DNA from: a virus
IMG/VR virus record: IMGVR_UViG_3300036850_000032
Coordinates: 1-61,243 of that record
DNA length: 61,243 bases
Reading direction: 5' to 3' (one strand)
The position numbers and the translations under genes were made by a program. The notes below the pieces were generated by a model. That model was not told the origin of the DNA. It did not search any database and worked only from the letters and a program-made list of their open reading frames with translations. Each line of letters begins with the position of its first letter. Position 1 is the first letter of the stretch. Shown here piece by piece: positions 1 to 61,243 of this stretch.

Positions 1-99
1 AACTTGGTCTCGCCAGCGGTGCGGGAACAGATGCAGAAGGATCAGGCGGCCGTGCGACGCTTGGTCTCGACGCCACTTCAGAAGACAGGAACACACTGA
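1..99 (+). CDS. C-terminal end of an upstream gene (partial)
   Basis: Frame 1 is open from the window edge and ends in TGA at 97-99, which shares its last base with the ATG of the tail-fibre gene (TGATG). The 32 residues are charged and helix-like, containing REQMQKDQAAVRRL, like the tail of an internal virion protein. The giant ORF that runs off the far end is the obvious candidate for the same gene if the map is circular. A direct join of the two ends would put it in another frame, so that is unproven. Confidence 0.5.
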   Translation, partial: NLVSPAVREQMQKDQAAVRRLVSTPLQKTGTH

Positions 100-1253
100 T
101 GCCTGGCACGGTCATGCCCAACCCGAAATTCTTCGCGGTGGATGCGAATGGCTCGCCGTATGCTGGTGGGACACTGACCACGTATGCCGCTGGCGGAACG
201 ACACCGCTCGCTACCTTCAGCGATGTGGGATTGGCCACGCCGAACGCCAACCCGGTTGTATTGGATGCCGCCGGACGGGCCACAGTGTTCTTGTCGCCTG
301 CCGCGTATCGTTTCGTTCTGAAGGACTCAGGTGGCGTTCAGATTTGGGACCAAGACAACATCAACGCCACACCGCCGTTCAACGTCGATGTCGATGTCGT
401 GGCCCTGGCCGGTGTCGCCATCGCGGCCGGCGAAGCTGTGTATCTATCAGATGGGAGCGGCGGCCTCACGGCGGGCCGCTGGTATCTCGCTGACTCCGAC
501 AATCCGTACAGCTCGATTCAAGCCGTGCTGGTGGGCATGGCCCCTGCGGCGATTGCGAGTGGGGCCTTGGGCTCCGTCCGCATCCTCGGCCGCATCACGG
601 GACTCACAGGGCTGACCGCTGGGGCCACGTATTACGCCAGTGCCACGGCCGGTGCGATTACCACCACGCGCCCCGTCAACGCGATGATCATGGGCGTCGC
701 GGACTACACCACCACCGCACTGGTGCTGCGCCCGCGGCAAGTGGCGGATGTCGTCCTCGATCGTGATGTTAGCACCACGACGCAAGCGGCGGCAGGCCCG
801 ACCACGCACTACACCTACTCGGTCCCGGGTGGGACGCTCGGCACGCTGGGCACACTGCGGTTCCGCGCGATTCTTGATTTCCTCAACAACACCGGCGTTG
901 ATCGGACCGTCCGTGTCGAAGTCCTGTACGGCGCGACCACGATTTTTGACTCCACGGCCGTAGCCGTCACGACAAGTGCGAGTCGGCGTGGCGTCAAGGT
1001 GGAGGTGGATTTGAGTGCCAACAACGCCACGAATGCGCAGGTGGCCTCAAGTCGGATGGAGATCTATGAGCCCGCCACGGCTTCTGGAGTGGCGGTGGCG
1101 ACGGCCGCGCTCTCGTGGACCTTGCCTGCCGTCCACAACGCTGTTGCTGAAGATTCGACCGCAGCTAAGACGCTGCTGATGCGTTGCACGCTCAGCACCA
1201 CTGACGCCAATCTGGTGGTGCGCACCTTTACCGCCACCTTGGAGTTGCTCTAA
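99..1253 (+). CDS. Tail fibre / receptor-binding structural protein
   Basis: 384 residues. The N-terminal 90 residues contain GSPYAGGTLTTYAAGGTTPL and the NANPVVLDAAGRA motif, a module common at the N terminus of phage tail fibres, where it probably anchors the fibre to the virion. The middle is Gly/Ala/Thr-rich and beta-prone. The C-terminal ~170 residues look like a beta-sandwich. The start overlaps the previous stop (TGATG). Frame 3 is open upstream to the window edge, so a longer N terminus cannot be excluded. Family recognition is by motif only; the receptor is unknown. Confidence 0.75.
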   Translation: MPGTVMPNPKFFAVDANGSPYAGGTLTTYAAGGTTPLATFSDVGLATPNANPVVLDAAGRATVFLSPAAYRFVLKDSGGVQIWDQDNINATPPFNVDVDVVALAGVAIAAGEAVYLSDGSGGLTAGRWYLADSDNPYSSIQAVLVGMAPAAIASGALGSVRILGRITGLTGLTAGATYYASATAGAITTTRPVNAMIMGVADYTTTALVLRPRQVADVVLDRDVSTTTQAAAGPTTHYTYSVPGGTLGTLGTLRFRAILDFLNNTGVDRTVRVEVLYGATTIFDSTAVAVTTSASRRGVKVEVDLSANNATNAQVASSRMEIYEPATASGVAVATAALSWTLPAVHNAVAEDSTAAKTLLMRCTLSTTDANLVVRTFTATLELL

Positions 1254-1573
1254 TGCTGTGGGTCTACCGCACCACCGATAGCGTGTTCCTCCGCGACCGC
1301 GGCACTGAGGATCTGAAGCCAGATGAGGCCGAAGTGGAATTGGACTCGGTGCCGGATGTTGTGCGCGAACGGTTTGAGGCTACGGCTCCGAACAAGCGCC
1401 GACTCGCCATCGCAACAGAGGCGGCGTCGGTGACCGATGTTCAGCGAGACAGCGAGATTGACAACATGAAAGCCTTTCAGGCACTCGCACGGGCCACGCA
1501 CGAACTGAAGACCAATGCGTGGACGCTGGCGCAATTCGGCGCACGCATCAAGCAGATTTACCGGGGCTTGTAG
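1253..1573 (+). CDS. Small protein between tail fibre and holin-type genes
   Basis: 106 residues, acidic N-terminal half and helical C-terminal half, no membrane segment or recognised motif. The start ATG overlaps the tail-fibre stop by one base and its TAG stop overlaps the GTG of the next gene, so it is in a coupled operon. Similar-sized proteins at this site are often fibre assembly or accessory proteins, but nothing in the sequence shows that. Confidence 0.6.
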   Translation: MLWVYRTTDSVFLRDRGTEDLKPDEAEVELDSVPDVVRERFEATAPNKRRLAIATEAASVTDVQRDSEIDNMKAFQALARATHELKTNAWTLAQFGARIKQIYRGL

Positions 1574-1773
1574 TGGAAGACGTTGAGACGCTGAAATGGT
1601 TTGTGTCGCTGGGGGTCGGGGGCATCCTCGCGGGCATGATGTTTTTCTTCTATCGCAAGGACGCCGCGCAGTGGCAGGCGGCCTGGAGAGGACAAAGCGA
1701 AATGCTGGTCCAGGTCGTGAAGGAAAACACGGCAGCAGTGACCGCCCTGATCGAAAAACTGGAAGATAAATGA
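1573..1773 (+). CDS. Small single-span membrane protein, holin candidate
   Basis: 66 residues from the GTG at 1573, chosen because it overlaps the preceding TAG (TAGTG). A longer reading from 1519 would run far into the previous gene. Residues ~7-25 form one hydrophobic span (FVSLGVGGILAGMMFFFY) followed by a charged helical tail. Size, topology and its place in a run of four membrane genes fit a holin or holin regulator. Which member actually makes the membrane lesion cannot be read from sequence. Confidence 0.6.
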   Translation: MEDVETLKWFVSLGVGGILAGMMFFFYRKDAAQWQAAWRGQSEMLVQVVKENTAAVTALIEKLEDK

Positions 1774-2024
1774 CGCGCGTTCTCCTCATCTCACTGTTCT
1801 GGGGCGGGTTCGGGTTCTTGATCGCCGTGGCCATGTGGGCCGTGGTCACCATCACGCGGATGCGGGCCGAGCAGGCGGCAGCAATCGGCATGCTGCGCGT
1901 GCTCGCGGCGAGGGCAGGACTACAGGAAGCGTTAGAAAAGGTGCAGACGAGCAAGGACGCGGCGCACCGAGCGATCAATGACGTGGGCGGCGCGCCGCCA
2001 CCAAATGAGTCAAAAGGGGGCTGA
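1770..2024 (+). CDS. Small membrane protein with coiled-coil tail (lysis cassette)
   Basis: 84 residues. It starts at an ATGA overlap with the previous gene. One N-terminal hydrophobic span (residues ~4-26) is followed by an Ala/Glu/Arg-rich helix and a Pro-rich end. This is the topology of an Rz-like inner-membrane spanin or an antiholin. No lipoprotein partner gene (Rz1) is visible nested within it, so the spanin call is only a guess. Confidence 0.55.
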   Translation: MTRVLLISLFWGGFGFLIAVAMWAVVTITRMRAEQAAAIGMLRVLAARAGLQEALEKVQTSKDAAHRAINDVGGAPPPNESKGG

Positions 2025-2027
2025 CCA

Positions 2028-2207
2028 ATGGACCTCATAGTTTTGGTGTTGGTTCTCGTCGCGGTGGGCTTTGTCGTGTATCTCCTGACGACAAAGATCC
2101 CGATGCCGCCGTACTGGGCTACGGCGATTCAACTCGTGGCACTGCTTTTGATGCTGCTGTTTCTGCTCCGACAACTGGGCGTCTCGTTACCCAATCTGTT
2201 GCGCTGA
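2028..2207 (+). CDS. Two-span small membrane protein of the Thr4/KIPMPP type, holin-like
   Basis: 59 residues. It has two hydrophobic spans (residues ~3-20 and ~33-48) separated by a short polar turn containing TTKIPMPPYW. A two-helix protein with an IPMPP turn is a recurrent phage small-holin or holin-associated type. It begins three bases after the previous stop. Of the four membrane genes here it looks most like a classic class II holin. Confidence 0.6.
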   Translation: MDLIVLVLVLVAVGFVVYLLTTKIPMPPYWATAIQLVALLLMLLFLLRQLGVSLPNLLR

Positions 2208-2219
2208 AACGGTGGTGTT

Positions 2220-2618
2220 ATGGCAATTCCGACTCTTGCGGCCGTCTTACCCAAGGAGGACTCTCCGGGGGACATGCCACACCCCCGGCCACGGAAAGGC
2301 TGGGATATGTCGCCCGCACTGAAAGAGCCGTCACTGACAGATGCATCGAAACTGAGCTTCCCCCTGCAGCTCGTCATCATGATCGCCTCGGCCCTCGGGG
2401 CAGTCTGGGCGAGTCAATATGGCCTGCGGTCGGATGTGCGGGACATCCTCACCCGCATGGAAGCCACGGCGAAGATCGCCGAGATTCAGACCAAGGCGCA
2501 GGAAGACCGGATGACCTCGCTCAACAATGACATCAATGAGATGAAGCGCCGACTGGAGCTCCAGCAGATGCAGTACCAGCAACTCCGCGAAACCGTGTTG
2601 GAAGTGAAAAGGAGATAA
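2220..2618 (+). CDS. Membrane-anchored coiled-coil protein (spanin/holin-associated candidate)
   Basis: 132 residues. A polar, Pro-rich N terminus is followed by one hydrophobic span (~residues 46-64) and a long coiled coil (~70-132, with RMEATAKIAEIQTKAQEDR). An inner-membrane anchor plus periplasmic coiled coil resembles i-spanins. A later ATG at 2307 would give a shorter protein with the same domains. It ends four bases before the next gene. Confidence 0.55.
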   Translation: MAIPTLAAVLPKEDSPGDMPHPRPRKGWDMSPALKEPSLTDASKLSFPLQLVIMIASALGAVWASQYGLRSDVRDILTRMEATAKIAEIQTKAQEDRMTSLNNDINEMKRRLELQQMQYQQLRETVLEVKRR

Positions 2619-2621
2619 CCG

Positions 2622-2834
2622 ATGGGCGATCCGGAACTCAATTGTTTATTGGCGGTGTGTTGTGAGCCTGCGCAGCAAGAAGCCACGCTGGCGAAGGAAC
2701 TGGTGAAGGCGGGCGCGTGTGACAAGGAGTACGCCCCGAAGGCCGCCGCGTGGCTGCTGGCGCAGTTCGATCTCGCGCCGAAGGGGACGCTCCGGCCGTT
2801 CGTGGAAGTCATCACCCGATTGGCGCGGGGATGA
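2622..2834 (+). CDS. Small helical protein of unknown function
   Basis: 70 residues with four Cys in the first 35 (LLAVCCEP and ACDKEY) and a predicted helical C terminus. It is preceded by AGGAGATAACC, a good ribosome binding site. Its TGA overlaps the next ATG (ATGA at 2831). The function is not recognised. Confidence 0.55.
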   Translation: MGDPELNCLLAVCCEPAQQEATLAKELVKAGACDKEYAPKAAAWLLAQFDLAPKGTLRPFVEVITRLARG

Positions 2835-3310
2835 CACTCGACGGGTTCCTGACGATCGACGGCGAGCGCAAGGCGGTCACGCTGGAGATCCCAGCGCTGA
2901 ACCCGCAGGAGGGCGAGCCGGTGATCGCGCTGCCGCAGGCCGACATCATCGCCCACCTGAACGAACTCACGTTTCGACAGCATCCCGATTTCGTCGATCC
3001 GGCGGGCATTGGGTTTGTTGGGAACGGGCTCAGCTACGGGCACCTGTCGGGGAGTCAGGCGCGCGCAGATGGCGGGCGGGAGATGTCCACGTTGATGCAG
3101 TTCAAGAAGGATGAGCGCACGCGGAATGATCCGCACCGCCACGGCGGCGAGATCACGATTCACTGCCGCGATGGCGACATCGAACAGCGTGGGCGCGAGG
3201 ATGGGATGCGGCTCTCGGCGTTATTCCGACCCGGCTATCTCTACGCGAAGCGCATCGTCGTGGATGAAATTGTCGCGGCCCGAGCCTGGCTGCGCGGAGT
3301 GGAAGTGTAA
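2831..3310 (+). CDS. Conserved hypothetical protein in lysis/tail region
   Basis: 159 residues from the ATG overlapping the previous stop. The upstream open reading to 2750 is a shadow of the preceding gene. N-terminal beta-rich segment (FLTIDGERKAVTLEIP), then helix, then a basic His-rich stretch (RNDPHRHGGEITIHCRDGD). No membrane segment. It lies directly before the glycoside-hydrolase-like gene. The function is unknown. Confidence 0.55.
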   Translation: MTLDGFLTIDGERKAVTLEIPALNPQEGEPVIALPQADIIAHLNELTFRQHPDFVDPAGIGFVGNGLSYGHLSGSQARADGGREMSTLMQFKKDERTRNDPHRHGGEITIHCRDGDIEQRGREDGMRLSALFRPGYLYAKRIVVDEIVAARAWLRGVEV

Positions 3311-3319
3311 AGGAACCCC

Positions 3320-4978
3320 ATGAGCTACTTTCCAACGTCCGCCCTTCAACGCTCTGAGCTCGCTGATGCTGCTGCCGCGGCCGTCCCGAACCGTCTCGCC
3401 ATCGCGGAACAGACGAACCGAGAACACCCGAGATTGCTGCGATGGAACACGCCGGCCGCTTGCGCGGAGTATCTCCAGCGCACCCGCGCGGCGATGCCAC
3501 CGGCCGACCGTTTCGGGTTCCTGACAAAGAGCGACGGCGAGGCTGGATACACGCTGCCGAACGGCCATCGGATCGCGCTCGACGTGCTCGCGTTGCCGGA
3601 TGGCAATCGTATCGACATCATCAGCGGCAGCAACAATCACCCGCTACCGGCCGGGCCGTCGTGGCAGGTGATTCCGCCGGAGCACTGGCGGCCGTCCAAC
3701 GTCTACATCGACGGCTCGGCATGGCCGATCTTTGACAGCGGCACGCCTGGTGGTGCTCAGCCAGCGAAGCCGCTCGTCTGCGGGATGGGCGCGTTCCCGC
3801 TGCTGCGCGCGTTGGCAGAGTGGGGCGACGAGATGCAGACAAACGCACGCTTTATCCGCGAACGGCTCCCCGTGAAAGTGTGGCGATGCTTCCTCGACGT
3901 CGAAGGGATCTCGCACATCCGCGGCACTATGCCGGACCCGTGGCGCGACGCTGGGATCGACGGACGCGCGTCGAACTGGAGCGATCGATTCAAGGCCGCG
4001 CTCGACTTCGCCGGCAATGCGGGCGAGCAACTCTGGTGCTGCGTCTACGGCGGGCGCAATCATTTCCCCGAAGCGCACAGCCGGCGCGTGTTTCACGATC
4101 GCATCGTGCAGGCGGCACAAGGGCGCTGGTCGGCGATCTGGGGCTTCGAGATGATGAACGAGTACCTGGTGAATCGCTGGGAACTGCGCGAGGTCCAGGA
4201 CGCCGGCGCCGACCTCCGCAGCAAGATCCCTGCTGGTACCAGACTCGCGCTCAGCTCGCCATGCTTGGCACACGCGCTCACGCCCGATGATCGCGAAGCG
4301 ACGAACGAAGAGATGGCAGCGGCCGTGAACGACGTTGCCGGGCACGGTGCCAGCGTACTCACGATTCACAAAATGCGAGACGCGCGATCCAAGTGGGCCG
4401 ACGCGTTCGCCTACAACGGCTACCGGCCCGATCTGCCGAAGATTGACGGCGAGCCCTTCGGCGATGGAGCTAGCGCGGGCGGCGACACGAGCGACCCGCG
4501 CCTCATCGCGGCGGATGCGCAGCGCACGAGAGATGCTGGCTACGCGCTGCGCATCGAGCACCCAGCATCGTTTTGCATTTGGATGGCGCGCATTCCGTCT
4601 GAGTACGGCCTGCGTCAGTACCGCTTCATCAAAGATGTGCCGCACATCGAAGAGACGTTCCGCCTGCTGCAGACCGTGTACGGCGGCGGCACCGTTCAAC
4701 CCGGCCAGCCAGGAGTACCCGAAATGCCACTACCAGATCGCGGCGACGTGATGCGCGCCATCGATTGGCTGCACGACTTCTACAAAGCGCCCGAAGGCTT
4801 GAAGCGCCCCGATGGCCTGTGGAAGAACGGCCGCCCAGACACCGAAGGGATCGGCGCTTGGGGCTTCGATGTCTACCTCCGCGAGCGCCAGAAAGGCAAG
4901 ACGCACGACGACGCGATCGCGGAAGTCAGACGGCAGATCGAAGCGTCTGACGAATGGAAGCGGAAGCACGCGGCATGA
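3320..4978 (+). CDS. TIM-barrel glycoside-hydrolase-like enzyme (GH-A clan candidate)
   Basis: 552 residues. The centre looks like a (beta/alpha)8 glycosidase: WGFEMMNEY (Glu near residue 280) matches the Asn-Glu acid/base motif of clan GH-A, and KIDGEPFGDG (Glu near 378) is a candidate nucleophile. This is pattern recognition, not an alignment. Residues ~480-552 form a separate C-terminal helical domain rich in charged residues and ending SDEWKRKH. No signal peptide is visible. Next to the putative holins, it could be the endolysin or a polysaccharide depolymerase. No amidase, lysozyme or transglycosylase is seen nearby. Confidence 0.5.
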   Translation: MSYFPTSALQRSELADAAAAAVPNRLAIAEQTNREHPRLLRWNTPAACAEYLQRTRAAMPPADRFGFLTKSDGEAGYTLPNGHRIALDVLALPDGNRIDIISGSNNHPLPAGPSWQVIPPEHWRPSNVYIDGSAWPIFDSGTPGGAQPAKPLVCGMGAFPLLRALAEWGDEMQTNARFIRERLPVKVWRCFLDVEGISHIRGTMPDPWRDAGIDGRASNWSDRFKAALDFAGNAGEQLWCCVYGGRNHFPEAHSRRVFHDRIVQAAQGRWSAIWGFEMMNEYLVNRWELREVQDAGADLRSKIPAGTRLALSSPCLAHALTPDDREATNEEMAAAVNDVAGHGASVLTIHKMRDARSKWADAFAYNGYRPDLPKIDGEPFGDGASAGGDTSDPRLIAADAQRTRDAGYALRIEHPASFCIWMARIPSEYGLRQYRFIKDVPHIEETFRLLQTVYGGGTVQPGQPGVPEMPLPDRGDVMRAIDWLHDFYKAPEGLKRPDGLWKNGRPDTEGIGAWGFDVYLRERQKGKTHDDAIAEVRRQIEASDEWKRKHAA

Positions 4979-5184
4979 AAGGCACCCTGCGGATCTTCGC
5001 GAACGCCAGCGGTGCGGTTCTGTACTGGCACACCGAAGGCGTGGACTACGGCCCACGGGCGAAGACAACCGTCGCGCTGTTTCGCGCACGGCCTTGTCAA
5101 TCGGCGCGTGAGTGTCAACGCCTCGCTGGGCTGCTCAAGACCGCGATGGAGCAGGGCAACGATCCTGCGCTGCCTGCCGCATGA
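4975..5184 (+). CDS. Small hypothetical protein
   Basis: 69 residues from an ATG that overlaps the preceding TGA (ATGA). It mixes short beta strands (TLRIFANASGAVLYW) with a C-terminal helix and has no known motif. It is coupled to the zinc-ribbon gene by another ATGA overlap at 5181. Confidence 0.5.
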   Translation: MKGTLRIFANASGAVLYWHTEGVDYGPRAKTTVALFRARPCQSARECQRLAGLLKTAMEQGNDPALPAA

Positions 5185-5366
5185 ACGGCGAACCGTCCGC
5201 CTGCCCGTACTGCGACACCTCCGCCCGTCCAGAAGAGGTGCAGGTGGCGCGCAAGCGGAAGGACCGCCGGTTTTGGTTCTGCAATACGTGCGGCCATGCG
5301 TGGTCCACCCGATCTGAAGGCGAGCCCGATCGCGCTGGGGAATCACCGTCACCCAACCGACGATGA
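5181..5366 (+). CDS. Small zinc-ribbon protein
   Basis: 61 residues with two CxxC knuckles (CPYC and CNTCGHAW) about 25 residues apart, the usual spacing for a zinc ribbon. The C-terminal tail is polar. It is the last plus-strand gene before the attachment-site region. A nucleic-acid-binding role is typical of the fold but not shown here. Confidence 0.6.
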   Translation: MNGEPSACPYCDTSARPEEVQVARKRKDRRFWFCNTCGHAWSTRSEGEPDRAGESPSPNRR

Positions 5367-5392
5367 TGCGGTGGTCGGGTTCGTCTTCAGGA

Positions 5393-5422
5393 TGGCGGAG
5401 AGCGCGCGATTCGAACACGATT
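5393..5422 (-). other. attP-like 3' fragment of a tRNA-Ser gene
   Basis: Read on the minus strand, this segment gives a T-loop (GTTCGAAT), a 3' T-stem, the acceptor strand GCTCTCC, discriminator G and CCA. That acceptor strand would pair with GGAGAGC, the usual 5' end of bacterial tRNA-Ser. No matching 5' half, D arm or anticodon arm is present, so it is only the 3' end, as expected for an attP core that restores the host tRNA after integration. The integrase stop lies about 150 bases away. The left boundary (CCA at 5393-5395) is clear; the right boundary is approximate. Confidence 0.7.
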
Positions 5423-5508
5423 CGCTCCGTCGTTCACTCCACAAATTCCACGCTAAACCTGTAACAGCCGCTCTCGCAACACGTTACCGTCAATAGCCAC
5501 AAGCTCCA

Positions 5509-5525
5509 GGAGTCGGCGCCACTCC
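5509..5525. repeat. Short palindrome between attP and integrase
   Basis: GGAGT and ACTCC arms flank a palindromic GGCGCC core. It lies 47 bases beyond the integrase stop. It lacks a T tract on either strand, so a terminator is not well supported. An integrase or excisionase arm site is possible. The rest of 5423-5571 shows no gene. Confidence 0.3.
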
Positions 5526-5571
5526 CGACGTGTGCAGTCCGTCAAGCGCGTTCTAACAAGCGCAACTCACT

Positions 5572-6897
5572 CTACGCATTAGACTTGCGGCCTTTCATCT
5601 GTGCTACTGGTCTGATCCGCCGCGCCTTCCGGACGAGCCGATTCTGCCCTTTGGTGAGCCGTGTAGACGAATGAAGTCGCTCCGGGGTTCGCTCCGCTCC
5701 AGACAGTCGCTCCGCACGCCGCACACGGGGAGCCTTCGCAATCACCACGGAGGCGATGTCCACGGCCTGTGAAAGCTGCTCAGCCGCGAGGCGTTGATCG
5801 TCGGCCTCAAGGTGCGTGTAGCCGCGCGTGGTGGCAAAGTCGCCGTGGCCCATGAGCTGCTGATGAAGCAGGGGCGACACACCCAGCCGTGCAAGTAGGG
5901 TAGACATCGAATGCCGTAGCGTGTGGAACGTCACCCCGTGATCGACATCGCGGCCCCACGTCAGCCCCGCCTCAAGCGCGGCGGCTTTCACGGCGCAATC
6001 GATCGTCTTGACGGGGCCATTCCGGTAGAGCACCACACGATGGCTGGCGATCTCAGGATGGCGCTGATAGGCGTCTCGGAGGATCATGTCGAGCTGCGTC
6101 GAGATCGGAGCTACCAAGGGCTCGCCGCGCGCGTCGGTCTTGTGCGCTTGCACCGTGATCACCCGCCGGGCGAAATCGACATCAGACCAGTTCAGCGCCA
6201 GAATATTCGCCAGCCGAAGCTTCGGCGCTAAGGCCGCAATCGCCATCGCCAGCTTGGCATGATACGACGCGTGCGACAGCCACGCCAACAACTGCGGGCC
6301 GGTCACCGTCGCCGTCCGGCGCTTCCACCGCGTCCGGGGCCGATACGAGAACGGGTTGATGCCGACGCCTGACGCTAGATGGCGGTATTCGGGGTGCTGC
6401 GCCAGCCAGTAGAGGCGCGAGAGGGTGTTGAGGTAGTGATTGCGGGTCGACTTCGCCACCCCACGTAGCTGGATCCACGCTTCGAAGTCGCGCAGCCAGG
6501 CCGGATGCTCGATCGGATCGGTGAGCCGGAGATCGTGGTAGGGGCAGGGGTACTCTGGTGTGGGTTCCTCGGGCACCTCGGGACGCGCGCCGAAGAAGCG
6601 GAGAACCACGCGGAGGGTCAGTTCAATGGCCTCGGGGCGCTTTAGGAGCCCGAGGCGTGCCTGTTCCTGCACGAAGGCCATGTAGACGCCAGCCCATTCC
6701 GAGAAGCGTGGCGCGGGCGGCAGGGCTGTGGGATCGAGCTCCAGGCCAGCGGCGCGGCGCGTCAGACTGCGGCGCAGGATGGCCTCGGCGTCCAGGGCGT
6801 CCCGCTTCGTTTCGAAGGCCCGCTTGGACTGGTAGCGGGTTTTGTCGTAGAAGAAGCTCCAGCGCCAGCCCCGCATCTTGTCGAAGTACGCGCCCAT
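5572..6897 (-). CDS. int: Tyrosine integrase (site-specific recombinase)
   Basis: 441 residues from the ATG that overlaps the lipoprotein stop (TGATG on the minus strand); a longer reading frame upstream overlaps that gene and is rejected. The N-terminal ~190 residues hold the arm-binding and SAM-like core-binding regions. The catalytic set is complete: Arg228 (LRLANILALNW), Lys253 (HKTDARG), His325-x-x-Arg328 (HTLRHS), His351 (MGHGD) and nucleophile Tyr360 (TTRGYTHLE). The basic C-terminal tail (~410-441) is unusually long. It should catalyse integration at the tRNA-Ser fragment at 5393. Confidence 0.93.
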   Translation of the reverse strand: MGAYFDKMRGWRWSFFYDKTRYQSKRAFETKRDALDAEAILRRSLTRRAAGLELDPTALPPAPRFSEWAGVYMAFVQEQARLGLLKRPEAIELTLRVVLRFFGARPEVPEEPTPEYPCPYHDLRLTDPIEHPAWLRDFEAWIQLRGVAKSTRNHYLNTLSRLYWLAQHPEYRHLASGVGINPFSYRPRTRWKRRTATVTGPQLLAWLSHASYHAKLAMAIAALAPKLRLANILALNWSDVDFARRVITVQAHKTDARGEPLVAPISTQLDMILRDAYQRHPEIASHRVVLYRNGPVKTIDCAVKAAALEAGLTWGRDVDHGVTFHTLRHSMSTLLARLGVSPLLHQQLMGHGDFATTRGYTHLEADDQRLAAEQLSQAVDIASVVIAKAPRVRRAERLSGAERTPERLHSSTRLTKGQNRLVRKARRIRPVAQMKGRKSNA

Positions 6898-7343
6898 CAG
6901 AAGAGGAACTTGAAAATGTTCCCGTCTGAGTCTTTCGCGATGCCAAAGCCGTGGCGTGTCCCGGCACCCGTGACGAACTCCAGTTGGACGGTACGGCCGG
7001 TGGCGCACGTGGCTAGCCCTTGGCCCGGATTCTGGCTACCGCCGGGCGACACCGTGAGCGCGGACAGGTAAATGGCGCCGTATTCAGACATCAGACTGCC
7101 GCTCGTGTAGCCGACACCGGAGCCCGCGGCCGACGCCCAGCGGCCGACACACGCATCGGCAGGAGGCAGGGTAAAGGTCAGCTTGCCTGAGCCGCCGAAC
7201 ATGACGCCATCGGCCTTGACGTTGATGACCGGCGCGGGGCGGGTGAGACTCATGGGACCTTCAACGGGTATCATGGTGGCATGGAGTGAGCAGCCCGCGA
7301 GCGCGGCCGTGAGGACGATGACGGCGAATAGTCTGCGGGTCAT
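6897..7343 (-). CDS. Predicted lipoprotein coupled to integrase
   Basis: 148 residues from an ATG preceded by AGGAG. A basic N terminus and hydrophobic stretch end in a lipobox (LAGC), so the mature protein should be lipidated at the Cys. The rest is a Gly-rich beta-type domain with no recognised family. Its TGA overlaps the integrase ATG, so the two are co-translated. Surface lipoproteins expressed from prophages often block superinfection or alter the host envelope, and this is the main hypothesis here. Confidence 0.7.
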   Translation of the reverse strand: MTRRLFAVIVLTAALAGCSLHATMIPVEGPMSLTRPAPVINVKADGVMFGGSGKLTFTLPPADACVGRWASAAGSGVGYTSGSLMSEYGAIYLSALTVSPGGSQNPGQGLATCATGRTVQLEFVTGAGTRHGFGIAKDSDGNIFKFLF

Positions 7344-7437
7344 GGGGTCTGCTCCTGTCAGGTTCACAGAATTTCAAACGGTCACTACGGCTGATAACGT
7401 GTCTCGGATGGACAGCTTGTGGCGGTCGAACGGATGC

Positions 7438-7536
7438 TTACCATTCTCGATCTTGACTGTTCCGTATGTAGACAATTAGCATGAGTCCGTTTCCGCACGC
7501 TGGGTTGTTTGCCCTCCCCATCACCACCGGCGACAT
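7438..7536 (-). CDS. Tiny ORF coupled downstream of repressor (doubtful)
   Basis: 32 codons. The start overlaps the previous tiny ORF by one base (TGATG). Composition is not diagnostic. A different frame of the same stretch (TTG start, containing KIENGKHPFDRHKLS) looks at least as protein-like, so the true reading is uncertain. From here to 7343 only a leader with an AGGAG site for the lipoprotein is seen. Confidence 0.2.
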   Translation of the reverse strand: MSPVVMGRANNPACGNGLMLIVYIRNSQDREW

Positions 7537-7643
7537 CAGCCGATGATCCTGAGAGGAGCGTCGGTCATGGCGTCGTTGCCCCCGCGTCGTCGAGCCGCAG
7601 ACCTGCTGTTTTCCACGCTCAAGCCATCACAGCAGCGGCTCAT
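7536..7643 (-). CDS. Tiny ORF overlapping repressor stop (doubtful)
   Basis: 35 codons on the minus strand whose ATG overlaps the repressor TGA (ATGA). Arg-rich, no known motif. The only support is its coupled position in the repressor-to-integrase transcript. Confidence 0.25.
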   Translation of the reverse strand: MSRCCDGLSVENSRSAARRRGGNDAMTDAPLRIIG

Positions 7644-7999
7644 GCTCCGCCAGATGTGGCGTCTGATTCCGCGTCGGCGTCGATCATCGCCCGGACTTGC
7701 TTCAGCACGTCCCTACGCGCGGATTCGTCAAGTAGCGGCCAGAATTTTGTTAGTCGTCGCATAACAGGGTCCGGTTCCGTGCGAAACAACTCCAGCACGT
7801 TGCGGAACCCCAATGCCCGCGCGACCTTGTCGTACTGCGAGAGGTAGACGTTTTCACCGCGCTCCAGCCGCGACACGAGCGCGTTTTCGATGCCGGCGCG
7901 TTCAGCCACGTCCGTCTGTTTCAGGTTCTGTGCCTGACGCACGGCGCGGACAAACGCCCCCACTCGCACGAACGGCCGCACGCGTTTCGGCTCAGTCAC
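7640..7999 (-). CDS. CI-type XRE-family repressor
   Basis: 119 residues, GTG start. Residues ~13-65 form an XRE helix-turn-helix (AVRQAQNLKQTDVAERAG, then VSRLERGE). The remaining ~55 residues are helical and acidic and could dimerise. There is no LexA-like peptidase domain. If this is the lysogeny repressor, induction would not be by RecA-stimulated self-cleavage. It is transcribed away from the Cro-like gene, with operators expected between them. Confidence 0.75.
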   Translation of the reverse strand: MTEPKRVRPFVRVGAFVRAVRQAQNLKQTDVAERAGIENALVSRLERGENVYLSQYDKVARALGFRNVLELFRTEPDPVMRRLTKFWPLLDESARRDVLKQVRAMIDADAESDATSGGA

Positions 8000-8014
8000 A
8001 GCCCGTATTGTGAC
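7995..8014. promoter_or_regulatory. Inverted repeat at repressor start, operator candidate
   Basis: Perfect 6-base arms GTCACA and TGTGAC, 8 bases apart, covering the repressor GTG codon (7997-7999, complement). Another GTCACA half-site occurs at 8121-8126, right at the Cro-like start. The placement at both ends of the divergent control region suits binding sites for the two XRE proteins. Confidence 0.4.
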
Positions 8015-8041
8015 GCCAACCGCTAGACCCGTAACACTTTA

Positions 8042-8079
8042 GGGATACGTGCAATTTTTTTGGGATAGGTCGCATTTTC
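8042..8079. repeat. Tandem direct repeats in the divergent control region
   Basis: Two ~18-base copies, one with GGGATACGTGCAATTTTT and one with GGGATAGGTCGCATTTT, lie head-to-tail just upstream of the plus-strand promoter at 8084. This is the most AT-rich spot in the region. They are candidate operators or activator sites. Confidence 0.45.
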
Positions 8080-8083
8080 CCTC

Positions 8084-8112
8084 TTGACAGATTCGGTGCT
8101 CATCCCAATAAT
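8084..8112 (+). promoter_or_regulatory. Strong sigma-70-like promoter of the early operon
   Basis: TTGACA (8084-8089), a 17-base spacer and AATAAT (8107-8112). Both boxes are at or one base from consensus. The expected transcription start is at about 8118-8120, which coincides with the ATG at 8119, so the first gene would be leaderless. Confidence 0.75.
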
Positions 8113-8118
8113 AGCGAC

Positions 8119-8355
8119 ATGTCACAAATGAGTCTGGAGCGCGCCCGCAAGCTCCTGAATTGGACGCAAAGCCGACTCGCGCGGGAAGCCCATACCAACA
8201 TTTCCAACATCCGCGACTTGGAGAGCGGCAAGAACAGCCGCCCCGCCTTCGCGCTGGTGATGGATGTGACCAACGCCCTGCGGCGCGGCGGACTCTCGGG
8301 GCTCGCCCCAGAAGACATCTTCGATACGACGAAGCCCGATCAGGTGGCTTCATGA
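8119..8355 (+). CDS. Cro-like XRE-family regulator
   Basis: 78 residues with an XRE helix-turn-helix at residues ~5-60 (RARKLLNWTQSRLAREA, then ISNIRDLESGKNSRP). It is the first gene of the rightward early operon and divergent from the CI-type gene. No Shine-Dalgarno precedes the ATG, which lies where transcription should begin. An in-frame ATG at 8128 is an alternative start. The C terminus overlaps the next gene (ATGA). Confidence 0.75.
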   Translation: MSQMSLERARKLLNWTQSRLAREAHTNISNIRDLESGKNSRPAFALVMDVTNALRRGGLSGLAPEDIFDTTKPDQVAS

Positions 8356-8747
8356 CTCCCCGTCAACTCCCGGTAGCGGGCGATCAGGCGACACATCCGG
8401 CGTCTGTGCCAGTCGATCGTGACGAGGATCTCCTCGATGTCCAGACGGAGTGCGCGGGCATCCCGATCGTCACCGCTACCGCTGAGAGGCTCTCGCTCCG
8501 TCCCCGTGTCCCGACGCTGTTCCGGTTCCCGCTCGCCCTCGGCCGGTTCGAGTACGTGTTCGCGTGCCCCTGTGGCTTCATCAGCCGTGAGCACGACTCG
8601 GCGGCGCGGGCCGCCAAAGAGTTCTGCACCGTTTGTCTCGACACGAAGATGAGCCGGATTCGTCGCCGGCACTACCTCGCGCGCCTTGGTGTGCGGCCGT
8701 CTGAACCCGCGCTGCGATCGACGGAAAGCGTTGTGCGTCATGGGTAG
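8352..8747 (+). CDS. Small cysteine-rich early protein
   Basis: 131 residues from an ATGA overlap. Residues ~75-105 have CPCGF and CTVCLDTKM, a likely zinc-binding pair. The rest is Arg/Pro-rich. It follows Cro immediately, where phages often keep early regulators or host-takeover proteins. No family is recognised. Confidence 0.55.
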   Translation: MTPRQLPVAGDQATHPASVPVDRDEDLLDVQTECAGIPIVTATAERLSLRPRVPTLFRFPLALGRFEYVFACPCGFISREHDSAARAAKEFCTVCLDTKMSRIRRRHYLARLGVRPSEPALRSTESVVRHG

Positions 8748-9126
8748 CAGTGTCCAACTGAATCTGCCGCCAACGGCAGTAAACAGAGTTGGCGCAACGA
8801 CGCCAACTGCTGCCAACTCAGATAGTGCAACGGTCGATCTCGCGTCCGTCGTGCTGTCGGCCGGCGATCGCCTCGGGCTGGCGGACAAGGATCTGGCTGG
8901 CATTTTCGATTTGTCGGCGCCGGACTTCTCCAGTGCGTTTTCTCCACATCGTCTTGATCGCAATCGGCTGATGAAGATCAAGTTGCCGGACACATTGGCC
9001 CGCGAAGTGGCGCGCGTAATGGGTGAGCGCACGGGGTTGGTGATCGGCGGACCTGATGCTGAGCGTCATGCGGTGGCGGATCTGATGGTGGCAGCGGCTG
9101 GCTATCTGCGTGTGGTGCAACGATGA
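8740..9126 (+). CDS. Possible CII-like early regulator
   Basis: 128 residues. The N-terminal ~35 are Thr/Ala/Asn-rich. Residues ~45-100 form a compact helical region (AGDRLGLADKDLAGIFDLS, then KLPDTLAREVARVMGERTGL) that could be a helix-turn-helix. Position two genes after Cro matches lambda cII, but the similarity is only positional and structural guesswork. It overlaps its neighbours on both sides. Confidence 0.45.
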   Translation: MGSSVQLNLPPTAVNRVGATTPTAANSDSATVDLASVVLSAGDRLGLADKDLAGIFDLSAPDFSSAFSPHRLDRNRLMKIKLPDTLAREVARVMGERTGLVIGGPDAERHAVADLMVAAAGYLRVVQR

Positions 9127-10121
9127 AGATCCCGATCGCCTCCATCGCCTTCGATGCAGGAACGCAGATCCGCGAAGCGATCAACGAAGCCGTGGTGGCT
9201 GAGTACGCCGAGCGAATGACCGAAGGCGTCATCTTCCCGCCTGTGGTGCTATTCCACGACGGCAACCAGTACTACATGGCGGACGGGTTCCATCGCGCGC
9301 TCGCCGCGAAGCGGAACGACTTCGGCGACATCGACGCGGACGTGCAGCCTGGCACGAAGACCGATGCGCTGTGGTTCGCGCTCGGGGCGAACAAGGCCAA
9401 CGGACAGCGCCTCACGATCGCCGACAAGAAACACGCGGTCATGTTGGCCTTGCAGACGTGGCCGGATAAGAGCGCCGGCCAAATTGGTGAGCAGGTCGGC
9501 TGCAGTCATTCGTATGTCTCGGCTATCAGAAACGAGGTTTCCATGACTGGAAACCCGGAACACGTGACCGGCAAGGACGGTTCGACGTATCCGGCGTCCA
9601 AGAGTGCTCGCGAGCGGCGTCGTGAAACAGTCGCGAGTCTCTTAGTGCAGGGACAAAGCGTGGCCGAGGTGCGGGCCGCGACTGGCGTCGGTCGTGACGT
9701 GATCTCCGAAGTCAGGCGCGATCTGGGCCTCAGTGGTGTGCCCACGACAAAGGACGCCATCGCGCGACGCCTTGATCGGATGCGAACGATGGCGGCTGAA
9801 GGCTACAGCTCGCGTCAGATTGCCGCCGAAGTCGAATTGTCTGACGACAGATGCCGCGAGCTCCTCCGCCGAGAGGGGATTGACGTACCGGCCGATGCCG
9901 TCATTGGGAAGACGAAGCGCCACGATGCCACCCGCATCATCGAGCGCATCGTGGCCGATGCGGAAAACCTCACCGAAGGCGTGACGCTCATTGACTTCGC
10001 GGACGTGGACCGCGCACAGCTTCCGGCTTGGCTGAAGTCTTTGCAGGATTCACGCGACAAACTCGGCACGTTCATCCGTCGATTGATGAAGGAGCGACAG
10101 AATCATGGCGAAGCAGCCTAG
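9123..10121 (+). CDS. ParB/sulfiredoxin-fold protein with HTH domains
   Basis: 332 residues. The N-terminal ~90 residues are a ParB/Srx-type domain with MADGFHRALAAKR (residues ~52-64) in place of the ParB GERRxRA box. Then comes a ParB-like HTH region (IGEQVGCSHSYVSAIRNE, ~125-142), followed by two further HTH-like segments (VAEVRAATGVGRDVI and SSRQIAAEVELSDD). No partner ParA is seen, so a regulatory or DNA-processing role is more likely than partition. Confidence 0.7.
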   Translation: MKIPIASIAFDAGTQIREAINEAVVAEYAERMTEGVIFPPVVLFHDGNQYYMADGFHRALAAKRNDFGDIDADVQPGTKTDALWFALGANKANGQRLTIADKKHAVMLALQTWPDKSAGQIGEQVGCSHSYVSAIRNEVSMTGNPEHVTGKDGSTYPASKSARERRRETVASLLVQGQSVAEVRAATGVGRDVISEVRRDLGLSGVPTTKDAIARRLDRMRTMAAEGYSSRQIAAEVELSDDRCRELLRREGIDVPADAVIGKTKRHDATRIIERIVADAENLTEGVTLIDFADVDRAQLPAWLKSLQDSRDKLGTFIRRLMKERQNHGEAA

Positions 10122-10917
10122 TCGGAAGCCGTCGAAGATCAAGCCTGTGCCGATCGGCCAGATGCGCATTCCGCCCGCGCTGGTCACGCAGCGCGAGTTC
10201 CGCAAGGCCCACGGCGATCGGATCGCGGCCGAACTGGATCTCAACAAGCTTGGGTATCCGATCATCAACCATCGCGACGGCAACTACTGGGTGGTGGATG
10301 GTCAACACCGGGTCTACGCGCTGAAACAGAACGGGTTCGAGAAGGACGTGTTGGACTGCGAAGTCTACGAGGACATGTCCGACTCGGAGATGGCGGAAAT
10401 CTTTCTCGGCCGCGATGCGCGCAAGCCCATTCCGCTCTACGACAAGTTCCACGTGGCGATCACGGCTGGGCGACGCCGCGAGCGGGATATTCAACGCGCC
10501 GTGGAAGCGAACGGCCAGAAGATTAGTCGCGATCAGAGCGATGGCGGCATCAGCGCGGTTGGTGCGCTGGGGACCGTCTACGACCGGAACGGTGAGGTGG
10601 TCCTCGGGCAAGTCATTCGCACCATCAATCTCGGGTTCGGTGGGGATCCGGTGGCCTTTGATCGGGCTGTGATTGAAGGGCTCGGCCTGGTGTTCAACCG
10701 CTACAACGGCCGCACGAACGAAAAACAGCTGGGGGCGAAGCTGTCGGATCTTCGGCATGGCGCGCGCGAATTGCTACGCAAGGCGGAGGCCATCCGTGAG
10801 CGCACCGGCAATCAGAAAAAGCAGTGCATCGCGGCGGCGGTCGTGGACATCTACAACAAGGGCCTCGGCCCGCGAGACTCGCATCGTCTGCCGTCGTGGT
10901 GGAAAGAAGCTGAGTAG
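10105..10917 (+). CDS. DUF6551-type ParB-like protein
   Basis: 270 residues. The ParB/Srx signature is WVVDGQHRVYALKQNG (residues ~63-78). The long helical C-terminal half has no second known domain. It overlaps the preceding ParB-like gene by 17 bases. Two unlike members of the same superfamily side by side suggest distinct roles, such as ATP-dependent switch or nuclease-like activities known for this fold. Confidence 0.65.
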   Translation: MAKQPSRKPSKIKPVPIGQMRIPPALVTQREFRKAHGDRIAAELDLNKLGYPIINHRDGNYWVVDGQHRVYALKQNGFEKDVLDCEVYEDMSDSEMAEIFLGRDARKPIPLYDKFHVAITAGRRRERDIQRAVEANGQKISRDQSDGGISAVGALGTVYDRNGEVVLGQVIRTINLGFGGDPVAFDRAVIEGLGLVFNRYNGRTNEKQLGAKLSDLRHGARELLRKAEAIRERTGNQKKQCIAAAVVDIYNKGLGPRDSHRLPSWWKEAE

Positions 10918-10919
10918 TG

Positions 10920-11096
10920 ATGCACAGCCTCTATCTCGCGGCGATCGTCGCCGGCGTGATTGCGTGCGGCGCGGGTGTGCAAGCGGTGCGCTCTCCCTCT
11001 GGCTCTGAAAACCGCTTGTTGGGCGTGGCGTTTGCACTCTGGGGCGTAGTGGCGGTGCTGGTGTTTGCTGGCTTGGGTTGGCGGGTGACGCGATGA
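10920..11096 (+). CDS. Tiny two-span membrane protein
   Basis: 58 residues with hydrophobic spans at ~4-22 and ~34-54, joined by a short polar loop (RSPSGSENR). It sits between a ParB-like gene and an excisionase-like gene and overlaps the latter (ATGA). The function is unknown. Confidence 0.55.
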   Translation: MHSLYLAAIVAGVIACGAGVQAVRSPSGSENRLLGVAFALWGVVAVLVFAGLGWRVTR

Positions 11097-11401
11097 GCCG
11101 CGAACCCTTGTTGACGATCGCCGACGTGATGCGGCAGTTGTCGATCCGCCGGCGCGTCGTCTATGCATTGATTCGCAAGGGTTCGCTGGTGGCCGCCCGT
11201 GTCGGGAAAGAGTGGCGCATCGCCCAAGCGGATGTCGATGGGTATCTCGAGCGCGCACGGGTGTCCTCCCGGCCAGTCGTGCGCGACGTACCCCAGCCCG
11301 GACGGCCGATTCATCACCGGCAGTTGCGAACCAGAGGCGTGGAGTTGAACGTGCCTGGCGCGGATTTCTTTCTGAAGCCACGGCGGCACGGAGCGCACTG
11401 A
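11093..11401 (+). CDS. Excisionase-family (HTH_17-like) DNA-binding protein
   Basis: 102 residues. Residues 6-58 form the winged-helix module typical of excisionase or MerR-like small proteins: LLTIADVMRQLSIRRRVVYA, then KEWRIAQADVDGYLE. The basic C-terminal tail is unstructured. It could direct integrase toward excision. It lies 4 kb from int in the early operon, and proteins of this type also serve as plain regulators. Confidence 0.65.
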   Translation: MSREPLLTIADVMRQLSIRRRVVYALIRKGSLVAARVGKEWRIAQADVDGYLERARVSSRPVVRDVPQPGRPIHHRQLRTRGVELNVPGADFFLKPRRHGAH

Positions 11402-11622
11402 TGGGCAAACCGATCGGCATCATCCATCACGAACCGCCGCTGACTTCGTGGTGGTGTGTGGCTCCGGCTCAGGGCTTTCTGGCCTATGTGCTTCGGGAGC
11501 AGTGGCCCCGGATGCGGGGGACGATGGCCGCCAACTTCTTGACGGGGTCCGAGTCGGGGGCGTGTGTCAGTCAGTGGCACCGACGCAAGCTGACGGGCAC
11601 GACCGAGATGTTTGAGGAGTAG
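11401..11622 (+). CDS. Small hypothetical early protein
   Basis: 73 residues, rich in Trp and Met (SWWCVAPAQGFL). No motif is recognised. The start shares one base with the preceding stop (TGATG). Confidence 0.5.
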   Translation: MGKPIGIIHHEPPLTSWWCVAPAQGFLAYVLREQWPRMRGTMAANFLTGSESGACVSQWHRRKLTGTTEMFEE

Positions 11623-11625
11623 CGA

Positions 11626-11793
11626 ATGTGTTGCCCGGCCAAGCTCGCAATCGGGGACGACCACGGCGACAACGAGGCCACGATGCACTGTCAGCTTGAA
11701 GACGGCCACGAGGGACCGCACGAGGAGCGTTACGACACGACCGACAGCGACGGTCACGCACAGGTTGTTGTCCAGTGGACGCGCGAGGAGTAA
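11626..11793 (+). CDS. Small Cys/His protein (CxxxxGHxGPH type)
   Basis: 55 residues. It begins MCCPAKL and contains MHCQLEDGHEGPHEER, a Cys followed by GHxGPH. This is a pattern common in tiny phage proteins and probably metal-binding. It is very acidic. The function is unknown. Confidence 0.55.
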   Translation: MCCPAKLAIGDDHGDNEATMHCQLEDGHEGPHEERYDTTDSDGHAQVVVQWTREE

Positions 11794-11857
11794 ACCGATG
11801 CGGCCCACGTCCCTGCTGTCACAGAGACGTGAGCCTTTCCTGAGGGGAGTGCGACGA

Positions 11858-12187
11858 ATGGACACGCAGATTGTAAACGAGAACGAATCTCCACCGCAAG
11901 CACGCAGTGACGCCGAGCGCGATCTCGAAAAGGTCGCCATCGCCCTGTCCCTGTGCTCGCGTCCCCGCAAGCTCGTCTCCCAGCTGGCCGAAGAGGAGAT
12001 CCGCAGCCTGACGGATCGGGCACGACTGGCGATCAACCTCGGCAGCCAGGAAGCGCTCGACGCGGCCCATGCCGATGTGACGCTGGCGATCTCGAGATTG
12101 CCAGAGGAGAACGACGCCCATGCCGTGGCGGCTCTCGCCATCGCCACGTGGATCACGAGCATGTCGACGCAGAAAGGGGGAGTCTGA
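11858..12187 (+). CDS. Helical hypothetical early protein
   Basis: 109 residues from the ATG at 11858, chosen because AGGGGAG precedes it. An ATG at 11798 would add 20 residues. It is mostly helical and acidic (RSDAERDLEKVAIALSLCS). Its stop overlaps the next ATG. Confidence 0.5.
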   Translation: MDTQIVNENESPPQARSDAERDLEKVAIALSLCSRPRKLVSQLAEEEIRSLTDRARLAINLGSQEALDAAHADVTLAISRLPEENDAHAVAALAIATWITSMSTQKGGV

Positions 12188-12384
12188 TGGCGAAATGCAC
12201 CATCTGCGCTGCCCTGGAGTCGGCGTTCGTGATCTATCCGAGTCACGCCGCTGTTGCCTCTCGCGTGCCACGTCGGGAGATTTGCGGACACTGCGCGGCC
12301 GATCTTGTGGACTCCGGCAAGGCCGAGCGGATTGGCTCGTTCGCGTTCGTCATGCGCGAATCAGCAGAACAGGCGGGTGCTTGA
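12187..12384 (+). CDS. Small zinc-ribbon protein
   Basis: 65 residues with CTIC at residues 4-7 and CGHC at ~33-36, a likely single zinc site. Coupled at both ends by TGATG overlaps. One of several tiny zinc-knuckle proteins in this operon. Confidence 0.55.
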   Translation: MAKCTICAALESAFVIYPSHAAVASRVPRREICGHCAADLVDSGKAERIGSFAFVMRESAEQAGA

Positions 12385-12692
12385 TGGCCCTCGCCCACAC
12401 CGATCGCACCGTCGATAACTACACCGACCTGCTAGCGAAGTCAGCCGTACCGACGCATCTCCAAGCGGGACTCGTTCGGTACTTCGTCGGGCACATCGCG
12501 CCCGGCTCGTTCGTGCTGGCAATCCTCCAGAACGATCTCGCGGGCGCCACGAAGGCCGCAGCGGACGAAGAGACGCGGGACGCCATCATCCCGATCGTGG
12601 ATTGGCTCTACCGGGAAGCTCCGCCGGATTCGTGGGGCAGCATCGCCCGCGTGCGTGTGTGGCTTCAACACCGAAAGGATGGCACCTCATGA
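12384..12692 (+). CDS. Hypothetical protein before the recombination pair
   Basis: 102 residues, helical, starting at a TGATG overlap. Contains NYTDLLAKSAVPTHLQAGLV and a C-terminal WLQHRK. It resembles short proteins that precede ssDNA-annealing genes in other phages only by position. Confidence 0.5.
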   Translation: MALAHTDRTVDNYTDLLAKSAVPTHLQAGLVRYFVGHIAPGSFVLAILQNDLAGATKAAADEETRDAIIPIVDWLYREAPPDSWGSIARVRVWLQHRKDGTS

Positions 12693-13510
12693 GCGCCAAG
12701 CAAGGGGCTGTCCTCCCGATGGACGAATCGCCCGTGACCGAGACCGTGACGCTGCAACATGCTACACCGCTCAGCGATGCAACCGGATTGGCGCTCGTGG
12801 TCGAACGGCTCGCCGCGAACCCAGACGTTGACGTGCTCAAGCTCGAAAAGATCATCGAGCTCCAGGAGCGGCTGCTGGCGAGTCAGGCCAAGGCCGCGTT
12901 TGATGCAGCCTTCGCCCTCATGCAGCCGGAGATCCCCGAGATCGACGAGAAGGGACGGCTGATCAATCACAAGACGGACACGCTCCAGAGTATGTACGCG
13001 AAGAACGAGGACATCCAGAAGGTGCTCCGTCCGATTCTGGCGCGGCACGGGTTCTCGCTCAGCTTCCGAACCGAGTGGCTTGACGAGCGGACGGTGGTCG
13101 TATTCGGCATCCTCTCACACCGAGACGGGCACTCGCGTGAATCCACGTTCCGGTCGAAGGCCGACGACAGCGGCAACAAGAACGCGATTCAGGCGCTCGG
13201 CTCGACCATCTCGTACGGCCATCGCTACACCACAACCGACCTCCTGAATATCACCAGCCGCGAACCAGGCAGGGGCGCGGACGATGACGGCGCGAGCAGC
13301 GAGAAATACAAGCAGCCCGCCGCCCCTGAAGGCTACGACGCATGGTGGGCCGTGCTGGAAGGGCTCGCCAAAGACGGCTTCGCGCCGCTGTCGTCCGCGT
13401 GGAACAAGTCCAAGCAGGAGTTCTGCACCTACAACGCGAAGTATGAGAAACACAAATGGGACGCCCTGAAGAATGCCGCGCTCACGGTAGACAAGGCGGC
13501 GAAGAAATGA
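12689..13510 (+). CDS. erf: ERF-family single-strand annealing protein
   Basis: 273 residues. Residues ~45-190 form the ERF core, with the diagnostic GSTISYGHRYTTTDLLNI near residue 170 and LRPILARHGFSLSF before it. The C-terminal ~75 residues are polar and Lys-rich. ERF proteins anneal complementary single strands in phage recombination. A YqaJ/lambda-exonuclease relative follows immediately, giving a Red-like pair. Confidence 0.85.
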   Translation: MSAKQGAVLPMDESPVTETVTLQHATPLSDATGLALVVERLAANPDVDVLKLEKIIELQERLLASQAKAAFDAAFALMQPEIPEIDEKGRLINHKTDTLQSMYAKNEDIQKVLRPILARHGFSLSFRTEWLDERTVVVFGILSHRDGHSRESTFRSKADDSGNKNAIQALGSTISYGHRYTTTDLLNITSREPGRGADDDGASSEKYKQPAAPEGYDAWWAVLEGLAKDGFAPLSSAWNKSKQEFCTYNAKYEKHKWDALKNAALTVDKAAKK

Positions 13511-14160
13511 CCTTCATCGAACACGACGTGCCGCAACGATCCGACGCGTGGCGGATGCTCCGGCTTGGCCGCCTGACGGGTTCGCGGGCGCATCACATCC
13601 TCGCCAAAGGCAAAGGGAGCGATGAAGCGGTCGGCCGTCGCAACCTTCGACTGCAGCTCACTCTCGAACGGCTGACGCAGCGTCCGCAGGAGAGCGATTA
13701 CATCAGCCCCGCGATGCAGGCCGGGATTGACCGGGAAGCGGACGCCTTCGCTTGCTATGAGGCGTTCACGCGGAACGTGGCCCTGCGCGCGGGGTTCCTC
13801 GCGCACACCAGCCTGATGGCCGGCTGCAGTCTCGACGGCCACATCGGGAACTTTCAGAAACTCCTGTCGATCAAGTGCCGTCAACCGGCGGCGCATCTCG
13901 AGTTTCTCCGCACCGGGAAGATCCCGGCTGATGCCTTCGCGCAAATTCTGCACGAGTTGTGGCTGACCGGCGCGCAAGAACACGACTATTTCTCGTGGAA
14001 TCCAGATTTCCCAGACGCGCTGCAGTCCAAGGTAGTCACGCTCAAGCGCGTCGAGGCAGACATCGAGGCCTACGGCGCGGCGGCGCGGACGTTTCTGTCC
14101 GAGGTAGACAAGGAAGTCTCGGCCCTCGCTGCGCTCGCAGCAGAAAGCGCGGTGGCGTAA
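13507..14160 (+). CDS. YqaJ/lambda-exonuclease-family recombinase nuclease (substituted active-site Glu)
   Basis: 217 residues. Family landmarks are in order: RLTGSRAHHIL near the N terminus, AGIDREADAFACYEAF (Glu), CSLDGHIG (catalytic Asp), LLSIKC (catalytic Lys) and a C-terminal Q-x-x-HELWLTG motif. In most relatives the IKC box is preceded by Glu (EIKC); here that position is Ser. The domain order is otherwise normal. It is the expected 5'-3' exonuclease partner of ERF, but activity is uncertain. Confidence 0.75.
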   Translation: MTFIEHDVPQRSDAWRMLRLGRLTGSRAHHILAKGKGSDEAVGRRNLRLQLTLERLTQRPQESDYISPAMQAGIDREADAFACYEAFTRNVALRAGFLAHTSLMAGCSLDGHIGNFQKLLSIKCRQPAAHLEFLRTGKIPADAFAQILHELWLTGAQEHDYFSWNPDFPDALQSKVVTLKRVEADIEAYGAAARTFLSEVDKEVSALAALAAESAVA

Positions 14161-14294
14161 TGGGCAAGCCGAGCCAGATCGACCGCGCCATTGAGGACAT
14201 CGAGGGCGAGATTGAAGTCTTGCAAGCCGCCCTTGCTCGCTTGCAACGTCAGAAGGATGAGCAGCAGGCGAAGAAAGTGACGGTGACGCCGTGA
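14160..14294 (+). CDS. Tiny coiled-coil protein
   Basis: 44 residues, almost all heptad-like (EDIEGEIEVLQAALARLQRQ). It overlaps the exonuclease stop and the next GTG. Probably an oligomerising accessory; no function can be assigned. Confidence 0.5.
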   Translation: MGKPSQIDRAIEDIEGEIEVLQAALARLQRQKDEQQAKKVTVTP

Positions 14295-14551
14295 GCACCC
14301 CTGAACCTCGCTACAACCCTGATAACGACGGCCCGCGAGAAACCGAACAGCTCCGGCGCTGCGACGACAATTTTAGCTCCGACTGCCGCGATGACGGGCA
14401 GTACCAAGTGTGGGACCGTGAGACGAACCTGTTCCTGAATCTCTGCCTGCCCTGCCGGCGAGCCTACGAGAACCGCGAGTTCAATCACGATCAGCGCTTC
14501 CCTCACACCGAAGGGGGCGTGGTGTACCACGAACAGCAGGTACGACGATGA
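14291..14551 (+). CDS. Small cysteine-containing early protein
   Basis: 86 residues, GTG start overlapping the previous stop. Four Cys lie in two groups (RRCDDNFSSDC and LCLPCRRAYE), so a zinc site is likely. The C terminus is His/Glu-rich. Confidence 0.5.
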   Translation: MSTPEPRYNPDNDGPRETEQLRRCDDNFSSDCRDDGQYQVWDRETNLFLNLCLPCRRAYENREFNHDQRFPHTEGGVVYHEQQVRR

Positions 14552-14742
14552 TGGTTGACCGCTTCAAGCTGGATCGGGCACTGGAACGTGTGCAGCGCGC
14601 GCTGGCCGTTGCCAAGGACTTTGCGGGCGAACAGCAGCGCGGCGAACTCTCCAAGCTGGTCGTGCGAGAGATGGAAGAGGGCGAGAAGGCCGCCCGTCAA
14701 TTGCACTACTACGCCCTCGGGTTCGACACAGAGATCGGATAG
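14548..14742 (+). CDS. Small helical protein
   Basis: 64 residues, highly charged helix (RALERVQRALAVAKDFA). Starts at an ATGA overlap. The function is unknown. Confidence 0.5.
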   Translation: MMVDRFKLDRALERVQRALAVAKDFAGEQQRGELSKLVVREMEEGEKAARQLHYYALGFDTEIG

Positions 14743-14746
14743 GCAC

Positions 14747-15208
14747 ATGGCTGTCTCCCGCACCTTCCGTGTCGTGATGCAGGACGGCAAGTTCCACCTG
14801 ACCGCCCCGAAGGCCTACGCCGAGTTCTGCGCCCGCATCGGCGACGGGGAAGAGCGGGACATGGTGATCAAGACGGCGGCGCAACGGCAGGGGACGCAAT
14901 CCCTACGGTACCTCAGAGGTGTGGTGATTCCAGATATTGCAGAAGCCTGCGGGTACAACCCAGAAGACCCGGACGAGTGTCAGGACGTGTACGACGGTGT
15001 CATGTGGCGACTATTCAGATTGCCAGACGGGAAGTTCGGCCAGCCTCGCCGTGAAAGCTGCAGCAAGGACTCCATGTCACAAGAGCGCATCACTGAAGTG
15101 ATCGACAAAATCATCGTGTGGGCCGAAACGACCATCACGGGATGCTCCATTCGTCGGCCAGAAGATGTTGAGATGGACCAGATTCGTGACCACGAGTTCG
15201 CGGCATGA
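14747..15208 (+). CDS. Conserved phage protein of the recombination cluster (NinB/Orf-like candidate)
   Basis: 153 residues. An N-terminal beta region is followed by QSLRYLRGVVIPDIAEACGY, resembling the pattern RSLxQNRYLHGxV of NinB/Orf-like recombination mediators. A C-terminal helix contains RITEVIDKIIVWAETTI. Position beside ERF and the exonuclease supports a recombination role. The assignment is a motif-level guess. Confidence 0.45.
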   Translation: MAVSRTFRVVMQDGKFHLTAPKAYAEFCARIGDGEERDMVIKTAAQRQGTQSLRYLRGVVIPDIAEACGYNPEDPDECQDVYDGVMWRLFRLPDGKFGQPRRESCSKDSMSQERITEVIDKIIVWAETTITGCSIRRPEDVEMDQIRDHEFAA

Positions 15209-15471
15209 CGTGGAACATGCGCAGCGAATCGTTCGAAGCGGGTGCGCGGCGACGTTTCTGGGCACGTGTCCAGAAGTCTGAAGACGGATGCTGGCTTTGG
15301 ACTGGCCTCAAGGACAAGGACGGCTACGGTGTGTTCGCCTACAAGTATCGGAATCACCGACCGCATCGTCTGGCATTCCAATGGGAACACGGGCCGATCG
15401 TCGGCATCGTACGTCACTCGTGCGATACACCAGCCCGTATGAGCGAACAGACGAAAGAAAAGAACGACTAG
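15205..15471 (+). CDS. Truncated HNH homing-type protein
   Basis: 88 residues. It begins like a free-standing HNH protein (RFWARVQKSEDGCWLWTG, then HRLAFQWEHGPI). It reaches VRHSCDTPA, the first part of the HNH core, then diverges into a polar tail (RMSEQTKEKND) and stops. The expected NPxHL completion of the active site is missing. It is probably a decayed or truncated nuclease, coupled to its neighbours by ATGA and TAGTG overlaps. Confidence 0.6.
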   Translation: MTWNMRSESFEAGARRRFWARVQKSEDGCWLWTGLKDKDGYGVFAYKYRNHRPHRLAFQWEHGPIVGIVRHSCDTPARMSEQTKEKND

Positions 15472-15548
15472 TGGTCGTGACCATCACCGAAGTGCCCTAC
15501 CCGATGACACAGAGCCGGAGTGATTGCGGAGCAAACGGAACCATCTGA
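15471..15548 (+). CDS. Micro-ORF, copy 1 of a duplicated element
   Basis: 25 codons. The GTG overlaps the preceding TAG and the TGA overlaps the following ATG, so it is coupled on both sides. The peptide contains VTITEVPYPMTQSRS and GANG. A second copy at 17205-17277 encodes the similar VTVTDVSYPVTQSLS and GANG, and also ends on the start codon of the next gene. Confidence 0.4.
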   Translation: MVVTITEVPYPMTQSRSDCGANGTI

Positions 15549-15733
15549 TGACCAAGACGTTCTGCGATCGCTGCGGGAAAGAGGGGAAGGTGGACAGCAT
15601 CCGCATGCCCAAGATCGGGCCGGCTGCCTCGGGGTGGGTCTACGCCGCAGTTGAACTGTGTAGCGAGTGCTGCCATGACATCGCGTATTACCTGGCTCAG
15701 GCGCCGCCAGAGAAGAAAGGCGACGGTCGCTGA
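15548..15733 (+). CDS. Small zinc-ribbon protein
   Basis: 61 residues with CDRCGKEG at the N terminus and CSECCHD at ~38-44, a likely zinc ribbon. The start is inside a TGATG overlap. The next gene starts on its last base. Confidence 0.55.
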   Translation: MTKTFCDRCGKEGKVDSIRMPKIGPAASGWVYAAVELCSECCHDIAYYLAQAPPEKKGDGR

Positions 15734-16185
15734 TGTTCTGCCCATGTCCGAAACCGCCGCCTCGCGTGAAGGTGCCGAAGGTTGGCCCGACCGCCCGCAG
15801 ACGGGCGCAGAAAGCCCGTGTGGTGACGCTGGCGGAACGCGCAGTGAAGAGCCTAGTCAAGGATATGGACGGCCGGAGATGCCGCTGGCCGGACTGCGAG
15901 GTGCCGCCGTTGTCATTCTGGGGTCAACTCCAAGCGGCGCATTACAAAGCCGAAGGGATGGGCGGCGATCCGAACCTCGTGCGCTGCACGGTGGACAACA
16001 TGCTGGCCGCATGTCGCTGGCATCACAGGGGGCCGAGAGGGTTGCATTCAGGGCTCGCGAAGATGGAGCCGTTGACCGAGCTCGGGACACGCGGGCCGGT
16101 GCAGTTCTCAGTAATGGAGCGTGGTGAGGGTGGCCGATGGAGCGTTATTGGCGTGACGAGTCCGCCGAAGGAGTGGAGCGAATGA
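15733..16185 (+). CDS. HNH endonuclease
   Basis: 150 residues. Zinc and HNH residues are in order: CRWPDC (~50-55), QAAHYKAEGMGGDP (His of HNH), NML and CRWHHRG. Phage relatives of this size are encoded in recombination or NinG-like positions and may resolve branched DNA. The first ~45 residues are basic and probably bind DNA. Unlike the gene at 15205, the core is complete. Confidence 0.7.
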   Translation: MFCPCPKPPPRVKVPKVGPTARRRAQKARVVTLAERAVKSLVKDMDGRRCRWPDCEVPPLSFWGQLQAAHYKAEGMGGDPNLVRCTVDNMLAACRWHHRGPRGLHSGLAKMEPLTELGTRGPVQFSVMERGEGGRWSVIGVTSPPKEWSE

Positions 16186-16445
16186 ATCGTTGGCGCGTCA
16201 AGGCGTCCCGCACGACACCGACGTGGTATCACGCCTGCGAAGTGTCGTTCGTTGACGCAGCCGACGCGCACGAGGCGAAGGCACTGATCGAAGGGCGCAG
16301 CGAACCCGGTAACCAGTTCCGTGCCTGGGCGATCACGCCGGCCACGCCGGAGATGGAAGCGGCGCATCAGGCTTGGCTCGATCGGTGCGCGCGATGGATT
16401 GTTGCCGCGAGGACAGCCTCTGCGCATCGGGGGATCATCCCGTGA
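16182..16445 (+). CDS. Small hypothetical protein
   Basis: 87 residues. The start is an ATGA overlap. Alternating strands and an Ala-rich helix (VDAADAHEAKALIEGRSEPG) recall small domains that follow phage nucleases. No assigned family. Confidence 0.5.
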   Translation: MNRWRVKASRTTPTWYHACEVSFVDAADAHEAKALIEGRSEPGNQFRAWAITPATPEMEAAHQAWLDRCARWIVAARTASAHRGIIP

Positions 16446-17068
16446 TTGTGCTGGTGTCTGGCGCGAGCCGGTATCCGCGGAGCGAGGAGGTCGGACACCT
16501 CATCATGCCGCGACAAGGGAACCGTGCCGATGCGCTCGACCTGCAGCCTGGCCGATGGGCGATGGATAACGGCGCGTTTGGCGGCGGGTTCGATCCGGGG
16601 TCGTTCGTAGACATGTTGCAGGACTTCTACGGTTTCCCTGGGTGTTTGTTCGTGACAGCACCAGACGTGATTTACAAGAGCGGCATCGGAAACGCAGCTG
16701 AGACGCGCAAACGGTGGCCGTTCTGGTCGCGCCTGATTCGCGGGCTTGGGTTTCCGCCGGCGTTTGTGGCACAGGACGGGCTCCAGTTGCATCAGGTGCC
16801 GTGGGATGAAATGGGCGCGCTCTTTATCGGCGGGAGCACCGAATACAAGGAAGGCCGAGACGCGCAGAATTTGTGCTCCTACGCCAAGGCGATCGGGATC
16901 TGGGTGCATTGGGGCCGCGTCAACGGACGCACGCGCTACACGAAAGCCAAAGAGCGCGGCGCGGACTCGATCGACGGCACAGGGTTCTCGATCGCACCGG
17001 ACATCAACATCCCACTTGTAGCCGAGTGGGAGCGTGATCGAGTAGCGCAACCTGGGCTCGCGCTATGA
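16442..17068 (+). CDS. DpdA-like 7-deazaguanine DNA transglycosylase (TGT superfamily)
   Basis: 208 residues from the GTG overlapping the previous TGA. Landmarks shared with short phage DpdA/queuine-transglycosylase-like proteins: MDNGAF (41-46), FVTAPDV (70-76), VAQDGL (109-114), FIGGSTEYK (128-136), HWGRVN (156-161) and DSIDGT (175-180). This is a TIM-barrel with substrate-binding Asp/Gln-Asp motifs. Family members swap guanine in DNA for a 7-deazaguanine such as preQ0, protecting phage DNA from restriction. No preQ0 synthesis genes are seen, so the host would have to supply the base. Some members may modify tRNA instead. Confidence 0.7.
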   Translation: MIVLVSGASRYPRSEEVGHLIMPRQGNRADALDLQPGRWAMDNGAFGGGFDPGSFVDMLQDFYGFPGCLFVTAPDVIYKSGIGNAAETRKRWPFWSRLIRGLGFPPAFVAQDGLQLHQVPWDEMGALFIGGSTEYKEGRDAQNLCSYAKAIGIWVHWGRVNGRTRYTKAKERGADSIDGTGFSIAPDINIPLVAEWERDRVAQPGLAL

Positions 17069-17196
17069 CCACGTTTGTGCTCGTCTGCGGCTGTCGCGCG
17101 GTGCCCTCGGGACATCCCGCAGGACGGTGGCGGCAACAGGGTGTTGTCGGGGAAGTGGGATCTTCCCGCGAGCACAATTCAGAACGACGACGATGA
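17065..17196 (+). CDS. Tiny Cys-containing ORF
   Basis: 43 residues starting at an ATGA overlap with the DpdA-like gene. Contains VLVCGCRAVPSGHPAGRW and a basic tail. No family is recognised. The second copy of the duplicated micro-ORF follows its stop in the same frame. Confidence 0.4.
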   Translation: MTTFVLVCGCRAVPSGHPAGRWRQQGVVGEVGSSREHNSERRR

Positions 17197-17204
17197 GGGG
17201 TAGC

Positions 17205-17277
17205 GACCGTCACCGATGTGTCCTACCCAGTGACACAGAGCCTGAGTCATCTTGGAGCGAACGGAGTCACCGAATGA
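17205..17277 (+). repeat. Duplicated ~73-base element, copy 2
   Basis: About three quarters of the bases match 15476-15548, including CACAGAGCC and GCGAACGGA-like blocks. The reading frame ends in TGA overlapping the next ATG (ATGA), as in copy 1. There is no good start upstream except GTG at 17218. The two copies lie 1.7 kb apart in the same operon. Confidence 0.6.
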
Positions 17278-17960
17278 CGATCGGTACAAAGAGTGTTCTC
17301 TACGGCGCGCACTGTTTCTTCCTGCATCCGTGGTTCGTCGCTGCGGCATGGTGGCAGCTGTACGGCTTCCCGTGGGACCCGCGCCTCTGGGTCGCGTTCT
17401 TCGTGCATGACCTCGGCTACATCGGGAAGCCGAACATGGACGGGCCGGAGGGCGAGACGCATCCGCTGCTCGGCGCTCGGATCATGGGTCGGCTGTTCGA
17501 TCGACTTCGAAACGGCGGACGCCCCATTCGCGGCGTTCCACAGGATCTCTCTCAGTGGTTCGTCATAAGGGACGGCGAGTGGCTGGGTCGCTGGGCTCGA
17601 TTCTCCCTGCTGCATTCCCGGTACTACGCGAAGACGCTCGGCCTGCAACCGTCGCGACTCTGCATCGCTGACAAGCTCGCGATTGCGCTGACGCCGGCGT
17701 GGCTCTACCTGCCGATGGTGCGCGCGACCGGAGAGATCCACGAGTACATGGCGCACGCGCACTATCGATCGAAGGGCAACGAAGCCCTGAGCGCCGACGA
17801 ACGTGCGCGTGTCACCTCCGGGCGTGAGCGCGATTGGTATACAGGCGTGCAGTCGTACTGCCGGCGCTGGGCGACGGAACACGCCGACGGCAAGCGCGAC
17901 ACCTGGACGTCCGATGCTCGACAGCGAGCAAAGGTCAACTCGGACGGCGTTTGGAAGTAA
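17274..17960 (+). CDS. HD-like predicted metal-dependent phosphohydrolase
   Basis: 228 residues. FVHDLGYIGKPNMDGPEGE gives an HD pair near residues 44-45. THPLLGA, HSRYYAK and IADKLAIAL add further His/Asp residues in the order expected for an HD fold. Large hydrophobic residues near the N terminus are part of the fold rather than a clear membrane segment. It could hydrolyse nucleotides, which would suit a genome with modified bases, but the substrate is unknown. Confidence 0.5.
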   Translation: MTIGTKSVLYGAHCFFLHPWFVAAAWWQLYGFPWDPRLWVAFFVHDLGYIGKPNMDGPEGETHPLLGARIMGRLFDRLRNGGRPIRGVPQDLSQWFVIRDGEWLGRWARFSLLHSRYYAKTLGLQPSRLCIADKLAIALTPAWLYLPMVRATGEIHEYMAHAHYRSKGNEALSADERARVTSGRERDWYTGVQSYCRRWATEHADGKRDTWTSDARQRAKVNSDGVWK

Positions 17961-17983
17961 GCGAAGAAAGTCAGCAAAAATGA

Positions 17984-18014
17984 TTGATTCGCAGGCGGAC
18001 ACGAGTGGTAGAAT
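17984..18014 (+). promoter_or_regulatory. Candidate promoter for the replication operon
   Basis: TTGATT (17984-17989), a 19-base spacer and TAGAAT (18009-18014). The spacer is long, but both boxes are near consensus. It lies in the only sizeable gap (17961-18087) of the early operon. The stretch CACGAGT just before the -10 recalls the elements at 28312 and 31487. Confidence 0.45.
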
Positions 18015-18025
18015 CGGAGCGAGTC

Positions 18026-18059
18026 GAGGCCGACAGGGTTGTGACCCCCTGCCGACCTC
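18026..18059 (+). promoter_or_regulatory. Leader stem-loop
   Basis: Arms of 13 bases (GAGGCCGACAGGG and CCCTGCCGACCTC) pair at 11 positions around a 7-base loop. No T tract follows, so it is probably a 5'-leader hairpin of the transcript that starts near 18020, not a terminator. Confidence 0.45.
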
Positions 18060-18087
18060 TAACCAGCACGCAGTAGGAGCTGCGCAC

Positions 18088-18423
18088 ATGGCTGAGAATC
18101 AATCTAGTCTACCCCAATCCCGACAATCTAGCCCCGCTGAATTTTCGCCTGCGAGCCGCTATGCCGTAGGTCGCCAGCCCTGCGCGAACTTCACGCCGAA
18201 GGACGAACTGTTCCCCGGCAGCGGCAACGTCCACGAGTGCCTTGCACCGTTCGGCGCTCCGATTGAGGAGCGATGCGCCGTGACGCGCGGGGGCCTCGTG
18301 TCGTTCTGCACCAACTGTAATCGTGATCACCATCAGGACGGATACGAGAACTGCGACGGTTACTGGTCGAGGCCGTTGCGACCCATCGCGAAACCCGAAG
18401 CTAAGCCCAAGGTGCGCCGATGA
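18088..18423 (+). CDS. Cys/His-rich hypothetical protein
   Basis: 111 residues from an ATG with a good AGGAG site about ten bases upstream. The first 35 residues are Ser/Gln/Pro-rich. The rest has Cys and His in pairs (VHECLAPFG, CTNCNRDHHQDGYENC), probably zinc-binding. It is the first gene after the internal promoter. Confidence 0.55.
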   Translation: MAENQSSLPQSRQSSPAEFSPASRYAVGRQPCANFTPKDELFPGSGNVHECLAPFGAPIEERCAVTRGGLVSFCTNCNRDHHQDGYENCDGYWSRPLRPIAKPEAKPKVRR

Positions 18424-18467
18424 GCGCCACCCCTCGCCCGTGGACAACCGAGGGTCGCGAACCATGA
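18420..18467 (+). CDS. Micro-ORF of 15 codons (doubtful)
   Basis: MSATPRPWTTEGREP, with its start and stop each overlapping a neighbouring gene (ATGA at both ends). The coupling alone supports it. It may serve only to carry ribosomes to the next gene. Confidence 0.25.
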   Translation: MSATPRPWTTEGREP

Positions 18468-18664
18468 CCTTACAACGCATCTTGCGCGTGACGCAATCGC
18501 CCATGAACGCCGAGCGATGGTGCTTTGACTTGGTGTGCGGCCACGAGGCGTGGGTCACCAGTAAGCGGCGACCACAGACGATGCGGACGTGGCGCAATAG
18601 TGAGGGCGAGAAAATGATCAGCCCGCGCTCAATGCCGTGCCCGAAGTGCAAGAGTGAACCATGA
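18464..18664 (+). CDS. Small zinc-binding protein
   Basis: 66 residues with CGHEAW near the middle and CPKC at the C terminus, consistent with one zinc site. It overlaps the initiator gene by four bases. Confidence 0.5.
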   Translation: MTLQRILRVTQSPMNAERWCFDLVCGHEAWVTSKRRPQTMRTWRNSEGEKMISPRSMPCPKCKSEP

Positions 18665-19452
18665 CCTGGGTCAAGTTCGACGACGGCTTCCCTGAGCACC
18701 CCAAGGTACTCGGCCTGTCCGATACCGCGTTCAGTCTCCACGTCCGTGCGATCTGCTACGCCGCCCGCAACCTGACCGATGGAATCATTCCCCGCGTCTG
18801 GCTCAAGGGCGCGAAGGCCGCGATCCTCCTAGCCGTCCAGCAGCTGATCGAAGCCCGACTGTGGACCGAACACCCAGACGGATGGGAAGTGCATGACTAC
18901 CTCCAGTACCAGCCGAGCCGCGCGAAAGTCGAACAGCAGCGCGAGCAAAACAATACGCGCGTGAAACGGCACCGTAACGCATTACAGCCGCGAGACTGTA
19001 ATGGTAGTGAAACAACACCCCGTCCCGTCCCGTCCCGTCCCGAAGATCCAATCAACAGATCGGATCTTACGGGCGCTCTACCGGTAACACCGCCTGCGCG
19101 CGCGACTTCCGCCGCCGGCATGTCACCACTCGCATGGGGAAATAAGCACTCCGATCATATAAGCGGTTTCTGTGATTGGATGTGTTTTCCTTCGGATTTG
19201 GCTGGGCAATTTGCATCACGGTTCAATCCGAGCGATCCGGACGCTGGGCTAGTGGATGTGCGCGACTGGGCCAAGTCTGTCCGGCGCTCGTGGGAAGAAA
19301 GCGGACGGGTTCCTGCCGGCACGAAGTGGTACGACTGGTGGAACGACCGCTGGACTGAGGCGCACGGCGACGGAAAACCCGTCACGGATGGCGCGGCCGG
19401 CAAGCAACGGCGGACGCGTGAAGCCCTCACCCGCTTCGTGGAGCACGGCTGA
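18661..19452 (+). CDS. O-like phage replication initiator
   Basis: 263 residues. The N-terminal ~100 residues form a winged-helix module typical of phage replication organisers: WVKFDDGFPEHPKVLGLS, then ARNLTDGIIPRVWLKGAK. A Pro/Arg/Ser linker (~110-165) follows, then a C-terminal domain rich in Trp (KWYDWWNDRW). The linker is encoded by a pentamer repeat and is followed by an AT-rich stretch, the arrangement of a lambda-type origin inside the initiator gene. The next gene is a loader-like candidate. Confidence 0.7.
   Translation: MTWVKFDDGFPEHPKVLGLSDTAFSLHVRAICYAARNLTDGIIPRVWLKGAKAAILLAVQQLIEARLWTEHPDGWEVHDYLQYQPSRAKVEQQREQNNTRVKRHRNALQPRDCNGSETTPRPVPSRPEDPINRSDLTGALPVTPPARATSAAGMSPLAWGNKHSDHISGFCDWMCFPSDLAGQFASRFNPSDPDAGLVDVRDWAKSVRRSWEESGRVPAGTKWYDWWNDRWTEAHGDGKPVTDGAAGKQRRTREALTRFVEHG
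19017..19210. other. Candidate replication origin inside the initiator gene
   Basis: Four tandem CGTCC-type pentamers (19017-19041) are followed by a GATCC/GGATC inverted repeat. Then comes the most AT-rich part of the gene, around 19136-19210 (CATATAAGC and GTGTTTTCC blocks). Iterons plus an adjacent AT-rich segment within an O-like gene match the lambda layout. No binding evidence exists. Confidence 0.35.
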
Positions 19453-19943
19453 TGGAACAACTTAAGAGCATCGCGGATCGTGTCCTGGCGGGACATGTGG
19501 AGCCGCGCCCGAGCACGTCACGGGAAGCCCGCCAGCAGTTTGCGAAGGCGCTCGATCACCTCGCTGCGGCCTACCGTCACGAGATGGTTGATGAGGCCGT
19601 GGCGGTCTACTGGCACGCGCTGAAAGACATCCCGCTTGAGATTCGCGCGGAAGGGATGAGCCGGTGCGCGGCCACGTTGAAGTTTTTTCCGACCGTGGCC
19701 GAGCTCCGGACAGCCTGCTGTGACGTGGTCGATGAGCGGCGGAAGCGCGCGGCCGTGACCGCGAAGGTGATTCAGGAAGGGTGCCTGGTGTGCCTCGGGA
19801 CGGGCTGGCAGAACGTCACCGTCAACGGCGAACTGAAGGCGGCGCGCTGCGATTGCTTCAAGCGTGCGCTCAAGTTGGTGCAGGACGCAGGGCAGGCGAT
19901 TCAACGGCCAGCCCTCGTGGAGCATCAGGAAGATCCGCTGTGA
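19452..19943 (+). CDS. Replication accessory / helicase-loader-like protein
   Basis: 163 residues. The N-terminal half is helical, with YWHALKDIPLEIRAEGMSR and KFFPTVAELRTACCD, like the small domain of lambda P or DnaI-type loaders. The C-terminal half has CLVCLGTGW and CDCFKRA, a zinc knuckle. No ATPase motif is present, so it would be an accessory and not an AAA+ loader. It overlaps the initiator stop by one base. Confidence 0.5.
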   Translation: MEQLKSIADRVLAGHVEPRPSTSREARQQFAKALDHLAAAYRHEMVDEAVAVYWHALKDIPLEIRAEGMSRCAATLKFFPTVAELRTACCDVVDERRKRAAVTAKVIQEGCLVCLGTGWQNVTVNGELKAARCDCFKRALKLVQDAGQAIQRPALVEHQEDPL

Positions 19944-19971
19944 TTCTCGATCAGCGAAGGGCAGGGAGCGA

Positions 19972-20184
19972 ATGACTCAACGCGAAGAAGGCTTGCTATG
20001 TGCTGCGAGGCAAGCCCGTCGCCGAGCGGAGGAATACCGCGAGTTCGGCAACAAGAAAAACCGCAGACGCATCGGAAGCGGCGATTGGCAGTTCAAGATC
20101 GCTGAGGAGTTAGACAATCTCGCGGCTTGGTGTGAGTGCGAAGCGAATACCTACACGGGCGCGAGTCTGGTGGTGATGCCATGA
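19972..20184 (+). CDS. Small charged hypothetical protein
   Basis: 70 residues from an ATG preceded by GGGAGCGA. Basic helix (ARQARRRAEEYREFG). An 11-codon GTG micro-ORF (19940-19975) overlaps its start and the previous stop and may act as a coupling leader. Ends at an ATGA-type overlap with the next gene. Confidence 0.45.
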   Translation: MTQREEGLLCAARQARRRAEEYREFGNKKNRRRIGSGDWQFKIAEELDNLAAWCECEANTYTGASLVVMP

Positions 20185-20381
20185 AACCCGGTGACACCTC
20201 GCATGCCGCGATGGTCCGTTTGACGGACACCGAGTATGCCGAATTGCAGCGCTTGAAAGATCACTATCGGATCTCGCAACCCCGGGTGATGCGCATGGCC
20301 TTGTCGAAGTTGGCACGGAGATCCCGAGTCCTGGGCGATCGTGGGAGCTGGATAGGTACGAACGAGGGGCCGAGCAAATGA
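20181..20381 (+). CDS. Ribbon-helix-helix-like small DNA-binding protein
   Basis: 66 residues. AMVRLTDTEYAELQRLKDHY then ISQPRVMRMALSKLARR fits a strand-helix-helix pattern. Located between replication and methyltransferase genes, a local repressor role is plausible. Start and stop overlap neighbours. Confidence 0.55.
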   Translation: MKPGDTSHAAMVRLTDTEYAELQRLKDHYRISQPRVMRMALSKLARRSRVLGDRGSWIGTNEGPSK

Positions 20382-20917
20382 CTGAACCACGACAGAAGCC
20401 GGGCCGCTCGAAGCAGAACTACGTGACCCCGGACAACTTCATCAACGCGGTAAAAGCGCGACTCGGTATCACGCGGTTCGCGCATGACTTCGCGGCCGAC
20501 GCGACTAACCGGAAGGCGTTGACGCACTTTGATGAGGAAACCGACGCGCTGAGCGTGCCTCGATGGGAACTGTCGTTGGAACTAGGTGGCTGTCCCGTGA
20601 GTGGTCAGAACTGGGGCTGGTTGAATCCTCCATTCTCCAACATCGGCCCGTGGGCGAAGCGCTGCCGTGAGACAAGGAACGCCGGCGGATCGATCGCGTT
20701 CCTCGTGCCGGCCGCCGTGGGATCGAACTGGTTCCGTGATCACGTGGACGGACACGCGCTCGTGTTGTTGTTGAACGGTCGCATTCACTTCATGCCGGAT
20801 CGGCCGAATTGGGGCTATCCGAAGGACTGCATTCTGGCGCTGTTTTCGCCGCTGATTGCGCCTGGATACGAAGTCTGGACGTGGAAGAACACTGCCAAGC
20901 GGAGGACAGCCGCATGA
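20378..20917 (+). CDS. Phage DNA N6-adenine methyltransferase (Dam family)
   Basis: 179 residues. NWGWLNPPFSNIGPWAKRC holds the catalytic NPPF at ~83-86. The N-terminal YVTPDNFINAV and FAHDFAADATNRK match the compact phage Dam family (PF05869-type), which lacks a separate target-recognition domain. It would methylate adenine in phage DNA, giving protection from host restriction or timing signals. It begins at an ATGA overlap. Confidence 0.85.
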   Translation: MTEPRQKPGRSKQNYVTPDNFINAVKARLGITRFAHDFAADATNRKALTHFDEETDALSVPRWELSLELGGCPVSGQNWGWLNPPFSNIGPWAKRCRETRNAGGSIAFLVPAAVGSNWFRDHVDGHALVLLLNGRIHFMPDRPNWGYPKDCILALFSPLIAPGYEVWTWKNTAKRRTAA

Positions 20918-21207
20918 CAAACGATCAGCACGCAGCCATCTTAGACGCCCTCGCCCGCGATGAACGCGCGGATCAGGACGCCTCCGAAGACGACGCGCCT
21001 GAGTATGCGGCCGAGTGTGGGGAGAAAGCCGCCGCCTGCGAGGCTGGAGCTGCCGCCCTCAGGCGAGGGACGTGCCTCTGGACAGAGGATTCCTCGGGTG
21101 AGTACTGGACAAGCGAATGCGGCCAGACGTGGACCTTTTCGAACGATGGATCGCCCAGCGAGAACGGCATGACGTTCTGTTTTGGCTGCGGGAAGGAACT
21201 GGCATGA
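20914..21207 (+). CDS. Hypothetical protein with C-terminal zinc knuckle
   Basis: 97 residues. An acidic N-terminal half (ADQDASEDDAPEYAAECGEK) and a C-terminal half with SECGQTW and FCFGCGKEL, a common phage zinc-ribbon ending. Coupled to the methyltransferase and the DUF1064 gene. Confidence 0.55.
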   Translation: MTNDQHAAILDALARDERADQDASEDDAPEYAAECGEKAAACEAGAAALRRGTCLWTEDSSGEYWTSECGQTWTFSNDGSPSENGMTFCFGCGKELA

Positions 21208-21554
21208 GCCGTCCTCGCTCCGGCCATCACAAGTATGGGGCGGTCGCCACGACGGTTGACGGCATCCGATTCGCCAGCAAGAAGGAGAGCCTGCGCTACC
21301 TTGAATTGAAGCTGCTGGAGAAGGCCGGGGAGATTAAAGGGCTCGTGCTACAGATGCCGTATGACCTCCACGCATTCGGGGCGACATCGCCGCGCGACAA
21401 GCTGCTGGGGCGCTACATCGCTGACTTCTCCTACGTCAACACGCGCACGGGGCGTCATGTCGTGGAAGACGTGAAAGGCTTCAGGACGCCCCTGTATCGC
21501 TGGAAAAAGAAGCATGTCGAGGCTCAGTATGGCATCGAAATCGTCGAAATCTGA
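21204..21554 (+). CDS. DUF1064-family nuclease-like protein
   Basis: 116 residues, typical length. RFASKKESLRYLELKLLEK, then YIADFSY and HVVEDVKG, give the Glu-Asp-(E/D)VK arrangement of a PD-(D/E)xK fold. Members accompany phage replication and recombination genes and may process branched DNA. It starts at an ATGA overlap with the preceding gene. Confidence 0.75.
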   Translation: MSRPRSGHHKYGAVATTVDGIRFASKKESLRYLELKLLEKAGEIKGLVLQMPYDLHAFGATSPRDKLLGRYIADFSYVNTRTGRHVVEDVKGFRTPLYRWKKKHVEAQYGIEIVEI

Positions 21555-21590
21555 AGCGGGCGCCAGGGCCTTGGCAGAGGAGTTGATCGG

Positions 21591-22175
21591 ATGACGCCGT
21601 TGGCGTTTTCAGCGTACTTGGTGACTTGTGAGACTACCGGCAAACGGTACATCGGTATCACGTCCGGAGATGTCGCACGACGTTGGAAGGACCACATTTA
21701 CTACTCTCGTCGCCGAAGGTCGCGAGCCTCAGCCCTTTCTGATGCCATCAGGAAGTACGGCCCAGAAGTGTTCTCTGTGTTGGAGGTCTGCGCGGCTCGG
21801 TCGCTCCAGGATGCCGTTGCGGTTGAGCGCATTCTCATTCAGCAATTCGGCACGTTCGCTCCTGTCGGTTACAACCTCACGCTCGGCGGTGAAGGGCGAT
21901 TTGGCTACAGGCCATCGCCTGAATCAGTAGAGCAGAGCGCAGCGAAGCACCGTGGGCGTCCATGCCATCCAAATACTCGGTTAGCTGGAAGGCGCACGCA
22001 TTTAGGGAAACAGAAGACGCTCCCGCATCGGGAGCGGATCGCCGCTGCAAAGAGAGGCGTTCATCGAAGCGAGGCGACCAAGGCGAAACTGCGTGCGTAT
22101 TGGGCCGCGCGTCGTGACCGAAACGAGTTCACGACATCACAGCCCTACGAACACCACGCCCGGAGAACTGCATGA
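21591..22175 (+). CDS. GIY-YIG homing endonuclease-like protein
   Basis: 194 residues. The GIY-YIG core is AYLVTCETTGKRYIGITSG (Tyr near 9 and YIG near 20-22), followed by Arg in ARRWKDH and Glu in VERILIQQFG. The C-terminal ~80 residues are basic, with NUMOD3-like repeats (ERIAAAKRGVHRSEATKAK) that bind DNA. It is inserted between the DUF1064 and cytosine methyltransferase genes and overlaps the latter by four bases. Confidence 0.75.
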   Translation: MTPLAFSAYLVTCETTGKRYIGITSGDVARRWKDHIYYSRRRRSRASALSDAIRKYGPEVFSVLEVCAARSLQDAVAVERILIQQFGTFAPVGYNLTLGGEGRFGYRPSPESVEQSAAKHRGRPCHPNTRLAGRRTHLGKQKTLPHRERIAAAKRGVHRSEATKAKLRAYWAARRDRNEFTTSQPYEHHARRTA

Positions 22176-23011
22176 AACCACTGGCGGTGGATTTGTGCGC
22201 GGGCCTTGGCGGCTGGACAGATGGGCTACTCGCAGAAGGATGGGATGTCGTCGGGTTTGATATTGAACGCCATCAGTACGGAGATGCGCACTATCCGGCC
22301 CAACTGGTGCTGCAGGACATCCGCACGATCGACGGTCGGCAATTCCTTGGAAAAGTTTCGCTCATCGTGGCTTCGCCCCCCTGTCAAAAGTACTCGTACA
22401 TGGCGATGCCGTGGACTCGCGCGAAAGACTTGGCGCGCTGGTATCGAGATCCAGAACACCCGGAGCGCATCGTTGAATTGAATGAGCTATTTGACACCTG
22501 CTTCCGCATTGCAAGAGAGGCCAACTGTCCAATCGTCCTCGAGAACGTGCGTGGAGCTCAACCTTGGGTTGGCCGGGCACGCTGGATGTACGGATCGTTC
22601 TACCTCTGGGGCGATGTGCCGGCACTGATGCCGATCACGCGGAAACACGTCAAGGTGCCGACGATGGGCGCTGGCTGGTATCCGCCCGACCACCCGAAAC
22701 ACGTTCGCGGCCTTGCCTTCAACGGGCACGCCGATAGAAACCTGCGCGCCACGAAGAACGAAGGCGGCTCGTGGTTCGCCATCGCGCACAACACCACGAG
22801 CGGACACGGGCAGAATCCAGACGGGCGGAAAGCGCCAAGCGGAACGCAATGGTTCAATGACGGGCCGCGCACGCCCGATAGCCTCGCCAGCATGGGCGGC
22901 AAATCGACCGCCCGCAAGGCCGCCTCCGCACACATCGCGAAGATTCCGTTGGCACTCGCCAGACACATCGCCCGCGCCTGGTATCCGGTATGCGAGGCTC
23001 ATGCCGGCTGA
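22172..23011 (+). CDS. DNA cytosine-5 methyltransferase-like protein
   Basis: 279 residues. Motif I is VDLCAGLGGWTDGLLAEGW (residues 6-24), motif IV SPPCQKYSY with Cys71, and motif VI VLENVRG at ~122-128. The region between is somewhat short for a full target-recognition domain, so specificity may be unusual. It probably methylates cytosine in phage DNA. It starts at an ATGA overlap with the GIY-YIG gene. Confidence 0.8.
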   Translation: MKPLAVDLCAGLGGWTDGLLAEGWDVVGFDIERHQYGDAHYPAQLVLQDIRTIDGRQFLGKVSLIVASPPCQKYSYMAMPWTRAKDLARWYRDPEHPERIVELNELFDTCFRIAREANCPIVLENVRGAQPWVGRARWMYGSFYLWGDVPALMPITRKHVKVPTMGAGWYPPDHPKHVRGLAFNGHADRNLRATKNEGGSWFAIAHNTTSGHGQNPDGRKAPSGTQWFNDGPRTPDSLASMGGKSTARKAASAHIAKIPLALARHIARAWYPVCEAHAG

Positions 23012-23189
23012 TGACTCTCCGGCGTCCCAGGCCCAAGCGGACAAGCGAGCGGCCGAGGATCGTGCGCATCTCCGCGCTGCGGAAAAGCTGATGGTGAAAC
23101 TCTTAGATGGCGATCATCCCGTGAAGGTGAGAAAAGCCGTGTATGACTGGTTAGCCGCACAGGCGGCACGAGAGGACGGGAGAACGTAG
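23001..23189 (+). CDS. Small helical protein
   Basis: 62 residues, Ala-rich helices (ADKRAAEDRAHLRAAEKLM), overlapping the methyltransferase stop by 11 bases. The function is unknown; it may be a partner of the neighbouring long protein. Confidence 0.5.
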   Translation: MPADDSPASQAQADKRAAEDRAHLRAAEKLMVKLLDGDHPVKVRKAVYDWLAAQAAREDGRT

Positions 23190-24623
23190 ATGACGACGAA
23201 GGACGACGATCTGGAATCCTGCGGAGACACCGAAGTCCCTGAGGCCGATGCGGAGGCGTTACAACTCTCTTCGCTGATTGAACGGATCGCGCGCGAGCGC
23301 GATAGAGCTCGGCGTCGTGCCAGCGAATTTAGAGCCCAAAACGAGCCCACGCACGCGTTCGGATGCGATTCTATTGCCGTCGTGCTGTCGGCCATTCTTG
23401 CCGATGCTGAATCAGCGAAGGCTCTCCAATCCGCCTCCGTGGCGGTGAATCAGAGCCGGGAGACTGTCACGACCCCAAGTCTTCCGCCGTCTTCTCCTCT
23501 CGCCCTACAGGCGGTCCCCGGTGACTCGTGGGCAGGCGTCGAGTTGATTGCGCGCGAGCGTCAGCGACAGATCGCCGTCGAAGGCTGGACTCCGGAACAC
23601 GATGACAGCCAAGAAGGCGCCGAGTTGTTGCAGGCGGCGGTCTGGTACCTCGACAACGGTGCCGAGTATGACTTCGGGCTGAGTGTGCCGCCGTGGCCGT
23701 GGGAGCGATCGGCATGGAAGCCGAGCGACGATCGCGTGGATCAACTCGCGAAGGCTGGCGCGCTCATTGCCGCCGAGATCGATCGCATTCAACGGCGGGA
23801 CACCCCCACAGGAGGATCAGATGAACCGCACACAAGCCCGGAAACGGAAGTCGCGGGCACGACCGAACGGGCAGAGGCATCCCACGAAATCGCTCCGCTG
23901 GTGCCGGCGGTGCCGGAAGTGGATCCCCGAGGACGAGTGGTGACGTGCCCTCGCCGATGCTCGGTGACGACGGATCGAAATGTGTGCGCGGCGGAATCAG
24001 GGCTGAGCATTACCGTGTGCTGCTGCGACTGCCACGCGGTATCGTCCTCATCCCCTGTGACGGCCGAGACGTTGATCAAGCGGCTGCGTGCCAACGCTGA
24101 ATTGCTGGAGCAAGCCTACCCGAACCTTGTTGAAGAAGCCGCAGACGCCCTCGCCTCCCTCACCCACGAGCGCCAGGAGGCCGAGACGCAGCACAAGGCG
24201 ACGCTCATCGGCTACGAGCAGGAAGCGGATCGCCTGACGGCTGAGGCTCTCGCCCTCCGTCAGCAACTCGCCGAGCGTGACGCGCAGATCGACCGGCTGT
24301 TGGCGAGGGTTGCGGGTGCTGAGCACTGCTACCGCGAGACTGCCGATCGCCTGGATACCCTCCAAGCCGAACAGTGTCGATTCTTCAACGCGAGAGAAGA
24401 CGAGTCTATTGCCGAGGCCGCTACAAGACGGTTTATGGAAGTCTCAAAGACGACTCGCGCAACCGCCATCGCCCACACGATCGATCAGGTGCTCCAGATC
24501 GTGCGGAAGCGGCACATCCCCGGTCATTCAGTTGTCACCCCGGTACTGCACACGATCGAGCAGGAAGTCGCCGCCCTCCGTCCCCAGACAGGAGAGACGA
24601 CGAACGAGAAGGACAAGGGGTGA
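23190..24623 (+). CDS. Composite protein: phage WTPEHDD domain plus coiled coil
   Basis: 477 residues. Residues ~115-200 carry a domain frequent in phages: GVELIARERQRQIAVEGWTP, EHDD, then VPPWPWERS and KAGALIAAEIDRIQR. After a low-complexity linker (~205-250), the second half starts with CPRRC and CCCDC zinc-like clusters and continues as a long coiled coil (~290-420). The linker contains a separate ORF in another frame with a strong Shine-Dalgarno. A GTG at 23940 could start the second half independently, so this may be two genes whose frames happen to join. Confidence 0.6.
   Translation: MTTKDDDLESCGDTEVPEADAEALQLSSLIERIARERDRARRRASEFRAQNEPTHAFGCDSIAVVLSAILADAESAKALQSASVAVNQSRETVTTPSLPPSSPLALQAVPGDSWAGVELIARERQRQIAVEGWTPEHDDSQEGAELLQAAVWYLDNGAEYDFGLSVPPWPWERSAWKPSDDRVDQLAKAGALIAAEIDRIQRRDTPTGGSDEPHTSPETEVAGTTERAEASHEIAPLVPAVPEVDPRGRVVTCPRRCSVTTDRNVCAAESGLSITVCCCDCHAVSSSSPVTAETLIKRLRANAELLEQAYPNLVEEAADALASLTHERQEAETQHKATLIGYEQEADRLTAEALALRQQLAERDAQIDRLLARVAGAEHCYRETADRLDTLQAEQCRFFNAREDESIAEAATRRFMEVSKTTRATAIAHTIDQVLQIVRKRHIPGHSVVTPVLHTIEQEVAALRPQTGETTNEKDKG
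23821..23943 (+). CDS. Nested small basic zinc-type gene with strong Shine-Dalgarno
   Basis: 40 residues in another frame of the composite gene. A perfect AGGAGG (23810-23815) lies the right distance before the ATG. The peptide is very basic (MNRTQARKRKSRARPNGQ) and has WCRRCRKWIPEDEW at the end, a CxxC-type pattern. Its TGA overlaps a GTG at 23940 that begins the second half of the surrounding ORF. Together these favour a real overlapping gene. Confidence 0.55.
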   Translation: MNRTQARKRKSRARPNGQRHPTKSLRWCRRCRKWIPEDEW

Positions 24624-24654
24624 CCAGCGCCTCACGGTATACTGAGCCAGAACC

Positions 24655-25200
24655 ATGTCAGACAAGCCGCTGACGCCGAAACAGGCGCGTTTCGTGGCCG
24701 AATACCTCATTGACCTGAACGCGACCCAAGCCGCGATCCGTTCCGGGTACAGCGCGAAGACCGCGGCTGAGCAAGCTTCCCGCTTGTTAACCAATGTCAA
24801 GATTGCCGAAGCGGTCGCCATAGGCCAAGGCGCTGCGCTCAGAGCCGCTGGTGTGACCGCTGAGCGGGTCATGCTGGAGGCTGCACGTCTGGCCTTTTCC
24901 GACGTGCGCGGCCTTTTTGACGCGGAGACAGGCCGACTACTGGATGTGTCCGCGCTGAGTGAGGATATGGCGCGGGCGGTGGCCTCCGTTGAGGTGTTGC
25001 GCGAGAAGTCCACCCGGCGCGTCGGCGAGGATACCGAGACAGACACTCAAGAACAAGTGATGAAAATCCGCGTGTGGGACAAGCCGCGCAGTCTGGAGCT
25101 GCTCGCGCGGTGCCTCGGAATGCTGAAGGATAGGGTGGAGCACGGCGGCTCAATCGCGTTCATCAAGAAAATCGAGCATGTCCACGAGCCCGGCGCCTAG
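24655..25200 (+). CDS. terS: Terminase small subunit
   Basis: 181 residues. The N terminus LTPKQARFVAEYLIDLNATQ, then AAIRSGYSAKTAAEQASRLL, is the Terminase_2 DNA-binding module (residues ~6-45). The middle coiled region should form the oligomer, and the C-terminal segment binds the large subunit. A TATACT box (24638-24643) lies just upstream without a clear -35. It overlaps the large-subunit gene by 23 bases. Confidence 0.88.
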   Translation: MSDKPLTPKQARFVAEYLIDLNATQAAIRSGYSAKTAAEQASRLLTNVKIAEAVAIGQGAALRAAGVTAERVMLEAARLAFSDVRGLFDAETGRLLDVSALSEDMARAVASVEVLREKSTRRVGEDTETDTQEQVMKIRVWDKPRSLELLARCLGMLKDRVEHGGSIAFIKKIEHVHEPGA

Positions 25201-26608
25201 CGATACCTGTCGCATGATTTGGCGCGGGAAGCACTCTGGCGCCCTCCTTGATACCACCACGCGCGAACTTGACATCGAAGGCGCCGTGCGCGCCGGCAAG
25301 ACTACCGTCTGCCTCTGGCGTGAACTGAACGCGTGTCTGGAACATCCTAGTATCTACGGTCTCCTAGCGCGGTGGACAGACACCGGCGTGTATGGGCTGG
25401 TGCTCCCCATCTGGCGCCGCATCTGCGAACAAGCTGGCGTCGCACTGAAGTGGCATCCCGATGAGGAGTACGACGAGCTGCCCAATGGTAGCCGCATGTA
25501 TGTGCGCGGGTTGAAAAGCCAGGACGCCACGCTGCGCTACAGCAAGTTCCGCGGGCTGACGCTCTCGAGAGTGTACGTGGATCAGGCTGAGGAAGTGCCG
25601 CAGGACGTGTATCTTGAACTGGCCGCGCGTCTCAGCCAAGCCGGATTCCCCCATCAGATCACGATTTCGCCGCAGTCGGTCGCGAATGACCACTGGATTG
25701 CCAAGGAGTTTCCCGAGGATAACCGCTTCCTGCCGCATCGCCGACTGCTGCAGTTGTCCGTGTACGACAACGCGCACAACCTTAGTGACGAGGTCATTCC
25801 GGCCCTGAAACGGCTGTATCCGCCTGAGCATCCTCAACATCGGACGCTGCTGCTGGGCTTGCGTGGGCTCAACGTCATCGGGGAGCCGGTCTACAAGGGC
25901 GCGTTTGTGCGGGCGATCCACGAGGCGACGGCTGAGTATGATCCGTCGCTGGCGCTCGAAATGGCCTTGGACTTCGGCAAGCACCACCCCTGCGCGGTGT
26001 TCCGCCAAGTGTCAAGCCTCGGCCAAGTGCGGTATCTGGGCGGGATTCTGGGCCAACAGCTGTATCTAGATGACTTTCTCGACATCGTGTTGCAGTATCG
26101 GGCGCAGTGGTTCCCGCAGCCGGTGGAACTCCGGGAGTGTATGGATCCGGCTGGGGCTGCGGACACCTCCCACGGGACGGATGGCGCGATTGTGACGCTG
26201 CGCAAGCGCGGGATGAAGCCGGTCTATGTGGAGGGGGCCAACTCGCCCGCGGTCCGCTTGGCGATGGTGGAACGGCTGGCAAGCCTGATGCGGAAGCGGG
26301 CCGCCAACCGGCAGGAGGCCCTGATCGTGAGCAATTCTGAGCGCTGGCTGAGGATTTCGGAGCAAGCGACGTTGGTGGATCGGTTCGTGGCGGATGCGTT
26401 CGAGGCGGGCTACGTCTGGGATCAGCACATGGTCTCAGTGGGGTCAAAGCAGATGCGCAAGCCGAAGAAGGACGGCTGGTATGAGCACGGGATGAACTGC
26501 TGCGAGTACCTGGAGTGCAACTTTGGCTCCGCGCCGCCGGTCAAGGAGCCCCCGAAGCGGGAGAAGCGGCCCCCGTTACAGGCGGGCCGTCAAGGGTGGA
26601 TGGCCTAA
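25178..26608 (+). CDS. terL: Terminase large subunit (ATPase-nuclease)
   Basis: 476 residues. Walker A EGAVRAGKTT (~34-43) and Walker B with VYVDQAEEV (~132-140) form the packaging motor. The RNase-H-like nuclease half carries ALDFGKHH (Asp near 265) and MDPAGAAD (Asp near 322). The Pro/Lys-rich C terminus is typical. The P22-like structural order downstream suggests headful packaging, which would also explain permuted ends. Confidence 0.9.
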   Translation: MSTSPAPSDTCRMIWRGKHSGALLDTTTRELDIEGAVRAGKTTVCLWRELNACLEHPSIYGLLARWTDTGVYGLVLPIWRRICEQAGVALKWHPDEEYDELPNGSRMYVRGLKSQDATLRYSKFRGLTLSRVYVDQAEEVPQDVYLELAARLSQAGFPHQITISPQSVANDHWIAKEFPEDNRFLPHRRLLQLSVYDNAHNLSDEVIPALKRLYPPEHPQHRTLLLGLRGLNVIGEPVYKGAFVRAIHEATAEYDPSLALEMALDFGKHHPCAVFRQVSSLGQVRYLGGILGQQLYLDDFLDIVLQYRAQWFPQPVELRECMDPAGAADTSHGTDGAIVTLRKRGMKPVYVEGANSPAVRLAMVERLASLMRKRAANRQEALIVSNSERWLRISEQATLVDRFVADAFEAGYVWDQHMVSVGSKQMRKPKKDGWYEHGMNCCEYLECNFGSAPPVKEPPKREKRPPLQAGRQGWMA

Positions 26609-26613
26609 CCCCT

Positions 26614-26886
26614 ATGTCAGACATCACATTAACGGACACATCAGACAGCACCTCCGACACTGCAGCCGACGTGGATCGCCTGCTGACGGCGTCCCGCGGG
26701 GCGCATGAGCGCGCGAAGTCGGCACGCCATCACAAGCGCCCGGATGCGCTAGCCCTACTCATAGAAGCGCGCGATCTGCGGGTGCAGGCGCACCAGCTTG
26801 ATCCAGAGCACACGTCCCCGGCCTGGGCGTTGGAGGAGACGAGCCACGCGGCCTATATGGCGTTCTATCAGCAGAAGGTGCCGTGA
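26614..26886 (+). CDS. Small helical protein after terminase
   Basis: 90 residues. The Thr/Ser/Asp-rich start (MSDITLTDTSDSTSD) is followed by TPR-like helical repeats (ALALLIEARDLRVQAHQLDP). The function is not recognised. First of about twenty tiny genes between terminase and portal. Confidence 0.5.
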   Translation: MSDITLTDTSDSTSDTAADVDRLLTASRGAHERAKSARHHKRPDALALLIEARDLRVQAHQLDPEHTSPAWALEETSHAAYMAFYQQKVP

Positions 26887-26918
26887 GCTTGTGGCTGTGA
26901 TTGTGGTATTGTGTGGGA

Positions 26919-27164
26919 GTGGCGAAATCGGAGCCCACACACGAGTCCGTCTCGGTTCGACTCCCGCGTGGGTTGTGGGCGCGGGTACGGAGGCGGTCGT
27001 TTGATGAGCGCGTGCCGGCGTCGGTGCTCGTCGGGTTGGCAGTTGAGCGATGGCTGGCGAGCGTCGAGCAGTCGCCCGCGCGTCGAGCGCCCGTTGATGC
27101 TCAGGTGAAGGTTCGGCAGACGACCATGGAACCGGGCGGCTACACCTACGAGCCGGAAATCTGA
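26919..27164 (+). CDS. Ribbon-helix-helix protein
   Basis: 81 residues from GTG 26919 (TTG at 26901 is an alternative). SVSVRLPRGLWARVRRRSFD, then ASVLVGLAVERWL, is a clear CopG-like strand-helix-helix. Directly followed by a GIY-YIG protein whose own C terminus is also ribbon-helix-helix-like. A regulator or an accessory to it is likely. Confidence 0.6.
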   Translation: MAKSEPTHESVSVRLPRGLWARVRRRSFDERVPASVLVGLAVERWLASVEQSPARRAPVDAQVKVRQTTMEPGGYTYEPEI

Positions 27165-27610
27165 TGGCTGGCCGCGGTTGGAAGCGGGTCGACGTAGAAA
27201 CCGCCAACTACGGTGGCCTTTATGCCATCTGTGAGGGGAGACGCGTAGTTTACATTGGGCAATCGTCGATGCTTTCACGGCGGCTGGCCGCGCACGCCTA
27301 CTTTCGAGCTACGAGTCGCGATGTCCGATGGGTGAAAGCGTGCGTGGTCGAGGACCGTGGAGAGCGAGAGGTGGCCGAGGAACGTCTCATCAGGAGACTG
27401 TGCCCACCACTAAACCTCGCCCTTAACGCGCGTCGGCGGCAACAACATGACGATCCAGAAACGAGCCGATTCGCTGCTGAAGTGACGAAGCAACAAGCCC
27501 TCCGGATCGACCCGGCCCTATGGCGTCGTGCTCGCATGAAGGCGATCATGGACGGGCACTCCATGAACACCGTGGTGCAGGAGTTGCTGATGATGTGGTT
27601 GGACGAGTGA
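27164..27610 (+). CDS. GIY-YIG nuclease with C-terminal ribbon-helix-helix
   Basis: 148 residues. GGLYAICEGRRVVYIGQS (~17-34) and SRRLAAHAYF give a minimal GIY-YIG core, with Glu in VAEERLIRRLCPPLN. Residues ~108-148 (LRIDPALWRRARMKAIMDGH, then TVVQELLMMWLDE) resemble a ribbon-helix-helix. It may be a homing-type nuclease targeting the terminase-portal interval. It starts at the last base of the previous gene. Confidence 0.65.
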   Translation: MAGRGWKRVDVETANYGGLYAICEGRRVVYIGQSSMLSRRLAAHAYFRATSRDVRWVKACVVEDRGEREVAEERLIRRLCPPLNLALNARRRQQHDDPETSRFAAEVTKQQALRIDPALWRRARMKAIMDGHSMNTVVQELLMMWLDE

Positions 27611-27641
27611 CTGTGAACTGTCGGCGGTTTCGGGAGGCGTG

Positions 27642-27902
27642 ATGGGCATGATCCTCGCTGGCGGTCCTGATTCGCGCTGCACCTATGGGCTCCACGTCTA
27701 CGTGCCGCATGACGTGACATGCGAGTGTGGGGCGGAGCCTACGCCAATGGGCCGTCGTCAAGGGCTGGTGAGCCATCCAGAGCGGGGTCCGATGTTGGAA
27801 GAGGCCGCCGTGTCCGAGCGCGCGATGCTCAACTACGATCTGGAGTATCGACGGGCGATGGCACGATACGACGCCTTTGTCGCCTCCACAAAGGACGAGT
27901 AA
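27642..27902 (+). CDS. Small hypothetical protein with Cys pair
   Basis: 86 residues. GGGAGG lies just before the start (GTG 27639 or ATG 27642). DVTCECGAEPTPMGRRQG holds two Cys. The C-terminal half is helical and charged. Unknown function. Confidence 0.5.
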   Translation: MGMILAGGPDSRCTYGLHVYVPHDVTCECGAEPTPMGRRQGLVSHPERGPMLEEAAVSERAMLNYDLEYRRAMARYDAFVASTKDE

Positions 27903-27907
27903 TCCTC

Positions 27908-28315
27908 ATGGCGGAGACCTTCGATCAACAACTCGCCCGGTTGCGTTCGCTCGCTGCCATCGAACTGGATGACGATCCGATGGACCCTATCGGCGTGGCG
28001 GATCAAGCTGCCCTCGCGGAACTGCTCCGCCGCTGGGATGCGATCCATGCGCCCAAAGTACCGCGTCCGTGGACGGCTGACGAGATGCGCGTGGCTGAGT
28101 GCGATGCGCGCCGGATCCTCTCGCAGTACCCGCCGACGATAGATGGTGCGTCTCAGGCAACGAGTTCAGCTGAGTGGCGCCAGCATCCCGTGTTGCAAGG
28201 CAAGGCAGCCATCATGAATACGATGAACGAGAAGGCCGTCGAGTTCTGCGCGCTGGTCGATCTGGTGACGGCCCCAGCTTCATTCCCGGCGTATATTGCG
28301 ATCGATCCGCGTTGA
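27908..28315 (+). CDS. Hypothetical protein sharing a motif with 29229-29552
   Basis: 135 residues, mostly helical. AEWRQHPVLQGKAAIMNTM near residues 95-113 matches PEWKRHPVLQRAFFDAAN of the protein at 29229, so they are probably paralogues. ARRILSQYPPTIDG recalls the YPAT motif of two other proteins here. The stop TGA forms part of a TTGACA box. Confidence 0.5.
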   Translation: MAETFDQQLARLRSLAAIELDDDPMDPIGVADQAALAELLRRWDAIHAPKVPRPWTADEMRVAECDARRILSQYPPTIDGASQATSSAEWRQHPVLQGKAAIMNTMNEKAVEFCALVDLVTAPASFPAYIAIDPR

Positions 28316-28340
28316 CACCGGCACCAGTACACCCTAGCAT
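28312..28340 (+). promoter_or_regulatory. Promoter-like repeated element, copy A
   Basis: TTGACA (28312-28317), spacer with GGCACCAGTACACC, then TAGCAT (28335-28340), 17-base spacing. The -35 overlaps the TGA stop of the previous gene. A second element at 31487 has the same layout and the near-identical GGCACAAGTACAC. Probably drives the lipoprotein gene at 28358. Confidence 0.55.
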
Positions 28341-28357
28341 GAGGGAGATTCCAGACC

Positions 28358-28609
28358 ATGAAAGTCTTGCGCTTGTTGATCGTCTTGCGCTGGTGGTTGC
28401 CACTGGTATTCATGCTCGGTGTCCTGTGTAGTCTTGGCGCGTGTCACACCAATTACGATCCTGATCAGCATCCTGACGGGGTGTACGCACATAACATCGT
28501 CATTCGTGACGTGCAGGGCGAGTGTTGGCGTGTACTTGTTCTGTCGAGCAAACATACCTATCTGGAACATCTCAAGCCCGAAGCGTGCGAACGGCGGACC
28601 GAGCGATGA
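28358..28609 (+). CDS. Predicted small lipoprotein
   Basis: 83 residues. Basic start, hydrophobic span (~6-28) and LGAC lipobox, then a short polar domain. Downstream of promoter-like element A, with GAGGGAG as a possible ribosome site. It may alter the host envelope during lysogeny or late infection, but this is inferred. Confidence 0.55.
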   Translation: MKVLRLLIVLRWWLPLVFMLGVLCSLGACHTNYDPDQHPDGVYAHNIVIRDVQGECWRVLVLSSKHTYLEHLKPEACERRTER

Positions 28610-28638
28610 ACAGGCGATCGTTTCTGCCAGCAGCATAA
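28606..28638 (+). pseudogene. Ten-codon remnant resembling the Tat-signal gene start
   Basis: MNRRSFLPAA then a stop. The first seven codons match the start of the gene at 28912 almost base for base. It overlaps the lipoprotein stop (ATGA). It looks like a truncated copy, or a leader peptide, and not a functional protein. Confidence 0.35.
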
Positions 28639-28649
28639 GGGAGCATCCC

Positions 28650-28919
28650 GTGAACAAAACGTGGAGCGATGTGGAAGAGGCAGCGATGGGGCGCCCCTGG
28701 ACTGACGCCCCGTTTTTGACGCTCGCCTCGCCTTATCGTGCGCTGTTTCATCAGGCGGTAACGATGGTCGAACTCGGCCAGATGACACGCGAAGAGGCGC
28801 TGATTGCCCTCTCGCTCGCGCTGCTGGATGGTAACGAGCGCCAGCACGCGGAACTAGTTGACGCCTACAACCGCCGTCCGCCCGCGCCGATCATTCTACA
28901 GGGGATCTCCCATGAATAG
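28650..28919 (+). CDS. Small hypothetical protein
   Basis: 89 residues from GTG with AGGGAG seven bases upstream. Helical C terminus (MTREEALIALSLALLDGNER). Its end overlaps the Tat-signal gene by eight bases. The function is unknown. Confidence 0.5.
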   Translation: MNKTWSDVEEAAMGRPWTDAPFLTLASPYRALFHQAVTMVELGQMTREEALIALSLALLDGNERQHAELVDAYNRRPPAPIILQGISHE

Positions 28920-29232
28920 GCGATCATTTCTCCTGTCGGTGGCGGCGGTACCCCTCGCGACCGTGAGCGTGCGGCAGTCGGTGCGTCCGCGCTCAGCCTC
29001 GCGGCGCATCATTGACGGCGTCACGGCCGACGAGCGGAAGGCGCACGCGATGCGGGTGCTCGTCCATTACCCGGCGACGTTAGCGGGTCTCCGTGCAGCG
29101 TTTCACTCAAAGGAATGGGGCTCTGATCCTTGGCTGCGCGATGCGTGGCTGGATGGACGGCGCGGTATTCTGACGTGGCCAGACGGCTTCGCGGCCGATC
29201 TGCTGATGCCGTGGGGTCAGGACGCGCAGTGA
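28912..29232 (+). CDS. Small Tat-signal protein with YPAT module
   Basis: 106 residues. NRRSFLLSVAAVPLATVS is a twin-arginine signal (R-R-x-F-L plus hydrophobic core), so export in a folded state is predicted. The mature part has RVLVHYPATLAGLRAAFHSK, closely matching RILSRYPATSQGVRQAMQDP of the virion protein at 50152. The shared module suggests interaction with, or origin from, a virion component. Confidence 0.5.
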   Translation: MNRRSFLLSVAAVPLATVSVRQSVRPRSASRRIIDGVTADERKAHAMRVLVHYPATLAGLRAAFHSKEWGSDPWLRDAWLDGRRGILTWPDGFAADLLMPWGQDAQ

Positions 29233-29552
29233 CTCCTGAAGTCCGCGCTGCGCTCGGTGTCACGGCGCTTGCCATCCTCGCCCGCTATGCCCCTCCCCCA
29301 CTAGATGTGCAGGAGTTCCGCCGCCGTGCCGCCTTGGAAGGCGATCAGCGAGTCGCCGCCAAGCGGAACTACGAACTGAATCAGAGCGTGCTACAGGCCA
29401 TGAACGATCCGGAGTGGAAGCGGCATCCGGTCCTGCAGCGGGCGTTTTTCGATGCGGCGAACGCGCGGATCCAGGTGGATGACTGGTCGTTGGAGGTGAT
29501 TGCGTGGGCGGATCGGCTGGCGGCCATCGGACAGGAGCCAGTGAAGTCGTGA
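29229..29552 (+). CDS. Hypothetical helical protein (paralogue of 27908)
   Basis: 107 residues, GTG start overlapping the previous TGA. PEWKRHPVLQRAFFDAAN is shared with the protein at 27908. A weak N-terminal hydrophobic stretch (ALGVTALAILARYAPPP) may be a membrane or helical packing segment. Confidence 0.5.
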   Translation: MTPEVRAALGVTALAILARYAPPPLDVQEFRRRAALEGDQRVAAKRNYELNQSVLQAMNDPEWKRHPVLQRAFFDAANARIQVDDWSLEVIAWADRLAAIGQEPVKS

Positions 29553-29803
29553 GTGCTCCCAAGTCCAGTGGTCGCACGGTTGACGATTACGAGTGGCTGC
29601 ACCTTGCGGCCCTCATGATGCGCGACGGACGCACGCAGGCAAACCTGAATGAACTGGAGGCGCGTCGTTACAGGCAGTGCAGAATAGCCGAAGACGCCGA
29701 CGTGCAACGAATCCTCCATGTCCCGGACGCGCGATGCCCTTTGCAAGAGCCGCACTTCCCGCACGAATGCGGACGGCGTTTTGATCTGGGTGGGTTCAAG
29801 TGA
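29549..29803 (+). CDS. Small hypothetical protein
   Basis: 84 residues, GTG start coupled to the previous stop. The C terminus has CPLQEPHFPHECGRRF, Cys/His spaced for a metal site similar to that of its downstream neighbour. Confidence 0.5.
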   Translation: MSAPKSSGRTVDDYEWLHLAALMMRDGRTQANLNELEARRYRQCRIAEDADVQRILHVPDARCPLQEPHFPHECGRRFDLGGFK

Positions 29804-30024
29804 GCGTCTGTCCACGGTGCGGGGCCGATCGACCCGCGAAGTGTCCGGCCTTTTTCCAAGTTCACAGAGACAACGGCACGGGAACTGAGTACGTGTGCAG
29901 TTTGCCGGAAGATCATTCATGGCCGCATCGGGCACTGCACGCGAAGACAGGCGCGGTCGTGGCATCATGGGGATTTACGCCAGGCAACGCAGTGAATGGG
30001 ACGGTGGCCGCGATTCATGGCTAA
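29800..30024 (+). CDS. Small zinc-type protein
   Basis: 74 residues, GTG start. CPRCGADRPAKC is followed by VCSLPEDHSWPHRALH, a common phage Cys/His pattern. Coupled upstream and overlapping the next gene by eight bases. Confidence 0.5.
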   Translation: MSVCPRCGADRPAKCPAFFQVHRDNGTGTEYVCSLPEDHSWPHRALHAKTGAVVASWGFTPGNAVNGTVAAIHG

Positions 30025-30508
30025 CCTCTCCATCCCCCCTGACTTCCAGACGTTTGCCCAGCAGCTGGCGGCGCGTTCTTCGGACGGGATCGAGCAGTTC
30101 CGTCAGCATATCCTGTCCGATGATCTGCTGCTCTGTGAAGTCGTCGCCGGCGGGAAGTTTACCTGGATGCGTGAGTTTTTCAACTACACGCGGGCCAACG
30201 GGTTCGTTGCCCCGACCGACGTGGGCGAGCAGTTGTACGTCCACTTCTGCGAGCAGGTCCGGCGCCGCTTCAATGCCGGCGAGACGGATCCCAAGAAGGT
30301 GGCTGGGATGGTGCTGGACAAGGCCGAGGTGAAGACACCTCTGACGGAACTGGAGAAGGATCGGAGCTGGAAGATCGAGACGGAAGCCTCAGAGGACGGG
30401 TTCCGCTCGCGGTATGGTCCAGCGGGCGATCCCAATGCGGAACTGGACAAGGTAATGGACCGGGGGCGAACGGTGGCGCCGATCGTGGTGAAGACAGACA
30501 AGGAGTAG
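30017..30508 (+). CDS. Conserved hypothetical protein before portal
   Basis: 163 residues, soluble, mixed helix. Contains FQTFAQQLAARSSDGIEQFR and a charged C-terminal region. Larger than its neighbours, it could be a packaging or head-assembly accessory by position. Not recognised. Confidence 0.5.
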   Translation: MANLSIPPDFQTFAQQLAARSSDGIEQFRQHILSDDLLLCEVVAGGKFTWMREFFNYTRANGFVAPTDVGEQLYVHFCEQVRRRFNAGETDPKKVAGMVLDKAEVKTPLTELEKDRSWKIETEASEDGFRSRYGPAGDPNAELDKVMDRGRTVAPIVVKTDKE

Positions 30509-30512
30509 CGCC

Positions 30513-30782
30513 GTGGCAGTGGATGAGATCATCGAGATTGACGAAGACGGCAAGGTTCACGGCAACGACCTTGAGCACGAGGTAGCCAGCGTTTTGAATC
30601 GGTTCAGCGCGGAGAACCCATCGAACACGCCGGATTGGATTCTCGCGCAGTTTCTGCTCGGCTGTCTGGCGGCGTGGAATCAGGGCATCCAGCAACGTGA
30701 GACGTGGTACGGTCGGGACGCGAGGCCAAGGGGCGGCAGTGGCCTGGCGCCGATGGACCTCGCATCGAAGACACAGGAGTAA
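30513..30782 (+). CDS. Small acidic protein
   Basis: 89 residues, GTG start. An acidic N terminus (VDEIIEIDEDGKVHGNDLEH) and a helix with WILAQFLLGCLAAWNQG. Similar small proteins in actinophages follow terminase. The function is unknown. Confidence 0.5.
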   Translation: MAVDEIIEIDEDGKVHGNDLEHEVASVLNRFSAENPSNTPDWILAQFLLGCLAAWNQGIQQRETWYGRDARPRGGSGLAPMDLASKTQE

Positions 30783-30787
30783 CCCCG

Positions 30788-30973
30788 ATGGACATGCGCA
30801 CAGGTGAGACGTACCCCTCGTTGAAGGAGGCACTGGAGGCCGGAGTGCCGGAGTCAGACATCGCGCTCGTGGAGCAGGAACCCGGCAAACCGCCGCGCGT
30901 GACGTTCCCGAAGCATCAGCCGTTCAAGTCCTTCAAGAACCGCGTCGTGACAGGAGAGCAGCATGGCGATTGA
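30788..30973 (+). CDS. Small hypothetical protein
   Basis: 61 residues, starting MDMRTGETYPSLKEALEAGV, with a basic C-terminal half (KHQPFKSFKNRVV). AGGAGTAACCCCG precedes the ATG. Unknown. Confidence 0.5.
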   Translation: MDMRTGETYPSLKEALEAGVPESDIALVEQEPGKPPRVTFPKHQPFKSFKNRVVTGEQHGD

Positions 30974-31211
30974 CATGGGCGGCATCAAACGCGCCCCGAT
31001 GGATCTTCCCCCTCATCCGCGAGCGGACAAGGTGACGATCACCCCGGCACAGGGCGGCGGGTTTGCGGTGGAGTGCCAGCGGGACGGCGGCGTGGAAACG
31101 TCGGTGCTACCGGACTTCAACGCCACGCTGGACTACGTTGCTTCGGAGCTTGGGGGAGGGGAACAGGCCCAGCCCGAGATGTCGATGGGGCCACCTGAGG
31201 AGATGGCCTAG
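30963..31211 (+). CDS. Small hypothetical protein
   Basis: 82 residues with a short beta-sheet-like core (KVTITPAQGGGFAVECQRDG) and a Met/Pro/Gly-rich tail. Good AGGAG site. Overlaps the previous gene by 11 bases. Confidence 0.45.
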   Translation: MAIDMGGIKRAPMDLPPHPRADKVTITPAQGGGFAVECQRDGGVETSVLPDFNATLDYVASELGGGEQAQPEMSMGPPEEMA

Positions 31212-31214
31212 CTT

Positions 31215-31490
31215 GTGGCGAAACACAACTTGGCGCTTGGGGCGCCAAACTGTCACAACATCGTGCCGGGTGACGATGTGGCACCATTCGACTCGCGTCC
31301 AACCTGCCGGCTGACTATTGAGTGCTCGGATGGTACCGTCGCGTGGGCCGACATGACGATCCCCGAGGAACTCCGGGACTTGGATGGCGACATGTACCGA
31401 GAGCGGTATCTGGTGCCTGCCGCAGGTGCTGCGTGGTCAATGATGCGGAAGCACTTGCGGGACCACTATCGATTCAAGCTCCAGAATTGA
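31215..31490 (+). CDS. Small hypothetical protein
   Basis: 91 residues, GTG start. Beta-type N-terminal half, C-terminal helix with MMRKHLRDHYRFK. Its stop codon lies inside promoter-like element B. Confidence 0.45.
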   Translation: MAKHNLALGAPNCHNIVPGDDVAPFDSRPTCRLTIECSDGTVAWADMTIPEELRDLDGDMYRERYLVPAAGAAWSMMRKHLRDHYRFKLQN

Positions 31491-31516
31491 CAGGCACAAG
31501 TACACGCGCGTAGGAT
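31487..31516 (+). promoter_or_regulatory. Promoter-like repeated element, copy B
   Basis: TTGACA (31487-31492) overlapping a TGA stop, spacer with GGCACAAGTACAC, then TAGGAT (31511-31516), 18-base spacing. It matches element A at 28312 in both boxes and in spacer sequence, and both continue GAG after the -10. Confidence 0.55.
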
Positions 31517-31790
31517 GAGAGCCGAGCCCTTGAACGAACCGACACGTACAGCCGTCCCGTGCGATTGCGGATCATGGCCGCACCGTTTTGGTTGCGCGTT
31601 CCTCAAGTGGTGCGTGGCTGAGCGCAAGGCCGGGTTCTGTTCTCGGTGCCACAAGGCGCTCATCAGCGAGCGCGACGGACACATCGTCTACTGCCCCACC
31701 GGATGCTCTCACGAGATGAGCGGCGAGGCCGCCCTTGACTTCATGGACGCGACCGGATCCGGTTGGATCCGAAAGCTGGTCACTCCGTGA
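31515..31790 (+). CDS. Small cysteine-rich protein
   Basis: 91 residues, with Cys pairs in PCDCGSWPH, FCSRCHKAL and YCPTGC, so one or two zinc sites are likely. The annotated ATG overlaps the -10 of element B. From that promoter the first usable start would be TTG 31530, shortening the protein by five residues. Confidence 0.5.
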   Translation: MRAEPLNEPTRTAVPCDCGSWPHRFGCAFLKWCVAERKAGFCSRCHKALISERDGHIVYCPTGCSHEMSGEAALDFMDATGSGWIRKLVTP

Positions 31791-31999
31791 CGCCTCCTGA
31801 CGCCTTCACCCGCTGGGCGCAGTCGAACGCCATCCCGCAGGAATATTGGCATCTCTGCCGGCAAGCGTGGGAGGCTGGCGTTCGCCATCGGCATCTCAAC
31901 GCGCCTTTCACCATTGCCGATGCGACGGGCTGGTCAGAGACCGATGCGATCGCCACCACGGGATGCAAGGCGACCGTCTCCAGTCGATTGGACACATGA
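31787..31999 (+). CDS. Small hypothetical protein
   Basis: 70 residues, GTG start coupled to the previous stop. Contains AIPQEYWHLCRQAWEAGVRH. No known family. Confidence 0.45.
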   Translation: MTPPDAFTRWAQSNAIPQEYWHLCRQAWEAGVRHRHLNAPFTIADATGWSETDAIATTGCKATVSSRLDT

Positions 32000-32271
32000 C
32001 TGTGGGCTACGCCGCTCGCACCAACCTGCGCAGTCCTGACGGCAAAGACACCGCCGCCGCGTACGCCGCTCAGTTACAGTCCACCGTCCGCCAGCTCAAG
32101 ACACCCCGGCAGTATCAGCGCTTTCTGGATACCTTCCCCGCTGAGACACGAGACGATGTCCGGCAACTCACCAAAGCCTATTGCGAGTGGGATCTCGACG
32201 CCATCAGGGCAGAGGACGCATTGATCGCACGGGCGGCGACGGTGGCGGCGCGGACAGCAGGTGGCACATGA
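31996..32271 (+). CDS. Small helical protein
   Basis: 91 residues, all helix (QLQSTVRQLKTPRQYQRFLD). Start and stop overlap neighbours by four bases. Unknown. Confidence 0.45.
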   Translation: MTVGYAARTNLRSPDGKDTAAAYAAQLQSTVRQLKTPRQYQRFLDTFPAETRDDVRQLTKAYCEWDLDAIRAEDALIARAATVAARTAGGT

Positions 32272-32462
32272 CGATCGAAGTAGCACTCGCGAGCGGTTCA
32301 GTTGAAGCCTTCACGGCCGACGCGCCCATTCGCGTGGATGTGGATGAAGGCCGCGCGCTCATCATCAGCTACTCGCACGGGGAAGTCATTGCCGTGTTCG
32401 CGCCGGGCGTGTGGAGTTCGGCCAAGAAGCAACCGGATCGCGTGAGGACGCTGGACGAATGA
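32268..32462 (+). CDS. Small beta-rich protein
   Basis: 64 residues, alternating strands (IRVDVDEGRALIISYSHGEV). Coupled on both sides. Unknown. Confidence 0.45.
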   Translation: MTIEVALASGSVEAFTADAPIRVDVDEGRALIISYSHGEVIAVFAPGVWSSAKKQPDRVRTLDE

Positions 32463-32614
32463 CACTCCCCGCGAAGCCACCGAAGCGCAACCCAAACGAT
32501 ACCACCTTCCGCAACCTGAATGCCTTGAAGGTGCGGGTGGCGAAGTTGGAAAAGCTCGTGGCGTATCTGGCGAGTTGTCACGAGCCGAAGAAGGTCGGCG
32601 CGAAGCAGACGTAA
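32459..32614 (+). CDS. Tiny coiled-coil protein
   Basis: 51 residues. The basic start MTLPAKPPKRNPND is followed by a heptad-like stretch (LNALKVRVAKLEKLVAYLAS). Last gene of this operon before the structured stretch. Confidence 0.45.
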   Translation: MTLPAKPPKRNPNDTTFRNLNALKVRVAKLEKLVAYLASCHEPKKVGAKQT

Positions 32615-32626
32615 CAGAGTTTCGAT

Positions 32627-32770
32627 CCTCTCAGTGACGCGGACTAATTACCCGCGCTAAAGGCACTCCCGAGCCGCACTGAGGAGGAACAACGGGACAC
32701 GACAGCACGGGGCTGTGTGACGACTCTGCGATGACAGAGGCGCTTACACAGCCCCTTTTGTTTTGTCCCG
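32627..32770 (+). ncRNA. Structured non-coding RNA candidate ending in terminator
   Basis: No gene is evident between 32615 and 32787. A stem of TCAGTG (32631-32636) with CACTGA (32677-32682), extended by further pairs, encloses a CGCGG/CCGCG hairpin (32638-32656). A second structure follows: CGGGACA (32693-32699) with TGTCCCG (32764-32770) around the terminator stem. The compact set of nested stems suggests an RNA with a function beyond termination. Confidence 0.4.
32709..32767 (+). terminator. Rho-independent terminator
   Basis: GGGGCTGTGT pairs with ACACAGCCCC (10 bp). An inner CTCTG/CAGAG hairpin lies in the loop, and TTTTGTTTTG follows directly. It ends the terminase-to-small-gene transcript before the structural genes. 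A further TTTTT (32773-32777) follows the outer stem. Confidence 0.75.
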
Positions 32771-32787
32771 ACTTTTTGGAGGCCGAC

Positions 32788-33354
32788 ATGATCAAGAGAC
32801 GGTCGTTTCTGACGGCGCTGACGGGTCTGTTCGTGGTGCCCGCTGTTCTCAAAGGCAGCACGCCACGCGTGGATCCATCAGTCGTCGTGGATCGAGTGCC
32901 GGTGACGCCCCTGCCACCCGCAGGATGGCCGCAGCGTGCGGTCAGATGGTTCACGGACGAACTCGGCCGACAACTTGCCGATATGCGCCCACAGTTGGAC
33001 CCCGCGCTGGATCGCACCCTGCCGTACACGCCAAGTGAAGCGGTGCAGATCAATATCGCTGCTCGCGATGGCGCTCGAACAGGCCCCGCCTTGGGGCCGT
33101 CTGCGATGGGCAACCAGCGACTGACGCCGTGGTCCACCGAAGACGACATTCGTTACGCCGCGCGCCATGTCGCGGAGGCGTGTCGGCGCGAGGGATTGAC
33201 GCGGTTCGGCCATCTTCCGCTTCCCTCCGGCATGTATGCGGTGGAGCGGTGTTCCTCACAATCGCTCGGCGTGTCGGTCAGGCTGTGCGTGAACTACGAC
33301 ATTTCCGCTGACATGCAGGCCCTGCGTTTCGACGTGTTAGGAGCACGCGGGTAA
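32788..33354 (+). CDS. Tat-signal protein upstream of portal
   Basis: 188 residues from an ATG with TTGGAGGCC upstream. KRRSFLTALTGLFVVPAVLK is a twin-arginine-like signal, so export is predicted. The mature domain is soluble, with no recognised motif (ends YDISADMQALRFDVLGA). Being next to the portal yet exported is unusual. It could be a cargo gene expressed after the terminator. Confidence 0.55.
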   Translation: MIKRRSFLTALTGLFVVPAVLKGSTPRVDPSVVVDRVPVTPLPPAGWPQRAVRWFTDELGRQLADMRPQLDPALDRTLPYTPSEAVQINIAARDGARTGPALGPSAMGNQRLTPWSTEDDIRYAARHVAEACRREGLTRFGHLPLPSGMYAVERCSSQSLGVSVRLCVNYDISADMQALRFDVLGARG

Positions 33355-33355
33355 G

Positions 33356-35755
33356 GTGGCTGAAGGCGCTGATCTCGACATCCGCCCCGCCCGTTCGGTG
33401 CAACTCGTCACCGCTGGCCGGGACGTGTCTCCCGAGGATCAGCGAGACAGCAAAGCCGCCGAAGCGGAGCGCCTCCGCAAGCAAAAGCTTGTGGAGGAAG
33501 GCATCCGCCGCTGGAAAGCCTGCTCGGAAGCCGAAGCCAAGCAACGCCAGCGCGAGAAAGAGGATCTGGAGTTTGCCCGCGCGCTCCCCGAAGATCAGTG
33601 GCCCGAGGAACTGCTCAGAACCCGTGCCGGCGGGACGATCAACGGCATCGTGACGGCGGCGCGTCCCTGCCTCGTCATTCCCAAACTCAATGCCCCAGTT
33701 GATCAGACGGTCAACGAAGCGCGCAATGCCCGACTGAGTATCCGGGTCAAGCCCAAGGGGCAATTCTCGAACAAGAAGGGCGCCCAACTCCGCCAGGAGA
33801 TGATCCGTGCGATCGAGGTGGACAGCAACGCCACCCAGCCGCGGCTGTGGGCACTCAACCGAGCCGCCATCTGCGGCCGGGGCTGGTATCGCGTCGTGAA
33901 GGAGTACGCCGCCGATGGCGACTTCCTGATCGATCTCGTCACGAAGGGCATTCCGAATCAAGGCTCGGTCTACTGCGATCCCTTCGCGAATGAACCAGAC
34001 AAGTCCGATGCCGAGTTCATGTTTGTGACCTCGGACTTCGCGCCAGCCGAATACAAGCGGCGGTTTCCGAAGAGTGAACTGGCGGAGTCAAGCGCCGATG
34101 GCGACCTGTTCTCCACGACGGCGGATCTGCCTTTGGATTGGGTGAACGAGAAGCATTTCCGGGTGGCGGAGTACTTCTACGTTGAGCACAAGGATCGCAT
34201 CCTGATCGAAACCCCGCTAGAGCTCGGCGGCAAGCATCGTTTCGCGGATGAACTCCCGCCCGAGTTGCAAGCGGCCATCCCGAAGGGCATCAAGACGCGT
34301 ACCGTCGACCATCGCACCGTCCGCTGGTGCCTGATGAACGCCGTCGAGATCCTCGAGGAAGAGCAGTGGGAAGGCCGGACGATCCCGATCATCCCCGTGG
34401 TCGGCTCTGTCTCCAATGTGGAAGGCGAGTGGGTCTACAAAGGCATCGTCAGCAACGCCAAGGATGCCCAGCGCTCGTACAACTACGGCCGTTCAGCGCA
34501 AGTCGAGAGTGTCGGACTCGCCCCGCGCGCGCCGTGGGTCATTGCCGAGGGGCAAGTGAAGGGCTACGAGGACGTGTGGGAGCAGGCGAATACCTACGGC
34601 GGCAATTACCTGCCGTATGTGCCCACGAGTCTGGAAGGCCAGCCCGTTCCCCCGCCGCAACGCAATACCGTCGAGCCTGCTATCCAGGCGATCACTTTGA
34701 TGGTGCGCGAGGCGGACAACGACATCAAGGCCACGACAGGCCGGTACGATCCCAGTCTCGGCAATCTCGATCCGAACGCCCGTTCGGGCAAAGCCCTCAA
34801 GGAACTAAAACAGCAGGGCGAGCTCGGCTCCAGTCACTTCCTGGACAACCTCGCCAACGTGTCGATGCGGCGGGAAGCCCTGATCTATCTGGAGATGCTC
34901 TATCCGGTCTATGGCACGACACCGGGCCGGATCGCGCGGTTGCTCGGCGAGGAAGAGGAAGACGCCCGCGAAGTGATGCTCGGCAAGCCATTCGTGCCCG
35001 ATGAGGACGGCCGTCCAGTCGAAGCGCCGGCGGATCATCCCGCCGCCCAGCGCTACGAGCTGGACGAAGACGGCGAATACGCCGTGGTGGTGAGTGTCGG
35101 CAAGTCCTCGCAGACGCAGCGGGAAGACAACGCGGAACTGCTCAAGTCCATCTTTGAAGCGGCTCCGCAAGTCGCCGAGGCTGGCGCGGACATCTTCGTG
35201 GAGCAGTTGGAAGGCCCGGTCGCGGAACGGCTCGCTAAGCGCTTACGGAAGCTCAATCCGGCCCTCGCCGATGAGGACGAGAGCGGAGCGAAGCCGCCGG
35301 TCGATCCCGCGATGCAGCAACAACTCCAGCAGCTGCAGCAGGCGAATCAGCAGTTGGAAACCTCGCTGAAGCAAACCGTCGAGGAACTGAAGACGCAGAA
35401 GGCAGCCGCGGACGCTGAGGCCCAAGTCAAGCGCGAGGAGATTCAGGCCAAGGCCCAAGCCGCGCAGGCGGAGCAGGCCGCGAAGCAGCAGACCGCGCAG
35501 ATGGAACTGGAAGCCAAACAGCGTCAGTTTGAGGCGGAACTCGCGGCGAAGCGCGAGATGTTTGCAATGGAGCTGGCGAGCAAGAAGGAACTGGCGCTGC
35601 TGGAGATGGAGAACGATCTTCGCAAGGCGCAGATCGCATCGGATGCGAAGGCGCAGCAGTTGGAGATGCAGGCACAGGCCGCGCGCGAGTCACAGGTGCG
35701 GGATCAGGCGTTTCAGGCAGTGAGTGAGAAGCCGGAGATGGGAGCAGGCGCGTGA
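33356..35755 (+). CDS. Portal protein (P22 gp1-like)
   Basis: 799 residues, GTG start. The central region has the P22-portal features: ATTGRYDPSLGNLDPNARSG, then KALKELKQQGELGSSHFLDN, and many Trp/Tyr wing residues. From about residue 650 the C terminus is a long Gln/Glu/Lys coiled coil (MQQQLQQLQQANQQLETSLK), comparable to the P22 barrel. It forms the dodecameric DNA gate and docks the terminase. Confidence 0.88.
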   Translation: MAEGADLDIRPARSVQLVTAGRDVSPEDQRDSKAAEAERLRKQKLVEEGIRRWKACSEAEAKQRQREKEDLEFARALPEDQWPEELLRTRAGGTINGIVTAARPCLVIPKLNAPVDQTVNEARNARLSIRVKPKGQFSNKKGAQLRQEMIRAIEVDSNATQPRLWALNRAAICGRGWYRVVKEYAADGDFLIDLVTKGIPNQGSVYCDPFANEPDKSDAEFMFVTSDFAPAEYKRRFPKSELAESSADGDLFSTTADLPLDWVNEKHFRVAEYFYVEHKDRILIETPLELGGKHRFADELPPELQAAIPKGIKTRTVDHRTVRWCLMNAVEILEEEQWEGRTIPIIPVVGSVSNVEGEWVYKGIVSNAKDAQRSYNYGRSAQVESVGLAPRAPWVIAEGQVKGYEDVWEQANTYGGNYLPYVPTSLEGQPVPPPQRNTVEPAIQAITLMVREADNDIKATTGRYDPSLGNLDPNARSGKALKELKQQGELGSSHFLDNLANVSMRREALIYLEMLYPVYGTTPGRIARLLGEEEEDAREVMLGKPFVPDEDGRPVEAPADHPAAQRYELDEDGEYAVVVSVGKSSQTQREDNAELLKSIFEAAPQVAEAGADIFVEQLEGPVAERLAKRLRKLNPALADEDESGAKPPVDPAMQQQLQQLQQANQQLETSLKQTVEELKTQKAAADAEAQVKREEIQAKAQAAQAEQAAKQQTAQMELEAKQRQFEAELAAKREMFAMELASKKELALLEMENDLRKAQIASDAKAQQLEMQAQAARESQVRDQAFQAVSEKPEMGAGA

Positions 35756-36054
35756 CGGCTCGCAATGGCATTCAGATATTAGCCGAGTGGGCCGAACAGC
35801 AAGACGCCCAAGGGAATGACATTGGGAAACAAGCCGTGATTGATAGCTTGGCGGCTGCGGCAACCGCGATGGAGATTGTACTCCGTTTGGCTGCTGGGGA
35901 AGTCCTCACGAATTCGCGCCATTTCGATGGTATGTGCGTCTTTTGCGGTGTTCAACGCCAGCCGTACGGACGGCCGCCATTTCCGCATACCAACGATTGC
36001 ATTTGGCTCAAAGCTCGCGCGCTCATCATGCAATCAGAAGAAGCGAAGGCATAA
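35752..36054 (+). CDS. Small protein between portal and scaffold
   Basis: 100 residues, GTG start overlapping the portal stop by four bases. GMCVFCGVQRQPYGRPPFPH and NDCIW give a Cys/His pattern. Unlike the structural proteins around it, it looks like one of the early zinc-knuckle proteins. Confidence 0.5.
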   Translation: MTARNGIQILAEWAEQQDAQGNDIGKQAVIDSLAAAATAMEIVLRLAAGEVLTNSRHFDGMCVFCGVQRQPYGRPPFPHTNDCIWLKARALIMQSEEAKA

Positions 36055-37209
36055 ATGGCAGGTATCGAATCCAATTCCACCGTCCTCCCCCCGATCACCT
36101 CGGGCACCGCGGATAGCTGGTCCTTTGACTCGGCGAGTATCAGCGATCAATCCGAACCGCTCGGCACCGTGACGGAGCCGGAGCCCGGCGATCAGCCCGC
36201 GCCCGATGACGCCGAACTGGCCACCGAACCTGCCGCGCCTGCTGCACCGAAGGTGGAAGCGAAGCCTGAGGCCCCGGCACAGCCCAGTAAGAAGCGTCAG
36301 ACGATCACTGAGCGGACAAACGTCCTCAAGGCGGAACTGGCGCAAACACTGCGCGAGCGGGCACAGGCGCGTGAGGAACTCGCCGATCTGCAACGCCAGC
36401 GTGACGCCCTCCGCGGCGAAGTCGGACGCCAACCGGCACCGCCACGACAGGAGCCAGCCCGCTCGGCACCGCCGCCTGCGTCCACGCTCGGCCCGAAACC
36501 GGAGTGGGACAAATTCGAGGCTGACGGCAAGTCATGGAAGGAATACGAGGACGCCAAAGATGCGTGGCTGGAAGCCAAGGCCGAGGAAAAGGCCACGGCC
36601 CGCATCAAGAGCGAGATCGCGTCGATCGAAGATCGCCGTCTCTCTGACGCCCAGCGCGCCCGAGAGGCGGAGATCGCGCAGAGGTACGCCGCGAAGATGG
36701 ACGCGGTCCACGCCAAGTACCCCGACTTCGCGGCGCAAGTGGATGCGAATCTGGCCGGCGTGCAAACCTCTGGCTTCATGAAAGCCATTCTTGTGCATCA
36801 CGCACAGGGTGGCGAAGTGTTGTATCATTGGGCGCGGCATCCGCATCAAGCCGAAATCATCGCGACCTTCCGGCCCACGAGGCCGATCATGGACGCGGTG
36901 GCGACGGCCGAGGATCCGATTCCGCTCTTATCTCACTTTGCCGAGCATCGGGCAGAGTTCGAGGCGCTGACACAGATGCCTCCGGCCAGACAACTCCTCG
37001 AGTTGGGCCGCCTCCAACAGCGACTTGAGGGTGCCTCGCGCACGTCCGACCCGCCCTCACGGTCATCGGTGAAATCTCCGGCACCTCCCTTCCGGGCGAT
37101 GGGCGGTACGGCTGCGGCGGTCAGCGACAGCTCCGAGACCACAGGCGATGACTTCGCGGATTGGGTCCGCGCAGAGAATCGCCGGCAAGCGCAGAGAGCA
37201 GGTCGTTAA
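36055..37209 (+). CDS. Scaffolding protein
   Basis: 384 residues between portal and coat, the P22 scaffold position. The N terminus is acidic and Pro/Ala-rich. Residues ~80-125 and ~165-225 are coiled-coil-like (RAQAREELADLQRQRDALRG). The C-terminal basic end (WVRAENRRQAQRAGR) is where scaffolds contact coat. Family assignment rests on position and composition. Confidence 0.75.
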   Translation: MAGIESNSTVLPPITSGTADSWSFDSASISDQSEPLGTVTEPEPGDQPAPDDAELATEPAAPAAPKVEAKPEAPAQPSKKRQTITERTNVLKAELAQTLRERAQAREELADLQRQRDALRGEVGRQPAPPRQEPARSAPPPASTLGPKPEWDKFEADGKSWKEYEDAKDAWLEAKAEEKATARIKSEIASIEDRRLSDAQRAREAEIAQRYAAKMDAVHAKYPDFAAQVDANLAGVQTSGFMKAILVHHAQGGEVLYHWARHPHQAEIIATFRPTRPIMDAVATAEDPIPLLSHFAEHRAEFEALTQMPPARQLLELGRLQQRLEGASRTSDPPSRSSVKSPAPPFRAMGGTAAAVSDSSETTGDDFADWVRAENRRQAQRAGR

Positions 37210-37358
37210 GCCGTCACACCCGGTGACGCATGAGACATCATGCCTATGATTCCGATCCTCCGCGTTCTCGACTCGCACTGATTACCTGGCTCGCTCTCGC
37301 GGTCTGCGTGACGGCGGCGAGTCTGGTCCTCAGTCACTACACGTCGGACTGGTCCGGC

Positions 37359-38624
37359 GTGCTCGCGCTCAATACCCTCATCACCCCGACGTGGGTCATG
37401 CGTGAAGTCGGCCGGCTGCTCGTCAACAATCTGAAGTTCTCCGCGAACGTCAGCCGCAGTTACGACAGCCAATACAAGCGCATGGGCGCGAAGGTGGGCA
37501 ACACGGTCAATGCCCGTCTCCCCTTCCGGCCGCGCGTCTCCAAGTCGCAGGCGATCAACATCCAGTCGGTGGCGGATCAGATCGTCCCGATCACCCTCAC
37601 CGATCAGGCCAACACCGCCGTGGACTTCTCCACGATGGAAGAGACCACGCAGGTCGATGACTACCGGAGTCGCTACATCCAGCCCGGCGTTGAGTCCCTC
37701 GTCAACACGATGGATGCCGATGGCCTCAACCGGATGTATAAGGCGACGTTCTGGACGGTCGGCACACCCGGCACCGTGCCAGGCTCCACCGGCACCAACC
37801 CGCAAGCCGCCTATCTCACCTATCTGCAAGCGGGCGTGAAGCTCTCGAACAGCGCGGTTCCGCCGGATGGACGCATTGCCGTGTTGAACCCCAACATGCA
37901 CGCGTACCTCGCGGCTGGCGGCCTGACGATCTTCAACCCGCAGGCGCAGATGAGCAAGGTGTATCGCTCAGGGCAGTTCAGCGGGCATGCGCTGGGCTTC
38001 TCGGCGTGGTACGAAGATCAGAACGTGTTCCCGCACGTCATCGGGACGGCGACGGGCACGCCGCTCATCAACGGGGCGTCGCAGACCGGCTCCAGCATCA
38101 TCACCGATGGCTGGACGGCGAGCGTCACGATCCTGCTGCAGGGCGATGTCATCCAGTTCGCGGGCGTCAACGCCGTGAACCCGATGTCCTACCAGAGCAC
38201 GGGGCAGTTACAGGATTTCGTGGTCACGGCGGATGTCACCTCGGACGGATCGGGCAATGCGACCATCCCGGTCTACCCCGCGCTCACCACGAGTGGGCAG
38301 CTCCAGACCGTGACCGGTTCGCCCGCGAACAACGCCGCGATCACCGTGTTCGGGACGGCGCAAGCGGGTCTCGCGGCGCAGGCGGGCATCACCACGCCGC
38401 AAGCGCTGATGTATCACCCCGACGCGTATGCGCTGGTCATGGCGGATCTCGTGCTGCCGAAGGGCTTGTGGATGAGCGAGCGGATCTCCAGTGAGGAACT
38501 GGCGGTCTCGGTGCGCTTCCTCAAGCAATACGACATCATGACCGACCTGTCGGCGGCGCGCGTCGATGTGCTCTACGGCTGGAAGGCCGTGAGACCAGAG
38601 ATGGGGGCCAGGCTCGCAGCCTGA
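37359..38624 (+). CDS. Major capsid (coat) protein, P22 gp5-like
   Basis: 421 residues from GTG 37359, chosen because MLALNTLITPTWVMREVG resembles the start of P22-type coats. The frame is open back to an ATG at 37230, adding a 43-residue hydrophobic extension. HK97-type features: N-arm, DQANTAVDFSTMEETTQ, an inserted beta domain (~residues 210-310), and a conserved end AARVDVLYGWKAVRPEMG. It forms the head around the scaffold. Confidence 0.8.
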   Translation: MLALNTLITPTWVMREVGRLLVNNLKFSANVSRSYDSQYKRMGAKVGNTVNARLPFRPRVSKSQAINIQSVADQIVPITLTDQANTAVDFSTMEETTQVDDYRSRYIQPGVESLVNTMDADGLNRMYKATFWTVGTPGTVPGSTGTNPQAAYLTYLQAGVKLSNSAVPPDGRIAVLNPNMHAYLAAGGLTIFNPQAQMSKVYRSGQFSGHALGFSAWYEDQNVFPHVIGTATGTPLINGASQTGSSIITDGWTASVTILLQGDVIQFAGVNAVNPMSYQSTGQLQDFVVTADVTSDGSGNATIPVYPALTTSGQLQTVTGSPANNAAITVFGTAQAGLAAQAGITTPQALMYHPDAYALVMADLVLPKGLWMSERISSEELAVSVRFLKQYDIMTDLSAARVDVLYGWKAVRPEMGARLAA

Positions 38625-38637
38625 GAAAGAGGACATC

Positions 38638-39465
38638 ATGAGTCTCACCTATCTCAACTCCACGACGATCACCAATGCCATCGCTGCCGATACGCAGCGA
38701 TTCCTCGTCGCCAGTACGACCAACATCACGGTTGGCGGGTTTCTGGTGGCGAACAAAGAATGCATGCTCGTGCAGGCGATCCCGGTCAGTGGGACCGTGG
38801 AGGTCATGCGCGGCGTGAACGGGAGCGTCGCGGCGGCCTACCCGGCACTCCAGACCGTCTGGATCGGGACCGGATCGTCGATCGGCGTGCCCAATGCCGA
38901 TGGCGAGGTCCAGCTCGTGGCCACCCCGTCCACGGGCCTCCCTGGCTACAAGCTGCCGCTCGGTACGCGCATCCGTCTGGCGGGCAGTGAGTACGTGTTG
39001 TGCGACTTCAGCGCGACCATGTACAGCCGGCAGCCCTGCACGATCGATGAGGGGACGTGGTTGGCCACGCCCATCGCGACCACGGGCCGGGGTCGGATCG
39101 GCGTCGTGGCGGAGCCCGAAGGCGGCACGTCCGATCAGTGGGGCTGGGTCCAGATCTATGGCCGCTGCCTCATGCAGATCGGGATGTCGGGCGTGTCGCC
39201 GTCGGATGCGGCGAACGGCCCGACCACGCTCAGCACGTCCGTGCAAACGCGGTTCGCCCTGCCCACGTCACTCACCACCCCGGCCGCGCTGGGCTGGGTC
39301 TCGGATCCCTCGTCTGGTGGGTACATCGTGCAAGGGATGTGGGTCGCGACCGATGCCTCGCCCGGCGATGTGTCGGCCGTGACGAGTGCGGCGAGTCACA
39401 CCGGATCGCAGATCGCGGTGTTTCTCAACTACCCCAGCCTCAAGTTCGAGGTGGAGGCGACGTAA
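38638..39465 (+). CDS. Capsid-associated structural protein (decoration candidate)
   Basis: 275 residues directly after the coat. Beta-rich, with VGGFLVANKECMLVQAIPVS and a central Gly/Thr-rich half. No known fold was recognised. Position and composition suggest a head decoration or accessory protein. Confidence 0.5.
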   Translation: MSLTYLNSTTITNAIAADTQRFLVASTTNITVGGFLVANKECMLVQAIPVSGTVEVMRGVNGSVAAAYPALQTVWIGTGSSIGVPNADGEVQLVATPSTGLPGYKLPLGTRIRLAGSEYVLCDFSATMYSRQPCTIDEGTWLATPIATTGRGRIGVVAEPEGGTSDQWGWVQIYGRCLMQIGMSGVSPSDAANGPTTLSTSVQTRFALPTSLTTPAALGWVSDPSSGGYIVQGMWVATDASPGDVSAVTSAASHTGSQIAVFLNYPSLKFEVEAT

Positions 39466-39470
39466 GCCTG

Positions 39471-40289
39471 ATGGCGGCGATCATGTTTCTGTCGGGCCAA
39501 GGACACGGGGGGGCGGCACACCGCCGCCCTCCCTATTTCCGTGGCACAAAGAAGCTCGGCCTCATCGGCAGCACGACCAACAACCAACATGCGCCGTGGC
39601 ATGACACGAGTTGGATGCTGGTCTCACACACCTGTAGCCGACCGGACTGCAAGCGTGAGCCAGATTGGTACTTTGACCTGCATCGGCGTGAGTGCTTCAC
39701 GCAGCGAAAGCGCTGGAATCTGAACTATCACCAGTGGCTCAAGACGCTGCAAACGCCGATCTTTATGCAGGAGGAGTGGAAAGAGATCCCGATGTCTGTG
39801 CGGTATCCGCTCGAGCGGGTGCAGGCGGAGTACGGCACCTCTGTTCATGCAGGGAACGTGTTCACCAATCACGTCTCCTACATGTTTCCGTTGGCGATGG
39901 CGGAGGGGATCGAGACGATTGGTTTGTTCGGCTGTCAGTACTCGGCCGCGGATGATCGCGGGCCGCAGCGCGACACGTTGCTGTATTGGATGGGGCGCTT
40001 TGAGCAATGGGGCGGCCGTCTCGTGATCCCGTCCCCGAATACGCTGCTGGCCGTCCCGCGGGGCTTGTACGGCTACGAGAGTCACGACGAGCACGGCAAG
40101 CTGGTACCGGAATACACCGCCGTCAAAGCCCCCGCCGCTTCCGCTCCTGTGGAGCCGTCACAGACCTTACGCGAGCGCGGCGCCGTGGTGATTGACATGG
40201 ATCGGGTGGAGGGTCGCCCGCCCCTGACACCGCCGCCGAATGGAGAGCCCATCGCATGGGATCGATCTGGACTGACACGGCACGCGTAA
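39471..40289 (+). CDS. DUF115-like Rossmann protein in the structural block
   Basis: 272 residues from ATG 39471. LGLIGSTTNNQHAPWHDTSW, PDWYFDLHRRECF, TNHVSYMFPLAMAEGIETIG and LFGCQYS follow the order of a phage family related to DUF115 enzymes. A Cys pair (CSRPDCKREP) may bind metal. Relatives act on nucleotide-sugars or pterins, so a virion- or envelope-modifying enzyme is plausible. The Pro-rich C terminus is disordered. Confidence 0.45.
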   Translation: MAAIMFLSGQGHGGAAHRRPPYFRGTKKLGLIGSTTNNQHAPWHDTSWMLVSHTCSRPDCKREPDWYFDLHRRECFTQRKRWNLNYHQWLKTLQTPIFMQEEWKEIPMSVRYPLERVQAEYGTSVHAGNVFTNHVSYMFPLAMAEGIETIGLFGCQYSAADDRGPQRDTLLYWMGRFEQWGGRLVIPSPNTLLAVPRGLYGYESHDEHGKLVPEYTAVKAPAASAPVEPSQTLRERGAVVIDMDRVEGRPPLTPPPNGEPIAWDRSGLTRHA

Positions 40290-40408
40290 TCGCGCGGATC
40301 TTCAGCCTGACGCGATGGGCGCGGGACTTACGCATGGCGCTCTATCGCGGGCAACCGATTCGCCTGAGACGCGGGCGACTGATCGTGAGGCCGCGTGCAT
40401 CCCGTTGA
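40256..40408 (+). CDS. Tiny basic protein
   Basis: 50 residues, very Arg-rich (RGQPIRLRRGRLIVRPRASR), overlapping the previous gene by 34 bases in another frame. A short membrane-adjacent N-terminal helix is possible. Unknown function. Confidence 0.4.
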   Translation: MGSIWTDTARVIARIFSLTRWARDLRMALYRGQPIRLRRGRLIVRPRASR

Positions 40409-40589
40409 AGCGGCGACGTGGCGGACCTGTGCGGCCTATCTGACGGCCTTACTCGAGGAGTACGGCCCGATGCCGGCGACGGCCTTGCGGAGAGCCGCAA
40501 AGGAATGCCGACAGATGGCTGACACGCAGGGCGATCCGCGCTGTCGGGTGCGGGAGATGCTCGCGACACGTGACGAGGTAGCCGTATGA
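40395..40589 (+). CDS. Small hypothetical protein
   Basis: 64 residues, GTG start. Helical, with TCAAYLTALLEEYGPMPATA; resembles a small winged-helix but without a clear motif. Overlaps both neighbours. Confidence 0.4.
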   Translation: MHPVEAATWRTCAAYLTALLEEYGPMPATALRRAAKECRQMADTQGDPRCRVREMLATRDEVAV

Positions 40590-40921
40590 CGAGACAAATG
40601 CTTTCTCTAATCGCCGGACTACTGGTGCTCACGGTGCCGCTGACTGCTCAGCGCGTACAGACGTACGAGCAGCTCACCGTGTCCAGCACGGCGGTGCTGA
40701 TCTCGGCCGCCACGTTGAGCAAGATGAACGCTGGACAAGGCGTCTTGCAGGGCGCCGAGATTCGCTACCGCTGCGACGGCACGGCCCCCACTACTACCGT
40801 GGGCACACCACTCCAGGTGGGCAGCACGATTACCTTCGGGAACGTCATCGATGCGCGGGCCTGTCAATTCATCAGGACGACTGGGACCGACGGCGTGCTC
40901 AATCTGAATTTCTGGCAGTAA
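40586..40921 (+). CDS. Sec-signal protein within the structural block (1 of 4)
   Basis: 111 residues. The Sec signal is MTRQMLSLIAGLLVLTVPLT, with cleavage expected after TAQ or before. The mature part is beta-type (TTVGTPLQVGSTITFGNVID), like a small head- or fibre-associated domain. A signal peptide on a virion-block gene is unusual. Confidence 0.5.
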   Translation: MTRQMLSLIAGLLVLTVPLTAQRVQTYEQLTVSSTAVLISAATLSKMNAGQGVLQGAEIRYRCDGTAPTTTVGTPLQVGSTITFGNVIDARACQFIRTTGTDGVLNLNFWQ

Positions 40922-40925
40922 GACC

Positions 40926-41600
40926 ATGACCACACACCTTCGGTCAATCGCGGCACTGTGCGTCGCGCTGCTTGCGATGTTCGCGATTGGATTGCCAGCG
41001 CAGGTCTCACAGACGCCTGGGCCGTTTGTGCTCGGGAGTGGTGCATTTACCCCTCAACTGTTTGGGCCAGTGGTCGGGAACTGCACCACGCCCGCGTACA
41101 GCTTTGCCGGCGATGGGAACACGGGCTACGGCGCGTCCAGTACTGAGACGTTGGTGCTGTGTACCGCTGGCACTGAGCGGATCCAGATTTCCAACAACAT
41201 CATCATCCTCGGATCTGGTGCGGCGTCGGCCTCGATTCGCTTTAACAACGCCCCCACGCTTGGATTCGGGACCTCCGTCTTCATGTCTGGCACGGCGCCG
41301 ACGATCAGCTCCGGCTTCGGCACCTCTCCGTCCGTCGTGGCGAACAACGGGACTGCCGCCTTCACGATCAACGTCGGGACCGGCGGCACGGCCTCTACTG
41401 GCGTGATTGGATTGCCTGCAGCCACCACGGGGTGGCATGTGCAGTGCCAGAACACAAGCACCAATACCGCGACCGTCTTCATCACGAAACAAACCGGCGC
41501 GACCACCACCACCGCCACCATCGGCAACTACGATGCGGCCGGCGCGGCAGCCGCTTGGGTGGCCTCCAACGTCCTCTTGTGCTCGGCGACGGGGTACTGA
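40926..41600 (+). CDS. Sec-signal fibre-like protein (2 of 4)
   Basis: 224 residues. A signal peptide (ALCVALLAMFAIGLPAQ) precedes a Gly/Thr/Ser-rich beta protein with short repeats (FGTSVFMSGTAPTISSGFGT), similar to head fibres or collar fibres. It would be exported if the signal works. Confidence 0.55.
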   Translation: MTTHLRSIAALCVALLAMFAIGLPAQVSQTPGPFVLGSGAFTPQLFGPVVGNCTTPAYSFAGDGNTGYGASSTETLVLCTAGTERIQISNNIIILGSGAASASIRFNNAPTLGFGTSVFMSGTAPTISSGFGTSPSVVANNGTAAFTINVGTGGTASTGVIGLPAATTGWHVQCQNTSTNTATVFITKQTGATTTTATIGNYDAAGAAAAWVASNVLLCSATGY

Positions 41601-41604
41601 GGCG

Positions 41605-42684
41605 ATGCGTATCGTGACGGTTCCTGTGCTTCTCCTCCTCAGCGTCGCCACAATGGGACAGATCCGGCGTGGCGACGGCAGTTTGGAAACCCCCATTTTG
41701 CCGGCGGACTGTTTCGGCACGGGCAAGGCGCTCACGATCGAGGCAGGACTATTCGGCTGCAACACGATTGAGGGCGGCTCTGGCGCTCCGGCCGATGCCA
41801 CCTATTTGACGCAGACCGCACACGCCGGCCTGAGTGCCGAACAAGCCCTCTCCGCGCTCGCGACGGGGCTGCTGAAAGTCACCAACGGCACGGGTGTCCT
41901 CTCCACCGCCAGCGCGCCAGCGGACTACGTGGCGACCGGCGATAGCCGACTCTCGGATGCGCGCACACCGCTCGGCCATGCCGCGACACACATCTCCAGC
42001 GGCAGCGATCCCATCAACGGCGCGACGACGGCCGTCCGCGGAACGGTCGAACTCGCCACCGATGGGGAGAGTGCGGCGAACCTCGTGCCACAGGCCAATG
42101 ATGCACGGCTGAGTAATGCCCGCACGCCCACGGCGCACGAAACGACGCATCGCAGCGGCGGCAGTGACGCGCTCTCGGTGCTCACCCTGTCCGGCTATCC
42201 GGGCGGCACGACGAACTTTCTTCGGGCTGACGGCGCCTTTGCCGCACCTCCCGGCGGTGGAGGCGGCGCTACCAAACTGATCGTCACCGCGGATCGCCAG
42301 AACACCACCACCACCTTTGCCGACGTAACGGACCTGACGTTGGCGGTGAGTGCCACGACGCGCTACGTGTTTGAATGCGTTCTGACGAGCACGACAGCCG
42401 TGTCGACGACGGCCATGCAAGTCTCCGTGAATGGCCCGACGCAGACCAGTCTTCGCTACACGGTCGAGACTGCCACGACCGCGTCGGCGACCCACCGCGC
42501 CACGCAAACGGCCTATGACACAGTCACGAATCCGGCGACGGGTGCCGCAGCCGTGCCCCTGCCGGTGTATCTGCGAGGGCAGATTCTCACCAATGGATCC
42601 GGCACGCTCGCCGTACGGTTTCGGTCGGAGGTGTCGGCGTCAGCCGTCAACATCCTCGCCGGTAGCTATTGTCTCGTGCAGTGA
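41605..42684 (+). CDS. Sec-signal fibre protein with SDARTP repeats (3 of 4)
   Basis: 359 residues. The signal is MRIVTVPVLLLLSVATMGQ. The middle carries fibre repeats (DSRLSDARTPLGHAATH and NDARLSNARTPTAHETTH), a motif of phage tail fibres. The C-terminal ~130 residues are a beta-sandwich-like domain resembling the end of the 99-1253 fibre. Probably a trimeric surface fibre. Confidence 0.6.
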   Translation: MRIVTVPVLLLLSVATMGQIRRGDGSLETPILPADCFGTGKALTIEAGLFGCNTIEGGSGAPADATYLTQTAHAGLSAEQALSALATGLLKVTNGTGVLSTASAPADYVATGDSRLSDARTPLGHAATHISSGSDPINGATTAVRGTVELATDGESAANLVPQANDARLSNARTPTAHETTHRSGGSDALSVLTLSGYPGGTTNFLRADGAFAAPPGGGGGATKLIVTADRQNTTTTFADVTDLTLAVSATTRYVFECVLTSTTAVSTTAMQVSVNGPTQTSLRYTVETATTASATHRATQTAYDTVTNPATGAAAVPLPVYLRGQILTNGSGTLAVRFRSEVSASAVNILAGSYCLVQ

Positions 42685-42696
42685 GGGTTGCTGATG

Positions 42697-43374
42697 TCAC
42701 CCCTCCATCGGCAGACGGCGACGACAAACGAGCACGAACTGGTACGCGAACAGCGTTGGCCAGAGACGTGTGATCTGGTGATGCAGCCAGTGCAGTGCGG
42801 CCAAGCGTCCGCCCCTCCCTGTCGCCGGCCACAGCAGCGGCAGCGGGACCGGTGTGGGCTGCACCGTGAGCACGATCAGGCCGGCATCTGTCATCAATTG
42901 GCGTGCCGTGCGACGCGTGAAAAAGCGGAGATGCGTGCGATCGAGAATCCCGCGATCCGTGTAGTCGAATCGCCCGCACAGCATCTGCAGGCGAATCCAG
43001 AGATGCGCCACATTGGGCACCGACACGAGCACGTAGCCGAACGAGCGCACCAGCGGCACCAGTCGTGTCAGCGTGGCCAGCGGATCGGGCAGATGCTCCA
43101 GCACGTCCCCAATCACGATCGCGTCGAACGCGGACAGTCCGGACAGATCTACCGTCTGCACGTCGCCGATGATCAGGCGGTCGCAGCTCGTCGCGTCGGC
43201 CACGGTTGCATCACATTCGATCGCGGTCACCGAGCACCCGTGCGCGCGCATGGCGCGACTCAGGTAGCCGCTCGCTGGACCGATCTCCAGCACCGTCTTC
43301 GATCGCACGTTGGCGATCCAATCGAGGATCTGGGCGTGAGAGCTGTAGTGGTCTGTGTCCTTGTAGGTGTACAT
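42697..43374 (-). CDS. Class I SAM-dependent methyltransferase (cargo)
   Basis: 225 residues from the ATG at 43374. VLEIGPASGYLSRAM is SAM motif I, AIVIGDVLEHLPDP is motif II, and RTHLRFFTRRTARQLM is typical of UbiG-like methyltransferases from glycan clusters. It is on the opposite strand to all structural genes around it and convergent with the fibre gene. It could modify surface glycans or virion components. Confidence 0.7.
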   Translation of the reverse strand: MYTYKDTDHYSSHAQILDWIANVRSKTVLEIGPASGYLSRAMRAHGCSVTAIECDATVADATSCDRLIIGDVQTVDLSGLSAFDAIVIGDVLEHLPDPLATLTRLVPLVRSFGYVLVSVPNVAHLWIRLQMLCGRFDYTDRGILDRTHLRFFTRRTARQLMTDAGLIVLTVQPTPVPLPLLWPATGRGGRLAALHWLHHQITRLWPTLFAYQFVLVCRRRLPMEG

Positions 43375-43395
43375 CCGCACGGCAGAGGGTAGCCC

Positions 43396-43503
43396 ATGAA
43401 CGCACGATTTGCCCAATTTATCGGACTCATGCTCCTGGCGGCGGTCTCGCTCGGTGCGCAGGAGCGCCTGGCGGGTACTCTCACGGGTAGTCCGCAGGAT
43501 TGA
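43396..43503 (+). CDS. Short Sec-signal peptide gene (4 of 4)
   Basis: 35 residues: a signal peptide (FIGLMLLAAVSLGAQ) and a 15-residue mature part (ERLAGTLTGSPQD). Divergent from the methyltransferase by 21 bases. It may be a remnant of a longer exported protein. Confidence 0.4.
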   Translation: MNARFAQFIGLMLLAAVSLGAQERLAGTLTGSPQD

Positions 43504-43893
43504 ATGCCACGCGACCGCTTTTCGCGTGAGGCGACCGCGAAGCACGCGGAAGACGTGGCCCATGAGATGTGGGAGACGGCACAGGCGGAGGACGAGAAGG
43601 ATCAGCGCGGCCTGTATCGAAAGGTGGGACTCCCGGCGATGTTAGCCGGCATCGGATTGGACCTCGCGAGCACGCATCACGTGATGAGTCGTGGCGGACA
43701 CGAAGCCAATCCAGTCTACGGGAAGGATGCGAGCTTCGGGAAAGTGGCCGCGATCAACGCAGGGATTGCGGCAGGGATCGCGCTGGCCTTGGATCGGGTG
43801 GCGAAGAAACACCCGAAGGCGGCAACGGCAGCAGCGGCCAGTATCGGTGGTGTGAGGGGCGCAGTGGCCGCCCGGAATTGGTCACAGGAGTAA
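43504..43893 (+). CDS. Small membrane protein (DUF5658-like)
   Basis: 129 residues. The start directly follows the previous stop. GIGLDLASTHHVMSRGGHEA, then NPVYGKD, matches a small membrane family with an Asp-x-x-Ser/Thr motif in the first span. Three hydrophobic stretches. Unknown role. Confidence 0.5.
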   Translation: MPRDRFSREATAKHAEDVAHEMWETAQAEDEKDQRGLYRKVGLPAMLAGIGLDLASTHHVMSRGGHEANPVYGKDASFGKVAAINAGIAAGIALALDRVAKKHPKAATAAAASIGGVRGAVAARNWSQE

Positions 43894-43898
43894 CCCAT

Positions 43899-44333
43899 AT
43901 GGCAGTTCTTGAGTATCCGTCGTGGCTCTATCACAAGGAACGCAAGCCACAGCTCGTCACCAGTCCCAGCCTCGGCGCGCGCATGCTCGCGGCTGGCTGG
44001 AGCGATACCCCAGCCACCTTCCAGACGCCTGAGCAGAAAGAGGCGGACCTCGATCCGCTCGGTCTGGGATCGGATGAATCGCTGGCGAAGGCTGACGCCG
44101 CTAAGCTCGAAGCGGAAGCGGAAGCGGAACGCGCAGCGCAACTGCACGGCACGTCGGCCGCAGTCATCATTGAATCGCTGGAGACGGTGGATGACTTGGA
44201 ACAACTAGAGAGAATCAGGGCGAGGGAGCAGAGCAACCCGGCACACGAGGGGGGCCGAAAAGGGGTGCTGGCCGCACTCGACAAGCGACTCAACGCGATT
44301 ATCGGTGAGCAGGTCGCGAAGGCCGGCGGATGA
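43899..44333 (+). CDS. Small virion-block protein with coiled coil
   Basis: 144 residues, with AGGAG six bases before the ATG. N terminus MAVLEYPSWLYHKERK, then an Ala/Glu coiled coil (AKLEAEAEAERAAQLHG). Common phage type found next to head-tail connectors. Followed by a terminator. Confidence 0.55.
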   Translation: MAVLEYPSWLYHKERKPQLVTSPSLGARMLAAGWSDTPATFQTPEQKEADLDPLGLGSDESLAKADAAKLEAEAEAERAAQLHGTSAAVIIESLETVDDLEQLERIRAREQSNPAHEGGRKGVLAALDKRLNAIIGEQVAKAGG

Positions 44334-44955
44334 GACGGACAGGCGCCGTCAGCGCCTTTTCAAGAGGCCAATGATATCTGAACAGTCGGTTGTGCAAGCA
44401 ACCTCTCGGCAGGCCGTACTCACGGCTCCATGCTTCTACGCTCAGTGTTCGTCCGTCAAACGTCATCAGTTGATTGGCGCGCGTGTTGTTCGCTTGCTCC
44501 GTGCGCGATGCCCAGACGCAATTCTCGGCCGAGTAGCCTTGGTCGTTGTCGCGGCGCTCCAGTGTCAGGCCGTCTGGGCATGGTCCCATATCAGCCAAGA
44601 ATTGCTCAAAACTGTCTGCCCATTCCGGACAGACGGTGATGCCTCTGCCTCCGTATCGGTGGTAGTTCCTGATCTTCGGATTACTGCAACGGGCTTTCAT
44701 GTTGCTCCAGCGCGTGTACTCCCTCGACTGAGAGTTTCCGTGCTTCGTGCTCCTGACGCGTGCAACATCATCGCGGTGGCAACCGCACGATCGCGTGTGG
44801 CCAGATCGAAGATTTGGAAGCCTGACGGTGATGACCGTACCGCAGATGCAGCGGCAGCTCACGAGTCGCTCCCGCTCTCCTGGCGCACGTCCTGCCTCGC
44901 CGAGAATAGTCAGGCGTCCGAATGTGTCGCCGGGGGTAATCTCGATGGCACGCAT
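44299..44955 (-). CDS. HNH homing endonuclease-like protein (minus strand)
   Basis: 218 residues from the ATG at 44955. N-terminal zinc segment (CRCICG and CGCHRDD). Then MKARCSNPKIRNYHRYGGRG and the core GLTLERRDNDQGYSAENCVW, the usual signature of the phage HNH/AP2-type family. The basic C terminus has an HTH-like end. It lies between a structural gene and the gp4-like gene on the opposite strand, overlapping the former by 35 bases. Confidence 0.72.
   Translation of the reverse strand: MRAIEITPGDTFGRLTILGEAGRAPGERERLVSCRCICGTVITVRLPNLRSGHTRSCGCHRDDVARVRSTKHGNSQSREYTRWSNMKARCSNPKIRNYHRYGGRGITVCPEWADSFEQFLADMGPCPDGLTLERRDNDQGYSAENCVWASRTEQANNTRANQLMTFDGRTLSVEAWSREYGLPRGCLHNRLFRYHWPLEKALTAPVRLIRRPSRPAHR
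44343..44361 (+). terminator. Rho-independent terminator after structural block one
   Basis: GGCGC and GCGCC arms with a 5-base loop and TTTT. It lies ten bases after the stop at 44333, and inside the 3' end of the minus-strand HNH gene. Confidence 0.6.
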
Positions 44956-45050
44956 TGCGACCTCCCTAGGGTCGTTGTGAATAGGGGCGCGGCCAGTGTT
45001 TCTGCACTGTCGCGTCCCGTCATTATAACGCCACGTCTGCACGGTGCCGC

Positions 45051-45797
45051 ATGACAGCAGATGACATTTCTACGCGGGCGTTGCGGCTGATTTCAGTCTA
45101 TGAGGCCAGCGAAACGCCTCCGAATGCGGATCTGGCTGAAGCCTTCGTTGTGCTCAATGAGTGGGTCGGCGAGCTGGGCACGTTGTCACCGACGATGTAT
45201 TTCCTGCTCCGTACCTTACACGTGTTGGCGAGCGGAACCGCGAGCTACACCATTGGGGCGGGGGGTACCATCAACATCCAGCGACCGACGTTTCTCCCGA
45301 AGGGCAACGCCAAGCTGATCATCGACAACACGGCGGCGGCGACGAGCATTACCGAAGTGCCGTTGGACGTGTTTACCGATCAGGAGTGGAAGGACATCCC
45401 GCAGAAGGGCTTCCAATCCTCGCAATCGCAAGGGATCTGGTACGACCACAACTGGTCCGCGGGGTTGGGCCGGATCTACCCGTGGCCCATTCCGAACGTC
45501 GCCACCACCACACTGGTGCTCTACACCATGCAAGCGCTCGCGGCCTTCGCGGATCGGAACACGACAGATTACACGTTCCCGCCGGGGTATGCGCGGGCGA
45601 TCCGCTACAACCTCGCGGTGGAGCTCGGGCCGATCTTCGAGCGGGACGTGCCGCCGCAGGTGGAACGCATCGCGATCAAGTCTCTCGCGGACATCCAGCG
45701 TGCGAACTTCCGCAAGACCTCGGCGGGGATGGATCCGGCGTTGTCCTGGAACTGGCGCGGCTCGGCCTATGCGATTCGCAGTGACACATTCAGATAA
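45051..45797 (+). CDS. Head-completion / tail adaptor protein (P22 gp4-like)
   Basis: 248 residues. DISTRALRLISVYEASETPP, then LNEWVGELGT, follows the pattern of P22 gp4, and PGYARAIRYNLAVELGPIF in the C-terminal half is characteristic. gp4 binds the portal ring after packaging and receives the tail hub. It overlaps the gp10-like gene by one base (TAATG). Confidence 0.72.
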   Translation: MTADDISTRALRLISVYEASETPPNADLAEAFVVLNEWVGELGTLSPTMYFLLRTLHVLASGTASYTIGAGGTINIQRPTFLPKGNAKLIIDNTAAATSITEVPLDVFTDQEWKDIPQKGFQSSQSQGIWYDHNWSAGLGRIYPWPIPNVATTTLVLYTMQALAAFADRNTTDYTFPPGYARAIRYNLAVELGPIFERDVPPQVERIAIKSLADIQRANFRKTSAGMDPALSWNWRGSAYAIRSDTFR

Positions 45798-47278
45798 TGG
45801 CCCGCTACCCCGCGTTTGTCGGCGGCTCCTACGTCTCGCAAAGTCCGATTGCGGATCAGCAGAGAACCGTCTGTTTTTACGTTGAGCGCTTGGAAGTTGA
45901 AGGTGGCAAGGCGCGCATGGTGCTGTACCCGTCGCCAGGCGTCGAAGCCTTCACGGCTGAGTTTGAACTCGCCCCAGCTCGAGGAAGCTTTTACCAGAAC
46001 GGCCGCTGTTTCTTCGTCATTCGCGATCGGCTCGTAGAAGTGTTTGACGATGGCACTCTGAACGGACTCGGCTCGGCCGGTCAGATGGTGCTGGATGGCT
46101 ACCCGGTGACCATGTCCGCCAATGGGGACGGCGGTGGCGAGTTGTTCATTACCACGGGCAACAACGGCTACATCTTCGATCTCCTCCTCAACTCCCTGGC
46201 GATTGTGCGCACCGGAGCGACGACTCAGGGCGGGATGCTCGACGGCTATTTCATCGCGCTCGACGCCGCGACATCCACGTTCTTTCTCTCGGATTTGCTG
46301 GATGGGACGACGTGGGATCCGACGCAGTTCGCGCAACGCACGATCGCCCCGGATGCGTGGGTCGCGATGACGGTGATGGACACGGCGCGGCAGTTGTGGC
46401 TGTTCGGGGATGAGACCTCGGAAGTCTGGTACAACGCCGGCACGTTCCCGTTTCCGTTCGCCCCGCATCCCTCGGGATTGATTCCGTTCGGCATCGCCGC
46501 GCGGTCCTCGCCGAAGAACGTCGGCGGTGCGCTGATGTGGCTGTCTCGCACGAAGGGCGGGAGTGGGCAAGTCATCAGAGCAGACGGGTTGAATGCGCGC
46601 GTGGTGAGCACCTACCCGATGGCGGTCGCGTTTGAGCGGTATCTGAGCACCTACGGACAGATGGCGCTGGATGATGCGGTCGGTGATGCGTTCGAATGGA
46701 TGGGGCACTGGTTCTACGTGCTGACCTTCCCCACGGCGAATGGGACATGGGTCTATGACCGCTCAACGGAAACATGGGTGGAGTGGCTGACGTGGATCGC
46801 GAATGAGAACCGCTACACCGGCTGGCGTCCGCTGTTTCATGTCAATGCGTTCGGTCAGCACTTGGTGGGCGATCGGCTGAGCGGGACCGTGTATCGGCTG
46901 GACGCCACGATCGGCACCGATGTCGCGGGCTTGCCGATTCGTCGGGTGCGCCGTGCCCCGGCACTCTCAATGGAAGGGCAGCGGATTTTCTACTCCAGTT
47001 TGGAGCTGTGCTTGGAGCCGGGCCTCGGCCTGAACAGCGGGCAGGGCTCGGATCCGCAGGTGATTCTCTATTTTTCTGATGATGGCGGAAAGACCTGGAA
47101 ATCGGCAGGCCAGCGCTCAGCCGGTCGCATGGGTGAGTATCAAACACGTGTGATTTGGAACCGGCTGGGCAGTTCAAGGGACCGCGTTTTCGAGGCAGTT
47201 GTTACCGACCCGATCCCCTGGCGCTACATTGACTGCTTTCTGACCGCGAAGCCTGGAATGTCTCGGAGAGTGGCCTAG
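45797..47278 (+). CDS. Packaged-DNA stabilisation / tail hub protein (P22 gp10-like)
   Basis: 493 residues. ARYPAFVGGSYVSQSPIADQ is the typical N terminus of the gp10 family, followed by blade-like repeats (GELFITTGNNGYIFDL, RQLWLFGDETSEVWYN) and a C-terminal beta domain. gp10 plugs the portal channel below gp4. A separate needle (gp26) is not recognised nearby. Confidence 0.72.
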   Translation: MARYPAFVGGSYVSQSPIADQQRTVCFYVERLEVEGGKARMVLYPSPGVEAFTAEFELAPARGSFYQNGRCFFVIRDRLVEVFDDGTLNGLGSAGQMVLDGYPVTMSANGDGGGELFITTGNNGYIFDLLLNSLAIVRTGATTQGGMLDGYFIALDAATSTFFLSDLLDGTTWDPTQFAQRTIAPDAWVAMTVMDTARQLWLFGDETSEVWYNAGTFPFPFAPHPSGLIPFGIAARSSPKNVGGALMWLSRTKGGSGQVIRADGLNARVVSTYPMAVAFERYLSTYGQMALDDAVGDAFEWMGHWFYVLTFPTANGTWVYDRSTETWVEWLTWIANENRYTGWRPLFHVNAFGQHLVGDRLSGTVYRLDATIGTDVAGLPIRRVRRAPALSMEGQRIFYSSLELCLEPGLGLNSGQGSDPQVILYFSDDGGKTWKSAGQRSAGRMGEYQTRVIWNRLGSSRDRVFEAVVTDPIPWRYIDCFLTAKPGMSRRVA

Positions 47279-48003
47279 ATATGCTTCCAATTGCGTCGTT
47301 GTCTGATTGCGTCGATCGTGCTCTTATGCACGTCGTAACGAGCCGCCACAACGTGCGCTGGCCAGCGACTCGCGCGGATCGCGAGCACATCTGCCGTCGC
47401 CAGCTTGGCATGATTGTTTCGTTCTCCGCGAGCCTTCAGGCCGGTCTTGGCCGCGTGTTGATGGTTTTGTTGCGGAGTGACGTACTCAAGGTTATCGAGT
47501 CGGTTGTTCTGCTTGTTGCCGTCTTTGTGGTTGACTTGATGGCCGGCTGGTTCTGGGCCAAGAAAGGCCAGAGCAACCAAACGATGAATACGCACGACTT
47601 TCGACTGGCTGTGTTTCGACAATTCAAGGGCGCTATACCCTCTCCTGAGATGAGGTTTGAGCGTTGGCCTCGGCAGGTAGCGGCATGCACGGCGAACGTT
47701 GCCAGCATCCGACACTTCATACAGATGTTCGTACCCAGCGATAGGGGCTGGACGCCACTGTTCAGGTGTGTCTGGGACAACCGGCACATCGTTCGGATCA
47801 TCGATGTGTTTCCAAGAGCGACGAGAGCGAATGCACCAAATGGCCGCGATTCCCACGCTGTAACGTTCGGCCAATATCTTCTGTGGTTCGGGGCTGCGGC
47901 GAATGGCTCTGATATCTTGTTCCGTCAACTTCGAAGTACCTACTTGGCTGCCTTGAGCGTGTTTCACACCACAAAGTTTAACCTCACCAACATTGAGGCA
48001 CAA
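47275..48003 (-). CDS. HNH homing endonuclease with NUMOD4 and duplicated HTH (minus strand)
   Basis: 242 residues from a TTG; a GTG about 13 codons downstream is an alternative start. The core is VRIHRLVALAFLGPEPAGHQ, then VNHKDGNKQNNRLDNLEYVT (HNH). It is preceded by the NUMOD4 segment APIAGYEHLYEVSDAGNVRR. Near-duplicate HTH segments sit at both ends (RYSVGIAAIWCIRSRRSWKH and RYDVHKSTIDAIRQRRNWKH). It lies in reverse between the tail hub gene and the next structural gene, overlapping the hub stop by four bases. Confidence 0.78.
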   Translation of the reverse strand: MCLNVGEVKLCGVKHAQGSQVGTSKLTEQDIRAIRRSPEPQKILAERYSVGIAAIWCIRSRRSWKHIDDPNDVPVVPDTPEQWRPAPIAGYEHLYEVSDAGNVRRACRYLPRPTLKPHLRRGYSALELSKHSQSKVVRIHRLVALAFLGPEPAGHQVNHKDGNKQNNRLDNLEYVTPQQNHQHAAKTGLKARGERNNHAKLATADVLAIRASRWPAHVVAARYDVHKSTIDAIRQRRNWKHI

Positions 48004-48009
48004 GCTTAA

Positions 48010-48507
48010 ATGGCAACAACCACGCTCAATGCCTGGGTGCCGTTTGTGAACGTGCGGGATGCCTTACTGGATCCCGTCACGAAGCTCGTGGAAGCCCGCT
48101 GGCAGGAGTGGTTTCTGGCGCTGTGGAACTGCGTCAACAACGCCTCGCAGCAACAGAAGCGCGTCACGCTGACGGCGCAAGGCGCGAGCATCGCCGCGAC
48201 CGCGATCCCGCTGGCGAAGATTGATGAGCGCATCTATCACGTCAGTGTCTTTGCACGGGTGACCCGCGCTGGCAGCGTGTCGAGCAGTCTGGCGATCTCC
48301 ATTCGCGGGATTGATGGCGGGGTGACCTATGACCGCGTGATTGGCACGGTCACGACGAATACGACAGCGTCGATCTTATCGGCCGTGGTACCGATGAAGA
48401 CCGACAAAGACGGACCCATAAGTTACTTGACCACATATGCCGATGGCGGTGGGGCCACTTCCATGCAGTACTCACTCGACATCATCGCCGAGGCGTTACC
48501 CTCATGA
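48010..48507 (+). CDS. Small virion-block protein
   Basis: 165 residues. Helical N terminus (VEARWQEWFLALWNCVNNAS) and beta-type C-terminal half. In similar genomes this position holds a tail-fibre connector or needle-like protein. No clear family. Confidence 0.5.
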   Translation: MATTTLNAWVPFVNVRDALLDPVTKLVEARWQEWFLALWNCVNNASQQQKRVTLTAQGASIAATAIPLAKIDERIYHVSVFARVTRAGSVSSSLAISIRGIDGGVTYDRVIGTVTTNTTASILSAVVPMKTDKDGPISYLTTYADGGGATSMQYSLDIIAEALPS

Positions 48508-49298
48508 CCGCCACTCTTGATCGTCCGATCGTCTCTCCGCGCCGCGTCTACACGTTGCCGCCGCTCTCGATCGGTATCGGTCGGACGATGGATGCTGCGC
48601 ACCTGAACCGTGTCGCGAATCATCCTGCGGTGCGGCCGTGGCTTGGCGGAGATGGCGTGCTGGATCTGACGGCGCTGATCACGAACCCCGACAACATCGC
48701 GGTGGTCTCAGAGCATGGCGGGTTTATCGGGGTGGCGCAAGCCTACGGCCGCTATGAGGTGCATTCGCTGTTCACGCCAGATCGTCCGGGCGCGGAGACG
48801 ATGCAGGCCATGCGCGCGGGCCTTGATTTCATGTTCACGGCGACGGACTGTCTGGAGTTGGTCACGAAGGTTCCGCAGGACAACCGTGCCGCAGCAGCGC
48901 TCGCGCTCAGGGCTGGATTTGAGCAGCGGTGGACAGCTCCGCTGAAGTGGACGGATGGACAGATGGTGACGGCGGACTTTCTCGGGCTAACGCTGGAGCG
49001 GTGGGCCTTGCGCTCGCCGCAGACGCCAGTGCTGGGGGAGTGGTTCCATCATGCGGTCGCGTGTCCTGAACATCCAGACGATCCCGTGCATGACCGTATC
49101 GTCGGTGCCACGGCATGGATGCTGAGCGCCGGCAATTTACGCAAGGCGGTGGAGTTCTACAACGGCTGGGCGCGGCTCTCTGGGTACACGCCCGTGATCG
49201 TCCTGCGTGATCAGCCGATTGTGCTGGATGTGGACCGCGTGATCCTCGAATGTCGCGCGACCGAGATGGAGGTGTTGTCATGCCCGCAGGAGCAGTAA
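48504..49298 (+). CDS. GNAT-like internal virion protein
   Basis: 264 residues. VPQDNRAAAALALRAGFEQR is a GNAT-style acetyl-CoA loop motif near residue 120, with an N-terminal alpha/beta half. In T7-like phages a GNAT-fold protein occupies the internal virion set. It precedes coiled-coil ejection proteins here. Catalytic activity is uncertain. Confidence 0.5.
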   Translation: MTATLDRPIVSPRRVYTLPPLSIGIGRTMDAAHLNRVANHPAVRPWLGGDGVLDLTALITNPDNIAVVSEHGGFIGVAQAYGRYEVHSLFTPDRPGAETMQAMRAGLDFMFTATDCLELVTKVPQDNRAAAALALRAGFEQRWTAPLKWTDGQMVTADFLGLTLERWALRSPQTPVLGEWFHHAVACPEHPDDPVHDRIVGATAWMLSAGNLRKAVEFYNGWARLSGYTPVIVLRDQPIVLDVDRVILECRATEMEVLSCPQEQ

Positions 49299-50152
49299 TC
49301 GCCGCCGCTATCACCGCAGGCGCAGGCACAGCAACCGCCGTCCACGGGCGCCGAGCGCAGACACGTGCGGGCCGTCAAGCCGCGAAGTACACCGAAGCCG
49401 CCGCGAGCCAGGCCACGCGGATCGAACAGGATGCCGAAACCCGCCGCCGCGAAGAGTACGAGCGCGAAACCGCCGAGGAACAGCGCCGCCATGAAGCCGA
49501 GCAAGCGCAACTCATGGAAGATCGGCGACTCGCGCAGGAGGACCGTCTCCGCGCCCAGCGGCTCGAGGAAGAGGATCGCCGCCTGCGTGATGAGGATCGC
49601 CGCATTGCCGAAGAGGAACGGCAGCGCAACATCGCGATCTGGAATGAACGCGAAGCCCGTCTGGCTCCGTATCGACAAGCCGGTGCAGGGGCACTCTCGG
49701 AACTGCAGCGGCTCGCGGGACAGAGCGGCGGCGCGGCACCTAGTGCTGGCCCGCGGCCGATGCCAGAAGGCTGGACGCCAGACGCAAGCGCCCAGACGAG
49801 TGCCGCGCCGCCCGTGTCGGATCTGCCGACGACCGCCAGCCGGGCCTCGCTGGAGTCCTATACCAGCAGCTTGCCGGTGACACGCGATCGATCGCTGGCG
49901 CAGGAGATGGGCGAACCAGAGCCGCCGATGGACGAACCGATGAGTGGTGCCCTGTCGCAGATGCGGCAACCGGCGGAAGACGTGAACTACCTGCTCGACA
50001 ACCCGTCCACGATGTCCCCGGAGGCGTATCGGCGCTTGGTGCAGGCCCAGGGTGGGGAAGGCGATCCTGATGCGATGCCCCTGTCCATGATGCGCCAGCC
50101 GGTCTGGGCGAATCGTCGCCGGCCATATCGCCGATCGGAGGCGAGAGCCTGA
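49280..50152 (+). CDS. Internal virion protein with long coiled coil
   Basis: 290 residues from ATG 49280. An N-terminal hydrophobic segment (AGAVIAAAITAGAGTATAV) could insert in a membrane on ejection. Then comes a long Arg/Glu coiled coil (~40-130, RRLRDEDRRIAEEERQR), then a Pro/Ser-rich region. It fits an ejected channel protein. Overlaps the GNAT-like gene by 19 bases. Confidence 0.6.
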   Translation: MPAGAVIAAAITAGAGTATAVHGRRAQTRAGRQAAKYTEAAASQATRIEQDAETRRREEYERETAEEQRRHEAEQAQLMEDRRLAQEDRLRAQRLEEEDRRLRDEDRRIAEEERQRNIAIWNEREARLAPYRQAGAGALSELQRLAGQSGGAAPSAGPRPMPEGWTPDASAQTSAAPPVSDLPTTASRASLESYTSSLPVTRDRSLAQEMGEPEPPMDEPMSGALSQMRQPAEDVNYLLDNPSTMSPEAYRRLVQAQGGEGDPDAMPLSMMRQPVWANRRRPYRRSEARA

Positions 50153-51288
50153 TGGCGTGGCGTGACGAACTCTACAACCCGTATCGCGAAAGCGTGCAGC
50201 GTCTGCGGCTGCCGAGTCGTCCGTCGACGCTGGCCAACTGGCGCGATCCGACGCAATTCAGGACACTGATTTCAGACGAGGGGAACTCGCCGCCTGGAAC
50301 CACCCCGCCGCCGCCGACCACGCCGCCTGGGAACACGACTCCTCCGCCCAACCCGCCGAACCGCAACGACCCGAGCACCTCGCGGAATGCCCCTCGCCTG
50401 ATTCAAGAAGGCGATCGGTGGATTCTAACCGAGCATGGGAATCGGCGTGTCCTGCAGCCCGACGAAGTGCCCGGCGCGCAAGCGTACGTGGATGATTTCT
50501 GGCGACAGTTCCCGACCGGATTCCAACCAGGTCAAGGCCCGCAGACCAACGAAGGGTATGGGCCGCCCGGAGAAAACACGCCACCGCAAGGCGGGCGCCG
50601 TGTAGGACTGACGGGGCGTGAGCAGTTCGATCCCACGGCTGGCTTCGATTTGGACAACTTCAATGATCTGACCAATCAGAATTTGAAGTACCGCGCCGGC
50701 CGTATCTTGTCGCGGTATCCGGCCACTTCACAAGGTGTTCGTCAAGCCATGCAAGATCCCGAGTGGCTGGCGGATGCGGATCTGTCGCGGGCCACGTTTA
50801 ACGGCCGCGATCGTATTCACTTCCACGGGGCGCTCAGTGACGGAGAGTCAGGCGTTCCGGTCAATGAAGTCGATGTCCTCCGCTCCAATCAAGAAGATGG
50901 CAGCTCAGTTGGCCTCTGGTGGGGCGATCAGGATGCGATGGGCTATGGGAGCGGCGCACCGCCCACGACACCGACGACACCGACAACACCGACGACCGGC
51001 GGCGGTACGCGCGTGCTTCCGGATGGCACGATCGAACGTCCGGCTCAAACCATCCCAGAAGAGGGCACGCCGTTCCCCGGCGGCGGGAATCGGCCAATGG
51101 GCAATCTGTCAGGGATGCGCGATCCCGCCACTGTCTTTGGCGCGCAAGGGGCCTCAGTGGTAGGCAGCAATGCCCCGCAGCAGCCGCAGATTTCTCAAGA
51201 GCCCTATCGCAAGCTCGTCTCGCCGCTTGGGGATGGCCTGATGCCCCTGAATGAGTATGCGTGGCTCGGTCGCCGGAGGACGGCGTAA
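50152..51288 (+). CDS. Virion protein with Pro/Thr repeats and YPAT module
   Basis: 378 residues. A Pro-rich segment (PPPTTPPGNTTPPPNPP) near the N terminus and TTPTTPTTPTT near residue 270. Between them a folded module with RILSRYPATSQGVRQAMQDP (~185-205) is shared with the Tat-signal protein at 28912. Low complexity elsewhere suggests flexible packing inside the head. Confidence 0.6.
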   Translation: MAWRDELYNPYRESVQRLRLPSRPSTLANWRDPTQFRTLISDEGNSPPGTTPPPPTTPPGNTTPPPNPPNRNDPSTSRNAPRLIQEGDRWILTEHGNRRVLQPDEVPGAQAYVDDFWRQFPTGFQPGQGPQTNEGYGPPGENTPPQGGRRVGLTGREQFDPTAGFDLDNFNDLTNQNLKYRAGRILSRYPATSQGVRQAMQDPEWLADADLSRATFNGRDRIHFHGALSDGESGVPVNEVDVLRSNQEDGSSVGLWWGDQDAMGYGSGAPPTTPTTPTTPTTGGGTRVLPDGTIERPAQTIPEEGTPFPGGGNRPMGNLSGMRDPATVFGAQGASVVGSNAPQQPQISQEPYRKLVSPLGDGLMPLNEYAWLGRRRTA

Positions 51289-53570
51289 TGGCCTCACCGC
51301 TCGCCACTCCAGGGGCGACACTCAGGCGTCCCTCCACAGGCTATGAGGAGGATGAGTACTACAAGACGCTGCCCGATCAGATCGGCGGTCCGACAGGCAT
51401 CCCGCAGATTGGCCAGATCGCGGGACTGGACGGCACGTCCGCGCCGGGGGTCTCCCTGTGGGGCGATCCGCAACAGATGCGCGGCGGATCGACGAGCGAC
51501 GCTCAGCGATCGGCTGACGGCGGGGGGAGCGGTCAGAATCTCGGACGGCCGCAGACCGGCACCAGTCCGCAGACGACGAACCTGATCGCGGAAGCGGCGC
51601 GGCTGACGGGCAATCCTCCTCCCGAGGAGCAACGTCCGCCCGGCGTTTTTGCGCAAGCCCCACATATCTCCGCTGGTCGGACCGACATTGAAAGCCCTGT
51701 CGGGATGCAGACCGGAGGGACGGTGCAGCCGCACGCGCTCCCCGCGGCCTCTGGTCAGTTTGCGGCGGTTGATCCGGGAGGCGTCTACACGCCAGAGGAC
51801 GCCTTGGCGCTGCTCGAGCAGCGGGCCGGCCGCGCGTTATCACCAGAGGAGCGCACGGCGGCGATTCAGGCCAGTGGATGGAATCAATCTGGCTCCCTCA
51901 CGGGCGCACACATCAACAGCATCCTGCAATGGGGTGCGGGTGCAATGGGCGGGCAGTTTACGCCGTGGGGCGGCAGTGGAGGCCAGCCGCCCCCACCAAC
52001 ACGGCCGCCGAGCCCCACCGGCACCTACACACCGGAAGACGCCGAAGCCCGCGCCCGCGAACGCTTCCGCGGCCGGTTCAATCGTGATCTGACGCCGCAG
52101 GAGTGGACAACGCTCCTCGCACGGGTGCCGGGGTTCCAGCCGGGCCAGCCGATCTCACAGGCGCAACTGGATGAAGCCTTCCGGCTGATCGATGAGTATG
52201 GCGGCACGCTGCCGGGCGGTGGTGGTGGAGGTGGTCCTGTCGCCCCGCCGCCGCGTGCGCCCGTGCCGCCGCCCTCTGCGCCAACGGGTGGGCCACGGGT
52301 GCCCTACGAGCCGTATACGCCCACCCCGCGCACGCCGATTCCGCCAGCGGCACCCTATCAAGCGCCGACTACACCGTGGGGGCCAGCGCTGACCTCGAAC
52401 GTGACGCCTGCGCCGGAATTTCGGGCACCCGAGTATCGTCCGCCCCCGGCGTATCGGGCACCGGATCCGTTCTCGTACGAGGACTACACCGCGCCGGCGC
52501 CGTTTCAGTACGACCCCTATCAGGCGCCAGCGGCGTTTCAATATGCTGACTATCAGGCTCCGGAGAACTTCGCGTTCCGCGAGCATGAGGCCCGGCCCGA
52601 GTTTGTCGCACCGACATGGGATGAGATCCAGAACGACCCCGGCTATCAGTTCCGTTTGCGGGCGGGCACGCAAGCGCGTGAGCAATCCGCTGCGGCCGGA
52701 GGCGTCCTGCGCACGGGCGGCACCTTGAAGGGCTTGGAAGACTACGCACAGGGGCTGGCCAGCCAAGAATACGGCAATGTGTACAACCGCCGAGCCAGCG
52801 AATGGGATCGCGCGAACGCCGCGAACACGGAAGATTACACGCTGGATCGCGACACCGCACGCGGCACATGGGATCGCAATACGGCGCTCGGCCAATCCGC
52901 CTACGACCGGAACCGGGCCGGCGCCGAATCCGCTTGGGATCGGAATACCGGCCTCGGCGAACGGGCCTACGAACGCAATCGGGCTGGCGCCGAACGCGCC
53001 TACGATGTCAACGCCGCCGCAGGACGCTACGCCCACGAAACCAACCGTGCCGGGGCTGAGCGGGATTACGACCGCAACACCGCAACCGGCCGGTATGCCT
53101 ACGAGACCGCCGCCGATCGTGCCGATCGGGAATACGCCGCCGCCTTTCAAGGCGCACAGGCGGAATACGATCCGCGGTTTGCCGGATGGCAGGCACGGAC
53201 GGCGGCGGATCAACGCACGGGCGAGCTCAATTTCGATCGCCAGCATCAGCAGGCCCTCTACGATCGGGATGACGCATGGCGTCAGTACGCGTTTCAGACG
53301 GGCATGGAACAAGATCGCTTGCGGTACAACAACCAAGCCGATTGGGAACGTGAAGTCTTCGGACGGCAGCAGGAAGTGGATCGCGCCCGTTACCTCGGGG
53401 ACGACGCGTACCGCCGCGAGCGCGACGCAAACGATCTAGAGCTTCAGAGGGCCATCAGAGGATCGGACGAAGCGTGGCGAGAATTTGTGAACGCACAAGA
53501 AAACGCCTGGCGGCGGGAAGAGTTAGAGGAGTCTAGGCGCAGATTTTTGATCGAAGTGGGGATGCGCTGA
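51288..53570 (+). CDS. Ejection protein with 11-residue tandem repeats
   Basis: 760 residues. Two related segments (YTPEDALALLEQRAGRALSP and YTPEDAEARARERFRGRFNR) look like duplicated DUF4214-type modules. These are followed by a Pro/Tyr region, then APTWDEIQNDPGYQFRLRAG and GGTLKGLEDYAQGLASQEYG, a motif of phage ejection proteins. Residues ~515-620 repeat an ~11-residue unit (RNRAGAERAYD, RNTGLGERAYE). Confidence 0.65.
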   Translation: MASPLATPGATLRRPSTGYEEDEYYKTLPDQIGGPTGIPQIGQIAGLDGTSAPGVSLWGDPQQMRGGSTSDAQRSADGGGSGQNLGRPQTGTSPQTTNLIAEAARLTGNPPPEEQRPPGVFAQAPHISAGRTDIESPVGMQTGGTVQPHALPAASGQFAAVDPGGVYTPEDALALLEQRAGRALSPEERTAAIQASGWNQSGSLTGAHINSILQWGAGAMGGQFTPWGGSGGQPPPPTRPPSPTGTYTPEDAEARARERFRGRFNRDLTPQEWTTLLARVPGFQPGQPISQAQLDEAFRLIDEYGGTLPGGGGGGGPVAPPPRAPVPPPSAPTGGPRVPYEPYTPTPRTPIPPAAPYQAPTTPWGPALTSNVTPAPEFRAPEYRPPPAYRAPDPFSYEDYTAPAPFQYDPYQAPAAFQYADYQAPENFAFREHEARPEFVAPTWDEIQNDPGYQFRLRAGTQAREQSAAAGGVLRTGGTLKGLEDYAQGLASQEYGNVYNRRASEWDRANAANTEDYTLDRDTARGTWDRNTALGQSAYDRNRAGAESAWDRNTGLGERAYERNRAGAERAYDVNAAAGRYAHETNRAGAERDYDRNTATGRYAYETAADRADREYAAAFQGAQAEYDPRFAGWQARTAADQRTGELNFDRQHQQALYDRDDAWRQYAFQTGMEQDRLRYNNQADWEREVFGRQQEVDRARYLGDDAYRRERDANDLELQRAIRGSDEAWREFVNAQENAWRREELEESRRRFLIEVGMR
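52840..53125 (+). repeat. Tandem repeats encoding an 11-residue unit
   Basis: Successive 33-base units encode variants of YDRNTATGRYA and YERNRAGAERA, about eight copies with base-level drift. The even spacing suggests an extended helical or beta-helical rod in the virion protein. Confidence 0.65.
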
Positions 53571-55057
53571 TGGCGGCTGGACCTGTGCCATTCGTGCGAC
53601 GGCGGTACGACGATACCGCCCACACCAATCGCCTGAGTGACATGCTCAGATGGCGAGGCGATCAGGCCGCGCAAGCCGCGATCCGTCAAGGCGAGAACTC
53701 CGCGCAGTTGTGGGGCGATGTCGGGAACATCATCGGGCAGACGGCGCAGACGATCAGTCGCGAGCGGGCAGAACGTCCGCAACGGGAACGCGAGCAACGC
53801 GAACAGGAGCGCGCGGATAAGTTGCAAACGGTGCTCTCTGAGGTGGGATCTCTGCCGCCGGAGCAGGCCATTCAGCGCGTGCGCGCGGCTGGATTCGCGG
53901 CGGAAGCCAATACGCTCCAGAAGCAATACGACGATCAAGTGCTTAATCGCCTGCAGCGCGAGAATACCACGCTGGATCTGGCAAGTAAGCGGATCTCGCA
54001 GGCGCGCACGATGTTCGAGGAAATCAACGCGGCACCTGAGGAGGAGCGGCCGGCGATCTATCAGCAGATTGCCCCGCGTGTGCGCGAACTGGTTGGCCCT
54101 GAACTCGGATCACGCGTGAAGGATGAATACGATCCGCAATTCGTTGAACGGGCGATGACGTGGGGGATGTCCACCGTCGAGAAGCTGAACACCCGTCGTG
54201 CGGCGATCGGATTGGTGACTGAGGACACGAAGAACGCCGACGAACGCGACGACAAGGCGCGTCAGGCACTCATTCAATACCTGCCCACGGTTGATACGCA
54301 GGAGGAATTGGATCAAGCCCTGTCGATGGCGAAAGCGCGCGGGGCACGGCCGGAGACGCTCGCGCTGTTCCCGTCGAAGTACTCCCCAGAGGCTATGGCG
54401 CAAGTCAATGAGATCGGCCTGACACCGGAGCAGCGCGCGAAACGCGAGGAAGGCGCGGCGCCAGAGAGTGAACGCGCCTTCATCGAACGGGCCGCGCGTG
54501 AACAGGGGCGGCCGGTCGCCAGTTTCAACAACAACGAGATTGGCCGGCTCAAGGCCCAATTCGCCAGCTTGTCGCGCGCGCCGAAGGATGACGGCGGTAT
54601 CACCCAAGCGCAGCGCATGGCCGCGGAGCGGTGGAAACAGAACGAATTGCAACAGGCAGAGGATGATTTCCGCAAGGCCACAGCTCCGTACACGATCGAC
54701 CCGGATTCGAAGTTACCGATTGCCCAGCCGATGGCGCTTCCACAGGATTTGATCGATCAGCACGAGGCCAGGAAGCGGCGCATCCAGTTATCGTATCTGG
54801 AGCAGATCGGGGACACGTCCACGGGCCGTCCGACTGCGCTGCCGAATCCGCCAGCCGCTCCCACGCCGCCGCCCGTGCGTGCCGCGGCCGAGCCTCCGCC
54901 ATCTGCGCCAGTAGCCCCGGCTGCGCCACTTGGGGCGGCGCCAGCGAATGCAGCCTCTCCGTACACGGTCGGGCAGGTCGTGTCGGTGCGTGGGCAGCGT
55001 GTCCGCATCACGAAGATCAACCCGGACGGCTCGTTTGAAGGCGAGCGCGTGCCCTGA
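53570..55057 (+). CDS. Internal virion / ejection protein with coiled coils
   Basis: 495 residues. Several helical and coiled stretches (RERAERPQREREQREQERAD, then RLQRENTTLDLASKRISQAR). Residues ~420-455 are Pro/Ala-rich. The C-terminal ~35 residues (VVSVRGQRVRITKINPDGSF) form a small SH3-like domain. Located in the set of ejected proteins. Confidence 0.6.
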   Translation: MAAGPVPFVRRRYDDTAHTNRLSDMLRWRGDQAAQAAIRQGENSAQLWGDVGNIIGQTAQTISRERAERPQREREQREQERADKLQTVLSEVGSLPPEQAIQRVRAAGFAAEANTLQKQYDDQVLNRLQRENTTLDLASKRISQARTMFEEINAAPEEERPAIYQQIAPRVRELVGPELGSRVKDEYDPQFVERAMTWGMSTVEKLNTRRAAIGLVTEDTKNADERDDKARQALIQYLPTVDTQEELDQALSMAKARGARPETLALFPSKYSPEAMAQVNEIGLTPEQRAKREEGAAPESERAFIERAAREQGRPVASFNNNEIGRLKAQFASLSRAPKDDGGITQAQRMAAERWKQNELQQAEDDFRKATAPYTIDPDSKLPIAQPMALPQDLIDQHEARKRRIQLSYLEQIGDTSTGRPTALPNPPAAPTPPPVRAAAEPPPSAPVAPAAPLGAAPANAASPYTVGQVVSVRGQRVRITKINPDGSFEGERVP

Positions 55058-58000
55058 TGCCGCAGACGTTTCGCTTTACCGCCAGTGAGATCGACCCGCC
55101 GGCCCCGCCGCCCAGCTCGCGGTTTGTGTTCCGTGCCGAAGACATCGACGTGTATGATCCGCTGGATGATCCGTTTGCCATTCGGGCGCGTGATCCCGAT
55201 CCTGTTCCTCGCCCTATATCTCCTCCTCGTGTAACCCCGCCGCCGATGCGGATGGTGTCCTCGCACCGTCCGCCAGGAGCTGCCGGGAACGACCTTCAAT
55301 CGGCACTCCGACAGGTCTTGCCGGCGATGGCGGTCTCGCACGAGACGCAGCCTGAACCCGATCCGGCTGCCGCGTTCTCACGCGCCACTGGGATCAGCGC
55401 ACAACCACAGCGCAGCGTGTTGGACATTGCTGCAAATGCCCCACGGGCCGCTGCTGCTGGCCTCGTACGTGGGAATCAGGCGGTATGGGGAGGATTGCGA
55501 GCCGCGGCAGATGTCCTCGGGTTGGACTCCGTTGCCGAGTGGGCACGCGCGGCCGGTCAAGGCGCGACCGAGCTTGCGGAAACAGTGAGAGGCCCGCAGA
55601 CGGGCGCCAGCCCCACGGAGCAGGCGGTGCTCGGCGGCTTCGAGTCCATCGGGGCGTCTGCGCTGCCTCTGGCGGCTGGTGTGGTCAGTGGTCAGCCGTC
55701 AGTGGCCCTCGGCATGATGGGCGCGCAGACGGGCGGAGAAGCCTACCAGCAGGCGCGCAATGCCAAGGTCAACACGCCGGAGGCGCTCGCGTTTGCCGTG
55801 TCGCAGGGCGCGGTGGAAGTTGCCACCGAGCGGATTCCTGCCGGCCGATTGCTCGGCGATCTGGCGAAGCGGACAGGATTGCTCAAGACCATCATCCGGC
55901 AGGCCACCGCCGAGATTCCGAGTGAGCAGATCGCCACGGCTCTGCAAGACCTGAACGAGTGGGCCACGTTACAGCCGGACAAGCCGCTGTCCGCGTATCT
56001 CGAGGAACGCCCCTCTGCCGCCGCACAGACGCTCATCTCCACGCTGGTGGCGACGATTGGGCAGACGGCTGCATCGGCTGGTGTGGAACGTGTGACACGT
56101 CCACGCGAGCGTGTGCAGCCTTCCTCTCCGGCGGCGATAGTGCCTGCGCCCATCGTGGAGTCGCGTCCTTCGCCCGTGGCTCCGATTGCGCCGCCTGTTG
56201 CCGCCGGACCTTCGACTGTCGCGCGCCTCACCGATGCGGCTCCTGTTGTGGAACCTGCCCCACCGTTGGGCGTGGTGTCATTCACGGCGGATCAGATTGA
56301 TCAGCCGATCGTGGCGCCGTCGATCGTGGAACGGGCGCAGCAGATGCGAGCGGAAGATCCCACCATCGACGCCAGAGCGCGTGAGATGGCGGAACGTGCG
56401 CGAGCGGCGAAGGTGTCGGTGGTGGAGCCAGAAGGCGCGCAACTTATCGCAGCGATCGAAGACTTGTCGGCCGAACTTGATCAGCCGTATGGCGATCGTG
56501 ATGTCCTAGCCGGACTGCTGGATACCGACCCGGAGGACTTCTCGGCGTCCGATGTGCAGCTGCTGCGCGAGGTGTTGGCCGACCTACAGGACCAACAGGC
56601 CAAGCGTGGCGTGTTACGACAACTCAGTCCACAGGAGGAACCCCGTGCCCTTGAAACCCGGCAAGAGTCAGAAAGTCGTGAGCCAGAATATTCGGGAACT
56701 GAAAGCGAGCGGCAGGCCGCAGAAGCAGGCCGTGGCGATCGCCTTGAGCAACGCCCGTCAGCACCCGTCGCCGAAGAAACGCCGGTAGCGCGGGCCGTTA
56801 TTCAATCCGAGATTGACCGTCTCACAGAAGAGAATGCGCGTCTCGCCAAAGGACCGCCACCACTGCGGCCCAAGAAGCGCACCGCTACGCCTGTCGTGGA
56901 ACGCTCGCCCTCGGTGGATGAGTCACGAATCACCCCGTCAGAGCCGCCGAGTATCGCGGGCCTGATCGAGCTGAAAGAGGCTGAAGTCACCAGCGGCGCG
57001 CTGGCGGAGACGCCAGCATCGGCCGCCGCCGAAGTCCGCGCCGAAGTTGGCCGCGTCGTGGATCTCCGTGGCGTCAAAAGCGCCGCCGATGTGCAACGCC
57101 GTGTTGTCGCGACGCTGACCGAGGAATTGGAGCACGCGAAGGTTGGCGCCCCAGTGTTGGAAGTACGCCCGCAAAAGGCGTACGGCGGACGGGAGTTTAC
57201 CGTGTTTGCCGATGGTGAGCCGCTGGTGATGGTGGATCGCTACGGCCACATGAAAGCCTCCTACGGGGTGGATGACGACCGCGTCAAGGCGCTGAGTGGT
57301 GCGCCTGTTGCGCTCGGTCGGACGGGCGACAAAGCCTCGCTGGGGCAGATCGATCGCGCGAAGGACATGTCAAAGCCAGAGTTATACCGCTATGCGCAAG
57401 CGGAAATCTCGCGACGGCTGGGACAGCAGCGCGGCACCGTCACGGTACAGATTCCAGGCGATGGCACCTTCACGATCAATCGGACGCCGGAGGCCGTCTC
57501 AGAAGTCTTGCGGCGGATTACGAAAGCCGGTGTGTCGCCGTGGAAGGGGTTGAAGGGTGAAGGGCCTCCCCCGCTTAGGAAGTCGATTCCAGGTGTGACT
57601 CCGATCACGGATGTCGTAGCAACTCCGGAGCCAGTGAGCACAGAACCGACAGTCCGCAATCCTGGCTTTATCCCGCGCGGCGAGGTGCGCGTGGTTGAAC
57701 CGAAGCCACAGAAGATCGCCACAGAGCCGACCGGAGGACCGCCCGGCGTCTCGCTCAACGACATTCCGATGGACTTGGCGATCCGTGCCCACTCCGGCAC
57801 CTCGCATACGCCGGAGGTGCGCGCCAAGAGCGAACAAGAGGGCTATGTCTCCCACATGACCCACGTCTGGAACGAGATACAAAAGCTTGCGAAGACTGAT
57901 GAGCAGAAAGCCATCGCACGCGCGGAGTTTGCCCGCTACCGCTCCGGGTATCTCGAACGGAACCGCGCCTACATGAGCGCGCGCAGTGGCGTCGTCAGCG

Positions 58001-61000
58001 CGTACATCGCCGGGCCGAGCAAGTTTCCCAGCCGGCAGATGGAGAAGCGGAACAACGCCGTAGACAAGCGCCGGAACGAGTTCGTGGAGTGGGAACAGCG
58101 CGCGCTCCGTGCGATGCGAGAAGCCATCGAGCCAAGTGTGGCCCGAAGCATTTCCTCGGATCGCTCCGATGCCGTCGAAGCCTTACAGGCAAAGATTGAC
58201 GCAGCAAAGAAGCAACAGGAGTTGATGCGCACCGTCAACGCCATCGTGCGCACGAAAGCGACCGACGCGGAGAAGATCGCGAAGATTACCGCTGCGACAG
58301 GTTTCAAAGAGGCCACCGCCGCGAAGCTCCTTGAGCCTGATTTCATGGGTCGCAAGGGCTTCCCAGACTACGAACTGACGAACAACGCCGCCAACATCCG
58401 GCGCATGGAAGCGCGCATCGGCGAGGTGTCCGCGCAGAAGGCCAAGCCCGAAGGCGAAGCAATGTTTGACGGGGGACGTGTCGAGGAAAACGCCAGCCTG
58501 AACCGCATCCAGATTTTCTTCGACAGCAAACCTGATGAAGCCACGCGCGACAAACTGAAGGCTAACGGCTTTCACTGGTCGCCGCGTGAAGGAGCGTGGC
58601 AGCGGCAGCGCAACGACGCAGGACGAGAGGCCGTTCGGAAGGTGCTCGGCGTCACGCTCGGCGAGCGAGTGGCATCAGGCGAACCTGAGGGGGCCGTTGC
58701 CAAACTCCAAGCCGTCGAAGATGCCGCCAAAGCCCGCATCAAGGACCGAGGCACATTCAAAGGCAGCCGTCTCACCGCCGGTCTACCTGTCGACGACATC
58801 GCCGATCTGGTCATCATCGGTGCCGCCCGGATCGCGAAGGGCACGGTGCAGTTCGCGCAGTGGTCTGCTGAGATGGTGCGCGACTTCGGCGACGCCATTC
58901 GTCCGCACCTCCAAACCATCTACGACCGCGCCAAGGTGAAAGCCGCCGAGTTCGGCCCGCGTCCGATCCTGGCCGACACTGGCCGGGACATCCCCGATCA
59001 GCAGCGGTTGCCGAAGGACCGCGTCCTCGCGTTCCCCAGCCTGCAGAAGATGCCGGAGGCGATCCGCGGCGACATCGCGGACATGCTGGAGCGCTACAAC
59101 GGTTTCGAGACACAGCGGCGCGGCGTGCAACCGATTGCCCGCACGCAGGAGATTGCGAAGGATCTGTGGCTCCCGCTCGAAACGCTGAAGCCTGGCACCG
59201 CGCTCAACGCGGAGGAACTGGAAGCCTACAAGACCGCCCTCGCCACGGCACTGACCGAACGGCAGAAGGTGCTGGAGAAGATCAAGGACGGCACGGCCAC
59301 CGATTGGGATCGGCTCCAGTTCTCGCATCTGACAGACGTGGCGACGATCCTGACTGCGAGTTACCGCGGGGCGAAGGCGGAAGCCGGACGCGCGCTCAAC
59401 ATCCTGCGGGTGAAGGCGCGCGTGCTGGACTTGCAGGAATCGCGGTTCCTCGAAGCCGCCTTGAAGGCGCCCGGTTTCCAGAGCGACATCAGCGCGGTCG
59501 CGAAAGCCGCAACTGAGGCCGAAGGCGATCCGCTCGCCCAGCTCAGGCTGCTCCGCAAGCGTGCGGCTGGGAACTGGTTTGATCTGGTGCAAGCCGCGTA
59601 CTACACGAATCTGCTCTCCGGGCTCAAGACGCATCTGCGCAACGCGATCGGTAACAGCTTCAACACGTTTGCCAACACGATCGCGCCTATCGGTGGAGCG
59701 GCGGCGGACATCGTGCGCGCGACAGCCACGGGCCAGCCGCGAACCGTCTTCATCGGGGAGATCCGCGAGAACTTGGCTGGCGGATTCATCGGGCTCGATC
59801 GCGGGATGAAGAATGCCGCGTTCACGTTCCGGGAAGGGTTTCGGCCGAGCACCGTCGAATCAGCCGCAGGAGGCGTGTTCGATACCCCTCGCGTCGAATT
59901 ACCCGGAGGGGTCTGGACGAACTGGCCGAGCCGCGCCTTGGAAGCGGCCGACGAGTTCTTCCGCGCCATTGCCTATCAGCAGGAATTGCACGCCGGCGCC
60001 TACGCCGACGCTCGAGGAGAAGGACTCCGCAAGCCTGATGAGATTCACGCACGCATGGCCGAACTGATGACGGCTGTGGACGGGGAGGACGGGAAGACGT
60101 TCGCCGAGCTCCGCGATCGGGCGCAGACCTTCGCGGCCCGAGCGGTGTTTCAGGAAGAGCCGGGGCCGATCGTCAACTGGCTGCTGAAAGCCAAGGCGCC
60201 AACCTCGCCCATCCCGTTGAGAGCCGCGGCGTTGTTCGTCTCGCCGTTCATCAAGACCCCCTCAGCCATTCTTAGGCAGGGCGCGGAGTGGTCTCCGGTG
60301 GGCTTTGTCATGAAGGGCGCCAAACAAGGCGGACGGGAAGGCGCACAGGCTCTTGGACGGGCGGGACTGGGAACTGGGTTCATTCTCGGCCCGCTGGCAT
60401 GGTTCGCCGCGAATGGGCTGCTGACGGGCGCTCCGCCTGATGACGAAGGCGAGCGGGAGGAGTTCTACGCACAAGGCAAGCTCGGCAACGCCATCAAGAT
60501 CGGCGAGTACTGGGTCCGCTACACGCTGTTCCAGCCGTATTCGGTGTCGATGGCGGCGGTGGCAAATGCGTGGCAGCAGTTTCAAGAGTCGAAACAGGAC
60601 GAGACGGCGGTGGCCGAAGCGTTTGCTGGTGCGGTGGCCGGTGCTGGCGCGTCGTTATTGGATCAGTCGTTCCTCGCCGGACTCGGCACGGTGATTGATG
60701 CAGTCAACGATCCGCAACGGTACGCGGGCCAGTGGCTCAGCCTGTTCGTGCAGGGCCTTGTCCCCTACAGCGGGGCGATGCGGAACATTACGCAAGCGAT
60801 CGATCCGGTGGTGCGGAAACCATCCGGTGTGGCCGAGAGTGTGCAGGCGATCATTCCGTGGATGTCTTCGTCACTCCAGCCCAAACGGACACGGTTCGGC
60901 GAGGCGGTCACACGGCCCGGATCGGCCGTACAACGCGGATTCATCGTGCCAGAAGTGTCGAAGGCCGTGAGTGATGACGTGACGACGATCCTCGCACGGT

Positions 61001-61243
61001 TGCAGATCCAGCCGACAACCCCGCGGGCACGCTTCACCGTGAACGGCAAGCCCGTCGAGTTGACACGGGAGCAGCAGGACATCGTGACCGAAGCGATTGG
61101 CCGCGAACGGAAAGCCACCATTGAACGCGTCATCTCGTCGCCATTCTTCAAGGGTTTGAAGGATGAGTCGCAGCGGGCAGGATTGGAGCGGGCGATCAAC
61201 AGTGTCACGGATCGTGTCCGGCCGAACGTGATCCGTACACTAG
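55057..61243 (+). CDS. Giant polyvalent internal virion protein (partial, more than 2,000 residues)
   Basis: Open from ATG 55057 to the window end with no in-frame stop in the lines checked. An N-terminal segment binds neighbours (RFTASEIDPPAPPPSSRFVF, repeated later as VVSFTADQIDQPIV). A membrane-like Ala/Gly helix lies near residues 190-230. The middle is coiled and disordered. Further on are a polyvalent-type domain (IQIFFDSKPDEATRDKLKAN, then GFHWSPREGAWQRQRND) and a helix bundle near 59.6-60.8 kb with hydrophobic stretches (GLGTGFILGPLAWFAANGLL). This is typical of huge injected proteins that carry effectors. A separate small gene lies nested at 56645. Confidence 0.7.
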   Translation, partial: MPQTFRFTASEIDPPAPPPSSRFVFRAEDIDVYDPLDDPFAIRARDPDPVPRPISPPRVTPPPMRMVSSHRPPGAAGNDLQSALRQVLPAMAVSHETQPEPDPAAAFSRATGISAQPQRSVLDIAANAPRAAAAGLVRGNQAVWGGLRAAADVLGLDSVAEWARAAGQGATELAETVRGPQTGASPTEQAVLGGFESIGASALPLAAGVVSGQPSVALGMMGAQTGGEAYQQARNAKVNTPEALAFAVSQGAVEVATERIPAGRLLGDLAKRTGLLKTIIRQATAEIPSEQIATALQDLNEWATLQPDKPLSAYLEERPSAAAQTLISTLVATIGQTAASAGVERVTRPRERVQPSSPAAIVPAPIVESRPSPVAPIAPPVAAGPSTVARLTDAAPVVEPAPPLGVVSFTADQIDQPIVAPSIVERAQQMRAEDPTIDARAREMAERARAAKVSVVEPEGAQLIAAIEDLSAELDQPYGDRDVLAGLLDTDPEDFSASDVQLLREVLADLQDQQAKRGVLRQLSPQEEPRALETRQESESREPEYSGTESERQAAEAGRGDRLEQRPSAPVAEETPVARAVIQSEIDRLTEENARLAKGPPPLRPKKRTATPVVERSPSVDESRITPSEPPSIAGLIELKEAEVTSGALAETPASAAAEVRAEVGRVVDLRGVKSAADVQRRVVATLTEELEHAKVGAPVLEVRPQKAYGGREFTVFADGEPLVMVDRYGHMKASYGVDDDRVKALSGAPVALGRTGDKASLGQIDRAKDMSKPELYRYAQAEISRRLGQQRGTVTVQIPGDGTFTINRTPEAVSEVLRRITKAGVSPWKGLKGEGPPPLRKSIPGVTPITDVVATPEPVSTEPTVRNPGFIPRGEVRVVEPKPQKIATEPTGGPPGVSLNDIPMDLAIRAHSGTSHTPEVRAKSEQEGYVSHMTHVWNEIQKLAKTDEQKAIARAEFARYRSGYLERNRAYMSARSGVVSAYIAGPSKFPSRQMEKRNNAVDKRRNEFVEWEQRALRAMREAIEPSVARSISSDRSDAVEALQAKIDAAKKQQELMRTVNAIVRTKATDAEKIAKITAATGFKEATAAKLLEPDFMGRKGFPDYELTNNAANIRRMEARIGEVSAQKAKPEGEAMFDGGRVEENASLNRIQIFFDSKPDEATRDKLKANGFHWSPREGAWQRQRNDAGREAVRKVLGVTLGERVASGEPEGAVAKLQAVEDAAKARIKDRGTFKGSRLTAGLPVDDIADLVIIGAARIAKGTVQFAQWSAEMVRDFGDAIRPHLQTIYDRAKVKAAEFGPRPILADTGRDIPDQQRLPKDRVLAFPSLQKMPEAIRGDIADMLERYNGFETQRRGVQPIARTQEIAKDLWLPLETLKPGTALNAEELEAYKTALATALTERQKVLEKIKDGTATDWDRLQFSHLTDVATILTASYRGAKAEAGRALNILRVKARVLDLQESRFLEAALKAPGFQSDISAVAKAATEAEGDPLAQLRLLRKRAAGNWFDLVQAAYYTNLLSGLKTHLRNAIGNSFNTFANTIAPIGGAAADIVRATATGQPRTVFIGEIRENLAGGFIGLDRGMKNAAFTFREGFRPSTVESAAGGVFDTPRVELPGGVWTNWPSRALEAADEFFRAIAYQQELHAGAYADARGEGLRKPDEIHARMAELMTAVDGEDGKTFAELRDRAQTFAARAVFQEEPGPIVNWLLKAKAPTSPIPLRAAALFVSPFIKTPSAILRQGAEWSPVGFVMKGAKQGGREGAQALGRAGLGTGFILGPLAWFAANGLLTGAPPDDEGEREEFYAQGKLGNAIKIGEYWVRYTLFQPYSVSMAAVANAWQQFQESKQDETAVAEAFAGAVAGAGASLLDQSFLAGLGTVIDAVNDPQRYAGQWLSLFVQGLVPYSGAMRNITQAIDPVVRKPSGVAESVQAIIPWMSSSLQPKRTRFGEAVTRPGSAVQRGFIVPEVSKAVSDDVTTILARLQIQPTTPRARFTVNGKPVELTREQQDIVTEAIGRERKATIERVISSPFFKGLKDESQRAGLERAINSVTDRVRPNVIRTL
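56645..56788 (+). CDS. Nested small phage gene (DUF6496-like) with strong Shine-Dalgarno
   Basis: 47 residues in another frame of the giant ORF. GTG start preceded by AGGAGG (56632-56637). The protein (PLKPGKSQKVVSQNIREL, then GRPQKQAVAIALSNARQ) matches a well-known tiny phage protein family normally found as a free-standing gene. This is strong evidence of a real overlapping gene, with the host ORF continuing through it. Confidence 0.7.
   Translation: MPLKPGKSQKVVSQNIRELKASGRPQKQAVAIALSNARQHPSPKKRR

Follow-up and report, generated by a model that had tools for sequence, protein, structure and literature searches.

Gene content of the region

The window, which is the entire 61,243-nt stretch of viral DNA analyzed (IMG/VR record IMGVR_UViG_3300036850_000032), is a temperate, podovirus-like phage of soil type. 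Three modification-type genes, all on the plus strand, span 6.6 kb (16442-23011) in an early-type region, with about 10 further ORFs sitting between them. Each of the three belongs to an already known kind. The features are as follows.

12602..14160, plus strand: Erf-like annealing protein and YqaJ exonuclease, the recombination pair heading the block (Pfam/PHROG-type family matches)
16442..17068, plus strand: small DpdA-like TGT-superfamily protein, predicted, 208 aa, GTG start (PHROG 15826, TGT fold matches, invariant residues)
17127..17960, plus strand: HD-motif-like protein, start uncertain, adjoining the DpdA-like gene (sequence motif HDLGY)
18661..19452, plus strand: replication initiation protein (phrog_2447, 2.1e-30)
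20378..20917, plus strand: predicted Dam-type DNA N6-adenine methyltransferase (PF05869, NPPF motif)
21117..21554, plus strand: RusA-like Holliday junction resolvase (DUF1064; family matches)
21591..22175, plus strand: predicted GIY-YIG homing endonuclease (TIGR01453, phrog_314, PADLOC HEase)
22172..23011, plus strand: short C5-cytosine DNA methyltransferase-like protein, predicted, 279 aa (PF00145 in the N-terminal half, SPPCQ, ENV, C-terminal RKxASAxIAxIP)

The three ORFs that the initial annotation had singled out as DpdA-like, Dam-type and C5-type genes are all present on the plus strand, and their family assignments stand, as do the motifs given for them (NPPF in the 20378 protein, PCQ and ENV in the 22172 protein). 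The accompanying description as "one early operon" was borne out in part: the genes share a strand and are separated by short gaps or overlap, but promoter- or terminator-like sites in the gene block were no more frequent than in shuffled sequence. Both the operon and its timing are what we infer, the label "early" because Erf, the YqaJ exonuclease and the replication-initiation neighbors precede TerS/TerL. The protein encoded at 17127..17960 gave no match in family-model searches, but it has relatives at 47% identity in uncultured phages. A megablast search of the 14- to 24-kb segment against phages returned zero matches, and an Rfam search gave no match to a group I intron. When genome contigs were scanned for a host, members of the small DpdA-like family were found but no copy of the window phage.

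The small DpdA-like protein

The GTG start codon at 16442 overlaps the stop codon of the upstream ORF (GTGA), and GGGGG lies 9 to 13 nt upstream. The encoded protein matched PHROG 15826 with 8.8e-42 and had no match in either Pfam or NCBIfam; TGT was not retrieved by single-sequence or Pfam searches, and a sequence search of the PDB, with the protein alone or as a profile, gave no meaningful match. Its AF2 model (pLDDT 82.6, pTM 0.83) has the TGT-type (beta/alpha)8 fold, and ranks 1 to 7 of a Foldseek search against the PDB were all TGTs. The TM-scores to TGT were modest (~0.45), so that they support TGT membership at the level of the fold only, and other TIM barrels reached similar E-values. 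Viral structure models similar to this one carry the name queuine TRT, among them that of Sonali gp87. In profile-profile comparisons (hhalign), the family aligned with phage DpdA with an E-value of 2.6e-7 (reversed-profile control, 0.13); the comparison with bacterial TGT alone was weak (0.033). A search with the family profile matched MED16 gp38 with an E-value of 2.8e-7.

Across 131 relatives, D42, D75, Q111, G131, K136, H156, R159 and D178 did not vary (D42 wherever a sequence covers it), and D42, D75, Q111, G130-131 and D178 are the counterpart set to the two catalytic aspartates and the guanine pocket of TGT, for which D102, D156, Q203, G229/230 and D280 of Z. mobilis Tgt served as the reference. 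D178 aligns with D264 of E. coli Tgt, the motif order of which is matched, and H156 aligns with H196 of 9g DpdA; the invariant residues K136, R159, N161 and R165 are specific to the small DpdA-like family. The TGT zinc site (CxCxxC...H) is absent from the 208-aa sequence, and PF01702 was not matched. We dropped PF01702 as a marker for DpdA; Sonali and SHIN8 have large DpdAs that it fails to detect, and therefore its absence does not exclude DpdA. Membership in the TGT/DpdA superfamily, on which the initial annotation had staked its reading of this gene, survives on the fold, the profile match and the invariant catalytic motifs, and the protein is predicted to be part of a small subfamily (PHROG 15826) that lacks the Zn site.

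QueC (PF06508) served as the marker in the window for a phage preQ0/dG+ pathway of Hutinet group 1 or 2. QueC is absent, and guanine modification would therefore depend on host preQ0. The subfamily comprises at least 544 confirmed viral loci, and QueC was found in 7 of 71 records carrying it, leaving about 90% without. Three preQ0-pathway phages, Sonali, R29Z and SHIN8, encode a distinct large DpdA in addition to the small protein. Members in Nonomuraea-type genomes have an anti-restriction context, with ORFs for ArdC-N, a DUF3560-methyltransferase and C5 methyltransferases nearby. The literature searched yielded no biochemical test for the subfamily and no published function for its actinophage members.

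The two methyltransferases

The 20378 ORF starts in an ATGA overlap with the upstream ORF. Its product matched PF05869 (Dam) with 54.4 bits (cutoff, 28.1; 1.6e-14) and scored 53.4 against TIGR01712, below the equivalog cutoff of 97.05. We take it to be a predicted Dam-type N6-adenine methyltransferase. The 22172 protein matched PF00145 with 31.6 bits (cutoff, 22) over residues 6 to 128 only and scored below the TIGR00675 cutoff. It has motifs I, IV (PCQ) and VI (ENV), of which PCQ and ENV were invariant in 21 relatives; 30 viral relatives were found, and the fold matches were to the catalytic domain of HaeIII/DNMT1. A complete target-recognition domain and motif X (GNxV) were looked for as well: GNxV is replaced by a conserved ASAxIAxIP, and the C-terminal half was poorly modeled, with low pLDDT. 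From motifs and model, the protein is a predicted short C5-cytosine methyltransferase.

The SPPC motif of the 22172 protein is also part of the signature of CmoX (PMC12783734), the criteria for which were this motif, an Arg at the position of Asn304 and a CmoA partner. A CmoX-type cytosine carboxymethyltransferase that uses carboxy-SAM would agree with the SPPC motif and with the replaced motif X Asn region, but no CmoA was found in the window or in the records of 19 relatives (the host may have one), and SpCmoX was not among the PDB matches of the C5 profile; we regard this identity as highly improbable. The C5 gene starts in an ATGA overlap of 4 nt with the GIY-YIG gene, and restriction enzymes of the GIY-YIG type exist. 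A restriction-modification pair is nevertheless extremely improbable, for the GIY-YIG protein fits homing-endonuclease models (TIGR01453, 56.2 bits with a cutoff of 56.05; phrog_314, 1e-29; PADLOC HEase) and the relatives of the C5 gene all lack a GIY-YIG neighbor. By these matches, it is a predicted homing endonuclease and not a cognate restriction enzyme.

Separate genes or one system

The initial annotation had proposed a joint system acting on G, A and C, and we considered whether the three genes coevolved as one. Their location within 6.6 kb on one strand fits this idea, and Erythrobacter phage ZS04 likewise has all three families, but there the copies are scattered and the gene order was shared by no relative examined. 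Moreover, C5 methyltransferases were present in 5 of 25 contigs carrying the DpdA-like gene and in 7 of 25 control contigs, which were viral contigs chosen by TerL; for Dam, the numbers were 1 of 25 and 0 of 25. With neither enrichment over the controls nor a conserved order, the joint system found no support, and we consider coevolution very unlikely. An association of C5 methyltransferase with DpdA at loci in actinobacteria (10 and 6, without a control set) was given up, since viral contigs compared with the TerL controls did not confirm it. Palindrome avoidance was also discarded as an indicator of protection. The window has fewer 6-mer palindromes than expected (observed/expected, 0.70), but CAjan (0.74) and 9g (0.74), in which modified G is proven, avoid them to the same degree, and the measure therefore does not discriminate.

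We consider it somewhat probable that the early/recombination block collected three separate anti-restriction genes, which are carried side by side and are not one coevolved machine. The 16442 protein would then be a minimal, Zn-site-free DpdA-like transglycosylase that most likely swaps guanines of the phage DNA for a 7-deazaguanine (preQ0 or a derivative) that the host would presumably supply. It would use the two-aspartate mechanism of TGT, with D178 as the nucleophile and D42 as the second catalytic Asp, and D75, Q111 and G130-G131 may hold the base. The 20378 and 22172 proteins would act as orphan N6-adenine and orphan, short C5-cytosine methyltransferases, respectively. We infer that the trio is active on its respective substrates, that DNA is the target and that protection results; the host restriction enzymes blocked would differ from one product to the next, and the effects would add up.

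The DpdA-like gene might instead be silent in practice, with only the two methyltransferases acting on the phage DNA, if the host lacks preQ0 as the window lacks QueC. No 7-deazaguanine was present in Orion, a singleton-DpdA phage whose host lacks preQ0 (PMC6884629), but the singleton-DpdA phages MED16 and 7-11 did contain dADG (PMC8306585). The catalytic residues are fully constrained in the 131 relatives, and members of the family are therefore active somewhere, so that we find silence rather unlikely. If the gene is active, the family might still do something other than insert preQ0 in DNA, such as modifying host or phage RNA, removing 7-deazaguanine marks or acting on the deazaguanylated proteins of QueC-family defense (Cap9, QatC). 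Where a large DpdA coexists, as in Sonali, R29Z and SHIN8, the small protein need not be the inserting enzyme; the family-specific invariant residues and the roughly 90% of carriers without QueC point the same way, and protein deazaguanylation in defense has been reported (PMC13329287). However, a second inserting paralogue with a different sequence preference accounts equally for the coexistence, and PADLOC assigned the DpdA-like protein to no defense family; we think another function quite unlikely. A broader, rather improbable proposal is that these minimal transglycosylases have a task of their own, which could be base exchange with a second specificity, the removal of marks or anti-defense against deazaguanine-based immunity. 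In hundreds of phages, and in actinobacterial anti-restriction islands, they would draw on deazaguanines from the host, and in preQ0-pathway phages they would work alongside the large DpdA.

If the trio of separate genes is active, an ordinary-sized phage would mark three of the four bases with simple orphan enzymes, which would make it useful for testing to what extent protections are additive. A larger question is posed by the minimal DpdA-like family itself, which is less explored; it is frequent in viral contigs and in most cases has no preQ0 supply of its own.

Comparison with known systems

The closest counterparts of the 16442 protein are the DpdA-like tRNA-guanine transglycosylases of actinophages (Sonali gp81, GreaseLightnin gp55, Aoka gp40), which belong to the same family (PHROG 15826), are of equal length, share ~38 to 43% identity over nearly the full length and have the same invariant motifs. 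A 5-residue insert following PDV sets the 16442 protein apart from them; in the alignment, only L002 shares it. Phage DpdA of the 9g, CAjan and Rosebush group, which is experimentally linked to dG+/dPreQ0, shares with it the TGT superfamily, the motif order and the equivalent of His196 (H156), but the 16442 protein is ~100 residues shorter, has K136 and R159 as family-specific residues and is not accompanied by a phage preQ0 pathway. DpdA2 of Vibrio phage nt-1 is also a divergent phage TGT relative, but it is without the conserved His that the small family keeps, and a search of nt-1 with the 16442-family profile gave no match; by sequence, the small subfamily is distinct from DpdA2.

The initial annotation had considered such a trio unusual for a phage of this size, but comparable sets occur in phages that are smaller or about as large. 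In Pantoea phage MED16 (46 kb), Dam (gp32) and DpdA (gp38) are 2.6 kb apart, and m6dA and dADG were measured (PMC8306585); like the window phage, it is small and without a preQ0 pathway, but no C5 methyltransferase is reported and its DpdA is from the longer DpdA/TGT_1 cluster. GreaseLightnin (48 kb) encodes two DNA methylases and the DpdA-like protein within 3.4 kb. All three families of the window are also present in ZS04 (65 kb), as a DpdA-like gene annotated as DarB-like and matches to PF05869 and PF00145, but with the three genes spread over ~27 kb.

Genomic context of the modification genes

The 61,243-base virus record (G+C content of about 63%) encodes an integrase on the minus strand, the recombination proteins Erf and YqaJ, a replication-initiation protein, terminase and podovirus-type portal, head-closure Hc3 and DNA-ejection proteins, a gene set that indicates a temperate, podovirus-like phage. 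Two successive ParB-like genes (phrog_1033; 9123-10917) lie upstream of the recombination genes. Three putative base-modification genes follow the recombination genes and precede the terminase:

16442-17068, + strand, small DpdA-like protein
20378-20917, + strand, Dam-type adenine methyltransferase
22172-23011, + strand, C5-cytosine methyltransferase-like protein

About 10 further ORFs are interspersed among them, including those for the replication-initiation protein, a RusA-like resolvase and a GIY-YIG homing endonuclease, and genes overlap by 4 nt at several junctions, including the starts of all three modification genes. The initial annotation had placed the three enzymes in one operon; the common strand was confirmed, but a single operon is only plausible, because no promoter or terminator signals above chance were found in the window. 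Directly 3' of the DpdA-like gene, 17127-17960 encodes an HD-motif-like protein without a family hit, whose relatives (47%) in the phage collection come only from uncultured spring-water phages. In the long ORF at 23190-24623, residues ~110-210 match a domain common to at least nine unnamed PHROGs; by eye it resembles DUF550/MazG-type proteins, with no Pfam hit.

The 16442 protein is a minimal DpdA-like protein

The 16442 protein had no match in Pfam, NCBIfam or PDB sequence searches and fell into PHROG 15826, which has no name attached; its actinophage relatives are annotated as "DpdA-like tRNA-guanine transglycosylase." A 12-sequence AlphaFold model (pLDDT 82.6, pTM 0.83) was used for fold searches. 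The first seven PDB matches were all tRNA-guanine transglycosylases (TGTs), and several viral-model matches, among them the large DpdA of phage Sonali, bore the name queuine tRNA-ribosyltransferase. Since other TIM barrels followed closely and TM-scores were modest, the predicted fold by itself is insufficient to decide the assignment.

Sequence comparison gives the better evidence. The 131-member family profile matched the 9g/CAjan DpdA profile with an E value of 2.6e-7 (reversed profile, 0.13) and also matched MED16 gp38. The equivalents of TGT catalytic and pocket residues, D42, D75, Q111, G131 and D178, are kept in 131/131 sequences (the sole exception being one sequence gapped at D42), as are K136, H156 and R159. 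In the alignment, D178 falls on D264, the nucleophile of E. coli Tgt (GADSIDG versus GIDMFDC). These data support the proposed TGT/DpdA membership. H156 corresponds in the alignment to His196 of 9g DpdA, a conserved residue without an equivalent in DpdA2 (PMC6884629); the DpdA2 phage nt-1 was not matched by the family profile, and the 16442 protein does not have the zinc site found in true TGTs. Together, these features argue for a minimal DpdA-like subfamily distinct from both DpdA2 and the tRNA TGTs.

A profile scan confirmed at least 544 members in viral contigs, and 42 loci were found among 84,980 bacterial and archaeal genomes, many in actinobacteria (e.g., Nonomuraea, Nocardia) and also in Paenibacillus. 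Several actinobacterial copies, counted without a control set, have ArdC-N, DUF3560-methyltransferase and C5-methyltransferase ORFs nearby (chromosomal loci L087, L092, L098, L099 and L103, from Nonomuraea and relatives), a neighborhood that looks like anti-restriction cargo of mobile elements. Two ORF groups resembling PAPS-reductase/QueC-type ATP pyrophosphatases, which reached no Pfam family, recur near the DpdA-like gene, and an annotated PAPS reductase adjoins it in ReqiPine5.

Loci with pyrophosphatase-like ORFs near the DpdA-like gene
Group 1: L021, L075, L083, L091, L097, L106
Group 2: L098, L099, L103, L105

Supply of preQ0

Sonali, R29Z and SHIN8 each encode a large DpdA and a small DpdA-like protein, together with QueC and annotated preQ0-pathway genes. 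In R29Z and SHIN8, the small gene immediately precedes the DNA polymerase gene; in the Escherichia phage SHIN8 (7657-8303), it is divided between two ORFs that overlap and are read in different frames. QueC was present in 7/71 other carrier records and was not found in the window, so any guanine modification by this phage would have to draw on host preQ0. Published precedents for DpdA alone point both ways: MED16 and Salmonella phage 7-11 contain dADG (PMC8306585), whereas Orion, on a preQ0-less host, carries no 7-deazaguanine (PMC6884629).

The two methyltransferases

Both methyltransferase assignments of the initial annotation held. The 20378 protein matched PF05869 (Dam) well above the gathering cutoff and contains NPPF; it fell below the TIGR01712 equivalog cutoff, and therefore no target was assigned. 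The 22172 protein has motif I, and its SPPCQ nucleophile motif and ENV are invariant in 21 viral relatives. Its N-terminal half is predicted to fold like the catalytic domains of HaeIII and DNMT1; the C-terminal half is short, poorly modeled and without a recognizable GNxV motif X, whose place is taken by a conserved RKxASAxIAxIP. The SPPC motif is also present in the newly described CmoX carboxymethyltransferases (PMC12783734), but CmoA was found neither in the window nor in the records of 19 relatives. We keep the plain reading of a putative C5 methyltransferase.

One system or three genes

Six-base palindromes occur in the window at 0.70 of expectation (random non-palindromes, 1.005; standard deviation, 0.019), with GGGCCC and GTGCAC each found 0 times versus 12 expected and GACGTC 2 times versus 24, which suggests restriction pressure. 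As a sign of protection the statistic was rejected: CAjan and 9g, with proven guanine modification, are similarly depleted (0.74).

A joint system modifying G, A and C had been proposed. However, among records of ~20 to 52 kb, PF00145 was present in 5/25 carriers of the DpdA-like gene versus 7/25 terminase-chosen contigs and PF05869 in 1/25 versus 0/25, and no gene order was common to the window and its relatives' neighborhoods. This argues against one system. Three independent anti-restriction modifiers are the most likely mechanism, of which the guanine-specific one, dependent on host preQ0, is the least certain. The trio is ordinary, its one less-explored component being the minimal DpdA-like family, which is worth direct biochemical attention.

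Nor does the set seem unusual at this genome size, as had been suggested. Erythrobacter phage ZS04 (65 kb) has all three families, as in the window, but scattered. GreaseLightnin (48 kb) has the DpdA-like gene and two DNA methylase genes inside a 3.4-kb stretch, and in MED16 (46 kb) the Dam and DpdA genes lie no more than 2.6 kb apart, both modified bases having been measured (PMC8306585). Judged by these sets, the combination in the window brings together individually known genes on a genome of unexceptional size.
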